Source of the DNA: an uncultured Clostridia bacterium
GTDB taxonomy: Bacteria; Bacillota; Clostridia; Oscillospirales; Ruminococcaceae
Direction of reading: 5' to 3'
Length of the DNA stretch: 43,565 bases
Assembly: GCA_947589035.1 (NCBI GenBank)
Contig: CANPYZ010000020.1
Coordinates: forward strand, 1-43,565
Every line of letters starts with the position of its first letter. Positions within the stretch are counted from its first letter, which is position 1. This document shows positions 1 through 43,565 of the stretch, in pieces. The notes under the pieces were generated by a model. The model was not told where the DNA came from. It searched no databases and saw nothing but the letters and a program-made list of their open reading frames with translations. The position numbers and the translations under genes are program-made.

Positions 1-138
1 AGTGTGACCAAAATCAAATACGAAGCATTTCAAGGCTGTTCAAGTCTGACCAGCATTCACATTCCGGATAGTGTGACCAAAATTGACGATTCTGTATTTT
101 CAGATTGTGACAATCTGAAAGAAATTTTCATCAATGTT
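1..138 (+). repeat. Two 69-bp LRR coding repeats
   Basis: The 14-base string AGTGTGACCAAAAT occurs at 1-14 and again at 70-83, exactly 69 bases (23 codons) apart. The intervening codons keep the LRR_5 pattern. These are the last copies of a longer array lying upstream of the window. Confidence 0.7.
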
Positions 139-561
139 CCCATTCAGGAAGACGGCGGAAAAATGATTTTTGCTTTTGTTTATTCGGAAAAAGTTTCCTT
201 GTCTAAACAACTGGACATGCTGAAAACGAAAAATTATTCTATAAAAATGGATTATGATGTGAAATATACGCTGTTGTGTCGGTATTTTGTTCTATGTCCG
301 GAACAACCGGAATTATTTGCCTATATCAAGAAAAATTTCACTAAAATTTTCACTTTTGCCATTGAACATAATGACATAAAAATGATTTCTATTATATGCA
401 AATCAGGAAAATTCTTGACAAGCCGGAACATTGACAAACATATTCAAACCGCCATTGCCCACACCCAGAAAGCCGGCGACCCGACAATTCAATTGATGTT
501 GACCGAACACAAATATAAACATATCGGCTTTAAAGAGATTAAAGATAAATTCAAATTATAA
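1..561 (+). CDS. Leucine-rich-repeat (BspA/LRR_5 type) protein, C-terminal part
   Basis: The 5' end lies outside the window; the frame is open from base 1. Two LRR_5-type units of 23 residues are visible (residues 1-23 and 24-46), each opening with SVTKI and containing the F-x-x-C-x-x-L signature of BspA-like surface or cytoplasmic LRR proteins. The remaining 140 residues are not LRR. They contain a helical stretch around AIEHNDIKMISIICKSGKF that resembles an ankyrin-like helix pair, a C-terminal arrangement I associate with LRR proteins of ruminococci (from memory). No sorting signal or membrane segment is seen at the C-terminus, so this part does not look cell-wall anchored. The natural ligand cannot be told. 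The gene precedes an independent promoter and is probably the last in its unit. Confidence 0.75.
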   Translation, partial: SVTKIKYEAFQGCSSLTSIHIPDSVTKIDDSVFSDCDNLKEIFINVPIQEDGGKMIFAFVYSEKVSLSKQLDMLKTKNYSIKMDYDVKYTLLCRYFVLCPEQPELFAYIKKNFTKIFTFAIEHNDIKMISIICKSGKFLTSRNIDKHIQTAIAHTQKAGDPTIQLMLTEHKYKHIGFKEIKDKFKL

Positions 562-616
562 TTTATCACGTTCCGGCGGCGTTTTTCCAGTAATTTTGAA
601 TAAATCCGGAAATCAC

Positions 617-645
617 TTGACAGAAAAGCACTTTAATGGTATACT
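617..645 (+). promoter_or_regulatory. Sigma-A promoter of the sugar transferase unit
   Basis: TTGACA (617-622), a 17-bp spacer, and TATACT (640-645). The predicted start of transcription near 652 gives a leader of about 33 nt before the GTG at 685. Confidence 0.85.
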
Positions 646-684
646 ATATTATGTAGATTATGCTTGAAAAAGGGGAAGAATTTA

Positions 685-1476
685 GTGAGTCAGAAAAAAA
701 TACTGCTATCAGAAGAAGAAGTGATGCAGGTTATGCTCAAAGAACTGGAAAATACCCCGTCACAAGGCGTGACAGATTATCCGATTTTAGAATTTGATGA
801 AAATGCACTGGAATTATTGACAACAGGCGTTCAGGAAACGTTACAATACAGCAAAGTGGAAATTTCCGGCGGAAAAGTATACGAAACCGTAAAGCGAATG
901 ACAGATATTTTGATTTCGTTTTTGGCATTGTTGATTTTGTGCATTCCGTTAATGATAATTTGCCTGCTGATTTATCTTGAAGACAAGGGCAACCCGATAT
1001 TTTCACAGATACGCCTGACGAAAAACGGAAAACCTTTCCGCATGTATAAATTGCGTTCCATGTGCATGGACGCAGAAGAAAAATTTTCACAGGTACAAAA
1101 AGAAAATCAAAGTGACGGACTTGCGTTCAAAAGTGAAGATGACCCGAGAATTACGAAAATCGGAAAATTTCTCCGGAAAACGTCCATTGACGAACTTCCG
1201 CAATTCTGGAACGTGCTGAAAGGGGATATGTCTTTAATTGGGCCAAGACCGCCGCTTCCGAGGGAAGTTGTGCTGTACACACCGGAACAAATGGACAGAC
1301 TTTTAGTGAAAGGCGGACTTTCTTGCATTTGTCAGACAGAAGGAAGAAGCGACATGGAATTTGAAAAATGGGTAGAAAGTGACATTCAATACATCAGAAC
1401 ACGCAGTTTCCGGAAAGATATTTCCTTAATCGGGAAAACCATTACTGCCGTATTACTTAGAAAAGGTGCAAAATAA
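685..1476 (+). CDS. Bacterial sugar transferase (undecaprenyl-phosphate sugar phosphotransferase type)
   Basis: Transfers a sugar-1-phosphate from a nucleotide sugar to undecaprenyl phosphate at the membrane, the first step of exopolysaccharide or surface glycan assembly (family knowledge: WcaJ/EpsL/PglC-type). Residue numbers are from the GTG at 685. A charged N-terminal segment precedes one hydrophobic helix (about residues 79-97, ISFLALLILCIPLMIICLL). The catalytic domain then shows RLTKNGKPFRMYKLRSM, the KTSIDELPQFWNVLKGDMSLIGPRP region with the conserved DE pair, and GRSDMEFEKW. The frame opens at TTG 664, but AAGGGGAAG lies 7 nt before GTG 685, so GTG is preferred. With about 263 residues it is the short single-helix class. 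No glycosyltransferase, flippase or polymerase gene adjoins it, which is unusual. Confidence 0.88.
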   Translation: MSQKKILLSEEEVMQVMLKELENTPSQGVTDYPILEFDENALELLTTGVQETLQYSKVEISGGKVYETVKRMTDILISFLALLILCIPLMIICLLIYLEDKGNPIFSQIRLTKNGKPFRMYKLRSMCMDAEEKFSQVQKENQSDGLAFKSEDDPRITKIGKFLRKTSIDELPQFWNVLKGDMSLIGPRPPLPREVVLYTPEQMDRLLVKGGLSCICQTEGRSDMEFEKWVESDIQYIRTRSFRKDISLIGKTITAVLLRKGAK

Positions 1477-1497
1477 ATCTGTCAGGAGGTGAAGCAA

Positions 1498-2946
1498 TTG
1501 AAACGTTCCCTTAATCAGACTCTGCAGTATCTTTATCAGCTTTGTGAACAATATGAATCACAAGGCAGGCGTGCGAAAGGCGTTAATCTTCCGCTGAAAG
1601 ATTATGCACAGTTTGCCATTATGAAATTCATGCTGTATTTAGTCGGAAGTGATAAAAATATTACTGATGAAGAAATTCGTTTAATCAGCAGTTGTCACAG
1701 AATCTCTCTGACGAAAGAATATGTTATGAAATTCTTAGAAGAAAAACCCATTTCCGCAGATGAAATTTTTAACATACTGAACAAATTGCTTGTTGTCTTT
1801 ACAGAAGCAGATATTCAGAATGAAGCCCGTTACGGGAGTACATCTTTTTTATTATTAGAATTTTTAAATGAATTAGGATTAGAATTTATTACCGATGAAA
1901 ATAATCAAAATGATGATAAAATGACAAGGGCGTTAGGCGTTTTAATGCAGCGGCTGAGAACATTTCGTTCTGCCTATCTGAAAAGCTGGATGAAAATGCA
2001 TCATGACCAGATTAACCCTTTTGCCATGCCGGAAAAAAACCGTCCGGAACAACGAATGGAACGGGCAGCGGATTTTTCCGGAGAGGAACAGAAACATTCA
2101 ACTTCACCGGAAGAATCCCAAGAAGAAACGTTAGAAGAATTATTAGGGAAATTAAATCAACTAACCGGTTTAACCAAAGTAAAAGAAGATTTACATAGTT
2201 TAATTAACTTGCTGAAAGTGCATAAAATACGGGCGCAAAGAAATATGCCGCAGGCATCTGTTTCCCTGCATATGGTTTTTTCCGGAAATCCCGGAACAGG
2301 AAAAACAACAGTTGCCCGCATGTTAGGGAAAATTTATAAAGCCGTAGGCGTTTTAGAAAAAGGACATTTAGTAGAAGTGGACCGCTCCGGACTGGTGAGC
2401 GGTTATGTCGGGCAGACAGCCATGAAAACGAAACAAGTCATTGAAAACGCATTAGGCGGAGTGTTATTCATTGATGAAGCATACGCATTAACTTCCAACA
2501 CAGGCGGAAATGATTTCGGCACGGAGGCAATTAACACTTTATTAAAAGCAATGGAAGACCACAGAGACAATTTAATTGTCATTGTGGCAGGGTATACAGA
2601 TTTAATGCAGGAATTTTTAGATTCTAATCCCGGGCTGCGTTCACGATTTAATAAGCAAATTATTTTTGAAGATTATTCACCGGAAGAACTGATGAATATT
2701 TTCAATGGCATGTGCAGTGAAGCATTTTTCCGGTTGACGGAAAAAGCCTCTGAACGAGTGCAGGAATTTTTCACGAACAGAGTTTATCAGCATTTGCCTT
2801 CTTTTGCCAATGGGCGAGATGTGCGGAATTATTTTGAAAAAGCATTAACCAATCAGGCGAATAGGCTTGCGACAATGGTTTCTGTTACAGATGAGGACTT
2901 AATGACAATCACTGAAGAAGATGTCAAGTCAATAGAATTATTTTAA
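1498..2946 (+). CDS. AAA+ ATPase, CbxX/SpoVK family, with TerB-like N-terminus
   Basis: A 482-residue protein in two parts. The N-terminal half is helical and includes a TerB-like segment (KFMLYLVGSDKNITDEEIRL), then an acidic Glu-rich linker near residues 190-215. The C-terminal half is an AAA+ module: Walker A GNPGTGKTT, Walker B GGVLFIDEAYAL, and an arginine-finger region NPGLRSRFNK. This arrangement matches the CbxX/CfqX/SpoVK family, whose members remodel protein partners; the substrate here is unknown. AGGAGG at 1484-1489 is 8 nt before TTG 1498; the in-frame GTG at 1489 overlaps that box and is rejected. It sits 21 bases after the sugar transferase and is probably cotranscribed with it. 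The spoVK name is not assigned because no sporulation context is seen here. Confidence 0.85.
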   Translation: MKRSLNQTLQYLYQLCEQYESQGRRAKGVNLPLKDYAQFAIMKFMLYLVGSDKNITDEEIRLISSCHRISLTKEYVMKFLEEKPISADEIFNILNKLLVVFTEADIQNEARYGSTSFLLLEFLNELGLEFITDENNQNDDKMTRALGVLMQRLRTFRSAYLKSWMKMHHDQINPFAMPEKNRPEQRMERAADFSGEEQKHSTSPEESQEETLEELLGKLNQLTGLTKVKEDLHSLINLLKVHKIRAQRNMPQASVSLHMVFSGNPGTGKTTVARMLGKIYKAVGVLEKGHLVEVDRSGLVSGYVGQTAMKTKQVIENALGGVLFIDEAYALTSNTGGNDFGTEAINTLLKAMEDHRDNLIVIVAGYTDLMQEFLDSNPGLRSRFNKQIIFEDYSPEELMNIFNGMCSEAFFRLTEKASERVQEFFTNRVYQHLPSFANGRDVRNYFEKALTNQANRLATMVSVTDEDLMTITEEDVKSIELF

Positions 2947-2964
2947 TTATGGAGGGTTTTGATT

Positions 2965-3435
2965 ATGGTAGTAATCGAAATGGAAAACGGCAAGGAAATT
3001 GAACTGGAATTATATCCGGAAATTGCGCCGATTTCCTGTGAAAACTTTGAAAAATTAGTGAAAGCAGGATTTTATGACGGGTTAATTTTTCATCGGGTAA
3101 TTTCCGGATTCATGATTCAGGGCGGCTGTCCGAAAGGAACAGGCACAGGCGGACCAGGCTGGACGATTAAAGGGGAATTTTCGGAAAACGGCGTACCGAA
3201 CAACTTAAGCCACACACGGGGCGTGTTATCCATGGCAAGAGCAATGAACCCAGATTCAGCAGGTTCACAGTTTTTCATTATGCATAAAGATTCGCCGTTT
3301 CTTGATGGGAAATATGCCGCATTCGGGAAAGTGGTTTCCGGCATGGACGTTGTAGATGAAATTGCTTCCGTGGAAACGAATGCACAGGATAAACCATTAA
3401 CACCGCAAAGAATGAAACGTGTTTACATCAAGTAA
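2965..3435 (+). CDS. Cyclophilin-type peptidyl-prolyl cis-trans isomerase
   Basis: A 156-residue single-domain cyclophilin that catalyses prolyl isomerisation during protein folding. The core motifs FHRVISGFMIQGG (active-site Arg and the FMIQGG strand) and SAGSQFFIM are intact, as is FLDGKYAAFGKV near the end. No signal peptide or lipobox is seen, so it is predicted to be cytoplasmic. GGAGGG at 2951-2956 sits 8 nt before ATG 2965; the TTG at 2959 is too close to it. It is the last gene of the three-gene unit and is followed directly by a terminator. Confidence 0.93.
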   Translation: MVVIEMENGKEIELELYPEIAPISCENFEKLVKAGFYDGLIFHRVISGFMIQGGCPKGTGTGGPGWTIKGEFSENGVPNNLSHTRGVLSMARAMNPDSAGSQFFIMHKDSPFLDGKYAAFGKVVSGMDVVDEIASVETNAQDKPLTPQRMKRVYIK

Positions 3436-3439
3436 AAAC

Positions 3440-3479
3440 AAAAAAGCCGCTCCGGATTCGAAGTCCGAAGCGGTTTTCT
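3440..3479. terminator. Bidirectional rho-independent terminator between convergent genes
   Basis: A CCGCTCCGGA / TCCGAAGCGG stem with a short loop is flanked by A6 on the left and TTTTCTT on the right. It can therefore serve the cyclophilin gene (+) and the AbrB-type gene (-), which converge here with 44 bases between stop codons. Confidence 0.85.
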
Positions 3480-3725
3480 TCAATCTTGCCCTTTCAGTTC
3501 TTCAATGCATTTTTTGCAGATGCATTTGTCATGAAAAAACGTAATGTCATCAATGGAATCACAAAACAGACAACTTTCCTGAATTTTGCGAAGAACGATT
3601 GTATCTCCTTCAAGAAAAATCTGAAGATAATCATTGATGTTGAGATCGAGACTTTTTCTGAGTTCTTTAGGCAGAACAAACCTGCCAAGACTGTCTATCC
3701 GTCTGAAAATACCTGTGCTGTGCAT
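3480..3725 (-). CDS. AbrB/SpoVT-family transition-state regulator with C-terminal Cys cluster
   Basis: An 81-residue DNA-binding protein. Residues 1-45 are a swapped-hairpin AbrB domain (MHSTGIFRRIDSLGRFVLPK, then ELRKSLDL). Residues 52-73 carry five cysteines (C52-x2-C55-x12-C68-x-C70-x2-C73) that look like a small zinc ribbon, an arrangement known in clostridial AbrB-like proteins. Such regulators act as dimers or tetramers on AT-rich promoters at growth transitions. The frame continues 14 codons upstream, but the AbrB fold begins at this ATG. AGAGGAGG lies upstream with a rather long spacing of about 11 nt. It has its own promoter (3817-3845) and is monocistronic. Confidence 0.9.
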   Translation of the reverse strand: MHSTGIFRRIDSLGRFVLPKELRKSLDLNINDYLQIFLEGDTIVLRKIQESCLFCDSIDDITFFHDKCICKKCIEELKGQD

Positions 3726-3816
3726 GATGTCAAAATCCTCCTCTAATGTATGGTCCGTCATTGTCAATTACGCCATTACTGAAAACTGATAAAATAAATT
3801 TTTATATTTCATTACT

Positions 3817-3845
3817 TGTATAACATAAAAATTCTTATTTGTCAA
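3817..3845 (-). promoter_or_regulatory. Sigma-A promoter of the AbrB-type gene
   Basis: On the minus strand: TTGACA (3845-3840), a 17-bp spacer, and TATACA (3822-3817). The leader of about 85 nt is very AT-rich, which would suit autoregulation by an AbrB protein (inference). Confidence 0.75.
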
Positions 3846-3905
3846 GTATCAGTAAGGGTTTTCACCTCGCTTTTTGATAAGTATTGCTGTAGTTTGTTAT
3901 TTTTA

Positions 3906-4649
3906 TCAATCGTTAATAGTTTCTTCGGGAATTTCCCAGTTGTGATACACATTCTGAACGTCGTCGTTTTCTTCAAGGTGGTCAAGCAGAAGCTGCATTT
4001 TCCTTGCGGCTTCTTCGTCAGTAAGCTGTGTATACGTAGCAGGAATTTTTTCTGCTTCTGCGGAAAGAACGTGATAGCCTTTTTCTGTAAGGGATTCACG
4101 CATGGAATGAACGTCATTCGGAGGGCATTCCATAATAATTGTCTCTTCTTCAACAGTGAGGTCATCACCGCCGCAGGCGAAACAGTCTTCCATGGCAGTG
4201 TCTTCATCAATGCCGGTATTTTCTACCACGACAATGCCCTTATCGGAAAACATGAACGATACACAGCCGATTGTTCCGAGGTTACCGCCGAATTTGTCGA
4301 AATAATGGCGAATATCTCCGGCAGTGCGGTTTTTGTTATCGGTAAGGCATTCTACAATCACAGCCACACCGCATGGACCGTAGCCCTCATAAATCATAGA
4401 TTCATAATTATTTTTATTTCCCTCACCGGAAGCTTTTTTAATTAGGCGGTCAATGTTATCATTCGGAACATTATTCGCTTTTGCCTTTGCGATTAAATCC
4501 CGCAGTTTTGCGTTATTATTGGGGTCTGGTCCGCCTTCTTTAATGCAGACAATCATTTCCCGTCCGATTTTGGTGAAAATTTTTGCTTTAACAGCGTCTG
4601 TGGCTTCTTTCTTGCGTTTGATGTTATTCCATTTGGAATGTCCTGACAT
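3906..4649 (-). CDS. yebC: YebC/PmpR family protein
   Basis: A 247-residue protein starting MSGHSKWNNIKRKK, the invariant opening of the YebC/TACO1 family. Members were annotated as transcriptional regulators; some, such as B. subtilis YeeI/YebC2 and mitochondrial TACO1, act in translation by relieving ribosome stalling at proline-rich stretches (family knowledge). Conserved segments GGPDPNNNAKLRDLIAKAKANNVPNDNI and YEGYGPCGVAVIVECLTDNKNRT are present. AAGGAG lies 11 nt before this ATG; an upstream in-frame start four codons earlier has no such support. It is the last gene of the rplU operon, 54 bases after mrnC. Its stop is followed by a weak TTGATAA/TTATCAA hairpin without a T-tract. Confidence 0.95.
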   Translation of the reverse strand: MSGHSKWNNIKRKKEATDAVKAKIFTKIGREMIVCIKEGGPDPNNNAKLRDLIAKAKANNVPNDNIDRLIKKASGEGNKNNYESMIYEGYGPCGVAVIVECLTDNKNRTAGDIRHYFDKFGGNLGTIGCVSFMFSDKGIVVVENTGIDEDTAMEDCFACGGDDLTVEEETIIMECPPNDVHSMRESLTEKGYHVLSAEAEKIPATYTQLTDEEAARKMQLLLDHLEENDDVQNVYHNWEIPEETIND

Positions 4650-4703
4650 GAAAAAAATCACTCCTTACGATTATTACTATTACTGTTCTTGTGATTGAGT
4701 ATG

Positions 4704-5141
4704 TTATTCTTCATTTGCTGATGAATGGGGTGCAGAAATTATGGGTAAAATTTCAGATTGCATATTCCAGATTTGTTGAAATAATTCTTCAAGCCGTGCG
4801 GAATTGCCAGAAAGGTGTAAATAGCCGAATACGGCTTCAAGTCCTGTTGCCTTGCGATAATCGGCAGGAATAGCACTTTTAGGAATGGAAGCAGCATGAA
4901 CGGCATTTTTTCCCCGTTGGAAAATGGCTTGCTCCGCTGGATTGAATTGAATACGGTCGGAAGCTTTCGCCTGATAGGCTGCACAAACGAAATGAATTTT
5001 CGTATTATGCAAATTTTTCACAGTGGCGTTGCCATGGGAAAGAATTGCCGTGCGAATCATGAGTTCATAAACGCTGTCGCCGAGAAAGGCAAGGGCTAAA
5101 GGGCTGAATTGTCTTGCTTGTTGTTCTGATAAATATTGCAT
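4704..5141 (-). CDS. mrnC: Mini-ribonuclease III (MrnC)
   Basis: About 145 residues forming a lone RNase III catalytic domain without a double-stranded-RNA-binding domain. LAFLGDSVYELMIR holds the acidic catalytic motif, and EAVFGYLHLSG is the second family signature. In Bacillus, MrnC matures the 23S rRNA ends. ATG 5141 lies 4 bases after the obgE stop with no clear Shine-Dalgarno, so translational coupling is likely; an in-frame TTG at 5168 inside obgE is the alternative start. The usual neighbour of mrnC in Bacillus is cysS, so its position behind obgE is a different arrangement. Confidence 0.9.
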   Translation of the reverse strand: MQYLSEQQARQFSPLALAFLGDSVYELMIRTAILSHGNATVKNLHNTKIHFVCAAYQAKASDRIQFNPAEQAIFQRGKNAVHAASIPKSAIPADYRKATGLEAVFGYLHLSGNSARLEELFQQIWNMQSEILPIISAPHSSANEE

Positions 5142-5145
5142 AGGG

Positions 5146-6423
5146 TTACCGAATATAATCAAATTCAAAACCGAAAATGTTTACTGTGTCGCCTTCTTCA
5201 ATGCCGAGTTCTTCCAGTTTGTCAATAATTCCACTGGAACGGAGTACACGCTGAAAATATTGCAGAGAAGAATAATCTTCCATATTAACCGTTCTGAGAA
5301 TCGGCTCAAGCCATGGGGCAGAAATGTAATAAATACCGTCCTGCACTTCAATTTCAAATTTTTGTCTGGAGGAAAATTGTTCTATCTGTTCTTCTGGTGT
5401 CAGTGGTTGAGGGGTATAAATTTTCACGGGTGGCAATTTGGAAAGTGCTTCACTAACGGCATTCATTAATTCTTTTGTACCGGAAGAAGCAGCAGCGGAA
5501 ATCAAATAAAAAGGCAAGTTTTTAGATTGAATATACTGTTTTAAACTGGAAATTTGTTCTTCTGTGGCTAAATCGGCTTTATTAGCGACAATGATTTGTG
5601 GACAGTCTGCGAGTGTTTCGCTGAAATTGGCAAGTTCCTGATTAATTTTTTCAAAATCTGACTGAGGGTCACGTCCTTCTGAACCGGAAACGTCCAATAC
5701 ATGAAGAATTAACCGGCAGCGTTCCACATGGCGGAGAAATTCATGACCTAAACCAACACCTTCACTTGCGCCTTCAATCAGTCCTGGAATATCTGCCATA
5801 ACGAAAGAACGTTCCTCATCCAGCCGGACAACGCCTAAAACGGGAGTTAATGTGGTAAATGGATAATTCGCAATTTTAGGTTTAGCGGCACTAACAACAG
5901 AAATTAGTGTAGATTTTCCGACATTAGGAAAACCAACAAGCCCGACATCAGCGAGTAATTTCAATTCAAGCGTAATTTCGAAACTTTCCCCGGGAAATCC
6001 AGGTTTAGCGAAACGGGGAATTTGTCTTGTGGAAGTCGCAAAATTAGCATTTCCTTTTCCACCTTTTCCGCCTTTAGCGAGAATATGCGGTGCATCGTCG
6101 GACATATCCGCCATAATTCGTTCAGTTCGTGCATCTTTAATCAATGTTCCACGTGGAACATGAATGATTAAATCTTCTGCGCTTTTTCCGGTACAGCGTT
6201 TTCCTCTGCCGTTTTCGCCATTGGGTGCAACATATTTCCGGTTATAGCGGAAATCAATCAGGGAAGAAAGGTTATCATCTGCCTGAAAAATAATATTTCC
6301 GCCGTTTCCGCCGTCGCCGCCATCAGGACCTCCGGCAGCAACATATTTTTCTCTGTGGAAAGATACTGCACCGTCACCGCCGTCACCGGCTTTAATTTTA
6401 ATTCTGGCTTTATCGACAAACAA
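5146..6423 (-). CDS. obgE: GTPase ObgE/CgtA
   Basis: A 425-residue ribosome-assembly GTPase that monitors 50S maturation and links it to the stringent response. Residues 1-158 are the glycine-rich Obg fold (GGDGGNGGNIIFQAD). The G domain shows G1 GFPNVGKST, G3 DIPGLIEGA and G4 NKADL. The last 80 or so residues form the OCT domain found in Gram-positive Obg proteins. The start is TTG 6421-6423, with AAAGGAG about 10 nt upstream. A 12-bp perfect hairpin lies between rpmA and this gene and may limit read-through. Confidence 0.97.
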   Translation of the reverse strand: MFVDKARIKIKAGDGGDGAVSFHREKYVAAGGPDGGDGGNGGNIIFQADDNLSSLIDFRYNRKYVAPNGENGRGKRCTGKSAEDLIIHVPRGTLIKDARTERIMADMSDDAPHILAKGGKGGKGNANFATSTRQIPRFAKPGFPGESFEITLELKLLADVGLVGFPNVGKSTLISVVSAAKPKIANYPFTTLTPVLGVVRLDEERSFVMADIPGLIEGASEGVGLGHEFLRHVERCRLILHVLDVSGSEGRDPQSDFEKINQELANFSETLADCPQIIVANKADLATEEQISSLKQYIQSKNLPFYLISAAASSGTKELMNAVSEALSKLPPVKIYTPQPLTPEEQIEQFSSRQKFEIEVQDGIYYISAPWLEPILRTVNMEDYSSLQYFQRVLRSSGIIDKLEELGIEEGDTVNIFGFEFDYIR

Positions 6424-6451
6424 TGAGTTCCGCTCCTTTCGTTAAAGAAGA

Positions 6452-6483
6452 AATCCCAAGCTTTTTGGGAGAAGCTTGGGATT
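6452..6483 (-). terminator. Intra-operon hairpin between rpmA and obgE
   Basis: AATCCCAAGCTT (6452-6463) and AAGCTTGGGATT (6472-6483) form a perfect 12-bp stem with an 8-nt loop. On the minus strand it is followed by TTCTTCTTT, an imperfect T-tract. It probably works as a partial terminator or mRNA-processing/stabilising element that lets the ribosomal-protein genes be made in excess over obgE. Confidence 0.7.
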
Positions 6484-6500
6484 GAATGCGTTCCATAAGT

Positions 6501-6779
6501 TTAGTCAGCGTAAACACTTACACGCTTACGGTCACGACCCCAGCGTTCAAATTTTACTCTGCCGTTGACAGTAGCGAACAAAGTATCATCTGAGCCACGT
6601 CCGACACCAACGCCCGGGTGAATGTGTGTACCACGTTGACGAACAAGAATATTTCCTGCTTTTACAACCTGCCCGTCTGCCCGTTTCACACCAAGCCTTT
6701 TTGATTCGGAATCCCGTCCGTTTTTCGTAGAACCCATACCTTTTTTATGGGCAAAAAATTGCATACTAATTCTGAGCAT
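6501..6779 (-). CDS. rpmA: Large-subunit ribosomal protein L27 with cleavable N-terminal extension
   Basis: 92 residues. The mature protein begins at [21 protein letters not shown], the L27 tail that reaches the peptidyl-transferase centre. It is preceded by MLRISMQFF, matching the Firmicutes extension (consensus LNLQFF followed by A) that Prp removes between Phe and Ala. The prp gene is immediately upstream. GAGGTG, the only good Shine-Dalgarno, lies 32 nt before the ATG, with a perfect 7-bp hairpin in between. Confidence 0.97.
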
Positions 6780-6786
6780 GATGATT

Positions 6787-6807
6787 ACCGTTACTGAATT
6801 TAACGGT
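6787..6807 (-). promoter_or_regulatory. Hairpin inside the rpmA ribosome-binding region
   Basis: On the minus strand, ACCGTTA - 7-nt loop - TAACGGT lies between the Shine-Dalgarno (complement of 6812-6817) and the rpmA ATG (6777-6779). Folding of the 21-nt element would shorten the spacing from 32 to 11 nt. Confidence 0.55.
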
Positions 6808-6833
6808 TTTTCACCTCACTTTCTTATTTAAGT

Positions 6834-7160
6834 TTAATGATTTCCACTGTTTTGAATCGTAATCTGAATTGTATTGGGATATTCTTCTGCAATATATTGT
6901 AAATGCATTTGCAATGCCTGCAAAAGGGAAGACCCTGCGCCGGAATCCGGAAAATTTAAATTAATCTGAATTTTGTTATGTTCAGAAGAAATTTCAGCGG
7001 ATTCTTGAAAAGTTTCTGTAATCAAATTGGCAATTAACTGTACAGCGGAGGAAACAGCCGCACAAACAATATCTTGTCCGGCATCGGCAAACCCTGCATG
7101 TCCATGAATGGAAAAATAACTGAATTTGCCATATTTAGATTGAAAAACAGCATGAATCAT
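6834..7160 (-). CDS. prp: Ribosomal-processing cysteine protease Prp
   Basis: A 108-residue cysteine protease that removes the N-terminal extension of L27. The catalytic His is in the [20 protein letters not shown] segment and the catalytic Cys follows in DIVCAAVS, the arrangement described for S. aureus Prp (B. subtilis YsxB). It sits between rplU and rpmA as in other Firmicutes and overlaps the rplU stop by 4 bases (ATGA). Translational coupling would keep protease and substrate in step. Confidence 0.95.
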
Positions 7161-7468
7161 GCCTGAATCGCTTCAATCTGTACCTGGGTGTAAGGCTGTC
7201 TGTGACCCATTTTGCGTTTTTCGCCTTTTTTGGGCTTGTAAGTGAAAACGGTAATTTTCTTAGCCTTGCCGTTTTTGAGGACTTTTGCCTGAACAGCGGC
7301 ACCTTCCACATAAGGAGTACCAACTTTCAGCCCGTTATCGGAGCCAACAGCAACAACATGGTCAAAAGTTACTGTTTCTTCTGGGGAAACGTTTAATTTT
7401 TCGATGAAAACAATGTCACCTTCCTGAACCCGAAGCTGTTTGCCACCTGTTTCAATTACTGCGTACAT
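7157..7468 (-). CDS. rplU: Large-subunit ribosomal protein L21
   Basis: 103 residues beginning [18 protein letters not shown], the universal L21 start, and ending with the [17 protein letters not shown] tail. The frame extends 37 codons further upstream but that part overlaps the promoter and leader, so the ATG at 7468 is used; GCAGGTG is its ribosome-binding site. It is the first gene of the rplU-prp-rpmA-obgE-mrnC-yebC operon. Confidence 0.97.
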
Positions 7469-7544
7469 TTTCTGCACCTGCCTTTTTTTGAACTCGCTGC
7501 ATCGGGCGGCAAAATTTGCACTTGAAAAGCCTGACACATGCGGC
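7469..7544 (-). ncRNA. Candidate L21 leader
   Basis: The roughly 75-nt 5' UTR of rplU occupies the place of the L21 leader of Firmicutes (Rfam L21_leader), a cis-regulatory RNA thought to bind L21. It holds GC-rich segments that can pair (GCCGC, GGCGGC and GCAGCG regions), but I could not establish the consensus fold by eye. Assignment rests mostly on position. Confidence 0.45.
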
Positions 7545-7550
7545 ACTATT

Positions 7551-7579
7551 ATTTTAACACAAAAAAAGCAATTTGTCAA
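7551..7579 (-). promoter_or_regulatory. Sigma-A promoter of the rplU operon
   Basis: On the minus strand: TTGACA (7579-7574), a 17-bp spacer, TAAAAT (7556-7551). Near-consensus, as expected for a ribosomal-protein operon. Confidence 0.85.
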
Positions 7580-7600
7580 GCCTTTAATTGAAATTTTTTC

Positions 7601-7640
7601 AAAAAAATCAGTCTTTTTTACCGGAAGGCAAAAAAGACTG
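7601..7640 (-). terminator. Rho-independent terminator after the small hypothetical gene
   Basis: On the minus strand, CAGTCTTTTTTGCC pairs with GGTAAAAAAGACTG over 14 bp (one G-U) around a TTCC loop, followed by A and seven T. It isolates the 7655-8353 unit from the rplU promoter. Confidence 0.88.
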
Positions 7641-7654
7641 TGAAAAATTATGCG

Positions 7655-7861
7655 TTAAGCAGGTGAACCGTCAGCATAAGGGGGAAGATAAGGAAAAATA
7701 TGCTGGTAGTTATCCCGTTCATCCTCGTCTGGATGGTCAGAAGGAATTAGTCCTGTCATATCGGAAACGGATGCACAATATAATTCACCCTGTGCATTTT
7801 TTTCTGGTGAGAACGGGAAATGTTCTTTTCCGTTTTTTTCCGGTTGAGGGAATTTTTTCAT
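7655..7861 (-). CDS. Small hypothetical protein (68 aa)
   Basis: A proline-rich, acidic, soluble 68-residue protein (MKKFPQPEKNGKEHF at the N-terminus, HIFPYLPPYADGSPA at the C-terminus) of unknown function. Support for being real: AAAGGAG 9 nt before the ATG, a strong terminator just after the stop, and position 63 bases after another gene of the same strand. No membrane segment or signal peptide is visible. It has one Cys and no obvious metal site. The Pro/Tyr-rich end recalls small spore-coat proteins, but that is only an impression. Confidence 0.7.
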   Translation of the reverse strand: MKKFPQPEKNGKEHFPFSPEKNAQGELYCASVSDMTGLIPSDHPDEDERDNYQHIFPYLPPYADGSPA

Positions 7862-7924
7862 TCACTTAGTCTCCTTTCTGTAATGGGGATACAGAAAGAG
7901 TATAACCGAAACAAGCGGAAATAT

Positions 7925-8353
7925 TCAGACACGCAGCAACATATTCAGCATGTCTTTCAGTTCTTTGAGAACGTTTTCAGCGTTCGGGCTGGAATAATCT
8001 AAATTATTCATTTGTTCCTGAAGGGTTTTCATCATTTCCGTACGGACGGAATTTTTCGCATCAGGGACGGGAACGTCGGGAAGGGAAACTTCCGGCGGAT
8101 TATTTTTAAATGTATCTAAAAATACCAGTAAAGCACGAACCTGTGTTTCTGACATTTCGTTAATTACAGCAAATAAAGCTTCTTTAATGCTCATCTCTGA
8201 AGATGCTCCTTTCTGAAGGTCAAGCAATTGAATAGTTTCCGGATTCAGCCATACTGCACGGTGATGTTTCACAAGATTTTTCGCTCGTTTGGGGTAAGTA
8301 AAACCGGCAGGCTGATTCAGGGAATTTTTAACAAGAATCGTTTTAGAAATCAT
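7925..8353 (-). CDS. Hypothetical protein with RAKxLVK motif
   Basis: A 142-residue protein. The N-terminal region SLNQPAGFTYPKRAKNLVKHHRAVWL resembles a motif I recall from small clostridial proteins (RAKGLVKKGRARFV-type), whose function I do not know. The rest is helical, with a Pro-rich break (NNPPEVSLPDVPVPD, about residues 85-100) and an amphipathic C-terminal helix. CAGGAG lies 6 nt before ATG 8353; a second ATG directly precedes it at 8356. The frame remains open upstream through the repeat-bearing leader to 8530, but the promoter at 8460-8488 and the Shine-Dalgarno favour the downstream start. It is probably cotranscribed with the 68-aa gene. Confidence 0.75.
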   Translation of the reverse strand: MISKTILVKNSLNQPAGFTYPKRAKNLVKHHRAVWLNPETIQLLDLQKGASSEMSIKEALFAVINEMSETQVRALLVFLDTFKNNPPEVSLPDVPVPDAKNSVRTEMMKTLQEQMNNLDYSSPNAENVLKELKDMLNMLLRV

Positions 8354-8378
8354 CATCAACTCCTGAAAAATCTGTACA

Positions 8379-8447
8379 CTGTTTTTTGTTATGGGTGTCG
8401 TCCCCAGTACGGAATGCACGCTGTTTTTTGTGATGGGTGCCGTCCCC
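8379..8447 (-). repeat. Imperfect 42-bp tandem repeat in a 5' UTR
   Basis: The 27-base string at 8379-8405 recurs at 8421-8447 with two substitutions (period 42 bases). On the minus strand each core reads GGGGACGRCACCCATMACAA followed by AAAACAG. Both copies lie between the predicted transcription start (about 8453) and the ATG at 8353. If translated, each unit would read G-T-x-P-I-T-K-N-S-V. Confidence 0.85.
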
Positions 8448-8459
8448 CGTGCTATTTTC

Positions 8460-8488
8460 AGTATAACATAAATTTTCGGAAAAATCAA
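8460..8488 (-). promoter_or_regulatory. Sigma-A promoter of the hypothetical two-gene unit
   Basis: On the minus strand: TTGATT (8488-8483), a 17-bp spacer, TATACT (8465-8460). It gives a leader of about 100 nt that contains the tandem repeat. Confidence 0.78.
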
Positions 8489-8588
8489 GAGGAAATGAAA
8501 AATTTCGTCAAAAAATAAGAAAAAAACCAATTTGTAAAGGGAAATGAAAAAATATCTGGTATGTTCTGAAATTTATTCCGAATGGTAC

Positions 8589-8617
8589 TTGATTTTTTTC
8601 TCAGAATGTGGTATACT
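8589..8617 (+). promoter_or_regulatory. Sigma-A promoter of the yicC operon
   Basis: TTGATT (8589-8594), 17-bp spacer, TATACT (8612-8617). It is probably the main promoter of the run from yicC to thiN. Confidence 0.8.
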
Positions 8618-8665
8618 ATTATAATTAGGTGAGTAATTTTGAAAATTAGAAATAGGAGGAACTTT

Positions 8666-9580
8666 ATGATTAGAAGCATGACCGGGTATGGGCGAGCGCA
8701 GAACCAGTTACACGGAAGAGACATTCTGATAGAAATTAAATCAGTCAATTCCCGTTTTCTGGAACAGAATATGCGCATTAGCCGGAGTTATACTTATCTG
8801 GAGGAAGAATTAAAATCACTGGTGAAAACAAAAGTTTCCCGTGGAAAAATGGAAATTTCCCTGACAATTACGCCGATTGAGGGGAAAAAAGCAGATATTC
8901 GGGTAAATCAGGAATTAGTAATAGGTTATCTTGAGGCAATGCGGGAATATAATCGTAATGTAGAAGCAAAAAATCAATTGCAGGATGATGAAGGCGCAAC
9001 AAGCGTTTTCAATATGCGTTGGTCAACAATTAGTCATTTGCCAGATATTTTTTCCGTGGAAAAAGTGCAGGACAATGAAGAAGAAATTCGTCAGGACGTA
9101 TTGAAAACCGCTGAACAGGCACTGGAAGCTTTTGTGCAGATGCGTGAAACAGAGGGAGAAAAACTTTCAGAAGATGTTTTTCAGCGAACGGAAGAAATTG
9201 CCGCACAGGTTGCCATAATTGAACAGAAAGCCCCGTTATTAACAAAAGCTTACATGGAAAGACTTCAGACGAAATTAACAGAAATATTGAACAGTACGAC
9301 AATTGACGAACAGAGAATTTTAACAGAAGCGGCGATTTTTTCGGAAAAAACTGCCGTTGATGAAGAAACAGTCAGACTGAAAAGCCATTTACAGCAAGTC
9401 AGAAATTTATTGACTAAGTCGGAAAGTGTTGGCAGAAAATTAGATTTTCTGGTGCAGGAAATGAACAGGGAAGTAAATACAATCGGTTCTAAAATTCAGG
9501 ATATAGAAATTACGAATATTGTTGTGAATATCAAATCCGAAATTGAGAAAATCAGAGAACAGCTTCAGAACATAGAATAA
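8666..9580 (+). CDS. yicC: YicC family endoribonuclease
   Basis: 304 residues beginning MIRSMTGYGRAQ, the family signature. N-terminal YicC-like domain and C-terminal DUF1732, ending FLVQEMNREVNTIGSKIQDIEIT, also a hallmark. E. coli YicC is an RNase involved in small-RNA turnover; the B. subtilis homologue YloC is also an RNase. AGGAGG lies 9 nt before this ATG; the upstream in-frame TTG at 8639 lacks support. First gene of the long operon. In many Firmicutes remA lies between yicC and gmk; here only 20 bases separate the two. Confidence 0.95.
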   Translation: MIRSMTGYGRAQNQLHGRDILIEIKSVNSRFLEQNMRISRSYTYLEEELKSLVKTKVSRGKMEISLTITPIEGKKADIRVNQELVIGYLEAMREYNRNVEAKNQLQDDEGATSVFNMRWSTISHLPDIFSVEKVQDNEEEIRQDVLKTAEQALEAFVQMRETEGEKLSEDVFQRTEEIAAQVAIIEQKAPLLTKAYMERLQTKLTEILNSTTIDEQRILTEAAIFSEKTAVDEETVRLKSHLQQVRNLLTKSESVGRKLDFLVQEMNREVNTIGSKIQDIEITNIVVNIKSEIEKIREQLQNIE

Positions 9581-9600
9581 TCAGGGAGGCAAAGATAAAG

Positions 9601-10170
9601 ATGAAGAAAGGCATATTATTTGTTGTTTCTGCGCCGGCAGGTTGCGGAAAGGGAACAATTTTAGAAAGGGTTCTCAAAGATAAAAAATATTACTATTCAG
9701 TTTCAGCGACAACCCGAAAACCTCGTCCGAATGAAAAAGACGGCGTAAATTATCGTTTTTTAAACAAAGCCGAATTTGAAACGTTAATTGAAAAGCAGGA
9801 ATTTTTAGAATATGCGCAATATTGCGATAATTATTACGGAACACTGAAAGCCCCGATTGAAGAAAATTTACTTCAGGGGAAACATGTGATTCTGGAAATT
9901 GAAGTACAGGGTGCAATGAAAGTCCGTGCAATTCGTCCCGATGCTAAATTTATTTTCATTGCGCCGCCGAGTTTTGAAACATTGCGCCAGAGACTGGAAC
10001 ACCGTGGAACGGAAACGCCGGAAGTTATTGAAAAGCGTGTCAATGCCGCAAAACGGGAGCTTGCTTTAAAAGAACAATATGATTATTGTATTGTCAATGA
10101 TGTGCTTGAAGAAGCAGTGAAAGATTTCCGGTCAATTGTCCGTGCGGAAGAATTGAAAGTCCAGCCATAA
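9601..10170 (+). CDS. gmk: Guanylate kinase
   Basis: 189 residues, the usual length. Phosphorylates GMP or dGMP with ATP in the cytoplasm. The P-loop reads APAGCGKGT (commonly GPSGxGKGT), followed by the GMP-binding region SATTRKPRPNEKDGVNYRF and EYAQYCDNYYGT. A GGAGG box precedes the ATG. Downstream by 43 bases is rpoZ; gmk and rpoZ adjacency is the standard arrangement. Confidence 0.97.
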   Translation: MKKGILFVVSAPAGCGKGTILERVLKDKKYYYSVSATTRKPRPNEKDGVNYRFLNKAEFETLIEKQEFLEYAQYCDNYYGTLKAPIEENLLQGKHVILEIEVQGAMKVRAIRPDAKFIFIAPPSFETLRQRLEHRGTETPEVIEKRVNAAKRELALKEQYDYCIVNDVLEEAVKDFRSIVRAEELKVQP

Positions 10171-10213
10171 GGCTTGACCATAAATGAAAACACATATCGG
10201 AGGGTGAGTGAAT

Positions 10214-10429
10214 ATGTTAAGACCAGCAATTTCACAATTAATTACTAAAAACGAAAGTTGTTATTCCCTTGTGATTGGCGTTGCCAAAAGAGCAAGAGAA
10301 ATAGCCGATGAACTTTGCAAAAATTCCCAGCCACTGGAAGAAAAACCAGTGAAAACAGCAGTAGATGAATTAGCAAGGGGAGAATACAAAATTTTAGAAT
10401 ATTCTCCTGACAACAAATTATTACCATAA
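10214..10429 (+). CDS. rpoZ: RNA polymerase omega subunit
   Basis: 71 residues: MLRPAISQLI, then SCYSLVIGVAKRAREIADE (the conserved omega core) and PVKTAVDELARGEYKIL. It helps assemble and stabilise RNA polymerase. CGGAGGG at 10198-10204 is 9 nt before ATG 10214; the GTG two codons earlier is too close to it. Its TAA overlaps the priA ATG by one base. The coaBC gene that often follows rpoZ is missing here. Confidence 0.95.
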   Translation: MLRPAISQLITKNESCYSLVIGVAKRAREIADELCKNSQPLEEKPVKTAVDELARGEYKILEYSPDNKLLP

Positions 10430-12459
10430 TGAAAAAAATCGCCGCTGTTACTGTAGATGTTGGCTCAGCCTATGCCGCAGATATTCTTTATCATTATGTC
10501 ATTCCGGAAGAAATGCATTGTGGCGTGGGGTATCGGGTAATTGTGCCTTTCGGGAAATCTGACCGGCAAGTAACAGGTTTCATTATGGAAATGCAGGAAC
10601 AGGAAGAATCTGACGGATTGAAAACTATTTCGTCCGTACCGGAAAATGAACCTGCAATGAATCCGGAACAAAGGGAATTGATTTTTTGGCTAAGGGAAAA
10701 CACATTCTGCACTTATTATGACGCAGTGAAAACAATATTCCCGCCGGCAATTATTAAAAACAAATGCAGAAAGCGAAAAAAAATTCCTGTTTCTGTTCCG
10801 ATTGAGGCAGAACCGCTGCATTTATCGAAAGAACAGCAACATGTTTATGATACTATTGCACCCAGTTTAGAAAAAGATAAAGCAGAATGTTTTCTCATCA
10901 GAGGAGTGACCGGAAGCGGAAAAACAGTTGTTTTTGAAGCGTTGATTGCAAGAACGCTCCAATTAGGGAAAACGGCTCTTTTACTTCTTCCGGAAATTGC
11001 CTTAACACCGCAAATGATTCAGCGATTTCAAAAGCGTTTCGGGAGCAATGTAGCCTTAATGCACAGCCGATTATCTGACGGCGAACGCCGTTTTGCGTAT
11101 GAACAGGCGAAAAACGGGAATGCTCGAATTGTGATTGGCACAAGGAGTGCAGTGTTTGCACCTTTGGAAAATATTGGGTTAATTATCATGGACGAAGAAG
11201 GGGAATATTCGTATAAATCAGAAAAAGCCCCTCGCTATGATACAATTTATGTCGCAAAACAAAGATGCCGCTATCATCACGCTGTATTGATTCCCGCATC
11301 AGCAACGCCGACAATTGAAAGTTATTACTATGCGCAAAAAGGAATTTATCATCTTTTAGAAATGAAACAGCGTTACCAGAATACCGCCTTGCCGGAAGTG
11401 ACTGTTGCAGATATGCGAATTGAACGGCAAAATGGTAATATGTCCGCATTCAGTCAAGTTTTGCAAGATGCCATTACGGAAAATCTTCAAAACCATGAAC
11501 AAAGCATTTTATTATTGAATCGGCGTGGGTATCATACAATTATTAGCTGCTGCATTTGCAGTCAGCCGGTTTACTGTCAGCATTGCTCTATTCCAATGAC
11601 ATGGCACAGCACTGACCAGCTTTTGCATTGTCATTATTGCGGATATACGCAAGCCATTCCGCAGAACTGTCCTCAATGTAACGGAGCAAATTTCCGGAAA
11701 ATGGGTTTCGGCACACAACGCCTTGAAACAGAACTTGCTGAAAGATTTCCCACAGCGAAAATTTTACGCATGGATGCAGACACCACAACCCGAAAAAATG
11801 CCTATGAAGAAAATTTTGAAGCGTTCCGGAAAGGACAATATGACATTATGTTAGGCACACAAATGATAGGGAAGGGCTTAGATTTTCCGAATGTCACGCT
11901 TGTTGGGGTTTTGTCTGTCGATAAAGCACTTTTTTCCGGGGATTTCCGGAGCAATGAAAAAACCTTCAGCTTAATTACGCAGGTAATCGGCAGAGGCGGA
12001 CGAAGAGAAAAAACCGGAAAAGCCGTATTACAAACATTTATGCCGGAGCATTATGTGTTAAAATTAGCAGCGGAACAGGATTATGAAACATTTTTCCGTG
12101 AAGAAACGGCAATCCGGAAAGCATTACTTTTTCCGCCGTTCTGCAATATTTGTGTAATAGGATTTTCCGGAAAACAAAAAGAAGAAACTGAACTCGGCGC
12201 AAAAAAATTTTACGAATGTATGGAAAATATCCGTTCACAAGTACAAGAAAAAATGCCTGTTCGCATTTTAGGACCAGTTCCCTGTATTTATGAAAAAGTC
12301 AATAATCAATATCGTTATCAAATTATGATTAAATGCAAAGATACGCCAGTATTCCGGCGATTTATCCGGAATACGCTGGAACAGTCAGCGAAAATTAAAG
12401 AAGTAGCAAAAATTCATGTTTATGCAGATATGAATGGCAATGCCAGCACAGGCGCATGA
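10429..12459 (+). CDS. priA: Primosomal replication-restart helicase PriA
   Basis: 676 residues, somewhat short for PriA (usually 730-820). The N-terminal 3'-end-binding domain is followed by a helicase core with Walker A GVTGSGKT and LLPEIALTPQM. The zinc region has the expected cysteine pairs (CCIC, CQHC, CHYCGY, CPQC). Motifs LRMDADTTT and GTQMIGKGLDFPNVTLVGV follow. PriA reloads the replisome at stalled forks. The Walker B box at 11191-11202 reads DEEG, whereas nearly all PriA have DEEH. The ATG overlaps the rpoZ stop by one base, so the two are translationally coupled. Confidence 0.95.
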   Translation: MKKIAAVTVDVGSAYAADILYHYVIPEEMHCGVGYRVIVPFGKSDRQVTGFIMEMQEQEESDGLKTISSVPENEPAMNPEQRELIFWLRENTFCTYYDAVKTIFPPAIIKNKCRKRKKIPVSVPIEAEPLHLSKEQQHVYDTIAPSLEKDKAECFLIRGVTGSGKTVVFEALIARTLQLGKTALLLLPEIALTPQMIQRFQKRFGSNVALMHSRLSDGERRFAYEQAKNGNARIVIGTRSAVFAPLENIGLIIMDEEGEYSYKSEKAPRYDTIYVAKQRCRYHHAVLIPASATPTIESYYYAQKGIYHLLEMKQRYQNTALPEVTVADMRIERQNGNMSAFSQVLQDAITENLQNHEQSILLLNRRGYHTIISCCICSQPVYCQHCSIPMTWHSTDQLLHCHYCGYTQAIPQNCPQCNGANFRKMGFGTQRLETELAERFPTAKILRMDADTTTRKNAYEENFEAFRKGQYDIMLGTQMIGKGLDFPNVTLVGVLSVDKALFSGDFRSNEKTFSLITQVIGRGGRREKTGKAVLQTFMPEHYVLKLAAEQDYETFFREETAIRKALLFPPFCNICVIGFSGKQKEETELGAKKFYECMENIRSQVQEKMPVRILGPVPCIYEKVNNQYRYQIMIKCKDTPVFRRFIRNTLEQSAKIKEVAKIHVYADMNGNASTGA

Positions 12460-12497
12460 TAAAAATTTATTATTGAATGGAAAGGGTGTATATTTTC

Positions 12498-12965
12498 ATG
12501 GCAATCAGAAAAATTGTAACAAAAGAAAATCCTGTTCTGCACAGCAAATGCAAACCAGTAGAACGGTTTGACAAAAAATTATGGGAATTGCTTGATGACA
12601 TGGCAGAAACACTTCATGAAGCGCAGGGAGTAGGTTTAGCAGCTCCGCAAGTGGGGATTCTCCGCAGGGTAGTTGTCATTGAAAGCAGTCAGGGATTGAT
12701 TGAACTAATTAATCCGGTAATTGTGAAGAAAAGCGGAAAACAGCGTGATGTAGAGGGTTGTTTGTCATGTCCTGACCAATGGGGTTATGTTACTCGTCCG
12801 AATAAATGCACAGTGAAAGCCCAGAACCGGAACGGGGAATTTTTCACGTTGTCTCTTGAAGGGTTAGATTGTCGTTGTGCATGTCATGAAGTAGACCATT
12901 TAGAAGGAAAACTATTTCTTGAACTTGTTGACGAATTTGTAGAAATTACGGAAGAGGAGGAATAA
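12498..12965 (+). CDS. def: Peptide deformylase
   Basis: 155 residues. Removes the formyl group from the N-terminal Met of nascent proteins. All three family motifs are intact: GVGLAAPQVG, EGCLSCPD (metal-ligand Cys) and CHEVDHLEG (HExxH). ATG 12498 begins the usual MAIRKIVTKENPVL; AAGGGTG lies about 11 nt upstream and the frame could also open at an upstream ATG (12477) without a good site. Paired with fmt, which makes the formylated initiator tRNA. Confidence 0.96.
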   Translation: MAIRKIVTKENPVLHSKCKPVERFDKKLWELLDDMAETLHEAQGVGLAAPQVGILRRVVVIESSQGLIELINPVIVKKSGKQRDVEGCLSCPDQWGYVTRPNKCTVKAQNRNGEFFTLSLEGLDCRCACHEVDHLEGKLFLELVDEFVEITEEEE

Positions 12966-12972
12966 TTTTTTC

Positions 12973-13899
12973 ATGAAGATTGTGTTTATGGGTACACCGG
13001 AATTTGCTGTACCTTGTCTGAAGAAATTAGCCACAAATACGGAAGTCTGTGCGGTATTCACGCAGCCGGATAAACCGAACGGGCGGAAAATGAAATTACA
13101 GTTTTCCCCTGTGAAAAAAACTGCCCTTGAACATGGTATTTCAGTAATACAGCCGAAATCCCTCAAAAAAGGTGAAGATGCGGAAAAGGCTTTAGAATTT
13201 CTGAAAAAAATTCAGCCGGATTGCATTGTTGTTGCGGCTTACGGGCAAATTCTTCCGAAAGAAATTTTAGTACTTCCGAAATATGGGTGTATTAACGTTC
13301 ATGCATCTTTACTTCCTAAATATCGTGGAGCGGCTCCAATTCAGCATTGTTTGCTTAACGGGGAAACGGAAACAGGCATTACGATTATGCAGATGGCGGA
13401 AGGATTAGATACAGGAGATATGCTCATGCAAGAAAGCATTTCCATAGGGGAAAATGAAATTGCGGAAGAATTACATGACCGTCTTGCTCTTCTCGGTGCG
13501 GAAATGATTCTTCCGGCGTTGGACGGCTTGCGGAATGGCACACTTAAACCAGAAAAACAGAATGATGCAGAATCTTGTTATGCTTCCATGATACGGAAAG
13601 AAATGTCCGCTTTAAATTTTCATCAGCCGGCGAAAGAATTACACAGAATCATTTGTGCCTTAACAGGTTTTACTCGCTTAGGCGGAAAACGTCTGAAAGT
13701 GATTCGCAGTCAGATAGAAAATTCAGAAACCACTGCACCAGAGGGAACCGTCATTGATGCAAAGAAAATGATTATTCAATGCGGAGAACAAACCGCTTTA
13801 CGGTTTATTGAAGTGCAGCTTGAAGGCAGTAAGCGAATGCCTGTCAGTGAATTTCTGAAAGGCAAACGGCTTGAACTTGGTCAGCAGTTAGGCGAATGA
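12973..13899 (+). CDS. fmt: Methionyl-tRNA formyltransferase
   Basis: 308 residues, normal length. Transfers a formyl group from 10-formyl-THF to Met-tRNA initiator. Begins MKIVFMGTPEFAVPCL; the catalytic segment INVHASLLPKYRGAAPIQ and the TGITIMQMAEGLDTGDML region are conserved. The C-terminal OB-fold part is present. AGGAGG is immediately before the start, at the end of def (7-base gap). The stop overlaps rsmB by 4 bases. Confidence 0.97.
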   Translation: MKIVFMGTPEFAVPCLKKLATNTEVCAVFTQPDKPNGRKMKLQFSPVKKTALEHGISVIQPKSLKKGEDAEKALEFLKKIQPDCIVVAAYGQILPKEILVLPKYGCINVHASLLPKYRGAAPIQHCLLNGETETGITIMQMAEGLDTGDMLMQESISIGENEIAEELHDRLALLGAEMILPALDGLRNGTLKPEKQNDAESCYASMIRKEMSALNFHQPAKELHRIICALTGFTRLGGKRLKVIRSQIENSETTAPEGTVIDAKKMIIQCGEQTALRFIEVQLEGSKRMPVSEFLKGKRLELGQQLGE

Positions 13900-15188
13900 G
13901 TAACGCAAGAATTACAGCAGTTAATTTGCTGATGAAAACATTTGAAGAAAACGGCTATTCGCATTTATTGCTGAAAAAAATGCTTACTGATGCGGAACTT
14001 TCCGTTCAGGAAAAAGCCCTCTGCACGCAATTATATTACGGCGTAGCGGAACGCTTGCTAACTTTGGAATATGCACTGCGTTATTACAGTGAAAAGAAAT
14101 CGCCGGAAAAATTAGACGTTCCTGTAAAATATATTTTATATTTAGGAATGTATCAAATGAAATACTGTGATAAAATTCCCGACAGTGCCGCCGTAAATGA
14201 AAGTGTAAAATTAGCAGGATATTTCCGGAAAAAAAGCGCAGCAGGCTTTATTAACGCCATTCTCCGGAAATTTCAGAGGGCAGAGAAAAAAATTCCTCTA
14301 ACGGGGAAAAAATATCAGGATAAGCAAATACAATATTCTGTACCGATACCGCTTTTCAGGACAGTGGAACAGGAACACGGGGAACAATTTGCGGAAAATT
14401 TTTTTCAGGACAGTTTGAAACCGCCGCCGTGTATTATTCGGGCAAATCCTCTGAAAACGGATACAGAAGCATTACAGGAGCTGAACCCCGTCAGGCAAAG
14501 TTATTCAGCGTATGCCTACGCCGTTCAGATAGCCGATATACAACACACAAAAGCATTTCAGAAAGGGTTATTTCATGTACAGGACACAGCCTCGCAACTT
14601 TGTTGTCAGATTCTTGCCCCTGAAGCAGGGGAAACAATTCTGGATATGTGTGCCGCCCCGGGAGGGAAAAGTTTCACTATTGCAGAAATTATGCAGAATC
14701 AAGGAAAAGTTTATGCTTTTGATTTGCATCCGCAAAGAGTAAATTTAATTCAGGCGGGTGCAGAACGATTAGGGTTGACTTGTGTGCATACCGGAATACA
14801 GAATGCGGCACAATATCAACAGGATATTCCGGAAGCGGACAGAATTTTATGTGATGTTCCGTGTTCCGGTTTAGGAGTAATCCGCCGGAAGCCGGAAATT
14901 AAATATAAACTTCTGGAAAGTTTTGCCTCACTTCCTGAACTGCAGTATCAGATTTTAGAAAATTCAGCGAATTATCTCAAATCAGGCGGTACATTAGTTT
15001 ATTCCACTTGTACTGTACTAAAACGAGAAAATGAAGAAGTGGTGCAAAAATTTCTGGAACATCATCCGGAATTTACCCCTGTACCGCTGAAGGAGTTCAG
15101 CAAAGAAACCGCATGGATGACTTTTTCGCCGGAATACGCCGGATGTGACGGATTTTTCGTTGCAAGGCTACGAAGAAAGGCAGAGTGA
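13896..15188 (+). CDS. rsmB: 16S rRNA (cytosine-967-C5)-methyltransferase RsmB
   Basis: 430 residues: a NusB-like RNA-binding domain (about 1-140) and a SAM-dependent methyltransferase domain. DMCAAPGGKSF is the SAM site; CDVPCSGLGVIRRKPEIKY carries the PCS catalytic motif and YSTCT the second conserved cysteine. Overlaps fmt (ATGA) and shares one base with the preferred rlmN start. A zinc metalloprotease gene that often sits between fmt and rsmB in clostridia is absent. Confidence 0.95.
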   Translation: MSNARITAVNLLMKTFEENGYSHLLLKKMLTDAELSVQEKALCTQLYYGVAERLLTLEYALRYYSEKKSPEKLDVPVKYILYLGMYQMKYCDKIPDSAAVNESVKLAGYFRKKSAAGFINAILRKFQRAEKKIPLTGKKYQDKQIQYSVPIPLFRTVEQEHGEQFAENFFQDSLKPPPCIIRANPLKTDTEALQELNPVRQSYSAYAYAVQIADIQHTKAFQKGLFHVQDTASQLCCQILAPEAGETILDMCAAPGGKSFTIAEIMQNQGKVYAFDLHPQRVNLIQAGAERLGLTCVHTGIQNAAQYQQDIPEADRILCDVPCSGLGVIRRKPEIKYKLLESFASLPELQYQILENSANYLKSGGTLVYSTCTVLKRENEEVVQKFLEHHPEFTPVPLKEFSKETAWMTFSPEYAGCDGFFVARLRRKAE

Positions 15189-16222
15189 TGAACATGCAGG
15201 ATATTCTTTCTATGAATCTGGAACAAATACAGGAAGCCGTGCAGAAACTGCACGAACCAAAATACCGTGCTAATCAAATTTATCATTGGCTGCACGTCCG
15301 GAAAGTGACTGATTTTGATGAAATGACAGATTTATCTTCAACATTTCGTACAAAATTAAAAGAAAATTTTTGTATAAAAAGACTATTTATTGCAAAAAGG
15401 CTTGCATCTTGTATTGATGATACGGTAAAATATGTATATCAGCTTTCTGACGGGCAACATGTAGAAACCGTACTCATGCATTATCAGCACGGCTGGCGGT
15501 TATGCATTTCCACGCAGGTCGGCTGTAAAATGGGCTGTCAGTTCTGTGCATCAACAATTGCGGGTTATGTCCGGAATTTAACCGTTTCTGAAATGCTGCT
15601 TCAGATTGATGAAACGGAACGTGATGCCAGAATAACAATTTCCGGATTAGTGTTAATGGGAATTGGCGAACCCTTAGATAATTTTGAAAATGTAATGCAA
15701 TTTTTAGAAATTCTTTCTGACCCGAAAGGCAGAACCATGAGTTTACGGCATGTGACCATTTCCACATGTGGAATTATTCCCCGTATACGGGAACTTGCGG
15801 AAAAGAAAACAGGCTTGACGCTTGCGATTTCTCTGCATAATCCAGATAATTCCGGAAGAAGTCAGCTTATGCCGATTAACAGGAAATACCCCTTAGCAGA
15901 ACTAATGGAAGCCTGTCAGGATTATTTCGCACTTACCGGAAGGCGTGTCACTTATGAATACGCTATAATAGAAGGGGAAAATGACAGCATACAAGATGCG
16001 AAAAAATTAGCTGAATTATTAAAACATCAACATGCACATGTGAATCTGATTCCCGTGAATGCGATTAAAGAGCGAAAATTTCACGCTACCCGTCAGGCAG
16101 CGCAGAAATTTATGCATTATTTAGAAGAATTAGGCATTCATGCCACAGTCCGCCGAACACTTGGCAGTGATATTGAGGCGGCATGTGGGCAGCTTCGGCA
16201 TGAAGCAGATACACAGCACTGA
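15188..16222 (+). CDS. rlmN: Dual-specificity RNA methyltransferase RlmN
   Basis: 344 residues. Radical-SAM enzyme that makes m2A2503 in 23S rRNA and m2A37 in tRNAs. The [4Fe-4S] triad is in GCKMGCQFCAS (C-x3-C-x2-C), followed by GIGEPLDNFENV, the SLHNPD segment and the C-terminal VRRTLGSDIEAACGQL that holds the catalytic cysteine. AAAGG lies about 7 nt before ATG 15188; GTG 15185 and ATG 15194 are close alternatives. Its start TGATG overlaps the rsmB stop. Confidence 0.96.
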   Translation: MNMQDILSMNLEQIQEAVQKLHEPKYRANQIYHWLHVRKVTDFDEMTDLSSTFRTKLKENFCIKRLFIAKRLASCIDDTVKYVYQLSDGQHVETVLMHYQHGWRLCISTQVGCKMGCQFCASTIAGYVRNLTVSEMLLQIDETERDARITISGLVLMGIGEPLDNFENVMQFLEILSDPKGRTMSLRHVTISTCGIIPRIRELAEKKTGLTLAISLHNPDNSGRSQLMPINRKYPLAELMEACQDYFALTGRRVTYEYAIIEGENDSIQDAKKLAELLKHQHAHVNLIPVNAIKERKFHATRQAAQKFMHYLEELGIHATVRRTLGSDIEAACGQLRHEADTQH

Positions 16223-16245
16223 AAGAAAGCGAGGTATGATTAGGA

Positions 16246-16971
16246 TTGCGATGTGCAACCGCAACAGATGTCGGATTGATTCGTGATGAAAATCAAGATG
16301 AAGTATTGGCAAAAGAATATCAAGGCTGTATTCTTGCCGCCGTTTGTGACGGAATGGGCGGAGAAAACAGCGGCAGTCAGGCGAGTCAACTGGCAATTCG
16401 GGAAATATTCGACCATTTTTCCGCCGGGTATCAGCAGAACATAGATGCGGAGGCACTCCGTTCACTTCTGCTTTCTTCGGTATCGGCGGCAAATACGGTG
16501 ATTTATTCCACAGCGAGAATGAATTATCAAAGTTACGGAATGGGAACAACTTGTGTAATGGCATTTGCGGAAGAGGGCTGGCTTTCTATTGTAAATGTCG
16601 GTGACAGCAGGGCATATTTAATTGAAGACGGGCAGATGCGGCAAATTACCAACGACCACACAGTCGTCAACATGCTGTATCAGCAAGGCAGAATTGAATG
16701 GGAAGAAATGGAAAGTCACCCGCAACGGAATGTATTGACAAGGGCTGTCGGTGTAGAAAGAATTGTCCGACCGGATTATTATCACATTCCTTGTCAGGAA
16801 GATTTCAAATTATTATTATGTTCAGACGGATTATCAAGTTATTGTTCAGAAAGAGAGATACTGGAAATTATGCAGAGTAGTACATTTACTGCAATGCCGC
16901 AAAATCTGGTAAATCTGGCATTATCAAAAGGCGGCAGGGATAACATTTCCCTGGCAATTATCACCAATTGA
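16246..16971 (+). CDS. prpC: PP2C-type Ser/Thr protein phosphatase
   Basis: 241 residues. Metal-dependent phosphatase that reverses PrkC phosphorylation. The PPM motifs are all present: RDENQDE, AAVCDGMGG (metal-binding Asp-Gly), VNVGDSRAYL, LLLCSDGLS and GGRDNISLAI. The start is TTG 16246 with GAGGT about 10 nt upstream; the nearby ATG 16236 is out of frame. The prpC-prkC-rsgA order is the classical Firmicutes arrangement. Confidence 0.93.
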   Translation: MRCATATDVGLIRDENQDEVLAKEYQGCILAAVCDGMGGENSGSQASQLAIREIFDHFSAGYQQNIDAEALRSLLLSSVSAANTVIYSTARMNYQSYGMGTTCVMAFAEEGWLSIVNVGDSRAYLIEDGQMRQITNDHTVVNMLYQQGRIEWEEMESHPQRNVLTRAVGVERIVRPDYYHIPCQEDFKLLLCSDGLSSYCSEREILEIMQSSTFTAMPQNLVNLALSKGGRDNISLAIITN

Positions 16972-17009
16972 TAAAAATAAATTTTCAAATCAATATGGAG
17001 GCACAACGA

Positions 17010-19310
17010 ATGGATAAGTACATTGGGAAAAAATTAGACGGCAGGTATGAAATTACCGAGCTAATCGGTGTAGGAGGCATGGCAGATGTCTATAAGGCGA
17101 CAGACATTATTGACAACAAAATTGTTGCGGTCAAAATTCTGAAAACAGCCTATGCGGAAAATGAAGAATTTCTCCGCCGTTTCCGGAATGAATCAAGAAT
17201 GGTGGCAGCATTGTCACATCCGAACATCGTCAAAGTGTATGATGTAGGATTTTCGGACAAATTGCAATTTATTGTCATGGAATATATTGACGGCATTACG
17301 CTGAAAGAATATATGGAAAATGAAAAAGTGCTGACATGGAAAGATTCTGTGCATTTTATTATACAGGTACTTCGGGCATTACAGCACGCACATGACAAAA
17401 GAATTGTTCACAGGGATATTAAACCGCAGAATATTATGCTGTTTACGGACGGAACAATTAAAGTCATGGATTTCGGGATTGCGAAATCTGCACGGGAACA
17501 GGCATACACGGCGACTGACCAAGCAATTGGCACAGTGTATTATATTAGTCCGGAGCAGGCAAGAGGGGAAGAAGTAGACGAAAAGAGCGATATTTATTCT
17601 GTCGGCGTGATGTTTTATGAAATGCTGACAGGGCAGAAGCCTTTTGACGCAGACAAACCCGTATCAATAGCGGTAATGCATATTAATAATGCACCACGCC
17701 GCCCACGGGCATTGAATGCAGATATTCCATCAGGTTTGGAAGAAATTATTCTCCGTGCCATGGAAAAAGACCCGGAAGACCGTTATCAGACAGCGGCAGA
17801 CATGATTAAAGACATTGAAAGTTTCAGAAGTAATCCGAATATGACATTCGGATATTATGAAGAAGTGTCAGAAAGTTCTTCTAATGACAAGGAAGAAACA
17901 GAATATCATGCAGCTGTTTCTGATGATGACGAATACGACGATGAAGAATATGATGACGATGAATATGAAGAAAACGATGATGACGAAGATGAAGACGATG
18001 ACGACGGCGATGATGACGATGATGACGACGACGATGATGATGATGAAGGAGAATCCCGTTCTTTATTCATTCCGGTAATGACCGCCGTAACAATTGCCTT
18101 TATCGTTGTGGCAGTGTTCTTTATTTTGTGGTTAGTGAAAGGCGTAATTGACGGAAACGGACAGCCGACAAAGTACGAAATGCCGAATTTAGTCGGTATG
18201 GATTACTATGAAGCCAAAGATGCCTACACGTATTTAGACATTCAGATTAACGAAACGGAAAATTCCACTTATGAAAAAGATGTGATTTATTTCCAGGATG
18301 TCGCTGTTGGTGACACAATTTCTCAAGGACAGACGGTTTACGTTAATGTTTCCTTAGGAATCAACATGGTAGAAGTTCCTGATGTCAAGAACTATCACTA
18401 TGAATACGCAAAGAAAACGCTTGAACAGGAAGATTTCGTTGTTGAACAGAAATATGAAATGAGTTCTGAAGGCATAGAAGCATCTAAAGTTATCCGTACA
18501 GAACCGGCAGCTGGTGAAATGGTTGAATCTGGTGCAACAATTATTATTTTCATCAGCCGTGGTGTGGAAGATGAATCTGTAGAAATTCAGAATTTAGTTG
18601 GTGCAGATTTAGACCATGCGCAGCAAGTCTGTGATTATTACGGTTTAGTGCTTAAAACACAGGAAGCACCTTCTACAGAACCAGCGAATACGGTTATTGC
18701 ACAAAGCATTGAACCAGGGCAGCTTGTTCCGGCAGGAACGGAAATTACTGTAACCTACAGTAATGGACAAGACCCAACCGGCGTAGTTCCTTTCTCTTTG
18801 ACATTACCGGAAAATGCATCAGGGCGTTTTGTATTAGACTTCCTTGACAGCAACGGCACAACAATTGCTTACAGCAGCACAATTAACGCTGCATTCTCCA
18901 GCGGAACGGTGAATACTCCGGTTTCCGGCACAGGTTCACAGCAGATTGTGGTTATTTTGAGTAACTATGCAACGAATCAGCAAGCTGAATTAGGTGTATA
19001 TAATTTTGACTTTGCCGGAATTTCTTACAGCGTAGTCCGTCAGGATATTCAAGGCGCATTTGAAGCCGTAGGCGGTATCAGCCAGCCGACAACAGAAAGT
19101 GAAGAAGTACCTGTAACAGATCCGATAATTGCGACTGCACCGCCAGATCAAGAACCTGTTCCATCTGATTTCAGTTTTGAAACAGCACCTGACCCGATTG
19201 TAGAAGACCCTTCTGAAGATGATATTTTTGCAACAACAAGTACAGAAACTAATTCAGAAGGAAATCAGGATGTAGATAATCCTGATGAAACTGCTCCGGC
19301 AGTAGAATGA
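17010..19310 (+). CDS. prkC: Membrane Ser/Thr protein kinase with PASTA repeats
   Basis: 766 residues. Kinase domain about 1-270 (IGVGGMADVYKA glycine loop, VAVKIL Lys, HRDIKPQN catalytic loop, DFGIAK, GTVYYISPEQARGE). Residues 305-348 form an almost pure Asp/Glu linker, then one transmembrane helix (about 351-376). Outside are three PASTA repeats (about 390-450, 452-519, 524-589) that sense peptidoglycan fragments, a beta-rich domain, and an acidic Thr/Glu/Pro tail. In Bacillus this kinase controls spore germination and cell-wall homeostasis. GGAGG lies about 9 nt before ATG 17010; the ATG at 16968 overlapping prpC lacks a site. Confidence 0.95.
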   Translation: MDKYIGKKLDGRYEITELIGVGGMADVYKATDIIDNKIVAVKILKTAYAENEEFLRRFRNESRMVAALSHPNIVKVYDVGFSDKLQFIVMEYIDGITLKEYMENEKVLTWKDSVHFIIQVLRALQHAHDKRIVHRDIKPQNIMLFTDGTIKVMDFGIAKSAREQAYTATDQAIGTVYYISPEQARGEEVDEKSDIYSVGVMFYEMLTGQKPFDADKPVSIAVMHINNAPRRPRALNADIPSGLEEIILRAMEKDPEDRYQTAADMIKDIESFRSNPNMTFGYYEEVSESSSNDKEETEYHAAVSDDDEYDDEEYDDDEYEENDDDEDEDDDDGDDDDDDDDDDDDEGESRSLFIPVMTAVTIAFIVVAVFFILWLVKGVIDGNGQPTKYEMPNLVGMDYYEAKDAYTYLDIQINETENSTYEKDVIYFQDVAVGDTISQGQTVYVNVSLGINMVEVPDVKNYHYEYAKKTLEQEDFVVEQKYEMSSEGIEASKVIRTEPAAGEMVESGATIIIFISRGVEDESVEIQNLVGADLDHAQQVCDYYGLVLKTQEAPSTEPANTVIAQSIEPGQLVPAGTEITVTYSNGQDPTGVVPFSLTLPENASGRFVLDFLDSNGTTIAYSSTINAAFSSGTVNTPVSGTGSQQIVVILSNYATNQQAELGVYNFDFAGISYSVVRQDIQGAFEAVGGISQPTTESEEVPVTDPIIATAPPDQEPVPSDFSFETAPDPIVEDPSEDDIFATTSTETNSEGNQDVDNPDETAPAVE
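17922..18053 (+). repeat. GAY/GAR trinucleotide tract coding an acidic linker
   Basis: Nearly uninterrupted GAT/GAC/GAA codons encode residues 305-348 of PrkC, ending in a run of 12 Asp. Any whole-codon slippage would lengthen or shorten the linker without breaking the frame. Confidence 0.8.
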
Positions 19311-20191
19311 CAGGGGATAACATTCCGGAAGCATACAGAATCATGAAATCCGTTAGGGGACTCTACACGGTAGTGTCCCCTGATGGCATTCTTCAGGAAT
19401 GTTCCGCAAGGGGAGTTCTTCGCAAAAGAGGACAGGAACCCTATGTCGGGGACTGGGTAAAAGTAGAAGAAAATGTGATTACGGAACTGTTTCCGAGAAA
19501 AAATGAAATCATTCGTCCGCCGCTTGCGAATTTAGACCAATTATGTTTTGTTGTTTCTATGTGTGAACCACAGCCGAATGTGCGTTTATTAGATAAATTC
19601 ATTGCTGTAGCCGTGTATAAAAATATTCAGCCGTTGTTATTTTTAACGAAAATTGATTTATCGGCTTATCAGGAAATTTATGAATTATATCAGTCTGTTG
19701 GCGTTCCGGTTTTCCTGATTGATTACCAGAATCCGGAAAGTTTAGCAGCAGTGAAAAAAGCGTTTCAGCATAAAGTGAGTGCTTTAACCGGAAACAGCGG
19801 TGCAGGGAAATCCACTTTATTGAATGCATTATATCCTGATTTATCTATTCCAACGGGGGAAATCAGTCAGAAATTAGGACGTGGAAAGCATACAACAAGA
19901 CATGCGCAGCTTTATGCTTTAGAAAATGGCGGATATATTGCAGATACACCAGGATTTTCGACGTTCGAAACAATGCGTTATGCGGTCATTCGGAAAGAAG
20001 AACTTGCGGATTGTTTTCTTGAATTTGGGGAATATCAGCATCAGTGCCAGTTCCACGACTGTTCGCACACTTGCGAAAAGGGTTGTGCAGTGTTAGAGGC
20101 GGTGAAAGAAGGGAAAATTCCGTTAAGCCGTCATCAGAGTTATTGTGAAATGTACGCTGAAGCGAAACAAATTAAGGAGTGGGAAACATGA
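19307..20191 (+). CDS. rsgA: Small-ribosomal-subunit biogenesis GTPase RsgA
   Basis: 294 residues. Circularly permuted GTPase that checks late 30S assembly. An OB-fold N-terminus is followed by G4 LFLTKIDL, G1 GNSGAGKSTLLN and G3 DTPGF in permuted order, then a zinc site with Cys and His ligands (CQFHDCSHTCEKGC). Overlaps prkC by 4 bases (ATGA) and thiN by 4 bases. The rpe gene usually found after it is missing. Confidence 0.96.
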   Translation: MTGDNIPEAYRIMKSVRGLYTVVSPDGILQECSARGVLRKRGQEPYVGDWVKVEENVITELFPRKNEIIRPPLANLDQLCFVVSMCEPQPNVRLLDKFIAVAVYKNIQPLLFLTKIDLSAYQEIYELYQSVGVPVFLIDYQNPESLAAVKKAFQHKVSALTGNSGAGKSTLLNALYPDLSIPTGEISQKLGRGKHTTRHAQLYALENGGYIADTPGFSTFETMRYAVIRKEELADCFLEFGEYQHQCQFHDCSHTCEKGCAVLEAVKEGKIPLSRHQSYCEMYAEAKQIKEWET

Positions 20192-20820
20192 GTGGGAAAT
20201 TATACTGTACAATTATTGCTGGCGGAGATGTTCAGGAAAAAATTGATTTACACGATAGGGAAAAGCAATTGCTTATTTGCGCAGACGGGGGATATTTTCA
20301 TGCATTGGAGCAAGGCATTGAACCAGATGTGTTAATGGGTGATTTTGATTCTTACACAGGGAAACTTCCGGAAAAAGTGAATATCATTCGTTATCCGGAA
20401 GAAAAAGATTTTTCTGATACATGGGCGGCTGTTCAGTATGGAAAAGAACAGGGAGCGGAAATTTTTGAACTTTACGGCGGCTGTGGCGGAGAACGATTTG
20501 ACCATACAATCGCTAATTTGCAAGTTATGTGTGCATTGGCAAAAGAGCATTTGCAGGCGGTCATGTTTTACCAGAATCAGAAATTAGTGACATTAAGTGC
20601 AGGGGAAACATTTTCCGTTCCGGCAGAAAAATTTCCGGAATTTTCTGTTTTTGCGTTGTCGGACGTTTGCAGAGGGGTAAGCATTACCAAAGCGAAATAT
20701 AAATTACACAATGCAGAATTAACGAATCAATTTCCTTTAGGGTTAAGCAATAGTTGTCAGGGAAATGCAGAAATTTCTGTTCAGGAAGGAGAAATTCTGT
20801 TAGTCCTGAGAAAAAAATAA
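20188..20820 (+). CDS. thiN: Thiamine pyrophosphokinase
   Basis: 210 residues. Transfers pyrophosphate from ATP to thiamine to make thiamine diphosphate. CADGGYFHALEQGIEPDVLMGDFDS (start of the catalytic domain), EKDFSDTWAAVQY and YGGCGGERFDHTIANLQVM are the typical TPK motifs. AAGGAG precedes ATG 20188 by about 9 nt; the GTG at 20179 overlaps that box. Last gene of the operon begun by yicC; its neighbours rsgA and spoVM match the Bacillus order. Confidence 0.93.
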   Translation: MSGKLYCTIIAGGDVQEKIDLHDREKQLLICADGGYFHALEQGIEPDVLMGDFDSYTGKLPEKVNIIRYPEEKDFSDTWAAVQYGKEQGAEIFELYGGCGGERFDHTIANLQVMCALAKEHLQAVMFYQNQKLVTLSAGETFSVPAEKFPEFSVFALSDVCRGVSITKAKYKLHNAELTNQFPLGLSNSCQGNAEISVQEGEILLVLRKK

Positions 20821-20844
20821 TTTGTCACACTCCGGAAAATTCTG

Positions 20845-20852
20845 CATAAAGT
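20845..20852 (+). promoter_or_regulatory. Possible sigma-E promoter of spoVM
   Basis: CATAAAGT resembles the sigma-E -10 (CATACANT); GTCACAC at 20824-20830, 14 bases upstream, is a poor-to-fair -35. B. subtilis spoVM is sigma-E dependent. Tentative. Confidence 0.35.
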
Positions 20853-20883
20853 GTAATATACTGAATGCAGGAGGTACTGAACA

Positions 20884-20973
20884 ATGAAAATTGTTGTGAT
20901 TAAAAGCCCGAAATTTTTAGCAGGTGTATTGCGTTTAATGTTTCACATCAAGAAAGAAACGCCGACAGAATGA
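20884..20973 (+). CDS. spoVM: Stage V sporulation protein SpoVM
   Basis: A 29-residue amphipathic peptide. Its first half MKIVVIKSPKFLAGVLRLM aligns residue for residue with B. subtilis SpoVM (MKFYTIKLPKFLGGIVRAM), keeping the Pro-9 kink, PKFL, the small residue pair and the Arg. SpoVM recognises the convex forespore membrane and recruits SpoIVA to build the coat. AGGAGGT sits 8-9 nt before the ATG. The gene follows thiN exactly as in Bacillus and is followed by its own terminator. The tail (HIKKETPTE) is 3 residues longer than in B. subtilis. Confidence 0.93.
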   Translation: MKIVVIKSPKFLAGVLRLMFHIKKETPTE

Positions 20974-20985
20974 ACAAAGGCGGAT

Positions 20986-21019
20986 TCAGGAGAATGCAGA
21001 AGCATTTCTCCTGATTTTT
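20986..21019 (+). terminator. Rho-independent terminator after spoVM
   Basis: TCAGGAGAATGC pairs with GCATTTCTCCTGA (one bulged A) around AGAA, followed by TTTTT. Confidence 0.9.
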
Positions 21020-21022
21020 CTG

Positions 21023-21030
21023 CATAGAAT
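21023..21030 (+). promoter_or_regulatory. Possible sigma-E promoter of the M50 protease unit
   Basis: CATAGAAT (sigma-E-like -10) with GCATTTC at 21002-21008 as -35, 14-base spacing. The block TTCTGCATA is shared with the spoVM upstream region. Tentative. Confidence 0.35.
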
Positions 21031-21060
21031 ATAACAAAATGCTGAAAGGAGTTTATAGAA

Positions 21061-21360
21061 ATGCAGGAAGAAGTGATTCTTGAAATTCCGCAGCAAGACG
21101 AAAATCAGGATTCTGCGGAATGGCAGCCGCCTGTTTTACGGAAAGAACCAATTCCGGAAAAGAAATTACAAAGTTGTGCAGATGTATTTTTCGTGCAATA
21201 TTTAATTTGCATTATTTTGCTGACAATAATATTTTCTGTAAAATTATGGGACGAGCAAAGTTTTCAAAACGTGGTAAATCAATTTTCAGAACAGATTCAC
21301 AAGCCGTCTGAAATTTGGGTATTATCATTGATTGAATGGGTGAAACAACTTTGGAATTGA
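21061..21360 (+). CDS. Short single-pass membrane protein, SpoIVFA-like anchor without LytM domain
   Basis: 99 residues: an acidic cytoplasmic N-terminus (1-40), one hydrophobic helix (about 44-62, VFFVQYLICIILLTIIFSV) and a short amphipathic tail (SFQNVVNQFSEQI). The N-terminus-plus-helix resembles the start of clostridial SpoIVFA/SpoIIQ-type proteins, but their extracytoplasmic M23 (LytM) domain is wholly missing. AAAGGAG is 9 nt before the ATG. The M50 protease gene begins inside its 3' end, so the two are coupled as spoIVFA-spoIVFB are in Bacillus. Function as inhibitor or anchor of the protease is inference from this position. Confidence 0.65.
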   Translation: MQEEVILEIPQQDENQDSAEWQPPVLRKEPIPEKKLQSCADVFFVQYLICIILLTIIFSVKLWDEQSFQNVVNQFSEQIHKPSEIWVLSLIEWVKQLWN

Positions 21361-21911
21361 ACATCGGGCAATTACATATTGTCATTAATTTTAGCTTTCC
21401 AATGATTTTAGCGTGGATATTTCTGCAAAAAGATGCTGAATTAATTAAACAAATATTAGCCGTAAGTATGATTCATGAAACGGGTCACGGGCTTGCCATG
21501 TGCCTGACGAAAGCAGGAATACGGGAAATTCGCTTTTACGCCGCCGGAATCCGTATGCAGACGAATGCTTATTTATTAAGTACAGGGAAAATATTAGCCG
21601 TTTATTTAAGCGGACCAGTAATGAATTTATGTTTTGCCTTGTTATTCTGGAAAATGAATCAGTTTGTCGCTATATTGCATTTATGGACGGGAATATTTAA
21701 TTTATTGCCGTATCGAGTGCTTGACGGCGGTGCAGCGTGGGAAAATTTTTTCGAAATGAAAACAGAATGGTTAGACATCAGAAAAAAATTTTGTCTGATT
21801 TTGTCAATGGCAATCCTATTTTTGTTATTTTTCCGGCATATTCAGAATCTGGCACTATATTTGATGATAATTTATTTGACTTTTTGTGAAATTTCGGTTG
21901 ACAAACTGTGA
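21336..21911 (+). CDS. spoIVFB: M50 site-2 metalloprotease, SpoIVFB-like
   Basis: About 191 residues and several membrane helices. HETGHG (H47, E48, H51) is the zinc-binding HExxH, and NLLPYRVLDGG supplies the third ligand Asp-130; both lie in hydrophobic segments as in SpoIVFB, which cleaves pro-sigma-K in the mother cell. No PDZ or CBS domain. The start is uncertain: ATG 21336 lies 25 bases inside the previous gene with no Shine-Dalgarno, while TTG 21351 has GGGTGA 7 nt upstream. At about 190 residues it is shorter than B. subtilis SpoIVFB (288). Sporulation role is supported by the adjacent spoVM. Confidence 0.82.
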   Translation: MGETTLELNIGQLHIVINFSFPMILAWIFLQKDAELIKQILAVSMIHETGHGLAMCLTKAGIREIRFYAAGIRMQTNAYLLSTGKILAVYLSGPVMNLCFALLFWKMNQFVAILHLWTGIFNLLPYRVLDGGAAWENFFEMKTEWLDIRKKFCLILSMAILFLLFFRHIQNLALYLMIIYLTFCEISVDKL

Positions 21912-21926
21912 AATTTATGGTAAAAT
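21898..21926 (+). promoter_or_regulatory. Sigma-A promoter of the membrane-protein/radical-SAM unit
   Basis: TTGACA (21898-21903), 17-bp spacer, TAAAAT (21921-21926). It overlaps the 3' end of the M50 gene and starts a new transcription unit. Confidence 0.83.
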
Positions 21927-21977
21927 GAAAAAGAATGAAAACGGATGTGGTATTTTCAAGAAAGGGAGAAGTTTCAA

Positions 21978-22604
21978 ATGGGGGCAGTCACAGTAAAAAC
22001 AATATTTTATGTTTTAATGATTATGATCAGCGGAGGAATATTTTTATATACAGTGCTTGCAGGGGGCTTGACATGGATGAAAGCATCTTGTTCAGGAATT
22101 TTGCAGTTTCATAAAATTTTCCCTCGTGTGGCGTACTGGTGTTATTATGGAATTATGCTGATTAGTTTAAGTTTTTCGATGCTGAATTTTATTCATGTGC
22201 GCAGTTTAGAAAACGAAATGCAGGAAAATATGCAATATGAACAGACAATGACAGAATCTGAATTATCACCGGAAGAAGAAACACAGGAATATATTTTGAA
22301 AATATATCGCTATCGGCAGAACGGCTTTTTTTACTTGTTCATGGCAATGCTGTGGTTTTCTATAATTATGATGGGAACGGGATTTATTACGGCGAAAGGC
22401 TATTATCCTATGGGCGCACAAAAGCCGAAAGAAATGATTATCGAATCTAAAGAGGGGAAATTACAGTTTTACTTGTTGCCCGTGAAAATAGGAGGAGTGA
22501 ATAAACCGCTTATGGAATTGAAAGATACTCCTGAAAACCGGAAACAATTTGCTTCACTGTTCCGGAAAAGAAAATCTGTGAAAGGGAAAAGATATGCTTC
22601 ATGA
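21978..22604 (+). CDS. Hypothetical membrane protein (three helices)
   Basis: 208 residues, family not recognised. Hydrophobic helices at about 7-29, 48-70 and 116-140; between the second and third lies a charged Glu/Gln-rich coiled-coil-like stretch (ENEMQENMQYEQ, SELSPEEETQEY). The C-terminal 65 residues are soluble and basic. AAAGGGAG is 9 nt before ATG 21978; an earlier in-frame ATG (21945) has no site. The stop overlaps the next gene by 11 bases, so it is cotranscribed with the radical-SAM pair. Confidence 0.8.
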   Translation: MGAVTVKTIFYVLMIMISGGIFLYTVLAGGLTWMKASCSGILQFHKIFPRVAYWCYYGIMLISLSFSMLNFIHVRSLENEMQENMQYEQTMTESELSPEEETQEYILKIYRYRQNGFFYLFMAMLWFSIIMMGTGFITAKGYYPMGAQKPKEMIIESKEGKLQFYLLPVKIGGVNKPLMELKDTPENRKQFASLFRKRKSVKGKRYAS

Positions 22605-24429
22605 AAAATTAACAGCTCATTTGCTGGAAGTGCAGAAGCCGGCAAGATATACGGGCGGTGAAATCGGACAAGTCGTGAAAAATCCTGAAAAAGTAGATGT
22701 TCGGTTTGCGTTTTGTTTTCCGGATATTTATGATATAGGCATGTCGCATTTAGGCATGAAAATATTATATTCCCTGATTAACGAACGGGAAAATTATTGG
22801 TGTGAACGAGTATTTGCACCGTGGACGGACATGGAAGAAATCATGCGCAAAGAGGGAATATTATTATATGCATTGGAAAGCGGTGACGAAATCCGAAATT
22901 TTGATTTTGTCGGGTTTACTTTGCAATATGAAATGTCTTATACTAATATTTTAAATATGTTAGATTTAGCCGGCATTCCGATATGGCAGAAAGAACGGGG
23001 AGAAAGAATTTTTCCTTTAGTGGTTGCCGGCGGACCCTGTGCATGTAATCCTGAACCGCTTGCGGAATTTTTCGATTTGTTTATTTTAGGGGAAGGGGAA
23101 GAAGTAAATTTAGAACTAATGGATTTATATCACCGAATGCGTGAAAACGGGGCGACACGTTCGGAATTTTTGAAAAAAGCAGCCGGAATTGAAGGAATTT
23201 ATGTTCCGTCGCTTTATGAAGTAACTTATCATGAAGACGGAACAATTGAAAATATTATGCCACATGACGGCGCACCGGAAAAAATCCGGAAAAGAGTAAT
23301 TCCGGAAATGAATCAGGCATATTATCCGGAAAAAGTAGTTATTCCGTTTATTGAACCAGTGCATGACCGAATTTCCGTTGAAGTGCTGAGGGGTTGCATA
23401 AGGGGCTGCCGGTTTTGTCAGGCGGGGTTTTTATACAGACCATTTCGGGAAAAATCAACGGAAACGATTTGTAAACAAGGAATACGCCTTTGTGAAAATT
23501 CCGGCTATGATGAATTATCATTATCTTCATTAAGCACGAGTGACCATTCACAAATAGAAACAATTTTAGACCAATTGCTAAATTATACAGAAAAAGAACA
23601 TATTCATTTGTCACTGCCGTCATTGCGAATTGATAATTTTTCTCAATCGGTTCTGGAAAAAATTACAACAATCCGGAAAAGTGGTTTGACTTTTGCGCCA
23701 GAAGCCGGAACACAGCGTTTAAGAGATGTCATTAATAAAAATATCACGGAAGAAGAAGTTTTACGAACATGTAAAATTGCTTTTGAAGGCGGTTATACAA
23801 TGGTAAAATTATATTTCATGATGGGACTGCCGACAGAAACAGATGAAGATATTATTGGAATTGCTGAACTGGCACAAAAAATTGTAGATTTATTTTACAG
23901 TATGCCGGGACGGGCGAAAGGAAAATTGCAAATTTCTATCAGTACAGCGACATTTGTTCCGAAACCGTTCACGCCGTTTGAATTTGAACCGCAAGCGGAA
24001 AAAGCAGAAATTTTAAGAAAACAGCAATTATTGAAAAATGCGATTCAGTCGAAAAAAATTAAAACCAGTATGCATATTTCAGATGTCAGTCAAATGGAAG
24101 CAGTTTTAGCAAGAGGTGACAGGCGGTTATGTGCTGTACTTGCAGAGGCGTGGAAAAACGGCTGCCGTTTAGATAGCTGGGAAGAATGTTTTCAGGCGGA
24201 AAAATGGTATGATGCGTTTAAAACATGTCACCTTGACCCGGCATTTTATGCGAACCGGAAAAGAAGTTATGATGAAATTATGCCGTGGCAGCATATTGAT
24301 TATTTGATTTCTAAATCGTTTTTCATTCGGGAAAATCAAAAAGCCCATGCCGGACAAGTTACGCCGTCATGCCGTCAGAAATGTTCTGGCTGTGGGGCGA
24401 ATCAATGTTTAGGGAGGGCATGTTTTTGA
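22594..24429 (+). CDS. Radical SAM protein, TIGR03960 family
   Basis: 611 residues. N-terminal B12-binding-like region (DVRFAFCFPDIYDIGMSHLGMKILYSL), then a radical-SAM core with C-x3-C-x2-C in RGCIRGCRFCQAGF. ISVEVLRGC and MVKLYFMMGLPTETDEDI are typical. The C-terminus has a Cys-rich end (CRQKCSGCGANQCLGRACF) that may hold another cluster or metal. The reaction is not known with certainty. In most clostridia it pairs with the TIGR03936 gene, as here. AAAGGG precedes the ATG. Confidence 0.92.
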   Translation: MLHEKLTAHLLEVQKPARYTGGEIGQVVKNPEKVDVRFAFCFPDIYDIGMSHLGMKILYSLINERENYWCERVFAPWTDMEEIMRKEGILLYALESGDEIRNFDFVGFTLQYEMSYTNILNMLDLAGIPIWQKERGERIFPLVVAGGPCACNPEPLAEFFDLFILGEGEEVNLELMDLYHRMRENGATRSEFLKKAAGIEGIYVPSLYEVTYHEDGTIENIMPHDGAPEKIRKRVIPEMNQAYYPEKVVIPFIEPVHDRISVEVLRGCIRGCRFCQAGFLYRPFREKSTETICKQGIRLCENSGYDELSLSSLSTSDHSQIETILDQLLNYTEKEHIHLSLPSLRIDNFSQSVLEKITTIRKSGLTFAPEAGTQRLRDVINKNITEEEVLRTCKIAFEGGYTMVKLYFMMGLPTETDEDIIGIAELAQKIVDLFYSMPGRAKGKLQISISTATFVPKPFTPFEFEPQAEKAEILRKQQLLKNAIQSKKIKTSMHISDVSQMEAVLARGDRRLCAVLAEAWKNGCRLDSWEECFQAEKWYDAFKTCHLDPAFYANRKRSYDEIMPWQHIDYLISKSFFIRENQKAHAGQVTPSCRQKCSGCGANQCLGRACF

Positions 24430-25073
24430 AAGATTACAGAATGATATTCACGAAAACAGGCATGAGTAAATACATTTCCCATTTAGATTTGAATCGTTGT
24501 ATGTTTCGGGCAATTCGGCGTTCAGGGCTTCCGGCGTGGTATACGGAAGGCTTTCACCCGCATTTGTATTTAATGTTTCCTTTAGCGTTGCCGTTAGGCG
24601 TGGAAAGTCTTTGCGAAATTATGGATTTCCGCCTGAATGAAGAACGCCCTGAAAAAGAAATTCTCGAAAAATTAAACGCTGAACTTCCGGAAGGCATTCA
24701 GGCATTAACCATTCATGAACCGAAAATGCAGGCGCAGGAAATTATTTCAGCGGAATATCAGCTTTGTTTTCGTTCAGAAATGAATTTACTGCCTTTGTGG
24801 GAAAATTTCATGCAACAGCCGGAAATTTTCATTGAAAAGAAAACGAAAAAAGGCATGATACAAATAGACATACATCCGTTAATGAATATTAAGCATATGA
24901 CTTCCGGAAATCAGAAATTATGTTTGACTCTGCAACTTCCGGCAGGCAGTACACAAAATGTAAATATTCTTACTGTAGCCGAAAAATTTCAAAAGTGCGC
25001 ATTTCAGGCAATTTCCATAAAAAACATACGCCGGACAAAAATTTTTTCAGAAAATTTTCAAGAATTTTTCTGA
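24426..25073 (+). CDS. TIGR03936 family radical-SAM-associated protein (DUF2344)
   Basis: 215 residues. MIFTKTGMSKYISHLDLNRCMFRAIRRSGLPAWYTEGFHPHLYLMFPLALPLGVES is the DUF2344 signature. Always found beside or fused to the TIGR03960 protein; possibly its RNA or protein substrate-binding partner (inference). GGGAGGG (24412-24418) is 7 nt before TTG 24426 but only 1 nt before ATG 24420, so TTG is chosen. The 3' end is very AT-rich. In many clostridia an RNase E/G gene and rplU follow; here rplS follows. Confidence 0.9.
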   Translation: MKDYRMIFTKTGMSKYISHLDLNRCMFRAIRRSGLPAWYTEGFHPHLYLMFPLALPLGVESLCEIMDFRLNEERPEKEILEKLNAELPEGIQALTIHEPKMQAQEIISAEYQLCFRSEMNLLPLWENFMQQPEIFIEKKTKKGMIQIDIHPLMNIKHMTSGNQKLCLTLQLPAGSTQNVNILTVAEKFQKCAFQAISIKNIRRTKIFSENFQEFF

Positions 25074-25079
25074 AAACAC

Positions 25080-25108
25080 TTGCATTTTTTCTCAAAATAT
25101 GTTATGAT
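25080..25108 (+). promoter_or_regulatory. Sigma-A promoter of rplS
   Basis: TTGCAT (25080-25085), 17-bp spacer, TATGAT (25103-25108), with a leader of about 155 nt before rplS. Confidence 0.78.
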
Positions 25109-25114
25109 ATAAAA

Positions 25115-25262
25115 GCATTTGAAATCCGTTCCGTTCTCACGCCGGAATGAGAGTTAATGCCGTAAGACATTAAACAGGTTCGTCCTCTGACGGAAACAGC
25201 AATAACGCTGAATTTGCTGTAAAATTTACCCGTGTATGAAGAACCGGAAAACTTTAGGAGGA
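25115..25262 (+). ncRNA. Candidate L19 leader (cis-regulatory RNA)
   Basis: The rplS 5' UTR can fold into a branched structure. GGTT (25177-25180) pairs with AACC (25242-25245), enclosing hairpin CGTC-CTCT-GACG (25181-25192) and hairpin CAGCAA...TTGCTG (25197-25219). An upstream TTCTCA/TGAGA hairpin precedes it. Position matches the Rfam L19_leader of Firmicutes, thought to be bound by L19. The covariance model could not be run. Confidence 0.6.
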
Positions 25263-25270
25263 GTTTATTT

Positions 25271-25615
25271 ATGAACGCATTAGAATTAATCAGCAATTCC
25301 AGTATGAAGGAAAATGTACCCGCTGTAGAAATCGGCGACACGGTCAAGGTACATGTCAGAATCAAGGAAGGCGAAAAAAGTCGTATTCAGGTATTTGAAG
25401 GAACGGTTATCGCCAAGAAACACGGTGGAATCAGTGAAACATTCACAGTCAGAAGAGTTGCACATGGCTGTGGAATTGAACGTGTTTTCCCTGTGCATTC
25501 TCCCGCTGTGGACAAAGTTGAATTAGTCCGCCATGGTAAAGTACGCCGTGCAAAACTGTATTATTTACGTGACAGAGTGGGCAAGGCAGCAAAGGTAAAA
25601 GAAAAACTGGTATAA
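25271..25615 (+). CDS. rplS: Large-subunit ribosomal protein L19
   Basis: 114 residues, full length. [31 protein letters not shown] and [30 protein letters not shown] are conserved L19 segments. AGGAGG is about 8 nt upstream. The frame extends 13 codons further but into the leader. The usual upstream genes rimM and trmD are not here; it is a monocistronic unit with its own promoter, leader and terminator. Confidence 0.97.
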
Positions 25616-25625
25616 TGCGCATCCG

Positions 25626-25696
25626 GCAGAATAAAAGTTGCCGTATGGCTGCTTTTGTTCTGCATTCGGCAAAGGGGACAACATGTCCCTTTTTTG
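25626..25696 (+). terminator. Hairpin and terminator after rplS
   Basis: A long hairpin (GCAGAATAAAAG 25626-25637 with CTTTTGTTCTGC 25652-25663, inner GCC/GGC) is followed by AAGGGGACA-ACA-TGTCCC and six T (25672-25696). Nothing like a promoter is seen before lepB at 25732, so some read-through is likely. Confidence 0.8.
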
Positions 25697-25731
25697 CATA
25701 TTTCAAGCGTTTTGACTAATGAGGTGAAACA

Positions 25732-26436
25732 ATGGAATCAGAAGAATTAACAGAAAATCCGGAAGAAGAAACACCGGAGGAAGAAACGTCAGAACAAGGA
25801 AAGAAGAAGAAAAAGAAAAAAACCAAGGAAGAACTATTCAATGACGTGGTAGAAATTCTTGAAACTATGTTGGTTTCCGTGTTTGTTGTCCTGATGCTGT
25901 TCACGTATCTGATTCGTCCGGTTACTGTTGACGGGCATTCAATGGTGCCGACACTTCAAGATAAAGATAGTCTGGTTATGCGAAGGATTTTATATCAACC
26001 GCATCAGGGGGACGTTGTCGTTGTCAGCAATTATGCCGGGCATGTTCTGGACAGTACAGGAAATGTTATTGACAGCGGTTCATCACTGAATGAAATTTTA
26101 ATTAAGCGAGTGATTGCCGTTGCAGGGCAAACTGTTGACATTCGAACGGACGAAGGGAAAGTATACGTTGACGGGGAAGCACTTGACGAACCTTATGTCA
26201 ATGAGCCGACGTTAATTGATGATGGGGCATTTTCCTATCCGATTACCGTTCCGGAAGGATATATATTTGTTATGGGAGATAACCGGAATCATTCAACAGA
26301 CAGCCGGAATGCCCATGTAGGGTTAATTGCGGAAGAAGATGTTTTAGGAAACGCCTTTTTCCGTTGGAAATCGACAGAAACGGACGAAACCGGAAACGAA
26401 GTTGCTTCATTTGATACAATCGGGTTTATTCATTGA
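25732..26436 (+). CDS. lepB: Signal peptidase I, first copy
   Basis: 234 residues. Cleaves signal peptides of exported proteins. A Glu-rich then Lys-rich cytoplasmic N-terminus (1-37), one membrane anchor (about 46-63), then box B with the catalytic Ser in DGHSMVPTL, box D with the catalytic Lys in LIKRVIAVAGQ and box E GYIFVMGDNRNHSTDSR. GAGGTG lies before ATG. The two copies here are adjacent, 18 bases apart, and clearly paralogous. Confidence 0.95.
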   Translation: MESEELTENPEEETPEEETSEQGKKKKKKKTKEELFNDVVEILETMLVSVFVVLMLFTYLIRPVTVDGHSMVPTLQDKDSLVMRRILYQPHQGDVVVVSNYAGHVLDSTGNVIDSGSSLNEILIKRVIAVAGQTVDIRTDEGKVYVDGEALDEPYVNEPTLIDDGAFSYPITVPEGYIFVMGDNRNHSTDSRNAHVGLIAEEDVLGNAFFRWKSTETDETGNEVASFDTIGFIH

Positions 26437-26454
26437 TTGTACGGAGCAGAAACA

Positions 26455-27069
26455 ATGAAAGAATATATACGTTTTTCCCGAAATCGCAAATTAAACCGGT
26501 TCATTGGGGAAGCAGTGGACATTCTGAGTGCGGCAATGGTTCCTATTTTTCTGATGATTTTGTTATTTACCTATGTTTTTCGTGTAGCGATTGTGCAAGG
26601 AGATTCCATGCTGCCGACATTGCAGAATGAAGACAGATTATTAGTTTTTCAACTTCAATCGAGACCGCATAACGGGGAAATTATTGTCATCAATGCGGAA
26701 AGTGCTGCATTGATTGCGGAAAACGGTTCATTATACATGGCAGACGGCTTGCATAAAAGCATTGTCAAGCGGGTGGTTGCCGTAGGCGGTCAGACACTTG
26801 ACATTCATTCAGAAGAAGGAATTGTTTACATTAACGGCGAACCGCAGGAAGAATTATACACGAACACAATTACACAATTGCCGGCTTTAGGCAATGCATT
26901 CGGCTATCCGTTTACCATTCCGGAAGGATATGTATTTGTTATGGGAGATAATCGGGATATTTCTTTAGACAGCAGATATGTGAATGTTGGGCTTGTTCCG
27001 GAAGAAGACATTGAAGGAACAGTTTTATTAAGATTATACCCGTTGGAAAAACTCGGCACAGTGCAATGA
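26455..27069 (+). CDS. lepB: Signal peptidase I, second copy
   Basis: 204 residues, without the long charged N-terminus of the first copy. Anchor helix about residues 23-45, QGDSMLPTL (catalytic Ser), SIVKRVVAVGGQ (catalytic Lys), GYVFVMGDNRDISLDSR. GGAG is 9-10 nt before ATG 26455; the frame opens 6 codons earlier at TTG 26437 without support. Differences in the substrate-pocket strands suggest different signal-peptide preferences (inference). Confidence 0.94.
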   Translation: MKEYIRFSRNRKLNRFIGEAVDILSAAMVPIFLMILLFTYVFRVAIVQGDSMLPTLQNEDRLLVFQLQSRPHNGEIIVINAESAALIAENGSLYMADGLHKSIVKRVVAVGGQTLDIHSEEGIVYINGEPQEELYTNTITQLPALGNAFGYPFTIPEGYVFVMGDNRDISLDSRYVNVGLVPEEDIEGTVLLRLYPLEKLGTVQ

Positions 27070-27084
27070 ACATAAGGAGCATTT

Positions 27085-27957
27085 ATGGCTGAAGAACAAA
27101 AAATTCAAATTGGCAATATTCAATGGTTTCCTGGGCATATGACCAAAACAAAACGAATGATTCAGGCGAATCTTTCGCTTGTGGACGGCGTTGTTTCCGT
27201 GTTAGATGCCCGTATTCCGGTAAGTAGTTGTAATCCGGATTTAACGGAATTATTTCAGAATAAGCCGTTCATGATGTTGCTGAATAAAGCAGATATGGCT
27301 GACCAGACAATTACCAGTCAATGGGTGCAGTATTACCGGAAGAAAAATATTCCTGCTATGGCAATGGATTGTCTCAGCGGAAAAGGAGCGAAACAGTTTA
27401 CTTCTGTCATTCGGGAACAGTTGCTGAAAGATTTACTGGAAAAGCGTAAACAAGCCGGAATGACAGGCAGACCAGTTCGGCTGATGATTGTTGGCATTCC
27501 GAATGTTGGAAAATCTTCTTTTATTAATAAAATGGCGAAATCTAAACGGGCAAAAGTAGAAGACCGCCCAGGAGTAACCAGAACGAAACAATGGGTGAAA
27601 GTCGATGAACAAATGGAATTTTTAGACATGCCGGGCGTTTTAGCTCCGAAATTAGACGACCAGCAAGTTGCCTTGCGGTTAGCTTTTACGGGGGCAATCC
27701 GTGACCAGATTTTAGACACGGAAACGTTAGCCATGCTGCTTTTGGAATATCTTCATGAACGATATCCGGAAGCATTAAAAATTCGCTATAAATTAGAAAC
27801 GGAAAAAACAAGAGGTGATGAACTTCTTGAGGAAGTCGGCAGGAAAAGAGGCATGTTGCTTTCCGGAGGGATTGTGAATACAGAACGGGCAGCAATTACT
27901 GTTTTAGATGATTTCCGTTCAGCGAAATTAGGGAAAATCACTTTAGAAAAACCATAA
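27085..27957 (+). CDS. rbgA: Ribosome-biogenesis GTPase RbgA (YlqF)
   Basis: 290 residues. Late 50S assembly factor. IQWFPGHMTKTKRMIQ opening, then permuted G motifs: G4 NKADM, G1 GIPNVGKSSFINKM, G3 DMPGVL. AAGGAG is 8 nt before ATG. RbgA next to rnhB, lepB and rplS is the standard Firmicutes order. Confidence 0.96.
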   Translation: MAEEQKIQIGNIQWFPGHMTKTKRMIQANLSLVDGVVSVLDARIPVSSCNPDLTELFQNKPFMMLLNKADMADQTITSQWVQYYRKKNIPAMAMDCLSGKGAKQFTSVIREQLLKDLLEKRKQAGMTGRPVRLMIVGIPNVGKSSFINKMAKSKRAKVEDRPGVTRTKQWVKVDEQMEFLDMPGVLAPKLDDQQVALRLAFTGAIRDQILDTETLAMLLLEYLHERYPEALKIRYKLETEKTRGDELLEEVGRKRGMLLSGGIVNTERAAITVLDDFRSAKLGKITLEKP

Positions 27958-27973
27958 TTCAGGAGAATTGACC

Positions 27974-28594
27974 ATGAAAGAAGAAACATTTCTCCGCCGG
28001 AAGTCGTTGCCGGATTTCGACCAGCAATTCAGGAAAGAATATAAACTTCTTTGTGGAGTAGATGAAGCCGGAAGAGGACCTCTTGCCGGAGATGTTTACG
28101 CCGCAGCGGTAATTCTTCCGGAGGGGTGTATTTTAGAAGGACTTGACGACAGCAAGAAAATTTCAGAACACAAACGGGAAAAATTATACGAAAAAATTAA
28201 AGAAAAAGCGATTTGCTGGAGCGTTGCCACAGCAAGCATTGAAGAAATTGAAAAATATAATATTTTAAAAGCATCTATGTTAGCCATGAAACGTGCTGTA
28301 GAGGCTTTAACGCAGCAACCGGATTATGTGCTTGTGGACGGGAACAGACTGCCGGAATTATCCATGTCAGCGGAATGCCTTGTGAAAGGCGATGCCCGTT
28401 CGGCATCAATTGCAGCAGCGTCTGTTTTAGCGAAAGTTTCCCGTGACAAATATATGACCGAACAGGCGAAACTTTATCCGCAGTATCATTTTGAAAAGCA
28501 CAAAGGCTACGGAACGGAAGAACACAGAAAATTATTATTACAATATGGTGCTTGTCCGCTTCACCGTCCGTCTTTCCTGAAGAAAATATTATGA
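27974..28594 (+). CDS. rnhB: Ribonuclease HII
   Basis: 206 residues. Removes ribonucleotides from DNA. GVDEAGRGPLAGDVYAAAVIL (catalytic Asp, Glu), LDDSKKISEHKRE and VDGNRLP are conserved, followed by SIAAASVLAKVSRDKYM and YPQYHFEKHKGYGT. AGGAG at 27961 is 8 nt before ATG 27974; TTG 27968 is too close. Confidence 0.96.
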   Translation: MKEETFLRRKSLPDFDQQFRKEYKLLCGVDEAGRGPLAGDVYAAAVILPEGCILEGLDDSKKISEHKREKLYEKIKEKAICWSVATASIEEIEKYNILKASMLAMKRAVEALTQQPDYVLVDGNRLPELSMSAECLVKGDARSASIAAASVLAKVSRDKYMTEQAKLYPQYHFEKHKGYGTEEHRKLLLQYGACPLHRPSFLKKIL

Positions 28595-28977
28595 CACCAG
28601 CAGAAACAGGAAAAATGGGAGAAAATGCCGTCAGTGAATATCTGAAATCTTCAGGGTATCAGATTCTTGACCGGAATTTCCGCATTCGGGGCGGTGAAAT
28701 TGATATAATCGCCAGTCATGGTGAAGAACTTTGTTTTGTGGAAGTGAAAACAAGAAAACTCACTTCCTGGGAATCGGGTTCAGAAGCGGTAGACAGCCGG
28801 AAACAGAAATTATTAATTCGTGCGGCGTATCGTTACATGGAAAAGAAAAATCTTTCAGAAGAAGATTGGTATATCCGGTATGACATCGCAGAAGTTACTA
28901 CATTACATGACAAGGTGATGGAAATCAATTATCAGGAAAATGCTTTTGATGAAACGGATTTTTTTGATAATGATTAA
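28591..28977 (+). CDS. yraN: UPF0102/YraN family nuclease-fold protein
   Basis: 128 residues with the PD-(D/E)XK-like fold. GENAVSEYLKSSGYQILDRNFRIRGGEIDIIA and CFVEVKTRK hold the conserved Glu, Asp and Lys. Function is not established. Overlaps the rnhB stop by 4 bases (ATGA); the frame extends upstream inside rnhB but the family begins here. The C-terminal end is acidic. Confidence 0.92.
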   Translation: MTPAETGKMGENAVSEYLKSSGYQILDRNFRIRGGEIDIIASHGEELCFVEVKTRKLTSWESGSEAVDSRKQKLLIRAAYRYMEKKNLSEEDWYIRYDIAEVTTLHDKVMEINYQENAFDETDFFDND

Positions 28978-29005
28978 AATTTGTGCATTATGAAAGGGTG
29001 GTCAT

Positions 29006-30505
29006 ATGTACTATAAAAGTACACGAGACAGCAGTTTGCAGGTAACCAGTGCGACTGCCATTGCGCAAGGAATTTCAGCAGATGGGGGATTATTTATTCC
29101 GTCGGAAATTCCGAAAATTTCTATGGAAGAATTGCAATCGCTGATGGAAATGAATTATCAGGAACGGGCGAATGTTGTATTCGGGAAATTTCTGACAGAT
29201 TTCACGCCGGAAGAAATTGCTTACTGCACTTCTCATGCGTACAGCGTGAAAAATTTTGAAACGGAGCAGATTGCTGAATTAACGAAAGCCTTTGATGAAG
29301 CGAATATTCTGGAATTATGGCATGGTCCTACATGTGCATTTAAAGATATGGCATTGCAGATTCTGCCTTATTTGCTGACAACATCGCTGAAAAAGAACGG
29401 CGAAGACAAGAAAGTAGTCATTTTAGTAGCTACTTCAGGGGATACCGGAAAAGCCGCTTTAGAAGGATTTAAAGATGTTCCGGACACGGAAATTATGGTA
29501 TTTTACCCTGAACAGGGCGTTTCCACTATGCAGAAACGGCAAATGGCAACGCAGGAAGGCGGAAATGTAACAGTTTGCGCCTTGAAAGGCAATTTCGACG
29601 ACTGCCAGAACGGTGTGAAGAAAATTTTCACGGACAAGAACGTGAAAGAAAAACTTGCCGCAGCCGGAAAAATGTTTTCCAGTGCCAATTCAATTAACTG
29701 GGGCAGACTTGCACCGCAAATTGTTTATTATGTTTCTGCCTATGTAGAAATGGCAAAACGTGGGGAAATTACTTTCGGCGATGTCATTAACGTCGTTGTG
29801 CCGACGGGGAATTTCGGGAATATTTTAGCGGCGTACTATGCGAAAAATATGGGCGTGCCGATTGGGAAATTAATTTGTGCGTCTAATATTAATAAAGTAT
29901 TGACGGACTTTATTGAAACGGGAACGTATGACAGAAACCGTGAATTTTATGCGACATGTTCGCCTTCTATGGATATTTTAATTTCGAGTAATTTGGAAAG
30001 ACTGCTGTATTTGCTGACAGACGGCGACGACAAACAGATTCAGGAATGGTTCGGTAAACTCAGCACGGAAGGCAAATATACTGTTACAGAAGAAGTGAAA
30101 GCAAAACTACAGAAAGATTTTGTCGGCGGATTCTGTGATGATGCGGAAACGAAAAAAACAATTCATGATTTTCAAGAAAAATATCACTATACTTGTGATA
30201 CGCATACTGCCGTTGCGGTGAAAGTTTATTTAGATTATCTGGAAAAAACCAATGATAAAACAAAAACGTTAATTGCCTCTACCGCAAGCCCCTACAAATT
30301 CAGCGCAAGTGTTTTAGAAGCGATTGAAGGGAAACGTTCTGAAGCAGATGAATATGAACAAGTTGCACATCTGGCAGAAGTTTCAGGGTTACCCGTTCCG
30401 CAGTCTTTAGCTGACCTGAAGAATAAACCCGTTCGTTTTTCAGAAGTTATCGAAAAAGAAGCTATGGAAGATTATGTGCTGAATAAATTAGGCATTACGG
30501 AATAA
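29006..30505 (+). CDS. thrC: Threonine synthase
   Basis: 499 residues, the long PLP-dependent form. Converts O-phosphohomoserine to threonine. The PLP lysine is in FKDMALQ after LWHGPTCAF, and SGDTGKAALEGF binds phosphate. GRLAPQIVYYVSAYVEMA and STASPYKFSASV are typical of this group. AAAGGGTGG precedes ATG. No homoserine kinase or dehydrogenase gene is next to it, and no T-box leader is visible in the short gap from yraN. Confidence 0.96.
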   Translation: MYYKSTRDSSLQVTSATAIAQGISADGGLFIPSEIPKISMEELQSLMEMNYQERANVVFGKFLTDFTPEEIAYCTSHAYSVKNFETEQIAELTKAFDEANILELWHGPTCAFKDMALQILPYLLTTSLKKNGEDKKVVILVATSGDTGKAALEGFKDVPDTEIMVFYPEQGVSTMQKRQMATQEGGNVTVCALKGNFDDCQNGVKKIFTDKNVKEKLAAAGKMFSSANSINWGRLAPQIVYYVSAYVEMAKRGEITFGDVINVVVPTGNFGNILAAYYAKNMGVPIGKLICASNINKVLTDFIETGTYDRNREFYATCSPSMDILISSNLERLLYLLTDGDDKQIQEWFGKLSTEGKYTVTEEVKAKLQKDFVGGFCDDAETKKTIHDFQEKYHYTCDTHTAVAVKVYLDYLEKTNDKTKTLIASTASPYKFSASVLEAIEGKRSEADEYEQVAHLAEVSGLPVPQSLADLKNKPVRFSEVIEKEAMEDYVLNKLGITE

Positions 30506-30508
30506 TTC

Positions 30509-31198
30509 ATGAGTTTATTTGTGATAGGGGACACGCATTTGTCATTTGGTGTTCCTGAAAAATCTATGGAAATTTTTCAGGGTTGGAAAGATTATGAATC
30601 CCGACTGGAAAAGAACTGGAAAAAGTTAATTCAGCCGGAAGACACGGTTATTCTTGCCGGAGATATTTCATGGGGAATGACTTTACAAGAAGCGGAACCG
30701 GATTTTCGGTTTATTGATTGTTTACCCGGGGAGAAAATTATTCTCAAAGGCAATCATGATTATTGGTGGAACTCGATGAAAAAAATGACAGATTTTTTTC
30801 AGGAAAAAAATTTCAAGACTTTGCATATTTTGCATAATAATTGTTATGCATATAAAAATTTTGGTATATGTGGAACAAGAGGTTGGGTAAACATGCCCGA
30901 CGAACACGCAGAAGATAAAGTATTAGCCAGAGAACAACAAAGGCTTCGAGTTTCTTTGCAAGCCGCAAAAAGTCAAAATTTAGTGCCGATTGTTTTTCTG
31001 CATTATCCGCCGATATTCGGCAGCAGCCGGAATGAATTGATGCTGGAAGTTTTGCATGAATTTTCCGTAAAAGATTGTTATTACGGACATTTGCACGGGA
31101 AAATTCATGCGAAAGCAGTGGAAGGCGTGCAGGAAGGGGTTTGTTACCACTTAATTTCTGGTGATTATTTACAGTTTATTCCCGAAAAAATTCTATGA
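30509..31198 (+). CDS. Calcineurin-like metallophosphoesterase
   Basis: 229 residues. Metal-site motifs: GDTHLSFG, LAGDISWG, LKGNHDYWW, FLHYPP and YGHLHGK, all intact, so it should be an active two-metal phosphoesterase; substrate unknown. Three bases after thrC, probably cotranscribed with it. No signal peptide. Confidence 0.9.
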   Translation: MSLFVIGDTHLSFGVPEKSMEIFQGWKDYESRLEKNWKKLIQPEDTVILAGDISWGMTLQEAEPDFRFIDCLPGEKIILKGNHDYWWNSMKKMTDFFQEKNFKTLHILHNNCYAYKNFGICGTRGWVNMPDEHAEDKVLAREQQRLRVSLQAAKSQNLVPIVFLHYPPIFGSSRNELMLEVLHEFSVKDCYYGHLHGKIHAKAVEGVQEGVCYHLISGDYLQFIPEKIL

Positions 31199-31250
31199 TT
31201 TGTGAGAAAAATAGAAGTCTGAAAAATCTATAGAAAAAATTCCGCAGATA

Positions 31251-31259
31251 TGTTATAAT
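31251..31259 (+). promoter_or_regulatory. Extended -10 promoter of tig
   Basis: TG-T-TATAAT (31251-31259): consensus -10 with the TGn extension, no good -35. Leader about 55 nt. Confidence 0.65.
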
Positions 31260-31319
31260 TGTATATGCAGTGACTTTGCTGCTAATTAAGTGAACTATTT
31301 AATTTTGGAGGATTCAGTA

Positions 31320-32645
31320 ATGAGTTTGAAATCAACAACAAGAACAGAAGTAAATACCGTAGAAATGGTGTTTGAAGTCAACGCAGAAGAATTTGAAGCT
31401 GCTGTAGAAAGAGCTTATCAGAGAGCAAGAAAGAGAATTTCTCTTCCTGGTTTCCGTAAAGGAAAAGTCAGCCGTAAAATTGCAGAAACGTATATGGGAC
31501 AGGGTGCATTTTATGAAGATGCAATGAATTTGCTGATTAATCAGGAATTGCCGGCTGCATTGCAGGAGGCAGACTTTGAACTGGTAGACACGCCGCAGGT
31601 AAGCGCAGAAAAAATCAGTAAAGAAGAAGGCGCAACATTCAAGGCAATCTGCATTACCAAGCCCGTAGTAGAAATTAACGACTACAAAGGAATCAAGGCT
31701 TCCAAAACAGTGAAAGAAGTCACTGATGCGGATGTTGATTCACAGCTTAACATACTCCGTCAGAGAAATGCAAGATTAGTTTCTGTAGATGACAGACCCG
31801 CACAAATGGGTGATGAAGCGAATATTGATTTTGAAGGCTATTTCGGTGACCAGGCGTTTGAAGGCGGAAAGGGCGATAGTTTCCCACTTCGTTTAGGCAG
31901 CGGGCAATTTATTCCTGGGTTTGAAGACCAGATTGTCGGAAAAACAATCGGTGAAGAATTTGAAGTCAAGGTAACTTTCCCTGAAAATTACCAAATGAAA
32001 GAATACGCCGGAAAAGAAGCTGTATTCAAATGCAAGCTGAACGGCATTACTGTAGAAGAACTTCCTGAAGCAGATGATGAATTTATTCAGGATACAACAG
32101 AATTTGAAACGCTGGAAGAATACAAGAAAAACACCAGAGAAACTTTAGAAAAGAATGCTGTACGTGATGCAGAAATTGACTTTGACAATGCAATTATGGA
32201 AGCATTAATTGCGAAAGTAGATGTTCCTGTGCCGAATTGCATGTATGAACACAGAATTGATGACTTAGTGCGCAATTTTGAAAATATGCTGTCACAGCAG
32301 GGCATGTCTTTAGATTTGTATCTCCAGTATACCGGCATGGATATGAATGATTTACGTGAACAGAATTATGACCGTGCAGTGAATGAAGTCAAATTAAGAC
32401 TTGCATTAGAAAAAATTGCAGAACTGGAAAATATTCAGATTTCTGAAGAAGAAGTTGACGAAAGTCTGAAAGATTTAGTAGAATCCAGCCATCTGCCATT
32501 AGCAGAAGTAAAACGCCGTCTGCCCATGCAGGATTACATTACAGATATGCGTGTAACGAAAGCCTTGGAACTGGTCAAGGAAAATGCTGATTTAACAGAA
32601 GAAACAACTACAGAAGAAACTTCTGCTGAAGAATCCGCAGAATAA
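31320..32645 (+). CDS. tig: Trigger factor (ribosome-bound chaperone and prolyl isomerase)
   Basis: 441 residues. Ribosome-binding domain with LPGFRKGKVSRK signature (GFRKGK-type), then an FKBP-like domain (DEANIDFEGYFGDQAFEGG, LRLGSGQFIPGFEDQIVGK), then a helical chaperone domain. The C-terminus ends in an acidic Thr/Glu-rich tail. GGAGG is about 8 nt before ATG 31320. First gene of the tig-clpP-clpX run. Confidence 0.96.
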   Translation: MSLKSTTRTEVNTVEMVFEVNAEEFEAAVERAYQRARKRISLPGFRKGKVSRKIAETYMGQGAFYEDAMNLLINQELPAALQEADFELVDTPQVSAEKISKEEGATFKAICITKPVVEINDYKGIKASKTVKEVTDADVDSQLNILRQRNARLVSVDDRPAQMGDEANIDFEGYFGDQAFEGGKGDSFPLRLGSGQFIPGFEDQIVGKTIGEEFEVKVTFPENYQMKEYAGKEAVFKCKLNGITVEELPEADDEFIQDTTEFETLEEYKKNTRETLEKNAVRDAEIDFDNAIMEALIAKVDVPVPNCMYEHRIDDLVRNFENMLSQQGMSLDLYLQYTGMDMNDLREQNYDRAVNEVKLRLALEKIAELENIQISEEEVDESLKDLVESSHLPLAEVKRRLPMQDYITDMRVTKALELVKENADLTEETTTEETSAEESAE

Positions 32646-32663
32646 CCAAGCAACTCTGGCATG

Positions 32664-32691
32664 ATGAGTGGGCAAGCAATTGTTCACTCAT
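32664..32691 (+). other. GNRA-capped hairpin between tig and clpP
   Basis: ATGAGTGGGCAA - GCAA - TTGTTCACTCAT: a 12-bp stem with two G-U pairs and a GCAA loop. It is followed by GCCTTGTTT, a poor T-tract, so it may be a weak terminator or an mRNA-stabilising element. Confidence 0.55.
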
Positions 32692-32721
32692 GCCTTGTTT
32701 ACTGGAAAGGAGATTTTTTTG

Positions 32722-33330
32722 ATGGAGTATGTAAAAAATGATGCACTGGTGCCTTATGTCGTAGAGCAGACGAGCAGAGGGGAACGGTCATATGATATTT
32801 TTTCCCGTTTGCTGAATGACAGAATTATCATGCTTTGCGACCAGGTCACCGACACCACAGCAAGCCTTGTTGTTGCGCAGCTTTTATATTTGGAAAGTCA
32901 AGACACAGAAAAAGACATTTCCTTGTATATCAACAGCCCGGGAGGGTCAATTACTGCCGGAATGGCAATTTACGACACAATGCAGTATATTAAATGTGAT
33001 GTTTCTACGATTTGTATTGGCATGGCGGCTTCTATGGGAGCATTTCTGTTGACTGCCGGAGCAGCCGGAAAGCGTTTTGCCCTTCCGAACAGTGAAATTA
33101 TGATTCATCAGCCGTTAATCGGCGGCGGCGGTCTTTCCGGACAGTGTACAGATATTAAAATACACACAGACCATTTAGTCAGAACCCGTCAGAAAATGAA
33201 TGAAATGCTTTCCAAACACACAGGGCAGCCGTTGGAAAAAATTGAACAAGATACAGAACGGGATAATTACATGACAGCGGAAGAAGCACAGGCATATGGA
33301 CTGATTGACAAAGTAATCGAAAAGAGATAA
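32722..33330 (+). CDS. clpP: ATP-dependent Clp protease proteolytic subunit
   Basis: 202 residues. Serine protease core of ClpXP. Catalytic Ser in [11 protein letters not shown], His in SEIMIHQPL, Asp in ERDNYM. AAAGGAG is about 9 nt before ATG 32722; the frame extends upstream 18 codons without support. No CtsR or CIRCE operator is visible upstream. Confidence 0.97.
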
Positions 33331-33362
33331 TTTGCATACAAAAGTAAAGGGATAAGAGGACT

Positions 33363-34664
33363 ATGGCAGAATTTAATTCTTATAAAACATGTAATTTCTG
33401 TGGCAAAGGTGAAGACAAAGTCATGAGTATGTTTTCATCAGGGATTTATAACATTTGTGACGAATGTGTCTGCACTTGTTACAACATGATTTACGGACCG
33501 GCTTCCGGTCAGCAGAAAAATAATACTTCTTCTGACAGAAACCGGAAAGAAAAAGATAAGAAGAAAAAAACGAATGCTTCAATGAAACTGTTAAAACCGG
33601 CAGAAATTAAAAATATTCTTGACCAATATGTTGTTGGACAGGACAGAGCGAAAATTTCCCTTGCTGTTTCTGTGTATAATCATTACAAACGGATTATGAG
33701 TCAGGAAGAAGAAGACAATTCCGGAGTAGAAATTCAGAAAAGTAATGTGCTTTTGTTAGGACCTACTGGTGTAGGGAAAACATTTCTTGCGCAGACACTT
33801 GCGAAAATTCTTTCCGTTCCGTTTGCGATTGCTGATGCAACAACGATTACAGAAGCCGGATATGTTGGTGACGACGTGGAAAATGTTCTGCTCCGGTTAA
33901 TTCAGGCAGCAGATTTTGACATTGAAGCCGCAGAACGAGGAATTATTTACATTGATGAAATTGACAAAATCGCCAGAAAATCGGAAAATACGTCTTTAAC
34001 TCGTGACGTTTCCGGTGAAGGCGTGCAGCAGTCATTATTAAAAATTATTGAAGGGACAGTTTCCAATGTTCCGCCGCAAGGAGGAAGAAAACACCCGAAT
34101 CAGGAATGTTTACAAATCAACACGAAAAATATTTTATTTATCTGTGGCGGTGCGTTTGACGGTCTGGAACAGATTATTATGAAACGTACACAGCCTTCCG
34201 GCTTAGGATTCGGAGCGGAAGTAACTTCTAAAAAACAAGTAGCGGATAATATTTTCACGAAAGCAATTCCGCAAGATTTAGTTCGTTTTGGAATGGTTCC
34301 GGAATTTGTCGGCAGACTTCCGATTATGGCAGTTTTAGATCAGCTTGATGAAGATGCCTTAGTGAATATTCTGACAGAGCCGAAAAATGCATTAGTAAGA
34401 CAATATGTAAAATTATTCAGTTACGACAATGTAGAACTTTCCGTAGATAAAGATGCACTGAAAGAAATTGCTGCTAAAGCGATTGCCCAGAAAACCGGCG
34501 CAAGAGGGTTACGTTCCATTATGGAGAGCATTCTCATGCCGTCTATGTTCCGTCTGCCGAATGAACCAACTATTCGCAAAGTGAGAATCACGAAAGCCTG
34601 TGTAACAGAAAATGCTTCCCCTGTATTGACAGATAATCAGGGCAAAGTGGTTCATGCATGGTGA
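33363..34664 (+). CDS. clpX: Clp protease ATP-binding subunit ClpX
   Basis: 433 residues. N-terminal zinc-binding domain (CNFCGK, CDECVC), a Lys-rich linker, then AAA+ domain with GPTGVGKT (Walker A), [20 protein letters not shown] (Walker B) and the [17 protein letters not shown]-terminal part. Unfolds and feeds substrates to ClpP. Starts 32 bases after clpP. Confidence 0.97.
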
Positions 34665-34673
34665 TTTTGTCTG

Positions 34674-34700
34674 AAGCCACACCGGAGCGTGTGGCTTTTT
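34674..34700 (+). terminator. Rho-independent terminator after clpX
   Basis: AAGCCACAC - CGGAGC - GTGTGGCTT with T5, 9-bp perfect stem. Confidence 0.92.
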
Positions 34701-34726
34701 GCACCAATTCAGCCGGAAATTACCGC

Positions 34727-34755
34727 TTGCAATTCGTCTGAAAATGTAGTATAAT
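34727..34755 (+). promoter_or_regulatory. Sigma-A promoter of lon
   Basis: TTGCAA (34727-34732), 17-bp spacer, TATAAT (34750-34755). A small GCCG/CGGC hairpin at 34765-34780 lies in the leader. Confidence 0.83.
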
Positions 34756-34799
34756 AATAGAAAAGCCGTTTTAACACGGCAGGAATGTGAGGTCGAAGT

Positions 34800-37205
34800 A
34801 TGCAGGAAAAAAAGAGAACTAATGAAAAGCTGCCAACTGTACCAATGCGGGGAACTGTAGCGTTTCCGCATATGATGATACATTTTGATGTTGCAAGAAC
34901 GATGTCTGTCCGTGCTGTAGAATATGCAATGCTGCATGACAGAAAACTTTTTCTGACTGCACAGAAAGATGTATTTGACGAACATCCGGAGCAGAAAAAT
35001 TTATATCAGATTGGTGTTGTTGCGGAAATCAAGCAGACACTGACGCAGGAAGACGTGACAAGAATCCTTGTGGAAGGTTGTTATCGGGCGAAAATGAAGA
35101 AAATGGAAAAAAACGGGCAGATACTTATGGCAGAAGTACAACGTTTACCGGACAACCGACGGGAAAAAATTGATGAAGTGGAAATGCGGGCTTTAATGCG
35201 TGCATTGAAAGATGCCTATGAACGGTATGCCGGATTATTTCCCAGAATGCCGAGAGAAGTGTTAATTTCCGTATTATGTCAGGAAACGCCAATCAGATTA
35301 TATGAAGAAATTGTATTTAATACAATGTTTGATTTCAAAGATAAACAAATGCTTCTGGAAGAGAATTATTTATTCAAGAGAATGAATTTGTTATACAGCA
35401 TTCTGACGAAAGAAACGTTAGTATTAGAAACAGAAAAAGAAATTCATGACCAGACACAGGAAAATATTGACCGTGGACAAAGGGAATATTTCCTGCGTGA
35501 ACAATTGAAAGTGATTTCCGACCAGTTAAGGGAAGAAACAGGCGAAGAACCTTTAGACGATGCGGATTCTTATGCGGAACGCATTCGGGCGTTGCATTTA
35601 TCGGAAGAAAGTGAAACAAAATTACTGAAAGAAGCGAACCGTCTTCGGCAAATGCCGCCTTCTTCACAGGAAGCCTATGTTATTTCCAGTTATTTAGACA
35701 CTTGTTTAGAATTACCGTGGAATACGATGACGGAAGAAAATTTAAATTTACAGGAAGTGCAGAAAAAATTAGATGAAGACCATTACGGGCTGAAAAAAGT
35801 AAAAGAACGCATTTTAGAAAGTCTTTCCGTGCGTGTGCTGAATCCGGAATTGAAAGGGCAAATTCTTTGCTTAGTAGGACCGCCAGGGGTGGGGAAATCT
35901 TCTGTAGCGCATTCCATTGCTGATGCGATTTCAAGAAAATTCGTTCGTGTTTCGCTCGGCGGTGTTCGTGATGAAGCAGACATTCGGGGACACAGAAAAA
36001 CATATATTGGTGCAATGCCCGGGAGAATTATTGCGGCACTGAATCAGGCAGGTTCACGGAATCCATTAATTTTGCTTGATGAACTTGACAAAATGGGCAA
36101 TGATTATAAAGGCGACCCGTCAGCGGCAATGCTGGAAGTGTTAGACGTGGAACAGAATCACGCATTCCGTGATCATTATTTAGAATTGCCTTTTGATTTA
36201 AGTCAGGTTATGTTTATTGCAACGGCTAATACATTGGAAACGATTCCCGCACCGCTTCAGGACAGAATGGAAATTATAGAACTTTCCAGTTATACCCGTG
36301 AAGAAAAATTTCAGATTGCCCGCAGACATCTTGTGAAAAAGCAACTCGAACGTCACGGCTTAAAACCGTCACAATGTCAAATAGATGATGATGTATTATA
36401 TGAAATGATTGATTCTTACACAAGGGAATCCGGTGTTCGTGGTTTAGAAAGAACAATCGGAACAGTTTGCCGGAAGGCAGCGAAAGCCATAGCCTCAGAA
36501 GAAAAAAAACGTGTACACGTGCAATTAAAAGCGTTACATGATTATTTAGGCATTCCGAAATATTTACCCGACCCCCAGAGTAAACAAAATACAATAGGTT
36601 TAGTGAACGGTTTAGCGTGGACATATGTCGGCGGTGTGCTGATGCCTTTGGAAGCGTTAGTGCTTGACGGAAAAGGAAATATTGAAATTACTGGTTCTTT
36701 AGGGAGTGTCATGCAGGAAAGCGCAAAATTAGCTGTGAGCTACACAAGAAGTATAGCGGAAGAATATGACATTCCGAAAGATTTTTATGAAAATAAAGAT
36801 TTACACATTCACGCACCGGAAGGCGCAGTGCCGAAAGACGGACCTTCCGCCGGAGTGACAATGACAACGGCAGTAATTTCCGCATTATCGGGCATTCCTG
36901 TTCGGGCAGATGTAGCAATGACCGGAGAAATTACTTTACACGGGAAAGTTATGCCCATTGGCGGCTTACGGGAAAAATCCATGGCAGCTTATCGGGCAGG
37001 CATTAAAACTGTAATTATTCCGGAAGGAAATAAAGCAGATTTAGAAGAAGTAGACGACATCGTGAAAGAAAATGTGCAATTTATGCCTGTGCAGAATCTT
37101 TCTGAAGTGTTAGAAATTGCATTGGAAAAACCGGAAAAGAAACGCAAGCAGACTTCTTCCAAAGGAAAGAAAAAATCTTCCTCTGCTTCCGCAAGATTAT
37201 CCTGA
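34800..37205 (+). CDS. lon: ATP-dependent protease Lon
   Basis: 801 residues. N-terminal substrate domain ([13 protein letters not shown]), AAA+ module with GPPGVGKSS and [11 protein letters not shown], and proteolytic domain with catalytic Ser in [11 protein letters not shown] and Lys in [12 protein letters not shown]. Degrades misfolded and regulatory proteins. C-terminus is Lys/Ser-rich. GAGGTCG precedes ATG. Followed 14 bases later by engB, as in Bacillus lonA-ysxC. Confidence 0.97.
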
Positions 37206-37219
37206 AAAGGGGAAAACAT

Positions 37220-37816
37220 ATGAATTTTCAAAATGCTGAATTTTCAGCAGCATATGGAACAATTGCCCAGCTTCCGGAATCGGAATGCATGGAATTTGCA
37301 TTTATCGGGCGTTCCAATGTAGGAAAATCTACATTAATTAACAAACTTGTCAACCGGAAGACTTTAGCAAGGGTCAGCGGCGTTCCGGGGAAAACAGCAA
37401 CAATCAATTTTTACCGTGTCGGGCATGTCTGTTTTGCAGATTTGCCCGGGTACGGCTATGCGAAAACTTCTAAAACAGAACAGCAACGGCTGAAAAAATT
37501 AATTGCAGGGTATCTTTCTTCGGATAGAAATTTACAGCTTGCGGTTCAGCTTTTAGACATGCGGCACGCACCGTCAGCGGAAGATGTGCAAATGACGAAT
37601 CAATTAATTGATGAAGAAATACCATTTATTATTGTATTCACGAAATCGGACAAGCTGAACCAGACTGAACGGAAAACAAGAATGCAGGCATTTTCAAAAG
37701 AAATCCCTTGTTTTGAAGAAATTCATCATGTGATTTTTTCAGCGAAAACAGGGGAAGGATTAGAAGATTTACAGAAAATTTTATCAGAAATTGCCGACGA
37801 AACAGAAGAAAAATAA
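37220..37816 (+). CDS. engB: Ribosome-biogenesis GTP-binding protein EngB (YsxC/YihA)
   Basis: 198 residues. GRSNVGKSTLINKL (G1), DLPGYGYAK (G3) and FTKSDKL (G4) are all present. Needed for 50S assembly. AAAAGGGG is 7-8 nt upstream of ATG. Cotranscribed with lon. Confidence 0.96.
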   Translation: MNFQNAEFSAAYGTIAQLPESECMEFAFIGRSNVGKSTLINKLVNRKTLARVSGVPGKTATINFYRVGHVCFADLPGYGYAKTSKTEQQRLKKLIAGYLSSDRNLQLAVQLLDMRHAPSAEDVQMTNQLIDEEIPFIIVFTKSDKLNQTERKTRMQAFSKEIPCFEEIHHVIFSAKTGEGLEDLQKILSEIADETEEK

Positions 37817-37830
37817 ATTTTCAAAATGCC

Positions 37831-37859
37831 TTGACTTTTCGCAGAGAATATGTTAAAAT
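37831..37859 (+). promoter_or_regulatory. Sigma-A promoter of the YerC-like gene
   Basis: TTGACT (37831-37836), 17-bp spacer ending in TGT, TAAAAT (37854-37859). Confidence 0.82.
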
Positions 37860-37894
37860 GAAAAAAAATACTTCATGAAAGGGAATGGAAAATC

Positions 37895-38242
37895 ATGAAA
37901 GAGTATCACAACAGGAAAGCGGACACTTCCGCCGTTGATGAATTATATGAAGCGATTCTTTGTCTGAAAACGAAAGAAGAATGTCAGGCATTTTTTAATG
38001 ATTTATGTACAACTCTGGAATTGCAGACGATTTCGCAAAGATTTCAGGTTGCTAAAATGCTCAGAAATCATCATGTTTATCAAGATATTATGGGAACGAC
38101 TGGAGCAAGCACGGCGACAATCAGCCGAGTAAATCGTTCATTAGGGAATGGCTATGAAATTGTATTTAACCGACTGAAAGAAAACCAGAAAGACAAATCT
38201 GTAAAAAATGTTAATTCCGGAGCTGAACCGGAAGAAACCTGA
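37895..38242 (+). CDS. YerC/YecD family TrpR-like DNA-binding protein
   Basis: 115 residues. A TrpR-type helix-turn-helix (QTISQRFQVAKMLRNHHVYQDIMGTTGASTATISRVNRSL) typical of the YerC/YecD family; the B. subtilis member is of unclear target. No tryptophan-biosynthesis genes are nearby, so a role in trp control is not supported. AAAGGGAATGG before ATG. Monocistronic: own promoter and terminator. Confidence 0.9.
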   Translation: MKEYHNRKADTSAVDELYEAILCLKTKEECQAFFNDLCTTLELQTISQRFQVAKMLRNHHVYQDIMGTTGASTATISRVNRSLGNGYEIVFNRLKENQKDKSVKNVNSGAEPEET

Positions 38243-38249
38243 AATTTTT

Positions 38250-38280
38250 ATCTCTCTCTGATTAAAGAGGGAGATTTTTT
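38250..38280 (+). terminator. Rho-independent terminator after the YerC-like gene
   Basis: ATCTCTCTCT / AGAGGGAGAT stem (one G-U) with loop GATTAA, then T6. Confidence 0.9.
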
Positions 38281-38282
38281 AC

Positions 38283-38311
38283 TTGAAATTTGTGCGTAAG
38301 TGTGTTATAAT
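38283..38311 (+). promoter_or_regulatory. Sigma-A promoter of the MBL-hemZ operon
   Basis: TTGAAA (38283-38288), 17-bp spacer, TATAAT (38306-38311). Confidence 0.82.
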
Positions 38312-38333
38312 AGTGTTAAAGGAGTGAAGAATT

Positions 38334-38957
38334 TTGGAATTGATTCATTTAGTTATGGGGCAATTGGAAACAAATGGTTATCTTCTGCATATTGGGGGAA
38401 ATCAGGCAATTATGATTGACATAGGGGAAAATGGCGAAACGGTTTTGCCCGTTTTAGAAAAAAAGGGCTGGACATTAAAAGCAATTTTACTGACACATGG
38501 ACATTATGACCATGTCGCCGGAGTGGAAACCGTGCGGAAGGCAACAGGGGCGGAAGTATTTATTCATGAAAAAGATGCCTTAATGTTAGAAAATGGTAAA
38601 GCTAATTTAGCTAATCAACTGACGAGAAATATTTACCAGCCCGTGCAGGAATATCACGTATTGAAAGACGGGGAAATTCTTGAATGGGAAAACCGGAAAA
38701 TTCAAGTCATGCATACTCCAGGGCATACTTCCGGCAGTGTCTGTTATTTTATAGAAGATATGCTCTTTTCGGGAGATACGTTATTTAAAGGGAGTATCGG
38801 CAGAACAGACCTCGGAGGAAATCCGCAGGAAATGAAACTTTCCCTCCGGAAAATTGCAGGACTGGAAAAAAATTATTTTATTTATCCGGGGCATTTTCAG
38901 AGTTCTACTTTGGAAAATGAAAAGAAATATAATCCCTATCTGAGGAATTTTTCATGA
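38334..38957 (+). CDS. MBL-fold metallo-hydrolase (glyoxalase II-like, YqgX family)
   Basis: 207 residues. THGHYDHVAG is the HxHxDH metal site; further ligands in HTPGHTSGS, FSGDTLF and the C-terminal YPGHF. Resembles YqgX, a hydrolase with glyoxalase-II-like activity. Start TTG 38334, AAAGGAG about 9 nt upstream. Stop overlaps hemZ by 4 bases. Confidence 0.92.
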   Translation: MELIHLVMGQLETNGYLLHIGGNQAIMIDIGENGETVLPVLEKKGWTLKAILLTHGHYDHVAGVETVRKATGAEVFIHEKDALMLENGKANLANQLTRNIYQPVQEYHVLKDGEILEWENRKIQVMHTPGHTSGSVCYFIEDMLFSGDTLFKGSIGRTDLGGNPQEMKLSLRKIAGLEKNYFIYPGHFQSSTLENEKKYNPYLRNFS

Positions 38958-40411
38958 GTTATGCGTTAATTTTTCGGGGGCATGATTTTGAATATGAAGT
39001 GCAGGCAATAGCGAAAATATTCATTTCCGGAGTACGGTTTGAACTTTGCCACGGGGGAGAAGTTTCCCATGCGGAAAACCAGATTTTAACAGAATATGAA
39101 AATTCTGTTTTTCATGTGAAAATTATTTTACAGGGGAAAATTTACCAGAAAAGTTCACCAGCAAGTGAAAAAAAATCAGAACAGGAATTTCAATTATGTG
39201 AAATGCTTTATCAGGGATTGCAGGAATTAACCGGTTATCAGCCACCTTGGGGAATGCTGACGGGAATCCGTCCGGTGCGGAAAGTTCTTGACGAACTCGA
39301 ACAGGGGAAAACACCTGAACAGGCTTGCAAAGAATTGAAACAGAAATATCAGATTTCTGACCGGAAATTGCAGCTTGCTTTAGGAACGGCATTAGTTCAG
39401 AAAAATATTCTTCCGCATCATCTGAAAGAAATTGGTTTATATGTTGCCATTCCGTTCTGCCCGACAAGGTGCAGTTATTGTTCTTTTGTTTCGCATTCCG
39501 TGGAAAGTGCGAAAAATTTAATTCCGGAATATGTAGAAAAATTATGTGAAGAAATTCGGATTTTAGGAAATCTTATTAGGAAATATGCGTTATCTGTGCA
39601 GAGTATTTATTTCGGTGGAGGAACACCGACAGCAATTCCGGCGGAACAACTGAAAAAAATTATGCAGGCAGTGCAGGAATATATTGACATGTCGCATGTG
39701 CGGGAATACACTGTAGAAGCCGGACGGGCGGACACAATCACGAAAGAAAATTTACAGGTCATCCTTGACGGGAAAGCAGACAGAATATCTGTAAATCCGC
39801 AAACTTTACAAGATTCTGTATTAAAAGAAATTGGACGTTGCCACACGGCACAACAGGTAATGAAAGCTTTTTCCCTTGCCCGTGAAATGGGATTCACGAA
39901 TATTAACATGGATTTAATTGCCGGATTGCCAACAGATACGATTGAAGGATTTTCGGACACTTTGCAGAAAGTGCTTTTTCTGAATCCGGAAAGTATCACT
40001 GTACATACATTGACCATGAAACGGGCAGGAAAATTATATCATGATGAACAATATCAGCAACAAAAAACAGATATTTCCCTTGTGGAACGAATGACGGAAC
40101 TTTCCGCTTCTCTTTTGCCGAAATATCATTATCAGCCGTATTATCTTTACCGCCAGAAAAACACTCTCGGCAATTTAGAAAATGTCGGCTATGCCAAATC
40201 AGGAAAAGAAAATTTATATAATATGCTGATTATGGACGACAGACAGACGATTTTAGGGGCAGGGTGTGCGGCATCCAGTAAAATTATTACACCGGAAGGA
40301 AATTTAACACGAGTGGTAAATTATAAATTTCCTTATGAATATTTGCACCGATTTGATGAACTCATGCAGAAAAAAAATCAAATTGCCGCAGAATTGGAGA
40401 AATTGACATGA
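38954..40411 (+). CDS. hemZ: HemZ, coproporphyrinogen III oxidase-like radical SAM protein
   Basis: 485 residues. N-terminal extension (MSYALIFRGHDFEYEVQAI) typical of HemZ, then radical-SAM core with C-x3-C-x2-C in PFCPTRCSYCSF, GGGTPTAIPAEQL and INMDLIAGLP. HemZ of B. subtilis is a poor HemN substitute; the precise reaction in Clostridia is uncertain. No other haem gene is in the window. Overlaps both neighbours by 4 bases. Confidence 0.92.
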   Translation: MSYALIFRGHDFEYEVQAIAKIFISGVRFELCHGGEVSHAENQILTEYENSVFHVKIILQGKIYQKSSPASEKKSEQEFQLCEMLYQGLQELTGYQPPWGMLTGIRPVRKVLDELEQGKTPEQACKELKQKYQISDRKLQLALGTALVQKNILPHHLKEIGLYVAIPFCPTRCSYCSFVSHSVESAKNLIPEYVEKLCEEIRILGNLIRKYALSVQSIYFGGGTPTAIPAEQLKKIMQAVQEYIDMSHVREYTVEAGRADTITKENLQVILDGKADRISVNPQTLQDSVLKEIGRCHTAQQVMKAFSLAREMGFTNINMDLIAGLPTDTIEGFSDTLQKVLFLNPESITVHTLTMKRAGKLYHDEQYQQQKTDISLVERMTELSASLLPKYHYQPYYLYRQKNTLGNLENVGYAKSGKENLYNMLIMDDRQTILGAGCAASSKIITPEGNLTRVVNYKFPYEYLHRFDELMQKKNQIAAELEKLT

Positions 40412-41079
40412 ACGGAATCATTTTTGACTTTAACGGCACAATGATTTTCGACAAGGAATTTCATGACAAAGCGTGGAAAATGTTTTTAGAACAACGAATA
40501 CAAAGAACAATTTCTGAACATGAATTTCAAGAATATGTTTATGGCAGGTCAGCACAAGATATTTTATCTTATTTTTTGGAACGAAAAATTTCAGGAACGG
40601 AAAGTATTCAGATTGAAGAACAGAAAGAACAAATTTACCGGAAACTTTGTCTGGAAAGTTCTGCTTTTCATCTTGCGGAAGGACTTCCGGAATTTTTAGA
40701 TAAACTGAAAAACAGGGGAGTTCCATTAACGATTGCGACAGCATCCGCATGGAATAATATGCAGTTTTTCTTTCAGCATTTAGGGCTTTCTGAATGGTTT
40801 AACTTGTCTGGAATTATTTATAATGACGGAACATTTTCCGGAAAACCTGCGCCGGATATTTTTCTGAAAGCTGCTGCACTTTTGCAGATACCGCCGAAAA
40901 ATTGCATTGTTTTTGAAGATGCGAAATCAGGAATACAAGCGGCGAAATCTGCCGGAATCGGAAAAATTATCGGTGTTTCTTCCATGCTGGACGAACAGAA
41001 ATTATTATCTTATGGAGCAGATTTAGTTATTAAAAATTATCAGCAAATCAATCAAATAATAGAAAGAGATGGTTATTGA
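40408..41079 (+). CDS. HAD-family hydrolase, beta-phosphoglucomutase-like
   Basis: 223 residues. HAD motif I is DFNGT (nucleophile Asp kept, but the second Asp of DxDGT is Asn), motif II ATASAW, motif III with Lys (GKPAPDIF) and motif IV FEDAKSGIQAAKSAG. A cap domain lies between. DFNGT members are known in Firmicutes (from memory). Because the second Asp acts as general acid/base, catalysis may differ. Overlaps hemZ by 4 bases. Confidence 0.9.
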   Translation: MNGIIFDFNGTMIFDKEFHDKAWKMFLEQRIQRTISEHEFQEYVYGRSAQDILSYFLERKISGTESIQIEEQKEQIYRKLCLESSAFHLAEGLPEFLDKLKNRGVPLTIATASAWNNMQFFFQHLGLSEWFNLSGIIYNDGTFSGKPAPDIFLKAAALLQIPPKNCIVFEDAKSGIQAAKSAGIGKIIGVSSMLDEQKLLSYGADLVIKNYQQINQIIERDGY

Positions 41080-41618
41080 TGAAAAAAGAAAAAATCATTT
41101 CCTGTATTGAAAACGCTTGCGGAACATATGAATTATGCCGGTGCATTTTTTCTTATGATAAAAAATCTTACTGGTATTTTTATATGCTGGATTTCAACGC
41201 TAAATTATTTCTTGGCGTGGAAGAAAACGATTTCCAATTGAATGGATTTCATATTCGGCGAGTTGACGACATCAAGAAAGTAGAATCCAGAAAAGACACT
41301 TGTACATGGATTAACCGCAAGCAGGAAATTCTTAAAAATGTCAGAAAGCCTGCAATTAATCTCGGTTCATGGCAGACTGTTTTTGAATCTTTGGAAAGAC
41401 TGAATTGTTTTCTCAGAATCGAAAACGAATACAAAAATAAAATGTTTATCGGGAAAATTATCAAAGTCAAGAAAAAATCAGTGATTTTTCAGGAATTTGA
41501 TGCTGATGGAGTATGGCAGGAAGAAATAGAAATAAATTATGATAAAATCACCAGTGTGATTTTTAAAGAAAGATATTTGCTGACATGGCAGAAATATCTC
41601 CGGAACATGTCAAATTAA
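41079..41618 (+). CDS. Hypothetical protein (179 aa)
   Basis: Not recognised. A soluble basic protein with many aromatic residues (SYWYFYMLDFNAKLFLGV), no signal peptide or membrane segment. The alternating hydrophobic pattern in the C-terminal half (MFIGKIIKVKKKSVIFQEFDADGVW then EIEINYDKITSVIF) suggests an SH3-like beta barrel. ATG 41079 overlaps the HAD stop by one base (TGATG), pointing to coupling. Function unknown. Confidence 0.75.
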   Translation: MKKEKIISCIENACGTYELCRCIFSYDKKSYWYFYMLDFNAKLFLGVEENDFQLNGFHIRRVDDIKKVESRKDTCTWINRKQEILKNVRKPAINLGSWQTVFESLERLNCFLRIENEYKNKMFIGKIIKVKKKSVIFQEFDADGVWQEEIEINYDKITSVIFKERYLLTWQKYLRNMSN

Positions 41619-41652
41619 CAGCATGAATTTTCAGCAGAAAGTGAGGAAAAGC

Positions 41653-41982
41653 ATGATTGATTTAGAAAACATCAAGCGTGACCCGATTGAAGAAACGGAA
41701 AGATTCAAAGCTTTAGAACTGGACGTGAATATCAGGGCAAGAGACAAAGTAGTTGAATTTATTCAATGGATATATGATTTTCATTTACAAGATGAAATGG
41801 CAGGGCTTTTAGAAACGAATTACGGATATGACCGATTTTGTTTTGAAAAGAAGAAAATTCTGTGGGAACGTTATGGAATTGAATGGAAATCGCCTGTTGA
41901 CCTTAATCCTGGAGTAGATTTTGACCGGCTTGCAGCAGAATGTCCGGAAGAAGAGGAAGAAAAACCGAATGAAGAAGAATGA
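41653..41982 (+). CDS. Hypothetical acidic protein (109 aa)
   Basis: Not recognised. MIDLENIKRDPIEETERFKALE and a helical middle (VEFIQWIYDFHLQDEMAGLL) lead to a Glu-rich tail. GAGG is 6 nt before ATG 41653; ATG 41623 has no ribosome-binding site. The stop overlaps the next gene by 14 bases, so the gene is part of the operon. Confidence 0.72.
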   Translation: MIDLENIKRDPIEETERFKALELDVNIRARDKVVEFIQWIYDFHLQDEMAGLLETNYGYDRFCFEKKKILWERYGIEWKSPVDLNPGVDFDRLAAECPEEEEEKPNEEE

Positions 41983-43321
41983 AATTTATCAAACGGAAAT
42001 TACTGGAATGACCACAGAAGGAAACGGAGTTTGTCACATAGAAGGAATGGCAGTATTTGTTCCCATGACTGCCATTGGAGATATTCTTGAAGTCAGAATT
42101 GTAAAAGTGCTGAAAAATTATGCTTTCGGCATTATTGAAAAACTAATTTCGCCTTCTGAACATCGAATTTCACCGATTTGTCCGGTATTCCGGCAATGTG
42201 GCGGTTGTGTGTTTCAGCATGTTAATTATCAGGAAGAATTACGGGATAAAGAAAATTTCGTTAAAGATGCGTTTACCCGAATTGGGAAACTAAATCCTGT
42301 TTTTGAACCGATTCTCGGCAGTGATACTCGCTATTACTATCGGAATAAAGCACAATATCCGGTTACTGAACAGAACGGGAAATTAGTTTGTGGATTTTAC
42401 GCCCGACACAGTCATCGAATTATTCCCTACACGGAATGTCACCTTCAACCGGAAAGTTTCACTCATATTTTGAACGGATTACTGCCAATATTGGAACAAT
42501 GTCATATTTCTGCCTATGATGAAGAACATCATCAAGGCGAATTACGGCATATTTATTTAAGAAAAGGTTTCCATTCCGGAGAAATTTTGCTTTGTCTGGT
42601 GACAAGGGTTTCCATACGGAAAAAAATTAATCCCCATTTGAAAGAAATACAAGAAAAATTTCCAGAAATTGTTAGTTTTGCAGAATCCGTAAATCCACAG
42701 AAAACAAATGTCATTCTCGGAAATGTTTTTCATCTTTTATTCGGGAAAAATTTCATCACAGATACCATGTGCGGAAAAAAAATTCGCCTTTCGCCGCAGT
42801 CTTTCTATCAGGTCAACACGGCGCAGGCGGAAAAACTTTACACAATTGCGAAAGAATATGCTGGTTTTCAGGGAAATGAAGAACTTTTGGATTTATATTG
42901 CGGAACGGGAACCATTGGTTTATCTATGGCAGATTCTGTTAAATCTTTGATTGGTGTGGAAATTATTCCGGAAGCGGTAGAGAATGCCAAAGAAAATGCC
43001 CGTCAGAATCATATTCAAAATGCGGAATTTTACTGCGGAGATGCCGGAAAAATGGCAGACATACTCACACAAAAACGAATTACTCCAGATGTGGTTATTC
43101 TTGACCCGCCAAGAAAAGGGTGTGATTTACTGACAATTTCTTCTGTAGTGAACATGAATCCTTCACGGATTGTCATGATTTCCTGTAACCCTTCTACAGC
43201 GGCAAGAGATGCTGCACGATTTGCCGAAGCCGGCTACACAACCCGAAAAGTGAAAGCTGTAGATCTTTTTCCAAGTACTTCTCACGTCGAATGTGTAGTT
43301 CTTTTATTAAGAAAAGCGTGA
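41969..43321 (+). CDS. rlmD: 23S rRNA (uracil-C5)-methyltransferase, RlmD/RlmCD type
   Basis: 450 residues. TRAM domain (about 5-55), cysteine cluster CPVFRQCGGCVFQ with an upstream partner, then a SAM domain: LLDLYCGTGTIGLSMA, VILDPPRKGC and the catalytic Cys in MISCNPSTAARD. Methylates U1939 and/or U747 in 23S rRNA; Firmicutes enzymes (RlmCD) can do both. GAGGAAG precedes ATG 41969; an earlier in-frame ATG at 41921 would give a 16-residue Lys-rich extension. Confidence 0.93.
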   Translation: MKKNEIYQTEITGMTTEGNGVCHIEGMAVFVPMTAIGDILEVRIVKVLKNYAFGIIEKLISPSEHRISPICPVFRQCGGCVFQHVNYQEELRDKENFVKDAFTRIGKLNPVFEPILGSDTRYYYRNKAQYPVTEQNGKLVCGFYARHSHRIIPYTECHLQPESFTHILNGLLPILEQCHISAYDEEHHQGELRHIYLRKGFHSGEILLCLVTRVSIRKKINPHLKEIQEKFPEIVSFAESVNPQKTNVILGNVFHLLFGKNFITDTMCGKKIRLSPQSFYQVNTAQAEKLYTIAKEYAGFQGNEELLDLYCGTGTIGLSMADSVKSLIGVEIIPEAVENAKENARQNHIQNAEFYCGDAGKMADILTQKRITPDVVILDPPRKGCDLLTISSVVNMNPSRIVMISCNPSTAARDAARFAEAGYTTRKVKAVDLFPSTSHVECVVLLLRKA

Positions 43322-43406
43322 AATCATAAAAATAATTAAAAATTAAGGTCAAAATAGGATTGAGTATGAGAAAAGATTGTCACTCACCTAAAAGATGGAG
43401 GATATA

Positions 43407-43505
43407 ATGGATACATATTATTTAGTAGACTATGAAAATGTAGGAAGTACTGGTCTTTCTGGATGCAAGAATATGACTAATTCTGAACATATTAGACCTG
43501 TTTAA
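43407..43505 (+). pseudogene. Truncated NYN/PIN-like protein N-terminus
   Basis: GGAGG is 8 nt before an ATG that opens a 32-codon frame. It reads MDTYYLVDYENVGSTGLSGC, continuing KNMTNSEHI then RPV and a stop. LVDYENV is the metal-binding opening of NYN/PIN-like nucleases, and the following GLSGC...EHI matches, from memory, a family that continues with FYTENAKKI. After EHI (about 43493) the resemblance ends. Probably a gene broken by recombination. Confidence 0.6.
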
Positions 43506-43565
43506 TAACCTAATTTTGAAAATTATAAATACCGCAAATTAAAGAAACACGAAGACTGAAATCTC
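43506..43565. other. Window edge, AT-rich, nothing recognised
   Basis: 60 bases after the truncated frame. A frame read as IPQIKETRRLKS is open to the edge but too short to judge. Confidence 0.5.

Follow-up and report, generated by a model that had tools for sequence, protein, structure and literature searches.

The spoVM locus of the window

The window analysed here is a 43,565-nucleotide stretch of DNA from an uncultured bacterium of the Clostridia (family Ruminococcaceae). On its forward strand a 29-codon open reading frame directly follows thiN, and downstream of it lie orf99 and a gene for an M50 protease, with a ribosome binding site, a terminator hairpin and two sigma-E-type promoters between the genes (Table 1). 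The initial annotation had called the short frame spoVM and set it right after thiN; both its exact ends and the AGGAGGT before it were recovered from the sequence, and TIGR01378 confirms the preceding gene as thiN. NCBIfam models also identify priA, prkC and rsgA upstream, while def, fmt, rsmB, rlmN and prpC are names that we presume from gene order and size, after the B. subtilis cluster. The prkC gene, which encodes a PASTA kinase, contains an acidic Asp/Glu-coding repeat tract (17921–18046), and two signal peptidase I genes lie in tandem at 25732–27069. Rfam returned nothing at gathering thresholds for the window, and a tRNA scan of it found none.

Table 1. Positions of genes and signals around spoVM in the window.
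Feature	Position	Strand	Evidence
thiN, thiamine pyrophosphokinase, upstream of spoVM	20179..20820	+	TIGR01378 126.4 bits, cut-off 76.4
Weak sigma-E-type promoter TCACACT-N13-CATAAAGT, 5′ of spoVM	20825..20852	+	motif match
Ribosome binding site AGGAGGT, 8 nt 5′ of the spoVM ATG	20869..20875	+	sequence
spoVM, SpoVM amphipathic membrane-anchor peptide	20884..20973	+	NF033436 49.5 bits; phmmer match to PDB 2MVH
Intrinsic terminator hairpin of spoVM, then T-rich tail	about 20986..21019	+	fold
Near-consensus sigma-E-type promoter GCATTTC-N14-CATAGAAT, overlapping the spoVM terminator arm, 5′ of orf99	21002..21030	+	motif match
orf99, 99 aa, one transmembrane segment (by eye), putative LytM-less SpoIVFA replacement	21061..21360	+	homologues in 5 relatives
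M50 site-2 protease, SpoIVFB-like, 191 aa	21336..21911	+	PF02163 35.6 bits, cut-off 27.2

The product of the short frame, MKIVVIKSPKFLAGVLRLMFHIKKETPTE (29 aa), was compared with the broad NCBIfam model of SpoVM (NF033436), a search that the initial annotation had proposed, and scored 49.5 bits (cut-off 31, E = 3e-13). When the whole host assembly (2.41 Mb, 72 contigs, 95.9% complete) was searched with the same model, spoVM was the sole match above the cut-off (47.4 bits, E 7.3e-12), and the next two matches had E values of 0.367 and 1.26. The product does not pass the narrow SpoVM model NF011327 (18.7 bits, cut-off 55) and would not be filed under it, and Pfam gave nothing for it at E 1.

In a phmmer search of the PDB, residues 1–20 aligned without gaps to the B. 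subtilis SpoVM chain of 2MVH (E 0.028). The first 19 residues had been said to match B. subtilis SpoVM position by position; this is overstated, since only 11 of the 19 are identical, which rules out identity over this stretch. The two peptides belong to the same length class and share K2, I6, P9, G14 and R17, whereas the window peptide has Ser8 for Leu, Val15 for Ile and a different C-terminal tail that is 3 residues longer. Among these positions K2, I6 and P9, all present here, are described as important in passages of PMC5607322. Pro9 was retained in 20 of 20 aligned homologues, which were a selection from the loci analysed. A SpoVM-like frame that adjoins sipL and spoIVA in another genome (L098, 2089–2226; from G123, a fragmented assembly that is 82% complete) has serine in place of Pro9 (VVVVKSSKLL).

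Compared with 34 relatives, the spoVM codons differ 226, 47 and 507 times at their three positions in order, a pattern that is the one expected of a coding gene; 327 of the codon differences are synonymous and 224 non-synonymous. To judge from these comparisons the frame is a genuine and ordinary spoVM, by which a known family gains one member.

The signals around the gene were assessed separately. The promoter candidate 5′ of spoVM has a poor −35 element, and its pattern matches once in the window against 0.27 expected; because at least one match also turned up in 23 of 100 window shuffles, the motif was rejected as decisive alone. Eight of 35 loci carry a looser form of the motif at the corresponding position (mean 0.027 and largest count 2 in single-base shuffles), six of the eight being the window and its near relatives and hence not independent, and the other 27 lack it there. 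The terminator ascribed to spoVM in the initial annotation is confirmed: a hairpin with Ts after it is present, within a 61-nt stretch that folds at −21.9 kcal/mol (z −4.08 against shuffles), although a strict terminator scan listed none at spoVM, where the hairpin stem has a bulge.

SpoVM and its partners in the host and its family

A SpoVM match (E up to 0.001) was found in 122 of 148 host-family genomes, 108 of them above the NF033436 cut-off and two (G031, G101) with a stop codon inside the match; SpoIVA was found in 128 and SipL in 127. Both SpoVM and SpoIVA occur in 116 genomes, SpoVM only in 6, SpoIVA only in 12 and neither in 14 (Fisher 1.5e-8), the test and all host-family counts being uncorrected for kinship. 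The six genomes with SpoVM only are 55, 78, 90, 84, 87 and 78% complete. In seven of the twelve with SpoIVA only, the spoIVA region rather than the thiN region was examined, and two of these hold a SpoVM-like frame beside sipL (L107 of G072; L109 of G104, on the opposite strand). These divergent frames, missed by NF033436 at E 0.001, were detected at E 4.1e-8 and 1.3e-7, respectively, with our own SpoVM profile, which leans towards the host family because it was built from 11 of its sequences together with B. subtilis SpoVM.

The position after thiN recurs in the family. SpoVM and ThiN matches occur together in 110 of the 148 genomes, and in 75 of these the two genes lie within 3.5 kb of each other, 73 times on the same strand. 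A BLAST comparison of 24 relative loci placed a same-strand thiN homologue 5′ of spoVM in 20 of them but not in L060, L069, L071 and L072; the distance from thiN to spoVM is 2–3 kb in L061 and L068. Twenty relative regions had been chosen among genomes with a SpoVM match, mostly high-scoring ones, and seven of 11 named thiN-derived loci (L045–L048, L050–L052), in which the SpoVM profile found nothing, were left out of the 24-locus comparison. In B. subtilis, too, spoVM is positioned after thiN.

The initial annotation had named spoIVA, spo0A and sigE as genes whose absence, along with a failure to match the SpoVM model, would speak against its reading; the model matches, and all three genes are present. 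SpoIVA scores 711.2 bits (cut-off 459.9), two proteins lie above the Spo0A cut-off (G000:C60:1536–2270 and G000:C31:19277–20005; L005, L006), and SigE passes one model (341.8 vs 339) and misses another (330.6 vs 348.6). The gene directly upstream of spoIVA encodes SipL, in which two SPOCS stretches are followed up by a LysM domain in the list of its parts. SigG likewise passes NF006071 (374 vs 372) and misses TIGR02850 (358.2 vs 457). A SigK-like protein is above the cut-off of the subfamily model NF004471 (264.9 vs 252), as is the SigE protein, misses TIGR02846 (249.7 vs 298.65) and has the lower SigE scores of the two. SpoIIR is above its cut-off (159.3 vs 151.9), and a SpoIIGA-like protein, whose gene adjoins sigE, is below (124 vs 209.55). 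Scores were 31.7 bits for a YqfC-like protein (cut-off 77.8), 227.5 for a SpoIIIAA-like protein (cut-off 281.3), 155.2 on a 400-residue part for a SpoVB-like protein (cut-off 372.3) and a weak 21.6 for SpoIIM (cut-off 100.2). Next to the host spoIVA (L092, 7926–13021), four consecutive minus-strand genes encode proteins that by eye are similar, secreted-looking and LRR-like.

Several of these genes follow sigma-E-type promoters. Thirty nucleotides before the sipL start lies TCATATT-N14-CATATACT, which is very close to the sigma-E consensus. The pattern KCATNTY-N14-CATANANT has 10 matches in the host genome and 0 in reversed form; because the orf99 and sipL sites served as the basis of its design, these two are not independent among the 10. 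Six matches lie 23–33 nt before a frame with a ribosome-site-like motif, three of the six frames encoding the YqfC-like, SpoIIIAA-like and SpoVB-like proteins, two encoding SipL and orf99, and the last a membrane-like protein that belongs to no recognised family. For one further match (L123) the frame starts 30 nt downstream and has no such motif, and at the other three there is either no frame or short frames without it.

Homology, coding constraint, genomic context and the presence of the partners form the basis for reading the 29-codon frame as spoVM, most likely encoding a short amphipathic mother-cell peptide that anchors SpoIVA in sporulation (probability about 0.95). According to this model, spoVM would be transcribed by sigma-E, as the weak motif suggests, and its short amphipathic product would be made in the mother cell during sporulation. 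By analogy with B. subtilis and C. difficile, the peptide would insert into the convex outer forespore membrane, sense membrane curvature, and bind and anchor SpoIVA, which together with SipL would build the basement layer of the coat.

Two other explanations were weighed. A frame this short could be a chance product between thiN and the next operon, in a region (20200–21600) overlapped by 27 open reading frames of at least 20 aa; this is exceedingly improbable and is refuted by the strength of the match to the curated model, by the recurrence of SpoVM matches in the host family and by the codon-position bias. The other explanation is that spoVM was inherited by descent in an organism that no longer sporulates, leaving the gene as a relic or with another use. 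Sporulation is not certain here since SpoIIM was only weakly detected, and passages of Galperin et al (2012; PMC3533761) place Ruminococcus albus 7 among Spo0A-positive non-spore-formers missing several sporulation genes. Against a relic stand the constraint on the spoVM codons, the full-length frames for SpoIVA, SipL, SigE, SigG, SpoIIR and the SigK-like and SpoIIGA-like proteins, and the sigma-E-type promoters 5′ of sporulation genes, and we consider it unlikely. The partner genes support the earlier suggestion of a spore-forming organism. A SpoIVA-based coat, which had been called plausible, is more than plausible because SpoVM, SpoIVA, Spo0A, SigE, SipL and others are encoded.

A candidate protease pair downstream of spoVM

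The promoter pattern preceding orf99 matches once in the window, against 0.04 expected. Its overlap with the terminator of spoVM was seen by eye in six sequences, namely the window and five relatives, among which the −35 element differs. The start of the M50 gene overlaps the end of orf99. The M50 protein contains the zinc motifs of its family, HExxH and NxxPxxxxDG, and in 8 of 8 M50 sequences these are retained as HExGH and NLLPxxxxDGG. A PDB search with the single M50 sequence gave a best E of 0.18, and a profile of the eight orthologues matched MJ0392 (6.8e-11) and SpoIVFB (8VJL; 1.2e-8), with others weaker. An M50 homologue lies downstream of spoVM in 7 of the 24 relative loci (BLAST). The host genome has three M50 matches including the window protein; the second is a 351-codon frame, probably RseP-like by its size, and the third (207 aa) by eye adjoins ScpA/ScpB-like genes.

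The arrangement resembles SpoIVFB and SpoIVFA in several respects: the protease has HExxH and an NPDG-type motif, the gene before it encodes a protein with one transmembrane segment, and the pair follows an apparent sigma-E promoter. The host also encodes the SigK-like protein, which carries a hydrophobic N-terminal extension before QFPKPL, where the sigma-K chain of 8VJL reads NAFPQPL. The differences lie in the domains. B. subtilis SpoIVFB has a CBS domain, for which the window M50 protein is too short, and orf99, for which Pfam returned nothing, is without a detectable LytM/M23 domain, unlike SpoIVFA.

Relatives vary at this position. In L037 the spoVM and M50 genes flank a gene for a membrane and M23 protein (PF01551, 111.4 bits), in L039 the M50 gene comes after spoVM with no membrane and M23 gene listed between them, and the window's clade has only a short membrane protein in place of the L037 protein. 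Comparison of profiles for orf99 and the L037 LytM protein gave an E of 0.003 but a probability of 10%, so that homology between them is only suggestive. In passages of Galperin et al (2012; PMC3533761), SpoIVFA is described as having no orthologue in clostridia, where LytM proteins take its place, and C. difficile as lacking spoIVFB. The sequences suggest that orf99 and the M50 protein are a compact pair for pro-sigma-K processing without a LytM-bearing SpoIVFA, and we put forward the hypothesis that orf99 is a LytM-less stand-in for SpoIVFA with an analogous role. If orf99 does replace SpoIVFA in this way, pro-sigma-K processing would be kept yet uncoupled from the LytM-based forespore signal.

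The spoVM–sipL–spoIVA block

Gene order elsewhere in the family connects spoVM to its partners directly. Among the 113 genomes with positions for both genes (G007, G009, G027 and G029, with SpoIVA fragments only, were left out), spoVM and spoIVA are found on one contig in 42 and no more than 5 kb apart in 33, where chance would give about 0.5 genomes by a rough estimate from genome size. In 31 of the 33 close pairs spoVM precedes spoIVA on a shared strand, and sipL sits between them in all 31 (22 from the position listing, 9 from regions), as in L066/L114 (G008), L061 (G004), L060 (G033) and L096–L104; the three basement-layer genes therefore form one block. In the two genomes with opposite strands (G006, G026), sipL–spoIVA is still next to spoVM, in divergent orientation. 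Because 22 of the 33 close-pair genomes are also thiN-linked (21 with the same strand and a gap <3 kb), the block may have grown at an old thiN–spoVM site, a direction that we infer. A mostly abstract-level literature search, which included passages of PMC9542656, PMC5607322 and PMC3533761, found no published description of the block, although one may well exist elsewhere.

C. difficile SpoVM likewise has SpoIVA and SipL as partners. Passages of PMC5607322 report that its gene is under sigma-E control and that the peptide is largely dispensable, with an about 3-fold loss.

Taken jointly, the two arrangements allow a tentative reading, to which we give somewhat less than even odds. In the window's clade spoVM would open a short sporulation segment, in which its terminator overlaps a sigma-E-type promoter driving orf99 and a compact protease of SpoIVFB type. 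The LytM-less replacement of SpoIVFA would be orf99, and pro-sigma-K processing would be retained but no longer tied to a forespore signal based on LytM. In other genomes of the family, spoVM would instead have been joined to sipL–spoIVA as a single coat basement-layer block.

The presence of spoVM here is itself expected, as a known and often unannotated spore-coat peptide in a host that has much of the sporulation set; passages of Galperin et al (2012; PMC3533761) note that SpoVM is seldom recognised in annotation, and ask if its role is unchanged in clostridia and if there are distant versions of it. The earlier claim that standard gene callers would miss the gene is probably too firm. The block and the orf99–M50 pair are two modest, testable observations that are more interesting than the spoVM gene. 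Missed SpoVMs can be sought at two positions, after thiN or beside sipL–spoIVA, and in the block gene order links SpoVM with its partners in clostridia; both the search positions and the block bear on these questions about SpoVM in clostridia.
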